A stretch of 20,235 nt of DNA from a virus, in the IMG/VR virus record IMGVR_UViG_3300025769_001123, positions 1 through 20,235 of that record; one strand, written 5' to 3'. A program made the translations under genes and the position numbers. The notes beneath the pieces were generated by a model. The model searched no databases and was not told the DNA's origin. It saw only the letters and a program-made list of their open reading frames with translations. Below, piece after piece: positions 1 to 20,235 of this stretch (position 1 is the stretch's first letter; the number at the start of each line of letters is the position of its first letter).

Positions 1-1293
1 GAGGGTATCTTCAGCGTCATGTTGCTCAACTGGCAAGTCATAAATCGCCTCTAGTTCTTGAGCGATTAGCCCGTACTCTTGAAAGCTGTCGTCTGCCTTC
101 CAGTTAAAACTGCGAACTTGCATTGCATCTATCTTGTCGCCCGCAGATGGCGCATCGACAATGTTCTTTTTCAAACGCTCGTCTGACAATGTCGGGAAAC
201 TTGTGGAAGTGTTGGTCATGTTTATCCCGCCGACATAGGCGCCATTGTGATAATTCAGCCAAGCGTTTCTTGTGCCATCAAAAGTTTTAATCATGTAGAA
301 ATAAGCTGGAGAACCATCTGATGTTGCATTAGCGGCTTGAAGGCTTCCAGCAGTCGTAAGATTTGCTACTGTTTTACCCATTAAAACTTGAGGGGACGCA
401 TCTATCCTCATAGCCTCGTTACCAGCAGTGCCAAATAGAAGCGCACTAGAGCTATTAGACGCAATAAAACCACGCTGACCAGAGTTGTCGTTGGTCACAA
501 ATTGTATATGACCACCCACACCACCAGAGCTTTCACGAATAATTACTGCGCCAGTTGTTGCAGCAGCATTCTGCAAGAAACGCCCACGCCCATGAACATC
601 GAGAGTTGCATTTGATGGTGTTCCAGCAATTCCAACAGCACCATCGCTACGTTGTATTCTCATAGCTTCTGTCTGTGTGCCGCCGACCTCTCGATTTATT
701 GCTAAGTCACCTTCAGTTGCTCGTGTAAGAAAGTGAAAGCCGTGATTGTCATTTCCACCGTTCAGTTTAAGAGCCGCAACGCTGTCGCTGTTACCCATAA
801 CATCAAGGGTAGCTTCTGCTGTCGTGGTGCCAATTCCAACTTTGCCATCGGAAAGAACACGCATACGCTCCGAGCCAGCCGTTTCAATAGTAACCGTATC
901 GGCGGCTGGGAAGCGGATGGTGGTATTAGTATCGCCAGCGTGAACGATTTTGTCAGTGATTGTCAGGTCGCCAGAAACAGTTGCAGCCCCACCAATAGTG
1001 ACATCTTGGCTAAAGTCACCAGAGAAGACAGAGAAGGTATCAAACCCAAGGACTTCCAGCGTGTCGCCTACTGTGGCACCGCTATCAAGAACAATGCTAG
1101 TGCCAGAGGTAGCAGTGTAGTCAGACTTGTCTAGCTTGACGCCATTGAGAAACACATCAGTAAACTCCGCATCGGTGTAGCTCAACGTGCGGTTATAGTC
1201 GTCAGTACCACTAAATGTGGTTTGACCAGCAGTCGCCGTGTAAATAAAGCGATTGCGAACACCTGTGCTGGGAGATTTACCTATATATGCCAT
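1..1293 (-). CDS. Tail fibre with C-terminal S74 intramolecular chaperone domain (partial, runs off the window edge)
   Basis: All 431 codons from the ATG at 1293 down to base 1 are open; the C-terminus lies outside the window. The protein opens MAYIGKSPSTG, a common start of marine phage fibres. It continues with beta-type repeats carrying the 'ERMRVLSDGKVGIGT' kind of motif, typical of fibre shafts. At residues 370-377 (bases 163-186) it has SDERLKKN, the hallmark start of the Peptidase_S74 chaperone domain, followed by DKIDAMQVRSFNWK and YGLIAQELE. In this family the domain drives trimer folding and then cuts itself off before the Ser. The likely role is therefore receptor binding at the virion tail. 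It starts just after the stop of the 92-aa gene and is the last tail gene seen here. The N-terminus resembles that of the 296-aa fibre. Confidence is high for the domain; the receptor is unknown. Confidence 0.9.
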   Translation of the reverse strand, partial: MAYIGKSPSTGVRNRFIYTATAGQTTFSGTDDYNRTLSYTDAEFTDVFLNGVKLDKSDYTATSGTSIVLDSGATVGDTLEVLGFDTFSVFSGDFSQDVTIGGAATVSGDLTITDKIVHAGDTNTTIRFPAADTVTIETAGSERMRVLSDGKVGIGTTTAEATLDVMGNSDSVAALKLNGGNDNHGFHFLTRATEGDLAINREVGGTQTEAMRIQRSDGAVGIAGTPSNATLDVHGRGRFLQNAAATTGAVIIRESSGGVGGHIQFVTNDNSGQRGFIASNSSSALLFGTAGNEAMRIDASPQVLMGKTVANLTTAGSLQAANATSDGSPAYFYMIKTFDGTRNAWLNYHNGAYVGGINMTNTSTSFPTLSDERLKKNIVDAPSAGDKIDAMQVRSFNWKADDSFQEYGLIAQELEAIYDLPVEQHDAEDTL

Positions 1294-1295
1294 TA

Positions 1296-1574
1296 TTATA
1301 ACTCTGGTTGACTATCCATAAATGTTTCATAAGCTGATTTAACGCTGTCAGTCCACACTGCGTTGCAGACTGCTTGCACAGTTGCATCTTCGCCTGAGAT
1401 GTCTGTGTCGCCCCAGCTACCATCTGTCTTAGTGCGGCAGTGCAGAACGTGGCGATGATATGTGCGGCTGATTTCTACACCGTCATCTTTCACGATTGTT
1501 GCTTTGCGAACATTGACGTTTTTGTGGTCGCCTCTGACCTCACAGTCATATTCAAATTCTTTAGTTAATGCCAT
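1296..1574 (-). CDS. Conserved small tail-region protein, 92 aa
   Basis: The protein starts MALTKEFEYDCEV. I chose the ATG at 1574 because a GGAGAT ribosome-binding site lies just upstream. A longer frame from TTG at 1586 would place that site inside the gene. It is a soluble protein with two halves: a beta-rich part with DGVEISRTYHRHVL around residues 36-49, and a helical end. I recall similar proteins between fibre genes of other marine phages, with no known role. Its place between two fibre genes suggests a small fibre-associated or assembly factor, which is inference only. The stop is followed two bases later by the S74 fibre start. Confidence 0.75.
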   Translation of the reverse strand: MALTKEFEYDCEVRGDHKNVNVRKATIVKDDGVEISRTYHRHVLHCRTKTDGSWGDTDISGEDATVQAVCNAVWTDSVKSAYETFMDSQPEL

Positions 1575-1586
1575 TTTAATCTCCAA

Positions 1587-2477
1587 TCATCCTGATACTG
1601 TATATGTCACACTAAGCCAGATTAAATTATTACTGCCTGAAGTTGTTAAGTTGCTTGTAGTGATATTTGCATTAAGAGAAGACCGAGCATCAGTTGATGA
1701 ATTAGTATATATCCTAACTTCAGTTGAATTTGGTGCCGCCAAACATGATTGTGGATTTAGTGTCGTAAAACCTGTTGCGTAACCAATAGTACCAGCCGCA
1801 TAGCCAGAGGATATGTTTGCAACCGTGTACGGCAAACCAGAAATTTTAACTTGACCAGTTCCAACCGTTGAGATGCTAGTTGTTTGTATCCCTAAATTCA
1901 CCTGACACATTTTGCCGATTTTTACATAACGCCCAAACTGTAAGTTATAACCTCCAACAACTAAATCACCACCCGTTGAAAAATATGCTGGTGTCCACGA
2001 ACCCTCCTCATAATCATCCAGCGCATTGGCGGCGGCTGTATCGCCGTTGAAGGTTAGGCCGCCGCCGCCCAAAATTCTCATTCGTTCTGTGGCGGCTGTC
2101 TTAAATTGCATGTCATTAGTGCTGTGAACATAAGTAATCCCACCAACATCATCATCATCTGGGTCGCCAAATTGTATATATCCATTCCGACTGGCACCTG
2201 ATTCTAGTGACAAACCAGCGTGTCGATTTGAAGATGTTATAGATATCGTACTATTGTCAGCAGCAGTATCAGCATTTCCAGAATTTTTAACCTCTACAAT
2301 TCTGCCAGAGCTAAAGCCTCCGTGACCCACTGGAGAAGCAGTCCCCACCCCGACCCGATTATTCGTGCTGTCAACAACTAGCGTATTTGTGTCAACTGTC
2401 AGGTCATCCGTCACAGTCATTGACTGCGATTGAGTAACATCTGTGTGGTCAATAGGCTTTTTGCCAGTATAAGCCAT
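1587..2477 (-). CDS. Putative receptor-binding tail fibre, 296 aa
   Basis: The N-terminus MAYTGKKPIDHTDV resembles the start of the S74 fibre at the window edge, suggesting both attach to the same tail part. Residues about 25-45 contain the NRVGVGTASP type of motif that is frequent in phage fibres. A glycine-rich stretch (GGGG) and DDYEEGSWTP near residues 153-162 introduce a C-terminal beta domain. No S74 chaperone is present in this one. The start codon overlaps the stop of the upstream 109-aa gene by one base (TGATG), so translation is probably coupled. The likely role is host recognition. An alternative is a structural side fibre or a fibre tip. Confidence 0.8.
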   Translation of the reverse strand: MAYTGKKPIDHTDVTQSQSMTVTDDLTVDTNTLVVDSTNNRVGVGTASPVGHGGFSSGRIVEVKNSGNADTAADNSTISITSSNRHAGLSLESGASRNGYIQFGDPDDDDVGGITYVHSTNDMQFKTAATERMRILGGGGLTFNGDTAAANALDDYEEGSWTPAYFSTGGDLVVGGYNLQFGRYVKIGKMCQVNLGIQTTSISTVGTGQVKISGLPYTVANISSGYAAGTIGYATGFTTLNPQSCLAAPNSTEVRIYTNSSTDARSSLNANITTSNLTTSGSNNLIWLSVTYTVSG

Positions 2478-2806
2478 CAGGTAATCTCCAAAATAGACAG
2501 AGCTACATCAGCAGACGTTGCCGCACTACTGGTCACTTTCAGAATATCTGATGCCTCCATTACAACTTTTTGGTCGCCGCCAACGACAACCAAGGAAGAG
2601 CCAACTGGTACAGGGGCAGCCTTTACAATATAAATATTATCTCCATCATTGTTTTCCAACTGAACATCAACAGAGATAGATGAAGAAGTAATATTGGCTA
2701 CCGACAACCCAATGATTGTTGTCTCTGTAGAACTAGGACAAGTATAAATGGTAGCAGCACCAGTGCCTATTCCAGTATCAGTCTTTAATTTAAACGCATT
2801 AGCCAT
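2477..2806 (-). CDS. Conserved virion-associated protein, 109 aa (beta-rich)
   Basis: A small all-beta protein, with IYTCPSSTETTIIGLSVANI near residues 20-39 and PVPVGSSLVVVGGDQKVV near residues 66-83. I recognise this pattern from structural-region proteins of other marine phages, where it is annotated without function. The fold may be an immunoglobulin-like or jelly-roll decoration or neck piece, which is inference. It sits between the stalk protein and the 296-aa fibre and shares one base with the latter. A promoter-like TATAAT lies 6-11 bases before its ATG (see that entry), which would put a transcript start almost on the start codon. Confidence 0.75.
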   Translation of the reverse strand: MANAFKLKTDTGIGTGAATIYTCPSSTETTIIGLSVANITSSSISVDVQLENNDGDNIYIVKAAPVPVGSSLVVVGGDQKVVMEASDILKVTSSAATSADVALSILEIT

Positions 2807-2811
2807 ATCGT

Positions 2812-2840
2812 ATTATACTCCATAAATTATCCCAACGCAA
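2812..2840 (-). promoter_or_regulatory. Candidate internal late promoter (TTGCGT-17-TATAAT)
   Basis: Read on the minus strand, TTGCGT (2835-2840) is followed after exactly 17 bases by TATAAT (2812-2817) and then A. This is the same layout as the four other minus-strand promoters. The -10 box lies only five bases before the ATG at 2806. The transcript would therefore start at or inside the start codon and either be leaderless or serve the genes further down. The -35 box lies in the last codons of the 512-aa gene. It is the weakest member of the set because of this tight placement. Confidence 0.35.
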
Positions 2841-4365
2841 TAGCAAATGCCACGGCAGCAGCATTAGCATTACTAATACTGGTTGCCATAGTTGCGCTTA
2901 GTGTTGCTCTTGCTGTATTACTATTTCCAACACTTGTTGCCATAGTTGCACTCAATGCAGTTATTGCTGAGTTGCTATTACCAATACTAGTTGCCAATGC
3001 TGCAGAGGTAGCAGCAAATGTACTAGACACTGCAGCTATTCTAGTCTCTAGCGTAGCGGATGTCCCTGCACTTGCAGCAGCCACGGCGATTGTATTTACT
3101 GAAGCAACAGCATCTAAGTTTGTTTTAGTAAGAACAGATACTGCAGCTATTCGAGTTTCTAGTGTAGCAGAAGTGGCGGCAAAGGTAGAAGATACTCCTG
3201 CAATCCTAGTCTCTAATGTAGCAGAAGTGGTGGCAAAGGTAGAAGATACTCCTGCAATCCTAGTCTCTAATGTAGCAGATGTACCAGCACTTGCAGCAGC
3301 TACAGCAATTGTATTTACTGAGGCTACTGCATCTAGATTAGTTTTCGTGAGAACAGATACTGCTGCAATCCTAGTCTCTAATGTAGCAGAGGTAGCTGCA
3401 AAGGTACTTGATACCCCTGCAATCCTAGTCTCTAGTGTTGCGGAGGTAGCTGCAAATGTAGAAGACACTCCTGCAATTCTAGTTTCTAGTGTTGCAGATG
3501 TTCCTGCACTTGCATAAGCTCCTGCTGAAATAACAGTATTAATAGATGTAATAGAATCTAGATTAGTTTTGGTAAGAACCGATACTGCCGCAATACGTGT
3601 TTCAAGTGCAGCAGAAACAGTAGCAATACTAGTTGCCATAGTATTAGAAACAGTTGCTATACGAGATTCAAGAGTGGCTGATGTGGCTGCAAAGGTACTA
3701 GATACTGCAGCTATACGTGACTCAAGAGTTGCTGAAGTAGTAGCAAAGGTACTGGATACTCCTGCAATTCTGGTTTCAAGATTAGCAGATGTAGCTGCGC
3801 TTGCTTTTGTTTCAGCAAGAACTGATACTGCATTAATGCGTGTTTCAAGGGCTGCTGAAGTAGCAGCAAAGGTACTTGACACTCCTGCAATTCGAGTTTC
3901 TAATGTAGCAGATAAAGCAGCAACTGTAGAAGATGTAGCAACAGGCTCACTAGCAACCAATATATTTGTGGCATTTACTGTTGTTGCACTTATCGTGCCA
4001 GCACTAACAGTTGTTGCAAAAAAATTACCAGTACGTAAGCTACTAACACTTACATCTTGAAATACTAAAGTAGCCGCAGTTAAATTATTAGTTGTAATAT
4101 TAGTAGCAGAAATAGTTGTTATTTGTGCTTCAGTAGCATTCAAAGTATTTGGTTGAAATGTACCACCAACAACTAGATTACCAGCAACACTTACATTGCC
4201 AGTAAATGCAGCAGAAGTTTGAGAAAGTTTTAATGCAGAGTTATTACCAGAACCATCTTGGACATTACGCAGTGTTTCATCTATACCATTATTGGAAGCA
4301 CTAGAATTAATCTGCAATAAATCTTTATAGGTATTTGCAATTTTCTTACCTGTTAAATCTGTCAT
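2827..4365 (-). CDS. Repeat-built tail stalk or fibre protein, 512 aa
   Basis: Residues 1-150 form a mixed Asn/Thr/Ala-rich head containing short beta-like stretches (GNVSVAGNLVVGGTF). Residues about 152-460 are an array of an 18-residue unit, core LETRIAGVSSTFAATSAT. Leu, Ile, Val, Phe and Ala fall at 4-3-4-3-4 spacing, the pattern of a long parallel helical coiled coil. Within the array a larger 73-residue unit containing VLTKTNLDAVASVNTI occurs twice and once in diverged form. The C-terminus is Ala/Ser/Asn-rich and ends AVAFAIALG. It has no catalytic motif or Cys. I take it as an oligomeric stalk linking the tail to the fibres encoded downstream. Its start overlaps the stop of the zinc-ribbon gene (TAATG). 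Confidence 0.75.
   Translation of the reverse strand: MTDLTGKKIANTYKDLLQINSSASNNGIDETLRNVQDGSGNNSALKLSQTSAAFTGNVSVAGNLVVGGTFQPNTLNATEAQITTISATNITTNNLTAATLVFQDVSVSSLRTGNFFATTVSAGTISATTVNATNILVASEPVATSSTVAALSATLETRIAGVSSTFAATSAALETRINAVSVLAETKASAATSANLETRIAGVSSTFATTSATLESRIAAVSSTFAATSATLESRIATVSNTMATSIATVSAALETRIAAVSVLTKTNLDSITSINTVISAGAYASAGTSATLETRIAGVSSTFAATSATLETRIAGVSSTFAATSATLETRIAAVSVLTKTNLDAVASVNTIAVAAASAGTSATLETRIAGVSSTFATTSATLETRIAGVSSTFAATSATLETRIAAVSVLTKTNLDAVASVNTIAVAAASAGTSATLETRIAAVSSTFAATSAALATSIGNSNSAITALSATMATSVGNSNTARATLSATMATSISNANAAAVAFAIALG
2986..3912 (-). repeat. 54-bp coding repeats with a 219-bp higher-order unit
   Basis: The segment encodes the 18-residue (54-bp) unit of the stalk protein many times over. 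Superimposed on it, two 219-bp blocks (3064-3282 and 3283-3501) encode almost the same 73 residues. The copies differ mostly at third codon positions (for example gcagccacggcg against gcagctacagca), so they are old duplications kept by selection on protein sequence. They are not recent slippage products. The array is prone to recombination and to assembly error. Confidence 0.85.
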
Positions 4366-4649
4366 TATACTATATTCCAGTTCTTGTCAACATCTTCCCA
4401 ATTGTCAAACACAGCCGCTTCCCAATTTAGGTTTCTATCATTATTAAATTCAGGTCTAGCATCTTTAATAAACATGCTTCTATCTATAGTAGATATAATT
4501 TTATTTTGTGGATGATTAACTAAGTCATAACCTTTTTCATTATCCTCTGGACAAACCCAAAGACCATAACTATTTTTTTTCATTACTGTTCGTGGATATG
4601 CAAAGCCACAAACATCGCAGACTATCTTATTATATTTACCTCTTGCCAT
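4365..4649 (-). CDS. Zinc-ribbon-like protein B, 94 aa (tandem paralogue)
   Basis: Residues 11-15 read CDVCG, and KKNSYGLWVCPED (24-36) brings a third Cys. HPQNKI (47-52) follows and may offer a His ligand. The neighbouring 79-aa protein has the same order: CDVCGF, KKNSYG, VCP-D, YD, HPQNKI. The two genes are thus a tandem duplication. The C-terminal third (residues about 60-94) is acidic, Asn/Trp-rich and unrelated to that of its partner. I recall single-copy relatives of this CxxCGF...VC...HPQ family near phage tail genes, with unknown role. A metal-stabilised small virion or assembly protein is the best guess. It overlaps the stalk gene by TAATG. Confidence 0.75.
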   Translation of the reverse strand: MARGKYNKIVCDVCGFAYPRTVMKKNSYGLWVCPEDNEKGYDLVNHPQNKIISTIDRSMFIKDARPEFNNDRNLNWEAAVFDNWEDVDKNWNIV

Positions 4650-4650
4650 A

Positions 4651-4890
4651 TTATAAACTCGGTAGCCATGCTGACACAGGAACTGCAGATACTATATTTA
4701 CTGGTAGCCTTGGACTATCAACATTTACATCATCAGTTACTCTAGCTATTTTATTTTGTGGATGGCTTACTTTATCATACTTGCCTTCAAAGTCAGTAGG
4801 ACATACCATCATTCCATAGCTATTCTTTTTTAATTCACTAAGCTTGTAACGAAAGCCGCAAACATCACAAACACCTAACGCCTTAGTCAC
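4651..4890 (-). CDS. Zinc-ribbon-like protein A, 79 aa (tandem paralogue)
   Basis: The start is GTG at 4890, placed directly against the TAA of the upstream adaptor gene (TAA at 4891-4893), so it probably depends on coupled translation. Residues 8-12 are CDVCG, followed by KKNSYGMMVCPTD and HPQNKI, the same plan as the 94-aa neighbour. Only three Cys are visible, so the fourth ligand would have to be the His of HPQ or the Asp after VCP. The tail after the ribbon is short and hydrophobic (LPVNIVSAVPVSAWLPSL) and differs from that of the paralogue. The function is unknown. Confidence 0.7.
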   Translation of the reverse strand: MTKALGVCDVCGFRYKLSELKKNSYGMMVCPTDFEGKYDKVSHPQNKIARVTDDVNVDSPRLPVNIVSAVPVSAWLPSL

Positions 4891-5571
4891 TTAGTAACTT
4901 AACCTAGGACGAATAAGAAGGCTGACACGTTCTTTGTCTTCTTCCTGCGCTCTAGATAACCTTTCCTCATATTCTTGCTTTAGTAAGGTAATTCGACCAG
5001 CATCAACTCCTGGTCTTTTCATAGACATAAAGTATGCTGTACCTGCAGTTAGGCACGGCAAAAATCTTCTAGAGACATCAGCACTCTGAGAAGAACGTGT
5101 GACATCTTGAATATATTTTACAGTTTCTAATTTAAGTTGGTCAGTGCTATTATCTGGTAAAGGCCATAGATGAACAACAACATTATCACGGTCACGCCTA
5201 ACTGCATATTGAGATGGGCGACCTGTCTGAGATTTTCTAGGAATCTTTAAATATTCTTCCATAGATATTCTGTTTAGTTGTAAATCAGTTTTGTTGTCAC
5301 CATTAACTCTATTAATGACTGCTTCAACAACATCAATGTTATGTGCATCTAAACTATAAGATGTAACACTTGTTGTTACGGACACCGCCGTAGTTCCAAC
5401 TGTCCAAAGTTGAATACCACGATTTTGCCAATCTTGTAGAAGAAGATTTATAGAACGGCGTGCAGAGCGAGGCTCCTCACCCAGCGTGGGTTCGCCACCA
5501 ATCATTTCCATTGCTTCTTGGATTACTTCATCAATATCCATTGAAAAGCTATATGTTCCTGATGTTGCCAT
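4891..5571 (-). CDS. Second adaptor / tail accessory factor (P22 gp4-like), 226 aa
   Basis: The protein begins with a helical part containing PRSARRSINLLLQDWQNRGIQLW (key residues R35, L42-44, W47, W55), then YSLDAHNIDVVEAVINR, a beta domain ending in HLWPLPD, and a C-terminal helical bundle. This plan fits phage head-completion adaptors of the P22 gp4 kind, which dock as a ring under the portal. Length (226 aa) is in the range of such proteins. A second, similarly built protein is encoded at 8328-8978, so this one may form a further ring or the tail nozzle connector. Its ATG overlaps the stop of the 65-aa gene (TAATG). Assignment is by pattern only. Confidence 0.65.
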   Translation of the reverse strand: MATSGTYSFSMDIDEVIQEAMEMIGGEPTLGEEPRSARRSINLLLQDWQNRGIQLWTVGTTAVSVTTSVTSYSLDAHNIDVVEAVINRVNGDNKTDLQLNRISMEEYLKIPRKSQTGRPSQYAVRRDRDNVVVHLWPLPDNSTDQLKLETVKYIQDVTRSSQSADVSRRFLPCLTAGTAYFMSMKRPGVDAGRITLLKQEYEERLSRAQEEDKERVSLLIRPRLSY

Positions 5572-5768
5572 TACGAATTATCCTTTTCCTTGTTTTTTTC
5601 ATTACACTTGCAGTTACAGTTTTCTTTGCCACAAGTTTTTTTAGCATAAGTATTTCCCATAATATTCTTACGTTGGGTCATGGAAGAATTAACATTGTCA
5701 TATACTTTGTGCATTAGTCTATTCCTTGGTTTAAACCAAAAATACTTTTCCTTATTTCGTAATGCCAT
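5571..5768 (-). CDS. Small Lys/Cys-rich protein, 65 aa
   Basis: The N-terminal half has aromatic and basic residues (KEKYFWFKPRNRLMHKVYDN). The C-terminal end is CGKENCNCKCNEKNKEK, where four Cys in a C-x4-C-x-C-x-C pattern could bind a metal. It is basic but, unlike the seven genes before it, contains several acidic residues. It is joined to both neighbours by TAATG overlaps, so it belongs to the same translational chain. I do not recognise a family. A small metal-binding virion or assembly protein is possible. Confidence 0.65.
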   Translation of the reverse strand: MALRNKEKYFWFKPRNRLMHKVYDNVNSSMTQRKNIMGNTYAKKTCGKENCNCKCNEKNKEKDNS

Positions 5769-5899
5769 TACTTCCTACGTTTGGTGCGACCAGCCCTATT
5801 ACGACTTACGCCTCTTGGACGCTTCAAGCCAGTAGTTCGCTTTTTAAGACCACCTGCCTTTCTAATCTGCTGACTGGTCGCTGCCCTTGTTATTGTCAT
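5768..5899 (-). CDS. Very small Arg/Lys-rich protein, 43 aa
   Basis: Reading the minus strand from ATG at 5899 gives 43 codons and a TAA at 5768-5770. The protein begins MTITRAATSQQIRKAGGLKK and ends RNRAGRTKRRK. Sixteen of 43 residues are Lys or Arg and there is no Asp or Glu, which gives a protamine-like composition. Both ends share bases with neighbours: its ATG overlaps the TAA of the 91-aa gene, and its TAA overlaps the ATG of the 65-aa gene. The gene therefore fills what would otherwise be a 130-bp gap in a gap-free operon. That tight fit is the main reason to call it real. The expected role is nucleic-acid binding, by composition only. Confidence 0.7.
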   Translation of the reverse strand: MTITRAATSQQIRKAGGLKKRTTGLKRPRGVSRNRAGRTKRRK

Positions 5900-6174
5900 T
5901 ACCACTTAACCTTATGTGACCAATACTTTGCACTAAGCTTTGTTGTAGGTTTGCCTTGTGCATTATGACGAGCATAGTAAGATTTCTTACGTGCTTTATC
6001 TTTTGCAGTCTTAGGTGCTTTACCTGCACCTTTTACACCCTGCTGACCAAAACGAACCAAACGAATCTTGTCGCCTTCTTTTGCAAGAACTGCGTGGCTT
6101 TTAGTTTTATGACCAGGGGTACGCTTTGGTTTGTTGTACCCAGAGAATCTTTCACCTCTGTAATTAACTGACAT
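5899..6174 (-). CDS. Basic protein with RFGQQG...ARH...YW pattern, 91 aa
   Basis: The features in order are: GYNKPKRTPGHKTKSHAVL (residues 12-30), KIRLVRFGQQGVKGAGK (36-52), KARKKSYYARHNAQ (60-73) and LSAKYWSHKVKW at the C-terminus. I recall this combination (HAV...VRFG..G.KG...R+KSF.ARH...SA.YW) from small proteins of other phages and from the DUF5872-like proteins of large DNA viruses, none with an established function. The protein is strongly basic. It is the only member of the basic cassette with a recognisable conserved domain. It sits in the cassette with TAATG overlaps on both sides. Nucleic-acid binding is likely but unproven. Confidence 0.75.
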   Translation of the reverse strand: MSVNYRGERFSGYNKPKRTPGHKTKSHAVLAKEGDKIRLVRFGQQGVKGAGKAPKTAKDKARKKSYYARHNAQGKPTTKLSAKYWSHKVKW

Positions 6175-6440
6175 TAGTATAACCTATTATGTCCTGACTG
6201 TGATTTCTTTTTCATCTTGCCGCCAGCTTTGTAGCCTTTGCTTTTCATTTTGCCGCCAGCCTTGTAGCCTTTGCTTTTCATCTTGCCGCCAGCCTTACGG
6301 TAGCTACGAGACACGCCTTCTGAATCTTTAGTAGCAAAGCCCATTGATTCAAGAAACGCCTTTCGTTCTTTTGCAGACATGGACTTAAGAATTTTTTCCA
6401 TAGTGTCCATCTTACCACCCTTCTTTTTTGATATAGCCAT
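6174..6440 (-). CDS. Basic repeat protein with KAGGKMKSKGY units, 88 aa
   Basis: A helical N-terminus (TMEKILKSMSAKERKAFLESMGF, residues 13-35) is followed by a low-complexity tail with the 11-residue unit KAGGKMKSKGY twice, plus a third partial unit (KAGGKMKKK). About 30 percent of residues are Lys or Arg. The last seven residues, SGHNRLY, are identical to the end of the upstream 110-aa protein. A GGAG ribosome-binding site precedes the ATG at 6440. The mix of a small helical head and a flexible Lys/Gly tail resembles histone-tail or viral core-protein design. That is inference, since I know of no characterised relative. Confidence 0.75.
   Translation of the reverse strand: MAISKKKGGKMDTMEKILKSMSAKERKAFLESMGFATKDSEGVSRSYRKAGGKMKSKGYKAGGKMKSKGYKAGGKMKKKSQSGHNRLY
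6217..6296 (-). repeat. 33-bp tandem repeat inside the 88-aa basic protein gene
   Basis: Unit 1 (6217-6249) and unit 2 (6250-6282) differ at two bases, and a third partial unit reaches 6296. Each unit encodes the 11 residues KAGGKMKSKGY. The near identity, including silent positions, points to a recent duplication. Copy number is therefore likely to vary between relatives. Confidence 0.9.
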
Positions 6441-6452
6441 TTTAAATATCTC

Positions 6453-6785
6453 CTAATATAATCTGTTGTGTCCTGAAATTTTGCCACCCTTTGCGGCTTT
6501 ACGATACTTTGCAGTTTTCTTTGCTATAGCTTGAGGTTGCTTAACAAACTGCTTTCCTTGTTTAGTTCCTTTTCTTTTTGCTCTCGATGTTGCCGCATAT
6601 TCTGCTGGGGTGAGTGCCTTAATAGCCGCTTCTGGTAAGTACCTTTCGCCAGTCTTGCTTGACTTCTTGCCACTCTTAGTTCTCCACTTCTGCTTTGTCC
6701 AATTGCTGAGAGACTGCTGAGATTTTTTCAAACCACCTTTTTTCTTTACGGTTTTCCGATTGTAACCAGGTTTTCCTACTTTCAT
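6453..6785 (-). CDS. Basic small protein, 110 aa, sharing its C-terminus with the next gene
   Basis: Lys/Arg-rich throughout, starting MKVGKPGYNRKTVKKKGG, with short predicted helices (EAAIKALTPAEYAATSRAKRK near residues 52-72) and the end KAAKGGKISGHNRLY. The SGHNRLY terminus is identical in the 88-aa protein, and the GGKI motif recurs in other cassette members. The part from SKTGERYLPEAAIKALTPAEYA recalls a conserved motif of phage DUF-type proteins that I cannot name with confidence. No signal peptide, membrane segment or catalytic motif is visible. It lies a few bases downstream of the 101-aa gene in the same direction. Confidence 0.7.
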   Translation of the reverse strand: MKVGKPGYNRKTVKKKGGLKKSQQSLSNWTKQKWRTKSGKKSSKTGERYLPEAAIKALTPAEYAATSRAKRKGTKQGKQFVKQPQAIAKKTAKYRKAAKGGKISGHNRLY

Positions 6786-6793
6786 TTAACATA

Positions 6794-7099
6794 CTACGAT
6801 TTGTAGCCCCCGCCTTTTGCTTTGTATTCTTTAGCCAACATCTGTGCCTTACGTGCTGACCACTGACCAGGTGCGCCACCTTTACTACCTGCTTTAATTT
6901 TATTAAAAAGATTTTTACGCATCGTAGGTTTAGTATAATTACCTGCTTCGTTTACTTTGCTTTTAGCTTTACCGCCCTTTTTTAGTTTTACACTAGACAA
7001 AATTTTGGCTTGTTTAGCATGAGTCTTACTTGCTTTCTTTAAACCTTTAGCTACTTTTTTAATTTTACTAGCAGCCTGTGTTTTACGTTTAACAGCCAT
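6794..7099 (-). CDS. Basic small protein, 101 aa
   Basis: The N-terminal 45 residues are almost entirely Lys, Ala, Ser and Thr (KRKTQAASKIKKVAKGLKK), like the tail of a linker histone. Then comes KLKKGGKAKSKVNEAGNYTKP, and a C-terminal part with GQWSARKAQMLAKEYKAKGGGYK that is probably helical. The WSARKAQMLAKEY segment looks like a conserved core, seen in spirit in the neighbour at 7525-8328 (TKRTAMLAKEFAEK), so the two may share a short helix motif. The start overlaps the stop of the 131-aa gene (TAATG). The likely role is DNA binding or internal virion packing, by composition. Confidence 0.7.
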   Translation of the reverse strand: MAVKRKTQAASKIKKVAKGLKKASKTHAKQAKILSSVKLKKGGKAKSKVNEAGNYTKPTMRKNLFNKIKAGSKGGAPGQWSARKAQMLAKEYKAKGGGYKS

Positions 7100-7494
7100 T
7101 AGTAAATCTCACCACCTTTTCCTTTAAGACGAGCAGCCTCTTCTTTAGCCATATCATCTAAAAACTTTTGTTTATTTCTAATTTGTGCTTCATAAGCTCT
7201 TGCACCTTGTGAAGGTGTACCACGTGTACTTCCCTTACTTGTAGAGCCAGCAGTTACTTTACCACCACTTTGTTTGTAACCCATGCGATTACGAACTTTA
7301 GTTGGAAGTTTTGCTAGACCTGTATTATCTGCTGGAACATCTTTCATAATTTTACCACCTATATTTTTTTTAATAGGTTGTCCCTTGCTTTTTCCCATAA
7401 TGTCTTTCATTGCCATAGTTCTTAATCGTTGAGCCTCAAGTTCAAGACGTTTTATTTCTTTTTTTATCTCTGCTATATTTAAATCTTTTTTCAT
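7099..7494 (-). CDS. Basic small protein, 131 aa, with N-terminal coiled coil
   Basis: Residues 5-28 (LNIAEIKKEIKRLELEAQRL onward) form a heptad-like helix suited to dimerisation. The rest is low in hydrophobic residues and rich in Lys, Gly and Ser, with NIGGKIMKDVP and QSGGKVTAGS, two of the GGK motifs that recur across this cassette. The C-terminus is KGKGGEIY. A good AGGAG-type ribosome-binding site lies before the ATG at 7494. No family is recognised. Confidence 0.7.
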   Translation of the reverse strand: MKKDLNIAEIKKEIKRLELEAQRLRTMAMKDIMGKSKGQPIKKNIGGKIMKDVPADNTGLAKLPTKVRNRMGYKQSGGKVTAGSTSKGSTRGTPSQGARAYEAQIRNKQKFLDDMAKEEAARLKGKGGEIY

Positions 7495-7524
7495 TTTAAA
7501 ATCTCCTTAATAAAGCTCACCGCC

Positions 7525-8328
7525 TTATCTCATTGCCTTTCCGAATCCACGAGTCGCAGAACCTACGCCACGAGGCTTTTTGTTAATTTTACCACCAATA
7601 TTTTTATTAATAGTTTTCATAAAAACATCTTCCGCAATTTTACTCATTTCACGAGCAGAACCAAATGGTTCAAAGTTTTTTCTTTTAGATTTTTTTGTAG
7701 ATGTTTTTCGTAGAGTTTTAGCACCTACACTACGAGGTTTCTTTTTAATTTTACCGCCCGTTGCTTTAGGATTACGTACATATGATGGAACTTCTCTACC
7801 AGCTTTTTCATAAAGAGCAATAATTTTTTTCTGTTTAGCTTCAGGTGTCAATTTCATTTGTTTAATTTTTTCTACAGCAGCTTCAAATTCTTGACGTTTT
7901 TTAAACTCTTTAGGGGCAGCTGCTTGACGAGCTTTACGTTCAGCAGTTTTGCCTTCACGTTCAATGCCTTTTCTAATTTCAAGCATATCATTATATTTTG
8001 TTTTTATTCCTTTACGAGCTTTACTTATAATAGCTCGTTGAGTAGGTTTAGTTAACTTATCAAATGCTAATTCTAATTGGTCCATTGGTGATAATTCATT
8101 TACTTTTTTCATATCACGAGTATTATCACCTACAACACGCTTTTGTTTTTTAGCTTTTGTTTTTACAGCACCTTTAGCTTCAACAGCACGTACATTTTCT
8201 CCTGCTTTTTTTACACGTTTCATAGCAGCAGCTAAATCTTTTTTTCTTTTTTCAGCAAATTCTTTAGCCAGCATAGCGGTTCTTTTTGTAGACCTACCAG
8301 TAGCTCCTTTTATAAATCCTACAGACAT
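7525..8328 (-). CDS. Large basic protein of the cassette, 267 aa
   Basis: This is the longest of the seven basic proteins, Lys/Arg/Ala-rich from end to end. A middle part (residues about 75-175) is predicted helical and contains DQLELAFDKLTKPTQRAIISK. The C-terminal part repeats a motif: ATGGKIKKKPRSVGAKT near residue 190 and IGGKINKKPRGVGSATRG at the end. No Cys, membrane segment or known catalytic motif is visible. It follows adaptor 1 directly, with a TAATG overlap, so it is made with the head-completion proteins. An internal virion or DNA-organising protein is my best guess; an RNA-binding or scaffold role is equally open. Confidence 0.7.
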   Translation of the reverse strand: MSVGFIKGATGRSTKRTAMLAKEFAEKRKKDLAAAMKRVKKAGENVRAVEAKGAVKTKAKKQKRVVGDNTRDMKKVNELSPMDQLELAFDKLTKPTQRAIISKARKGIKTKYNDMLEIRKGIEREGKTAERKARQAAAPKEFKKRQEFEAAVEKIKQMKLTPEAKQKKIIALYEKAGREVPSYVRNPKATGGKIKKKPRSVGAKTLRKTSTKKSKRKNFEPFGSAREMSKIAEDVFMKTINKNIGGKINKKPRGVGSATRGFGKAMR

Positions 8329-8978
8329 TACGGTGTTCCTCCTAATGTATTCTCACCAACTTTAGAAGCAGGTGCTTCCATGTCATCACGCCTTGTTCTA
8401 CGTGCTTGGTTTCTTAATGCTTCAATTGCATTTTGATAACGCTGTTCATAATATGTGCTTACTGAAAAGTTTTTCATAAAATCACCTGCCTCGACCATAC
8501 AACCATAAAACAAAGCATCATAGCAAAAGTCAGAGAAATAATTATTTTGACTTGTACTAGTTAGTGTAGTTGGTCTGGCAACATATACAAGTTCCCCACC
8601 GTAAGTAGCACTTGCAGTAGGAGCAACGATAACATTGGTGTTTGTTTTCTTTGCATAGTATTTTGGAGTTCCTGTACTTGCGCTGACAGGCCAGTAATCA
8701 TAAATAAACTCGTCTGTTCTTTGCAATAAATTAATTTTAGTTCCGCTATCTTCAATACGAAGGTTCTTTACATAACGTGTTCCAGAAGGAAGAGTAAGTT
8801 CGTTTTTACCTGCGGATAGTGTAACTGATGTAACTGTTACCAAGCCATAATCATCCAATGTTTTAGTTAACCGTTCTTCTACACGATTAACCATATTGGG
8901 TATAGCTGAGACAAATTCGCTGCCATCGTTTTCACTGGCCTCAATAATGTCGGTAACAAGATAAGTATAATTAGCCAT
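8328..8978 (-). CDS. Head-tail adaptor / tail accessory factor 1, 216 aa
   Basis: The frame is open from 9017, but I place the start at ATG 8978 (MANYTYLV), which overlaps the stop of the 96-aa gene. The upstream residues would be read inside that gene. The order is: an N-terminal helical part with FVSAIPNMVNRVEERLTKTL, a beta domain (LPSGTRYVKNLRI, PKYYAKKTNTNVIVAPTA, GELVYVARP), then DALFYGCMVEAGDFMKN and a helix with YEQRYQNAIEALRNQARR. This is the plan of phage adaptor proteins of the SU10/P22 gp4 type that bind the portal ring. It is encoded just after the capsid gene, a usual place. A second gene of similar plan lies at 4891-5571. Confidence 0.75.
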   Translation of the reverse strand: MANYTYLVTDIIEASENDGSEFVSAIPNMVNRVEERLTKTLDDYGLVTVTSVTLSAGKNELTLPSGTRYVKNLRIEDSGTKINLLQRTDEFIYDYWPVSASTGTPKYYAKKTNTNVIVAPTASATYGGELVYVARPTTLTSTSQNNYFSDFCYDALFYGCMVEAGDFMKNFSVSTYYEQRYQNAIEALRNQARRTRRDDMEAPASKVGENTLGGTP

Positions 8979-9261
8979 AATAAATAGTCGTAGAAATGGT
9001 TGTTGCTGCAGATACAATTACTTTTCCTGCCATGCGAATACCATTATCTGCGAAGTCCTGATAATTGCTGCCGTTTACTTGGAACTTAATTCGACCGCCG
9101 TTGGTATTGCCAAACGGGTCAGAAGACGTACCAGTGATAACTACAATGCCTGTGCCTACACAGTTAACACTACGAACACGAGTGTCAGTAACAGTTACAC
9201 TAGTAAGAGAATCTACAAAAGTACCAGTTCCAGAAACGAATGCGCTTCTAATGTTAGTCAT
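8971..9261 (-). CDS. Small beta-rich structural-region protein, 96 aa
   Basis: The features include GTGTFVDSLTSVTVTDTRVR, GTGIVVITGTSSDPFGN and a C-terminal VIVSAATTISTTIYYG; there are no Lys-rich tracts. The alternation of short beta strands suggests a small capsid or neck protein. AGGAG lies seven bases before the ATG. It is the first gene after the capsid terminator, and a promoter lies in that terminator. The last eight bases overlap the adaptor start. No family is recognised. Confidence 0.65.
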   Translation of the reverse strand: MTNIRSAFVSGTGTFVDSLTSVTVTDTRVRSVNCVGTGIVVITGTSSDPFGNTNGGRIKFQVNGSNYQDFADNGIRMAGKVIVSAATTISTTIYYG

Positions 9262-9292
9262 TGATTGCTCCTATAAAAATGTCAATAGGTAT

Positions 9293-9321
9293 ATTATACT
9301 AAAAAAGGGGGTGAGATACAA
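9293..9321 (-). promoter_or_regulatory. Late promoter embedded in the capsid terminator (TTGTAT-17-TATAAT)
   Basis: On the minus strand, TTGTAT (9316-9321) is in the terminator loop. The 17-base spacer is made of the terminator's 3' arm and T-tract, and TATAAT (9293-9298) follows directly, then ATA. A transcript would start near 9286, about 25 bases before the ATG at 9261, leaving room for the AGGAG site. The layout equals that of the other minus-strand promoters. It would restart transcription of adaptor and tail genes right after capsid transcription ends. Confidence 0.6.
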
Positions 9322-9335
9322 GTCCCACCCCCTTT
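9301..9335 (-). terminator. Rho-independent terminator after the major capsid gene
   Basis: On the minus strand a perfect 10-bp stem (arms 9326-9335 and 9304-9313, five G:C pairs in a row plus a further one) encloses a 12-base loop. T residues follow, with six in a row counting those in the stem. It begins 26 bases after the capsid stop. It would limit read-through from the very highly expressed capsid gene into tail genes. Confidence 0.85.
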
Positions 9336-9360
9336 AAAGGTTAACGTATAGGTGTTTTAA

Positions 9361-10281
9361 TTAAGCACCTGCGCTTCCGAAGAAACCACGCCAGTCACTG
9401 AAACCAAACGCATAACGCTCACGAGCCTTAAAGCGAAGGTTGCCAGTGTCGAAGTCAGGCTCCATTTTAGTCTGAAGCGGTGAACGGACGAACATTTTCG
9501 CACCATTCGGAACATCAGTCTTAATGAAGTAACCATTCGTGTCCGTGAAACGGCGATTCACGAAGAAGCCATTCGGGACAAGACCTTGATTGCGAATGCT
9601 GTTAATGTCGTTGACATTGGTAGCATTGTTAACAATCGTGGTTGACAGAGGCGAGTTCAGAATCTGGTCTGCAGTAAAGGCCAGGTCTGATGGGATGTGC
9701 AGGCTTTCAGCTTGCGCTCCAACTAGGATGCCACGGTCATCTTTAGTTTTAGAAATAGCAATCAGCGCAGTTTCCAGAGCAGCTTCTGAAAGGTCAGACG
9801 CAGCTAGAAGGTTGCTTTGGTCGCCATTACCAATGGTGGGGTGGTCAGAGGCAAAGAAAGATTTACCGTCACCGCCAGCAAAGGATGCGTTAAAACCGTT
9901 GTTGAAAACATCAGCAGCTTTAACTTGTTTAGTGTTCGCCATAGCACGAGCCAAACCTTTGGCACGCAGTTTAGCGAATGTGTCATAGAGGTTGTCCTCC
10001 ATAGCTTCTTCCGTAACGGCAAAGCCAAGGGCAATAGTCTCATGCGTATAGCGTGAGGTGTAGCTTTCTTGGGCATCGTCATAAGATACAGCAGCACCTT
10101 CACCTTTTACAGGTGCAGTGCCAAAGCCAGTGAAGAGAACTTCTTCTTCAAATGCACGGTCTGAATTTTCAATTTCATACAGAGGTGCATGTTCGTCAGA
10201 AACTTCCCCATACTCAAGGCCGAATACGGCGTTAAGACCAGGGAGAAGCTCTTTTGCAATACTTGCTCTATTAATAGCCAT
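9361..10281 (-). CDS. Major capsid protein, 306 aa
   Basis: The features are: GLEYGEVSDEHAPLYEIENSD region (residues 21-41), YTSRYTHETIALGFAVTEEAM (key T77, E82, F89, E93-94) and FFASDHPTIGNGDQSNLL near residues 142-159. A C-terminal part rich in FKARERYAFGFSDWRG follows. Size and motif order fit HK97-fold capsid proteins, close in length to Mu gpT (about 305 aa). No N-terminal delta domain is evident, consistent with a separate scaffold gene upstream. A GGGAG ribosome-binding site precedes the ATG at 10281. GC content looks higher and codon use tighter than in the tail genes, as expected for the most abundant virion protein. A strong terminator follows. Confidence 0.9.
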   Translation of the reverse strand: MAINRASIAKELLPGLNAVFGLEYGEVSDEHAPLYEIENSDRAFEEEVLFTGFGTAPVKGEGAAVSYDDAQESYTSRYTHETIALGFAVTEEAMEDNLYDTFAKLRAKGLARAMANTKQVKAADVFNNGFNASFAGGDGKSFFASDHPTIGNGDQSNLLAASDLSEAALETALIAISKTKDDRGILVGAQAESLHIPSDLAFTADQILNSPLSTTIVNNATNVNDINSIRNQGLVPNGFFVNRRFTDTNGYFIKTDVPNGAKMFVRSPLQTKMEPDFDTGNLRFKARERYAFGFSDWRGFFGSAGA

Positions 10282-10296
10282 TATTATTTATCTCCC

Positions 10297-10884
10297 TTAG
10301 TTAGTTGTGGTCACAACGGCTGAAGTCAGAACATTCTGATAATCATCCGCACGATGGTTAAATTCAACTTCCATCTTCGTGAACGCATCGCCAACTGCAT
10401 TACCAGGTTCATCAACGATACCAATGATACGCAAAGCACCGTTAGTAGCTTTACCAGTTGTACCAGCAGTCGTCTTAGCAACAATGGTTGATTTACCAGT
10501 AAAGGTAGAACCACCAGCAATTGAGCTAACTTCTACGTTTCTTCCAACAATACCAGCAGCAACTGTGGCATTTGAAGAAATAATGTAAGTTTGATTCGGA
10601 TTGTCATTTACCAAACCAACGATGTCTGAAGCAGACACGCCAGAATAGTAGGATTTAAATTTTTGTTCCCCGTTTTCTACATAGCGGCAACCTTGGAAAG
10701 TACCAACAGGCACTTCGGTTGACGTTACGCACGGTGTAAGTGTACCAGAGGCAATACGTACAGGAGTACCTGTGTACATTGCCGTAGCACCTGAAGCAAT
10801 AGGATATTCGTTCAGGCCGTTACTATTTGGTGCAGCACCACGAACACGGGAAGGCTGAAGTCCAGTAACTTTAGTAGCAGACAT
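10297..10884 (-). CDS. Probable capsid decoration protein, 195 aa
   Basis: A Gly/Ser/Thr/Val-rich, beta-dominated protein with no Trp: MYTGTPVRIASGTLTPCV near residues 36-53, GTFQGCRYVENGEQKFKSYY near 62-81, then IVGRNVEVSSIAGGSTFTGK. I recall proteins of this pattern next to capsid genes in marine phages, where they are called decoration or structural proteins. It starts with a strong GAAGGAG site and lies 15 bases before the capsid gene, the classical place of a decoration protein. Two Cys (residues 52 and 67) might pair but need not. The function is inferred from position and composition. Confidence 0.7.
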   Translation of the reverse strand: MSATKVTGLQPSRVRGAAPNSNGLNEYPIASGATAMYTGTPVRIASGTLTPCVTSTEVPVGTFQGCRYVENGEQKFKSYYSGVSASDIVGLVNDNPNQTYIISSNATVAAGIVGRNVEVSSIAGGSTFTGKSTIVAKTTAGTTGKATNGALRIIGIVDEPGNAVGDAFTKMEVEFNHRADDYQNVLTSAVVTTTN

Positions 10885-10933
10885 ATTTTTCTCCTTCAGT
10901 GTTTAAGTTCAGTAACCAGACTTCGCCACCCTT

Positions 10934-11422
10934 TTAATCAAAAGAAGGGGTGCGACCCTTGGTTACATTGGTTTTGCTTTGATTCTGAATTGGCATTCTG
11001 CGGTCTGATGCGCCTTCAAGCTGTGCATTGACAGCATCGACCATCTCTGCAGATGCGTTTTCAAAATGTCTTTGTCGAGCTTCTGCACGTTTGATTGGCA
11101 ACTTAGCAAGTGCCAAATCTCCTCGACATACAGTTCCTTTGTAGCGACCTTCCTCTTTAATTGCAGAGGTGTGCGCTAGTTCAGGTACTTCATCAAGAGA
11201 AACAAACTCCCAGCCTTCAGCCATTCGTTTACCGACATTTGTATAATCGTCACTACCTTTTAGGGTTGTACGTATCCAACGAAGTTTCATTCCTTGGTCT
11301 TCAAACCTTGCGGTTACTAATTCAGGAATGTCCAAAAGATTTGGTTCACGATATTCATAGTCTTCGGCTTCTCTTGTTTCCAGTTCACGACTCTGGGTGC
11401 TACGTGTGGTATTTCGTGCCAT
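10934..11422 (-). CDS. Conserved hypothetical head-region protein, 162 aa
   Basis: A charged soluble protein. The N-terminus is Arg/Glu-rich (RELETREAEDYEYREPNLLD). The middle has GMKLRWIRTTLKGSDDYTNVG and GWEFVSLDEVPEL, a compact domain with conserved-looking aromatic residues. The end is Lys/Arg/Asn-rich and probably disordered. It is encoded between scaffold and decoration genes, so a head-assembly or minor head role is likely. I recall uncharacterised proteins of this pattern in marine phages but cannot name a family. Confidence 0.65.
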   Translation of the reverse strand: MARNTTRSTQSRELETREAEDYEYREPNLLDIPELVTARFEDQGMKLRWIRTTLKGSDDYTNVGKRMAEGWEFVSLDEVPELAHTSAIKEEGRYKGTVCRGDLALAKLPIKRAEARQRHFENASAEMVDAVNAQLEGASDRRMPIQNQSKTNVTKGRTPSFD

Positions 11423-11442
11423 AAGTGTATATCCTTTCGCAA

Positions 11443-12456
11443 CTATCTGTTAATTGTAGTATACTCGCCTTCGCCTGCCTTTTCGACTTTTAGCTTTTCG
11501 GCTGCATACTGTTCAAGTGATATGCCCCATTTTTCTGCAAGGCGTACATCTTCTTGTGAGAGTTTTACCTTTTTACTTGATGAAGGTGCTGGAGTGTGCG
11601 AAGCTCCTGCGACCACTTGAGCAGGTGTTGACGTTTCCTGCGGTACGGGGGTTTCGGTTGCTACTTCTTTGGTAGCTTGTCCAAACTTATTAGGAAATAT
11701 TTCTGCCATGCGGCGGTCAATTTCTTCGTAATAATCATCGTCAGCTGGGTCAAACCCTTCTCCTTGAACATCTTTATCAATTTCCAAAGCAACTGAAGTC
11801 ATCACACGGTCATTGTTAAACCATTCATTTGATGCTGCCCAATCTGTTGCTTTGCGCTGTGCCTCTGACACAGTAGCAGCCGTTTGGACTTGTTGTTGCT
11901 CCTCAAACTTTTGAGGTTCAAAAGAGTCTGCCTGTTGACGAAACTCTGTCAGCCTATAGTTATCTTGCTGGGCAGTATTAAGAGATTCTTGTGCCTTTAA
12001 GATATTATCGGCATCGCCGCTTTCTACGGCTTGACGGTACGCAGCACGAGCAAGCTCTAGACGTTCCGTCACTTGACGCTCATTAGATTCAACATTATTA
12101 CTTAAGAGATTTTTATATTCTTCTTCTCTTTGTTGAAGCTTTGTTTGCATTTCCTTCTGTTGTGCCAGAAGGTTTTCAATCTCGGCTTCACGTTCTTTTT
12201 TCTGTTTTACCAGTTGTCGAATACGCTTTTGTGCGCCAGATGTTTCTACACCCTTTGTTTCTTGGTCTTGTTCTTCTTCAGTTGTAGGGGTAGTTTCTTC
12301 TTGGGGTGCTTCCGTTTCTACTTTTGCTTTAGCTTCTACTTCCACTTCGGGGGCTGCTGTTTCTTCTGTAACTTCTTGCCCTTCGATTTCAAATTCCACC
12401 TTTTCTTCTTCAGGGGGTGAGCCTGCCTCGATGGTAGACCATTCAGTCTCTGCCAT
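11443..12456 (-). CDS. Capsid scaffolding protein, 337 aa
   Basis: The first 75 residues are Glu/Thr/Val-rich and acidic (EEEKVEFEIEGQEVTEETAA). A long coiled coil follows (residues about 78-185: KRIRQLVKQKKEREAEIENL, then LLAQQKEMQTKLQQREEEYK). A Gln-rich stretch comes next, and a C-terminal Lys-rich helical part with KVKLSQEDVRLAEKWGISLE that would contact the capsid. No Cys, membrane segment or protease motif is visible. Composition, coiled coil and place directly upstream of the head genes are standard for scaffold proteins. A promoter and a palindrome precede it and AGGAG lies before the ATG. Confidence 0.85.
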   Translation of the reverse strand: MAETEWSTIEAGSPPEEEKVEFEIEGQEVTEETAAPEVEVEAKAKVETEAPQEETTPTTEEEQDQETKGVETSGAQKRIRQLVKQKKEREAEIENLLAQQKEMQTKLQQREEEYKNLLSNNVESNERQVTERLELARAAYRQAVESGDADNILKAQESLNTAQQDNYRLTEFRQQADSFEPQKFEEQQQVQTAATVSEAQRKATDWAASNEWFNNDRVMTSVALEIDKDVQGEGFDPADDDYYEEIDRRMAEIFPNKFGQATKEVATETPVPQETSTPAQVVAGASHTPAPSSSKKVKLSQEDVRLAEKWGISLEQYAAEKLKVEKAGEGEYTTINR

Positions 12457-12514
12457 AGTATTTTCTCCTGTTTAACGTCTGCGGCGAGATAGACGAATAA
12501 CGCCGATATGTAAT

Positions 12515-12543
12515 ATTATATAGTATGATTGATTAATTCACAA
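12515..12543 (-). promoter_or_regulatory. Late promoter for scaffold and capsid genes (TTGTGA-17-TATAAT)
   Basis: On the minus strand, TTGTGA (12538-12543) is followed after exactly 17 bases by a perfect TATAAT (12515-12520) and then ATT. The predicted start near 12508 gives a leader of about 50 bases before the ATG at 12456. The -35 box overlaps one arm of an inverted repeat. It lies in the 105-base gap between the GroES and scaffold genes. Confidence 0.65.
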
Positions 12544-12558
12544 GAGTGACTGTGAATT
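12535..12558. repeat. 8-bp inverted repeat overlapping the scaffold promoter -35 box
   Basis: The arms AATTCACA (12535-12542) and TGTGAATT (12551-12558) are perfect complements around an 8-base loop, with seven T on the plus strand at 12557-12563. Read on the plus strand it looks like a terminator, but no plus-strand gene approaches it. On the minus strand it covers the -35 region, so a protein-binding operator is another reading. It also lies just behind the GroES stop (12562). Confidence 0.5.
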
Positions 12559-12561
12559 TTT

Positions 12562-12969
12562 TTAACTACTTAGATTAAATGTAGGGTCTAAGTCTTTAGC
12601 ATCTTCAACTACCATTTTGATGTCGTCATCAAATAATAGCAAAAGATTTACGCCTTTGTAAAAGAATTTGCTTCCTGTATGTTTACCATAACACACATAG
12701 TCGCCTTCTTCACACCAAGCACCGTTAGCAAACTTATCGTCCTGATAGGCTAGGTCGCCAACTTTTAAGACACGACCAACTGTTGTAAGATAAGCCATAT
12801 CCGATTTGGTTGAGTCAGGCAGAATGATACCACCCTTAGTTGCTGACTTAACTGATACTGGACGCACAAGGATGTGATATCCTGGTACTCTTGGAAGTGG
12901 GCTAGGGTCTGAAACTTCTTCGTCTGTAATCCATTCATCGTTTTTCAAAGCACTAGATGCAGCTTGCAT
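12562..12969 (-). CDS. Phage GroES-like co-chaperonin, 135 aa
   Basis: Residues 27-36 (RVPGYHILVR) match the first strand of GroES. Residues 41-54 (KSATKGGIILPDST) match the mobile loop, with IIL as the hydrophobic triplet that docks on GroEL. GRVLKVGD (65-72), CEEGDYVCYGK (86-96) and the end of the barrel follow. It is longer than bacterial GroES (about 97 aa), with some 25 extra residues at the N-terminus and about 15 at the C-terminus. Phage co-chaperonins such as T4 gp31 replace host GroES so that the capsid protein fits the GroEL cage. The gene lies directly before scaffold and capsid genes, which supports the same job here. GAGG precedes the ATG. Confidence 0.9.
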   Translation of the reverse strand: MQAASSALKNDEWITDEEVSDPSPLPRVPGYHILVRPVSVKSATKGGIILPDSTKSDMAYLTTVGRVLKVGDLAYQDDKFANGAWCEEGDYVCYGKHTGSKFFYKGVNLLLLFDDDIKMVVEDAKDLDPTFNLSS

Positions 12970-12971
12970 AT

Positions 12972-13154
12972 TTATTCCTCTTCGATATATTTATTTAGAT
13001 AATCTTTAATAAGACCGATGGCCTTTTCTAAACCAGCAATTGTTCCTACTGATTCACAATATCTAGAATAATCCGAAGCGGCTCCATACGCAAGGGAATT
13101 TTTTATAGATTCTATTTCTTTTTGTATTTCTTTGATTAACTCTTCGTATAACAC
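12972..13154 (-). CDS. Small helical protein, 60 aa
   Basis: The start is GTG at 13154, whose G is shared with the TAG stop of the portal gene, so it is probably translated by re-initiation. The sequence is one or two amphipathic helices (ELIKEIQKEIESIKNSLAYG, then GLEKAIGLIKDYLNKYIEEE) joined by YSRYCES. It is acidic and has no membrane segment. Small helical proteins after portal genes are common in marine phages, with unknown role. It ends two bases before the GroES start. Confidence 0.7.
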   Translation of the reverse strand: MLYEELIKEIQKEIESIKNSLAYGAASDYSRYCESVGTIAGLEKAIGLIKDYLNKYIEEE

Positions 13155-15652
13155 TACTCAATGCCTTGTTGCTTGATTACGTCTGCCAATAGTTTAGCAG
13201 AAACTTTAGCTTCTTCCAAGTCATTATTCTCTTGGGCTTTAAGCAAGTCAGCCAGTACGTCCATAGCTTTCAATGCACGCTTGGCATCTCTGTCTTCTTG
13301 CTTCTGATAAGCTTTCATTTGTTCCTGCGCTCCTTGGGCTTGCGTATCCAGAACAATCTTTTGTTCTTTCAAGTCAAGGTCACGATTTTTAAGTGCAGCA
13401 TCCGATTGTGCTTTGGCAATCTGTGCAGCAGTTTTATTCTGTTCCACCTGAAGTTTCTGTGCCTCAATTGCCAGCATCTGTTGTTCAGGTGTGCCTGGTC
13501 CTTGAGCAGCCGCCATATTTGCTTGTAGTATTTGCTGGGCAGCTTGAGCCTGAACCATTCCAATTGCTTGTGGGTCAAGTGCGATTTGTCCCATAACTTG
13601 TGGATTCTGTAGTGACTGCTTATACAGTCCGTCCATTTGCTCTTGATATTTAACAAGCATATGCTCAGATATATTAGCTTGCAATGCTCCAGCAAGTTTT
13701 GCAAATGCAGGACTCTTTTGATTTATAGGGTCTTGCATATAAGCAGTCTTAACTGCAATGTGTGCATCATGGTTTTGTCCTGTAAATGCCTTAATAGGCT
13801 TACCTTCAGAAGCTGCCATAATATCTGACACAGGGTCAAGTGGAACTGCTTCTTTTTTAAATGGCATAAGTTTTTCTACATCAGGCACATTAGCCGTAGT
13901 CAACAACATTCTGTTGATTGCTTCCATGTCAAACATTCCTGGTTCTGATTGAGCCGCAATCTGCTGTACCATTTGAACAAGCATCATGCGTTGTGCATTA
14001 GAAGGAATGTTTGGGTCAGATACTGGAATAATATCTACACTACCATTAAAGTCTACTTTGAAAATCTTTTCTGTAATTCCTGGTAGGTCATAAGGATATT
14101 CACTTGGAAGATATTCAGAATCAATACGTGCCAATACTTTAAACTCGTCACCTTGCGCTTTATGTAGTCGCTTGTGGATAGCAGTAAAGAACTTGCTAGA
14201 GGCTTCAAGCAATGCCATAGTTGTACCAACTGGACCATAGCCGCCACTATCTGAAATGACTTGCTCTGTGCTGTCAGCAAACTTCTGACCTGCCCCTGTC
14301 ACAAAGGACAACATATTAAACAAAGTCTGTGATGGTTCTTTAAATGGTAGCGGGATAATAGACTTGGTTAAGTCCATGCCTGTTGCTTCTACTTCCTTAA
14401 ACTCACCTGGCGCAATCGGGTCATTATCCCCGACCATCCGTACTCCTTTAGCCTTGAAGCCTCCTGGTAAATTAGCAAACTGCCCAGCATCAAGTAGGCT
14501 ACGCATTGCAGCAGTAGCAGACATAGTAAGATTACCAAGGAAGTGAATAAGACCCAGACCGTAAAAACCAAACCCAGGAACATATCTGTAATGCGTGAAG
14601 TGCATTTTTTTGACATACTTATCATCTCCTTCTGCCCAGTTACGGCGAATCGAAAGAACCTGACCTGACTGCTGTTCTACAGTTACAATATATGGGCAGG
14701 CACTCTTGCCTGTGTGCATTGTATCTTCTTCAAGCTCTAGGTAACAATGCTGTTCGAGCAACACATACTGTGGGTCATTATCTCCTGCAGGTGACAGGCC
14801 AAGAACTGTGTCCATCTTTGCTGCCATGCCTGACAAAGTAGGAACACCAGCAGAAGGAAGTTCTATATCGGCATACATGCCTGCTTCTATCTGACGAGCC
14901 AAGTCAACAGGGCTACGGTAAATAACATGAGTGTAACGGTCTGCTCTACGAAGGTCAGACGCATAGTAAGACACATAGAACTGGTCTATAGGTACAAACT
15001 CACTGACGGGTCGGTCAAGGCTTGAATCATAATAAATCTTTTTAACTGCAGAACCAATCAAAGGTAGATGAAATAGCATACGCTCAAACTCATCGAAGTA
15101 TTCAGGCATCTGAGTAGTAACCTGATAGTTCATAAAGTTCTGAACACGATTAGCCTGCTGTTGTTTCTCAAGTGTAGCATCACCAAGAACCTGTGCTTTG
15201 ACTGGTCCTTTGGCTGGGAATAATTCTTGTGAAGCTTTTGATTGGAACTTAACTGCTGACTCAATTAACAAGGGATGCACAGCAGTGGCTGCGCCTTCAA
15301 ACGGTTCAGTTGTGTCTTCCAGTTTTAGACCAAGCAGGTCAAAGCCTCGCTCAAACATTGATTCCCATTCAGCACGAGAATCTTTGTCCGATTCAAACTT
15401 ATCAATAACTGTATTGCCAATCTCTTCGAGCTTTTCTTCGTCCAAGATTTCTACAAGGTTTTGATAAAATCCTGCATTCATATTAATCTCTACTTCAATT
15501 GACTCTGCTGACCCCTCAAGGTCTACAGTAATCTCGCCTGTCTCTGGGTCTACCTCAAAGGTTGCCTCTGCTTCAGAAGGCTGCTGCATTTCCATGCGAA
15601 TAACATTGTCGCCCTCTGGACGTTGCTCATAAGGATTTCTTTCTGTAGCCAT
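13154..15652 (-). CDS. Portal protein (P22-like), 832 aa
   Basis: The N-terminus is acidic. The portal core runs from about residue 75 (DKDSRAEWESMFERGFDLLG) through KFQSKASQELFPAKGPVKAQ, YFDEFERMLFHLPLIGSAVK and FYGLGLIHFLGNLTMSATAA to about residue 640. The last 190 residues are Gln/Ala/Lys-rich and helical, like the long C-terminal barrel of the P22 portal. Length is above the usual 725 aa of P22 but within the large-portal group. It forms the dodecameric ring through which the terminase pumps DNA. It follows the terminase gene after 44 bases that carry a promoter. Confidence 0.85.
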   Translation of the reverse strand: MATERNPYEQRPEGDNVIRMEMQQPSEAEATFEVDPETGEITVDLEGSAESIEVEINMNAGFYQNLVEILDEEKLEEIGNTVIDKFESDKDSRAEWESMFERGFDLLGLKLEDTTEPFEGAATAVHPLLIESAVKFQSKASQELFPAKGPVKAQVLGDATLEKQQQANRVQNFMNYQVTTQMPEYFDEFERMLFHLPLIGSAVKKIYYDSSLDRPVSEFVPIDQFYVSYYASDLRRADRYTHVIYRSPVDLARQIEAGMYADIELPSAGVPTLSGMAAKMDTVLGLSPAGDNDPQYVLLEQHCYLELEEDTMHTGKSACPYIVTVEQQSGQVLSIRRNWAEGDDKYVKKMHFTHYRYVPGFGFYGLGLIHFLGNLTMSATAAMRSLLDAGQFANLPGGFKAKGVRMVGDNDPIAPGEFKEVEATGMDLTKSIIPLPFKEPSQTLFNMLSFVTGAGQKFADSTEQVISDSGGYGPVGTTMALLEASSKFFTAIHKRLHKAQGDEFKVLARIDSEYLPSEYPYDLPGITEKIFKVDFNGSVDIIPVSDPNIPSNAQRMMLVQMVQQIAAQSEPGMFDMEAINRMLLTTANVPDVEKLMPFKKEAVPLDPVSDIMAASEGKPIKAFTGQNHDAHIAVKTAYMQDPINQKSPAFAKLAGALQANISEHMLVKYQEQMDGLYKQSLQNPQVMGQIALDPQAIGMVQAQAAQQILQANMAAAQGPGTPEQQMLAIEAQKLQVEQNKTAAQIAKAQSDAALKNRDLDLKEQKIVLDTQAQGAQEQMKAYQKQEDRDAKRALKAMDVLADLLKAQENNDLEEAKVSAKLLADVIKQQGIE

Positions 15653-15687
15653 TTGTATTCCTATTTTTAAAAATGTAATATGGCAAT

Positions 15688-15716
15688 ATTATACCACTAA
15701 GTTCTCCAGTATCCAA
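15688..15716 (-). promoter_or_regulatory. Late promoter for the portal gene (TTGGAT-17-TATAAT)
   Basis: On the minus strand, TTGGAT (15711-15716), inside the last codons of the terminase gene, is followed after 17 bases by TATAAT (15688-15693) and ATT. An inverted repeat with 6-bp arms (15676-15681 and 15686-15691) overlaps the -10 box and start point, a possible operator. The predicted leader before the ATG at 15652 is about 30 bases. Confidence 0.6.
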
Positions 15717-17253
15717 CCCTCTTTGTTCGCCGTGGGTTATAATCATCTTCCCAGCTGGGGTCTTCATTGTGCGACACATGCCAACTGTCTCTCATATAGT
15801 GGATAGCCATAGTCATTGCATCCACTTGGTCATCATGTGCGCCATTGGGAAAGGCTAGGCACTCGTCATATAAATCCTTCGCCCACTCCTTACCTGTGGG
15901 TATGTAGACACGACCTGACTCCATAAGAGGCGTAGCGGCGTAGACACGTGATACCTTGTCCCTATCGGGGAGGTAGTCCAGAACAGGTAGTCCTGCGAGT
16001 CGCATATCTTGAAGCAACGATTGACCAGAAGCTTTCTTCTCAATAATGCACACATCTGGTCTGTGTTTCTGGTACAACATTTGTGCCGTGCGGCGAAGGT
16101 CAGGATACTCGAAGCGGTCTTTGATATTCCCAAGAAGAATGAGGTTGGGGACAACATATTCTCCACCATATTCATCTTGCTCAACTTGATGGAAGATACC
16201 CCACGTTTGTATGACACTATAGTCTGCCGTTTTCTTTGTAGAGAATGCTGTGTCGTAGGTCTGGATAATAAACTCACATTGCGGCGGGTCTTCGTATTCC
16301 CACCACTCAAACCAGTTCTTCTTGATAATACCACCTTCGTCTGGCGAGGGGTTCTGCATATATAGCGCATCCCAGTATCTACTCCCATTACTTGCTCGTA
16401 TCTCTTGTTCGTCTAGCTTCAATACATCGTCTGGCTTCCACTCTGGAAAGTATGATGAGCCTTCGGGCAGACCCAGCAAGTCTGCTGCAGTCTCGTCCAG
16501 CCATGCAGGGATACTAATTACTTCCCACGGCTCTGTGGTAAACTCTGACTCCTGCTTGAGAAGCCAGCCACACAGGTCATCAAAGTGGTAGCGTGTATTA
16601 ATAATAATGATTGCACCATTAGGCATCAGACGGGTACGCAGACCAGAAGGCCACCACTCCTTGATATACCTGCGGCCTGCTTCACTAAAGCTGTCTTCTT
16701 CTGACATAACGTCATCCAGTAAGGCTAGGTGTGCGCCACGACCCGCAATCTGTGACCGCACACCTGCTGCATAGTAGGAGCCATTGTGATTTGTTTTCCA
16801 CTTACCTGCTGCCTTAACGTCTGACCGCAGGGACACTCCCTTGAACACACGCTGGAAGTCTTCTGTGTTTACAATGTCCCTGACGCTACGACCAAAGTCA
16901 CTAGCCAGTTGGTCGCTGTGGGACACAGACATAATCTCGTGGTTGGGTTCACGGCCTATATACCATGCAGGAAATATCTTACTGGTAATAAGAGACTTGC
17001 TTGAGCGTGGCGGTAGGAATACCATCAGTCTTTTTATCTCACCATCGGCTACCTTCTGCAGTCTGTCACACAATAGCTCAATGTGCCTACCCATATGGAA
17101 GTCAGTTACTAGGGTAGGAGCTACTCTGCGTACAAATGTAAGTAGGTCTTCTTTTGATTTTTCCTGAATATATTTTTCTAGTGCTATATCTAGAGTCTGA
17201 TGGTCAAGATAACCGCCAGACTGTACCACATCTTGTATTTCTTCTAATTCCAT
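15697..17253 (-). CDS. terL: Terminase large subunit, 518 aa
   Basis: This is the DNA-packaging motor ATPase and nuclease. Residues 80-87 (LPPRSSKS) are the Walker A loop in its terminase form, ALLDD (177-181) is Walker B, and IIINTRYH (206-213) is the coupling motif. The C-terminal nuclease has D324 in TYDTAF, E395 in IIEKKASGQ and the GAHDDQVDA signature (461-469), where D464, D465 and D468 are metal-ligand candidates. All expected catalytic positions are present, so the enzyme looks intact. No small terminase gene is visible in the window. The gene begins the minus-strand late block and is preceded by a promoter at 17412-17440 and a leader of about 150 bases. Confidence 0.95.
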   Translation of the reverse strand: MELEEIQDVVQSGGYLDHQTLDIALEKYIQEKSKEDLLTFVRRVAPTLVTDFHMGRHIELLCDRLQKVADGEIKRLMVFLPPRSSKSLITSKIFPAWYIGREPNHEIMSVSHSDQLASDFGRSVRDIVNTEDFQRVFKGVSLRSDVKAAGKWKTNHNGSYYAAGVRSQIAGRGAHLALLDDVMSEEDSFSEAGRRYIKEWWPSGLRTRLMPNGAIIIINTRYHFDDLCGWLLKQESEFTTEPWEVISIPAWLDETAADLLGLPEGSSYFPEWKPDDVLKLDEQEIRASNGSRYWDALYMQNPSPDEGGIIKKNWFEWWEYEDPPQCEFIIQTYDTAFSTKKTADYSVIQTWGIFHQVEQDEYGGEYVVPNLILLGNIKDRFEYPDLRRTAQMLYQKHRPDVCIIEKKASGQSLLQDMRLAGLPVLDYLPDRDKVSRVYAATPLMESGRVYIPTGKEWAKDLYDECLAFPNGAHDDQVDAMTMAIHYMRDSWHVSHNEDPSWEDDYNPRRTKRVGYWRT

Positions 17254-17281
17254 ATTGCTTTTCTGCAGTCAGTGTTGCATA

Positions 17282-17297
17282 TTTGCACTATTGCAAA
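17282..17297. promoter_or_regulatory. Palindrome TTTGCA-CTAT-TGCAAA, candidate operator
   Basis: The 6-bp arms are perfect (17282-17287 and 17292-17297), and a further TTGCA half-site lies at 17275-17279. The right arm contains the -35 box of the plus-strand promoter. On the other strand the whole element lies in the terminase leader. A repressor bound here would block the plus-strand promoter and could also stop the terminase transcript. Confidence 0.5.
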
Positions 17298-17319
17298 CTG
17301 GTTGAATCCGTGCTATACT
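17291..17319 (+). promoter_or_regulatory. Plus-strand promoter TTGCAA-17-TATACT
   Basis: TTGCAA (17291-17296), a 17-base spacer and TATACT (17314-17319) give a good host-type promoter, with a start near 17326. Downstream comes a hairpin-forming repeat (AACTTTA-CTT-TAAAGTT) and a perfect GGAGGT (17338-17343), but no reading frame follows it sensibly: the next ATG (17364) is immediately followed by TAG. A terminator lies 140 bases on. Confidence 0.55.
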
Positions 17320-17411
17320 AACTTTACTTTAAAGTTCGGAGGTAAATATATAGAAGCTAGTCTATGTAGACCTGCACAACCCCCGCTAGGTAGCTCTGGA
17401 CAACTACTGCT

Positions 17412-17440
17412 ATTATACTTCGTACATCTTTTTTACACAA
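17412..17440 (-). promoter_or_regulatory. Late promoter for the terminase gene (TTGTGT-17-TATAAT)
   Basis: On the minus strand, TTGTGT (17435-17440), 17 bases, and TATAAT (17412-17417) followed by AG. The predicted start near 17405 gives a leader of about 150 bases that crosses two palindromes (17321-17337 and 17282-17297). The layout equals that of the portal, scaffold and post-capsid promoters, so these four form one class. Confidence 0.55.
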
Positions 17441-17460
17441 GCACAATCAGCCAACTCCAG

Positions 17461-17486
17461 AAGCCCCCGCCCGTGGGGTTTTTTTT
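17461..17486 (+). terminator. Rho-independent terminator, plus strand
   Basis: A short G:C stem (AAGCCCC at 17461-17467 with GGGGTTT at 17475-17481, one G:T pair) has a 7-base loop and leads into eight T in a row (17479-17486). It closes the candidate small RNA and would also stop any other rightward transcript before the early genes. Confidence 0.7.
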
Positions 17487-17880
17487 GTACCTGATGAAGT
17501 ACCCTGGTATTTTTTTCTACTACTAGAGCAGTCTTTTTGCAGTTTTTAAAAGTCAGAATAGACCCACCCCCTGTTTGATTAAAGACCCTTGTCAAAATAC
17601 TCAGTATATGTCAGGGGTATATTATATATATGTGTGCAGGCACGTTTTGTGGGTATGGGTATGTGTAGTTCTCGGTTTGTTCTCGTTGTGTTCCCGATAA
17701 GAATCCTTTTCTGTTGCAGATTTACCACAGAATCTAAGAGATTCTATGAGGAACTCGACAGATTTCACACAAAGTGTGTCAAATATGCCACAGTCTCACA
17801 CACCCTCCCACGCCTTGCACATACCCCCTCCCCCTCCCACATTATGTGTAAGTGTATGATATGCTTACGAGAAAAAGCTG
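17487..17880. other. Non-coding part of the divergent hub: palindromes and a C-rich tract
   Basis: I see no credible gene here. The only long plus-strand frame starts with TTG and has Cys/Ser-rich, unstructured content. The stretch holds an AT-rich segment (17618-17631), a perfect 7-bp palindrome AGAATCT-AAG-AGATTCT (17729-17745), a second with the same 3-base spacing, CACAC-AAA-GTGTG (17766-17778), and a C-rich tract (about 17803-17838) that gives five short G-runs on the minus strand. Such a region beside the terminase gene could hold operators, an origin or a packaging site, but nothing here decides between them. Confidence 0.5.
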
Positions 17881-17909
17881 TTGACAACCAGCCCTACCAT
17901 CTGTATCTT
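17881..17909 (+). promoter_or_regulatory. Early promoter TTGACA-17-TATCTT
   Basis: A consensus TTGACA (17881-17886), a 17-base spacer and TATCTT (17904-17909) lie before the first rightward gene. The start would be near 17916, only a few bases before the first copy of the conserved-loop hairpin. That hairpin would then stand at the very 5' end of the early transcript. Confidence 0.6.
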
Positions 17910-17918
17910 ACGTATTTA

Positions 17919-17944
17919 ATAACCCCTTACTTGTGAAGGGTTAT
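17919..17944 (+). promoter_or_regulatory. Conserved-loop hairpin, copy 1
   Basis: ATAACCC (17919-17925) pairs with GGGTTAT (17938-17944). The enclosed sequence contains TACTTGTGA, which is shared with copies 2 and 3, and the stem can be extended by two A:T pairs past a bulged C. ATATAAATAC follows. It lies 33 bases before the ATG of the first early gene and just after the predicted early transcript start. Confidence 0.7.
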
Positions 17945-17976
17945 ATAAATACTTGATACATATGAGGAGATGAAAT

Positions 17977-18168
17977 ATGAGATTTGGATACTTGATGATT
18001 TGCCTAATGATGATGCTTGCCAGTGTGATGCTGATGCTTGCTGGCGGTATGCTGTACACATTGCAGGAAGGCTTTCCCTACATTCAAGGCGTAGCCTTAT
18101 TCATATCGTTCACTGGCTTCGCTCTATCGTTTTATACGATAATCGAAATCACGAGGCTTGACTATTAG
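17977..18168 (+). CDS. Small membrane protein, 63 aa
   Basis: Two hydrophobic helices, at about residues 4-27 (GYLMICLMMMLASVMLMLAG) and 37-57 (GVALFISFTGFALSFYTII), are joined by a short loop with QEGFPY, and a charged end follows. I chose ATG 17977 because GAGGAG (17964-17969) lies seven bases before it. A frame from ATG 17970 touches that site directly and encodes a Cys/His/Trp-rich product without a hydrophobic core. The size and two helices allow a holin-like or superinfection-exclusion role, but the early-type position gives no decision. No family is recognised. Confidence 0.65.
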   Translation: MRFGYLMICLMMMLASVMLMLAGGMLYTLQEGFPYIQGVALFISFTGFALSFYTIIEITRLDY

Positions 18169-18175
18169 GATTTTA

Positions 18176-18204
18176 CAAGATACTGATACTTGTGAAGTAT
18201 CTTG
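18176..18204 (+). promoter_or_regulatory. Conserved-loop hairpin, copy 2
   Basis: CAAGATACT (18176-18184) pairs perfectly with AGTATCTTG (18196-18204), nine base pairs, around the loop GATACTTGTGA, which is identical to that of copy 3. The stem sequence differs from both other copies. ATAAAATAC follows, like the ATATAAATAC after copy 1. It stands between two early genes, 37 bases before the ATG at 18242. Confidence 0.75.
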
Positions 18205-18241
18205 ATAAAATACTTATAAACGCTGTCGGAAAGGACACGAC

Positions 18242-18514
18242 ATGACCAACGAAGACTTTTATTGTAAATTTGAAATTTACAAGGTGGTGAAAACCACGGA
18301 GCATGGCCTCACATACGAGGTTGAGCAACATGTCATGTGGGTAACTGCAGAAAGCGAAGCTGAGTTCCTAATGTGGAAAAATGCTGTTAATCAGCATGAC
18401 AATCTGTACATTGACAGCGATATGGCTGTCTTGTCCGATTGGGCATGGGACATGCACCACCAGCGTGACTTGGACAATGGTGTCCAGCAATTCCAGACTT
18501 CCGAAGGAGTGTAG
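18242..18514 (+). CDS. Hypothetical early protein, 90 aa
   Basis: An acidic protein, rich in Trp, Met and His, that starts MTNEDFYCKFEIYKVVKT. Residues 1-35 look like beta strands (YEVEQHVMWV) and the rest is helical (AEFLMWKNAVNQHDNLYIDS). GGAAAGGA lies a few bases before the ATG. It follows hairpin copy 2. It has no recognisable catalytic motif, and a small regulatory or inhibitor protein is the usual content of such early regions. Confidence 0.65.
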   Translation: MTNEDFYCKFEIYKVVKTTEHGLTYEVEQHVMWVTAESEAEFLMWKNAVNQHDNLYIDSDMAVLSDWAWDMHHQRDLDNGVQQFQTSEGV

Positions 18515-18515
18515 C

Positions 18516-18665
18516 ATGGAAATTTACAACGTAGTTGATTTGACTGATATGTATGGTTCGCCATCTTACGGCATTGAGCATATCGAACATGGTGTTGTGT
18601 CCGTATGGACAGATTGGCAACTTGCTACTGACGTAGCAGAAGATATGAATTGGTCTGGTCAATGA
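18516..18665 (+). CDS. Hypothetical early protein, 49 aa
   Basis: It starts at ATG 18516, preceded by GAAGGAG in the end of the gene before, with only one base between stop and start codons. The sequence is acidic (MEIYNVVDLTDMYG, then GIEHIEHGVVSVWTDWQLAT). A short in-frame extension to 18381 exists but would lie within the 90-aa gene, so I reject it. No family is recognised. Confidence 0.6.
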   Translation: MEIYNVVDLTDMYGSPSYGIEHIEHGVVSVWTDWQLATDVAEDMNWSGQ

Positions 18666-18733
18666 TTGAAATCATTGTAGATATCATGGCTGTTTCAAGC
18701 CTATTCATGGGCTATGCCCTACTAACCCGCTAG
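18662..18733 (+). CDS. 23-aa hydrophobic peptide gene
   Basis: ATG at 18662 overlaps the TGA of the 49-aa gene (ATGA), and the frame closes at TAG 18731-18733. The peptide has an acidic start (MIEIIVD), a hydrophobic run (IMAVSSLFMGYALL) and a final Arg, the usual form of a single-span membrane peptide with its C-terminus inside. The start would rely on coupling, since no separate ribosome-binding site is seen. Such short frames also occur by chance, so confidence is moderate. Confidence 0.45.
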   Translation: MIEIIVDIMAVSSLFMGYALLTR

Positions 18734-18750
18734 TAAATCGGAGATTTAAG

Positions 18751-18957
18751 ATGAATTATAAGTTTGTAAAACTTGGCAAAGGTATGCGTATCGTGAAGCA
18801 CAATGGCAAGCCTATCGGCACGCTTGAGTTTACCAAAGGTAAATGGTTGCTGTCGTCTGGCGTTGACCCAGAGTATCGCCGCTACTTCACTAATGTGAAG
18901 CAAGCTAAGATTTGTTGCAATGCCGACCCGAAATTTTATTTCGGAATTGGGGCTTGA
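18751..18957 (+). CDS. Hypothetical early protein, 68 aa
   Basis: A basic, compact beta-type protein: MNYKFVKLGKGMRIVKHNGK, then PIGTLEFTKGKWLLSSGVDP and a helical NVKQAKICCNAD end. The first part resembles a small SH3-like barrel in strand spacing, though this is only an impression. CGGAGA lies before the ATG. Near its end the DNA can form a hairpin (CCGAAA with TTTCGG, 18929-18945) just ahead of the next gene. Confidence 0.65.
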   Translation: MNYKFVKLGKGMRIVKHNGKPIGTLEFTKGKWLLSSGVDPEYRRYFTNVKQAKICCNADPKFYFGIGA

Positions 18958-18959
18958 CA

Positions 18960-19118
18960 ATGGCGAAGCTGTATGCGACAGTATGGGCGAAGTGTCGGTG
19001 GACGGGCATAATCATCGAAGATGAATGCTACACTGATGATGACGTTGCCAGTTGGGAAGGCGACTATGACTATGAAATAGTCAAGATAGACTACACGAAT
19101 GAGGTTGAAAATGTCTAA
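18960..19118 (+). CDS. Hypothetical early protein, 52 aa
   Basis: I place the start at ATG 18960 (MAKLYATVWAKCRWTGIIIE), two bases after the previous stop; the frame is open further back but only inside the previous gene. The C-terminal half is very acidic (ECYTDDDVASWEGDYDYEIV), so the protein could mimic nucleic acid, though it is too short to claim this. Its last eight bases overlap the next gene. Confidence 0.6.
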   Translation: MAKLYATVWAKCRWTGIIIEDECYTDDDVASWEGDYDYEIVKIDYTNEVENV

Positions 19119-19821
19119 TTACAATCTGCTATCCGTTGGCAATAATGCCAAGACTGTCAAAGGTGACGGGTCTGAATACCTGACTGCCATATTGTATATG
19201 GCTCCTGCCGACAATCTGGAAGGTGTCAATGTGTGTGCTATGGCAGAAGCGGCAGGATGCAAGGCCGCTTGCCTGTACACTGCTGGTCGTGGCAAGATGA
19301 ACTCTGTTCAAGCTGGTCGGCTTCGCAAGACTATGCTATGGCGTGATAACCGTGTTGCATTTTTGCAACAGTTACGGGAAGACATTGCCAAGTTTACTCG
19401 CTATTGCGAGAAGCGTGGTATCCAGCCTTGTGTTCGCTTGAATGGCACGAGTGACATTATGTGGGAGAAGTATCTGGATATGGAAACAGAGTTTCCGACA
19501 GTACAATTCTATGACTACAGCAAGCTGTACCTTCGGGCTTACAAAGACTTGCCTAGCAATTATCACCTTACACTGTCCTACAGTGAAGCTAATCCTGACT
19601 TTGCTGAAGCAGTGCTGAATGCACACAAGCTGACAGGCGTAAACGTAGCCGTTGTGTTCCGTGACAAAGACACTATCCCTACCAGCTTTGCTGGCTCTAC
19701 AGTGTTGGATGGTGACAAGGATGATTTGCGCTTTCTGGATGCACCACGGCACATTGTGGCTCTGTATGCAAAGGGTGACGCTCGCAAAGACGACACTGGA
19801 TTTGTTGTCGATGCGGCATAA
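19111..19821 (+). CDS. Phage-specific Cys-motif protein (DUF7227/gp88-like), 236 aa
   Basis: The features in order are: LLSVGNNAKTVKGDGSEYLT at the N-terminus; C42-x7-C50-x3-C54 within VCAMAEAAGCKAACLYTAGR; RLRKTMLWRD; PCVRLNGTSDIMWEK; FYDYSKLYLRAYKD; NYHLTLSYSEANPD; NVAVVFRDKD; VLDGDKDDLRFLD; and VALYAKGDARKDDTGFV. I recognise this order from a phage family of unknown function. The alternation of strands and helices after the Cys motif suggests a TIM-barrel-like fold. The three Cys might bind a metal or iron-sulfur cluster but do not match the radical-SAM CxxxCxxC spacing. I chose ATG 19111 because GAGGT lies five bases before it; an in-frame ATG at 19099 precedes that site. It is the largest early gene here. 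Confidence 0.75.
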   Translation: MSNYNLLSVGNNAKTVKGDGSEYLTAILYMAPADNLEGVNVCAMAEAAGCKAACLYTAGRGKMNSVQAGRLRKTMLWRDNRVAFLQQLREDIAKFTRYCEKRGIQPCVRLNGTSDIMWEKYLDMETEFPTVQFYDYSKLYLRAYKDLPSNYHLTLSYSEANPDFAEAVLNAHKLTGVNVAVVFRDKDTIPTSFAGSTVLDGDKDDLRFLDAPRHIVALYAKGDARKDDTGFVVDAA

Positions 19822-19844
19822 CACTAATATGTATATGGGTTTTA

Positions 19845-19871
19845 ATAACCTTGATACTTGTGAAAGGTTAT
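19845..19871 (+). promoter_or_regulatory. Conserved-loop hairpin, copy 3
   Basis: ATAACCTT (19845-19852) pairs perfectly with AAGGTTAT (19864-19871), eight base pairs, around the loop GATACTTGTGA, identical to copy 2. ATAAAACAC follows. A second, unrelated hairpin (TAAGAC with GTCTTA, 19894-19913) stands downstream. Both lie in the 131-base gap between the Cys-motif gene and the next gene, which holds no reading frame of note. Confidence 0.75.
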
Positions 19872-19952
19872 ATAAAACACAATACAGATTAGATAAGACT
19901 TGGGTTTGTCTTAAAACAGCCCGATTTGTAACGCAAACTTATGAGGTATATT

Positions 19953-20156
19953 ATGCGTATCAATACACTCAACGACAACACCAATGGTTTTCGGTTCAAC
20001 ATTGCTGGTGTGCAAGGCTTGTACCGCAAGCGTGTAGCAATTCGCCGCTTTGGTATTACCCGTGGCGACAGCATGACTGGTTTCCACCTTGGCAAGCGTA
20101 GCTTGTACATTGAAGGCGGTAACTATCGCCGCATGTTGCATAACTTTGCAGGTTAG
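19953..20156 (+). CDS. Hypothetical basic early protein, 67 aa
   Basis: I place the start at ATG 19953 (MRINTLNDNTNGFRFNIAGV), since GAGGT lies five bases upstream; an in-frame ATG at 19941 precedes that site. The protein is rich in Arg and Gly (LYRKRVAIRRFGITRGDSMT) and ends GNYRRMLHNFAG. Its composition fits nucleic-acid binding, but no family is recognised. Hairpin copy 3 stands in its leader. Confidence 0.6.
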   Translation: MRINTLNDNTNGFRFNIAGVQGLYRKRVAIRRFGITRGDSMTGFHLGKRSLYIEGGNYRRMLHNFAG

Positions 20157-20159
20157 TCG

Positions 20160-20203
20160 TTGACAATCACCTTGGCATGTGTTAAAACTGCCTAACAGTT
20201 TTT
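20160..20203 (+). promoter_or_regulatory. Weak promoter-like TTGACA and a terminator-like hairpin before the last gene
   Basis: TTGACA (20160-20165) stands 17 bases before TAAAAC (20183-20188), a poor -10 box. The latter overlaps a 7-bp hairpin (AAAACTG with CAGTTTT, 20184-20202) followed by one more T. The hairpin may be a weak terminator after the 67-aa gene. It does not carry the conserved loop of the three copies upstream. Confidence 0.3.
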
Positions 20204-20219
20204 GACAATGAGGTATGAC

Positions 20220-20235
20220 ATGGATATTACAACCA
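20220..20235 (+). CDS. Start of a further early gene (partial)
   Basis: ATG at 20220 follows GAGGT with five bases between, the same start layout as at 19111 and 19953. Only MDITT is visible before the window ends, so nothing can be said of the product. Confidence 0.45.

Follow-up and report, generated by a model that had tools for sequence, protein, structure and literature searches.

A hairpin with covarying stems at presumed early gene borders of HMO-2011-like marine phages

Introduction

The RNase III sites of phages T7 and T3 (R0.3, R0.5, R1, R1.1 and R1.3) are hairpins of 40-70 nt that lie between codirectional early genes, shortly after a stop codon and with 19-56 nt left to the start codon that follows, and contain a helix of at least about 20 bp. 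The annotated T3 stem-loops span 40-54 nt, lie 0-2 nt past the stop codon where a gene precedes closely, and leave 19-36 nt to the next start; their stem sequence is conserved (AAGGUCA.../...GUGGCCUU), an internal loop is shared, and 16% of their pairs are G-U. T4-type phages carry PeSL (promoter-early stem-loop) cassettes, repeated hairpins between early genes with an early promoter in each copy. The extended start-associated sequences (ESAS) of Cluster K mycobacteriophages are inverted repeats whose arms follow a consensus and stand 4-13 bp apart; tied to a 13-bp SAS, they lie just upstream of the starts of non-structural genes, and their function is given as unknown (PMC3203893). Hairpins also serve as the early promoters of the virion RNA polymerase of phage N4, where they form on the template strand with a 5-7 bp stem, whose variable bases need only pair, and a 3-nt loop with a G:A pair (PMC4496689). 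Finally, the put RNA of HK022, a structured part of early transcripts, comprises two stem-loops of conserved sequence in about 70 nt; there are two put sites per genome, one per operon, and they act over long distances (PMC9378689).

Phages of the HMO-2011 type are described as widely distributed and dominant in the ocean (PMC9038755), and the papers on these phages that we searched yielded nothing on the control of their early genes. Here we analyse three hairpins in a window of 20,235 nucleotides, the whole stretch of viral DNA under study, together with their counterparts in related phages. The element that they represent is most likely a structured cis-acting signal for early phage genes, one without earlier description in the literature searched, which takes in few subscription journals.

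Results

Three hairpins in the window

Head and tail genes (major head protein, portal and large terminase) occupy the minus strand of the window, and a plus-strand region, presumed to be early from gene order and from HMO-2011, begins at about 17.9 kb. Within it the Gp88-like gene (phrog_1617; 19111..19821, plus strand; E 1e-75) lies directly 5' of the third hairpin and marks the homologous site in relatives. By this protein the nearest named phage is Puniceispirillum phage HMO-2011 (53.8%), whose homologue matches PF17338. The genes that follow the three hairpins, all on the plus strand, are small: 63 residues with one or two membrane segments predicted by eye and no family (17977..18168), 90 residues with no family above the curated cut-off (18242..18514), and 67 residues with no family (19953..20156).

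A first-pass annotation, made from the letters of the window, had described three copies with different stems, each pairing with its own arm, and this description is borne out. In copy 1 (17898..17964, plus strand; core 17912-17952) the arms ATAACCC/GGGTTAT pair at 17919-17944 (inner stem 17919-17925/17938-17944), enclosing the loop 9-mer TACTTGTGA at 17928-17936. Copy 2 (18163..18218; core 18170-18211) pairs CAAGATACT with AGTATCTTG at 18176-18204 (inner stem 18176-18184/18196-18204), and copy 3 (19824..19892; core 19839-19878) pairs ATAACCTT with AAGGTTAT at 19845-19871 (inner stem 19845-19852/19864-19871). These two have one 11-base loop in common, GATACTTGTGA, located at 18185-18195 and 19853-19863 respectively, again as the annotation had it. 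All three copies have the same plus-strand orientation, and the next start codon follows 33, 38 and 82 bases downstream. The 9-mer TACTTGTGA occurs at exactly three sites in the 20,235-base record, all on the plus strand, and these are the three hairpins. RNA folding gives z-scores of -3.4, -5.3 and -3.2 for copies 1-3, and none of 300 dinucleotide-preserving shuffles of 17250-20235 contained two hairpins with a common loop 7-mer. The three hairpins are real, far beyond chance.

They are also longer than the annotation had them: in each copy the inner stem has 7-9 bp and is set off, by an A bulged on the 3' side (17945, 18205 and 19872), from an outer AT helix, beyond which pairing is imperfect. 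The arms of the outer helix are GTATTTA/TAAATAC, ATTTTA/TAAAAT and GTTTTA/TAAAAC in copies 1, 2 and 3, for which the predicted folds over the full extents contain 26, 19 and 26 base pairs. An AT-rich stretch 3' of each copy, noted in the first-pass annotation, is indeed present but is not a separate feature, being the 3' arm of the outer AT helix.

The best sigma70-like promoter on the plus strand of the region, TTGACA-17-TATCTT (17881..17909; a consensus match only, at 10 of 12 positions), adjoins copy 1 on its upstream side and overlaps the weak outermost pairing of that copy. A small second hairpin, TAAGAC-TTGGGTTT-GTCTTA, lies 3' of copy 3 at 19894..19913 on the plus strand. Contig L236 has a counterpart after position 2050, CGAC-TTGGGTTT-GTCG, in which the loop is identical to that in the window and the arms are swapped yet still pair.

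Distribution in related phages

Relatives were collected through the Gp88-like protein (phrog_1617) and the large terminase. Dozens of related marine phage contigs have this architecture at the same gene borders, as do the cultured phages HMO-2011 (three copies), CRP-345 and CRP-1. The exact loop with a stem recurs in four close contigs, among the IMG/VR matches listed; an exact-loop scan of IMG/VR with GATACTTGTGA N6-10 ATAAA gave, among the matches listed, chance matches besides close relatives. A scan for the architecture only, given no loop sequence, also found the element in more distant relatives, where it has other stems and loops and lies at these same gene borders.

A covariance model from 23 relatives (R1) gave 42 matches in 96 sources, and matched copy 1, whose sequence was in its training set, with E 2e-5. 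In a second set of sequences its only two matches were both in HMO-2011, on which it had not been trained, at 4-42 (E 0.07) and 1203-1244 (E 1.2). These E-values are marginal alone and the case is made by the positions; the hairpin at 1203-1244 lies directly 3' of the Gp88-like gene, as does copy 3 in the window. A second model (R2), from HMO-2011-type sequences only, finds three copies in HMO-2011, two of them from its training set, and, outside that set, one copy each in the Roseobacter phages CRP-345 (E 1e-7) and CRP-1 (E 2e-6). In the window it matches only copies 3 and 1, both marginally (E 0.8-1). The two independent models thus each match the other's family at the right places. The annotation would have been refuted by relatives without the pairing or by covariation confined to the three copies; the search of related phages with a covariance model, which it had proposed as a check, found pairing kept at the same gene borders and covariation beyond the three copies, whereas the loop sequence is kept only among close relatives.

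Contigs L227, L339, L472 and L435 carry two to eight copies each, and in scans of relatives of 53-60 kb the copies lie near the terminase/early border only. R2 had no match in phages CRP-2, -3, -9, -207, -212, phiM6, HTVC033P and HTVC115P, nor in the bacterial genomes with Gp88-like relatives (Rhizobium, Mesorhizobium, Aminobacter). No element of this form was seen in some close TerL relatives, including L165 and L168. In the corresponding early region a 76% TerL relative, L213, has three AT-only hairpins (698, 943 and 1096, minus strand), perfectly paired over about 22 bp and with another loop (ATTTTAAT/ATAATTAT).

Covariation and wobble pairs

That the element is recognised as a structure, as the annotation had proposed, is strengthened by the relatives, in which both sides of the stem change while pairing is kept at the same borders. 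In a model-fitted alignment of 21 distinct sequences and 14 pairs (A2), which leans towards the structure of the model, 93.5% of cells pair and 13 of the 14 pairs show compensatory change on both sides. The covariation score is 0.713, against 0.188 for shuffled and at most 0.165 for slid alignments. RNAalifold, run on a MAFFT alignment (A1) with no structure given, recovered the same helix with compensatory change in 12 of 13 pairs; because the A1 sequences were chosen by a structure scan, the percentage paired is biased upward, whereas the diversity of pair types is unbiased. MAFFT alignments of the HMO-type hairpins are partly out of register, and their pair counts are weaker than those of A2.

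The stems, with a G+C content of about 25%, are almost free of wobble pairs. In the main stems G-T occupies one of 318 core positions, compared with 89 of 1451 in unrelated hairpins found by the same procedure at the same loci, and overall G-T is no commoner than A-C (6 versus 11). Counted as RNA, G-U makes up 5 of 162 pairs here and 15 of 93 in the T3 RNase III sites (p 4e-4), and the five are mostly in the apex or the outer stem. A helix under selection only as RNA would be expected to accept G-U pairs. Either the hairpin matters as DNA, or template switching keeps its arms identical. Template switching may be the source of the lack of G-U, on top of a function.

The loop and its apical helix

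The loop had been described as constant. This is true of close relatives, with Gp88-like proteins 95-97% identical; farther away the sequence changes, and what stays is the GA flanks and the apical pairing. Among 25 distinct loops, 24 have GA on both flanks and one has AA/GA. Just inside the flanks all 25 have two stacked pairs (AC/GU, AU/AU, GU/AC, GC/GU or AU/GU). When loop halves were re-dealt, a mean of 19.6 paired and none of 20000 shuffles reached 25, a result to which we attach no probability because related loops are not independent. With sense-strand wobble the apex pairs in 25 of 25 loops and by antisense rules in 20 of 25, a difference that points to the mRNA-sense strand as the one that folds. 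Tandem sheared G-A pairs are a possible arrangement of the GA flanks, whose conservation, with that of the bulge, suggests sequence-specific contacts.

Position relative to genes

The elements sit between codirectional early genes. Over 70 elements, from partly redundant relatives, the element follows the previous stop by a median of 18 nt and precedes the next start by a median of 35 nt, with a Shine-Dalgarno sequence at nearly all of these starts; most start codons are 14-56 nt from the element. In most copies the hairpin ends well 5' of the ribosome-binding site and leaves it uncovered. In L227, successive early gaps of one operon are each occupied by hairpins, which leaves little room for a separate promoter. 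The early gaps of L227 (minus strand, 186-4494) also contain small hairpins with a Shine-Dalgarno sequence in the loop and arms that differ yet pair, CAGC[TTTTGGAGG]GCTG and CGG[TTTTGGAGG]CCG.

A distinct palindrome of 14-15 bp, GTCC(G/A)...(C/T)GGAC, is present in 3-6 copies per genome, in HMO-2011 at 61, 1262, 1927, 53879 and 54808, and also in CRP-345, CRP-1 and the contigs of L334, L339 and L435. At several sites it lies between the hairpin and the ribosome-binding site. Its arms are conserved, the inner pair swapping between G-C and A-T, and from its sequence it looks like a candidate protein-binding DNA operator.

Discussion

What does such a structure do at the borders of early genes? 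Our preferred reading, to which we give a probability of roughly 0.4, is a leader or intercistronic RNA signal that processes, insulates or stabilises the early transcripts of HMO-2011-like marine phages. Host RNA polymerase would transcribe through the hairpin, and the transcript would fold into the long bulged stem, topped by the GA/GA flanks and the small apical helix above them. The structure would then be recognised by an RNA-binding factor of the host or the phage, for which an RNase III-type nuclease is the leading candidate, so that each early cistron is separated or insulated and the next gene keeps a leader of only about 35 nt, its own ribosome-binding site included. Compensatory change, the 18/35 nt median geometry and its likeness to T3, the sense-strand apex and the occupation of successive gaps in L227 all argue for an RNA signal, and the near-lack of G-U in the main stems argues against it. 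On balance the element probably acts as RNA. It is appreciably less probable that the recognising factor is RNase III, a possible but unproven candidate for which the conserved apical GA flanks are not accounted for; the report that the Sinorhizobium (S. meliloti) RNase III needs longer double-stranded RNA than the E. coli enzyme (PMC6121014) also counts against it.

The strictly Watson-Crick stems, with G-T not preferred over A-C, would suit a DNA hairpin: an AT-rich palindrome that is extruded, or that forms when the DNA enters single-stranded, and that a protein recognises. It might, for instance, be an early promoter or initiation element, N4-like but with another polymerase or a host-enzyme activator. 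The low G+C content, the place in the early region 14-56 nt from most starts, and the apical GA flanks, which recall the sheared G:A of N4 hairpin loops (PMC4496689), are consistent with this. We nevertheless consider it unlikely, if the strongest competitor, given that no phage RNA polymerase was found, that N4 uses the template strand whereas the apical helix here fits the sense strand, and that stems and loops are much longer than those of N4. A search with PF00940, positive in the controls T7 and phage Bylgja, found no T7-type RNA polymerase in HMO-2011 and near-complete relatives (the window record is partial), and neither an HD motif nor the other polymerase motifs looked for occur in the large virion proteins. 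An N4-type promoter, raised in the first-pass annotation, is thus unlikely, though a much diverged N4-type enzyme is conceivable. The end of the structural cluster holds a 1253-aa virion protein (phrog_22602; L379 5255-9013, G020) and, in HMO-2011, the 1128-aa gp22, in which no polymerase motifs were seen. A rather more doubtful proposal is a signal coded by structure, with a free stem and its information in the apical GA flanks and bulge, that, to judge by the strict Watson-Crick stems, would act at the DNA level, extruded or single-stranded, through a polymerase or activator that is not the N4 virion RNA polymerase.

Other explanations fit less well. A translational operator, an RNA hairpin through which a phage protein represses or activates several early genes together, would explain why one structure lies upstream of several ribosome-binding sites, and the suggestion of sequence-specific contacts at the GA flanks and bulge, like the Shine-Dalgarno hairpins that come next in L227, is in keeping with it. 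It is improbable even so: the ribosome-binding site is uncovered in most copies, no RNA-binding protein was identified, and the lack of G-U is unexplained. Antitermination of the put or nut kind, in which nascent RNA acts on RNA polymerase, might be expected from the promoter-like site directly 5' of copy 1 and from the second small hairpin that follows some copies. However, copies that recur in gap after gap of a single operon, as in L227, do not resemble the one long-distance site per operon of put, with its two stem-loops twice per genome (PMC9378689), and the single terminator-like site in the region lies upstream of copy 1; the put-type signal that the annotation had suggested is accordingly very improbable. 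Hardly credible is the absence of any selected function, with template switching during replication keeping the palindromes perfect. Nearly perfect arms, block differences between relatives (L157 versus L160) and a symmetrical difference in length between copy 2 and L001 are what such switching would leave, but the bulged A and GA flanks outlast complete replacement of the stem, at fixed gene borders and in many phages.

Several further candidates were tried and rejected. The hairpins are not intrinsic terminators, having no T tract after them, and the region's single terminator-like site is at 17465. TTGACA occurs upstream of many copies, at a variable 6-32 nt, and so in no register for a sigma70 promoter. 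A promoter for a T7-type RNA polymerase was set aside as no such polymerase was found, a kink-turn because the three-nucleotide bulge beside GA pairs is absent, and pairing of the loop with another RNA in trans because loop sequences diverge too far.

The presence of the element in the cultured phages HMO-2011, CRP-1 and CRP-345 offers a direct handle on early-gene control, and the covariance models can be used to find early regions in metagenomes. If true, the DNA-level reading would give abundant marine phages a new class of early-gene signal. A broader question comes with the wobble-free stems: is some RNA-like covariation kept at the DNA level?

How, then, does the element compare with known systems? 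A covariance-model search of Rfam 15 gave no family match, and the main text of the searched papers on HMO-2011-type and RCA phages makes no mention of the element and lacks the words stem, promoter and terminator; HMO-2011 and a hairpin were not found together in the literature searched, which takes in few subscription journals. Unlike the T4-type PeSL cassettes, the hairpins have no promoter in fixed register. They share with put a place in early transcripts, copy 1 likewise lying 3' of a promoter-like site, but their sequence is free where that of put is conserved. With the N4 promoters they share early genes, stem bases that need only pair and G and A in the loop, and differ in their long stems and sense-strand apex. 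The closest analogues in position are the T7/T3 RNase III sites and ESAS, and neither fits fully. ESAS are likewise inverted repeats just upstream of gene starts, but the arms of the present element are free, and SAS-like matches do not exceed chance. The RNase III sites correspond in size, orientation, closeness to the stop and distance to the start, and in the length of the helix (19-26 pairs in the window copies and 16-26 in those of HMO-2011); in T3, however, it is the stem sequence that is conserved, with frequent G-U, whereas in the present element the stem is free, G-U is nearly absent, and it is the apex that is conserved.
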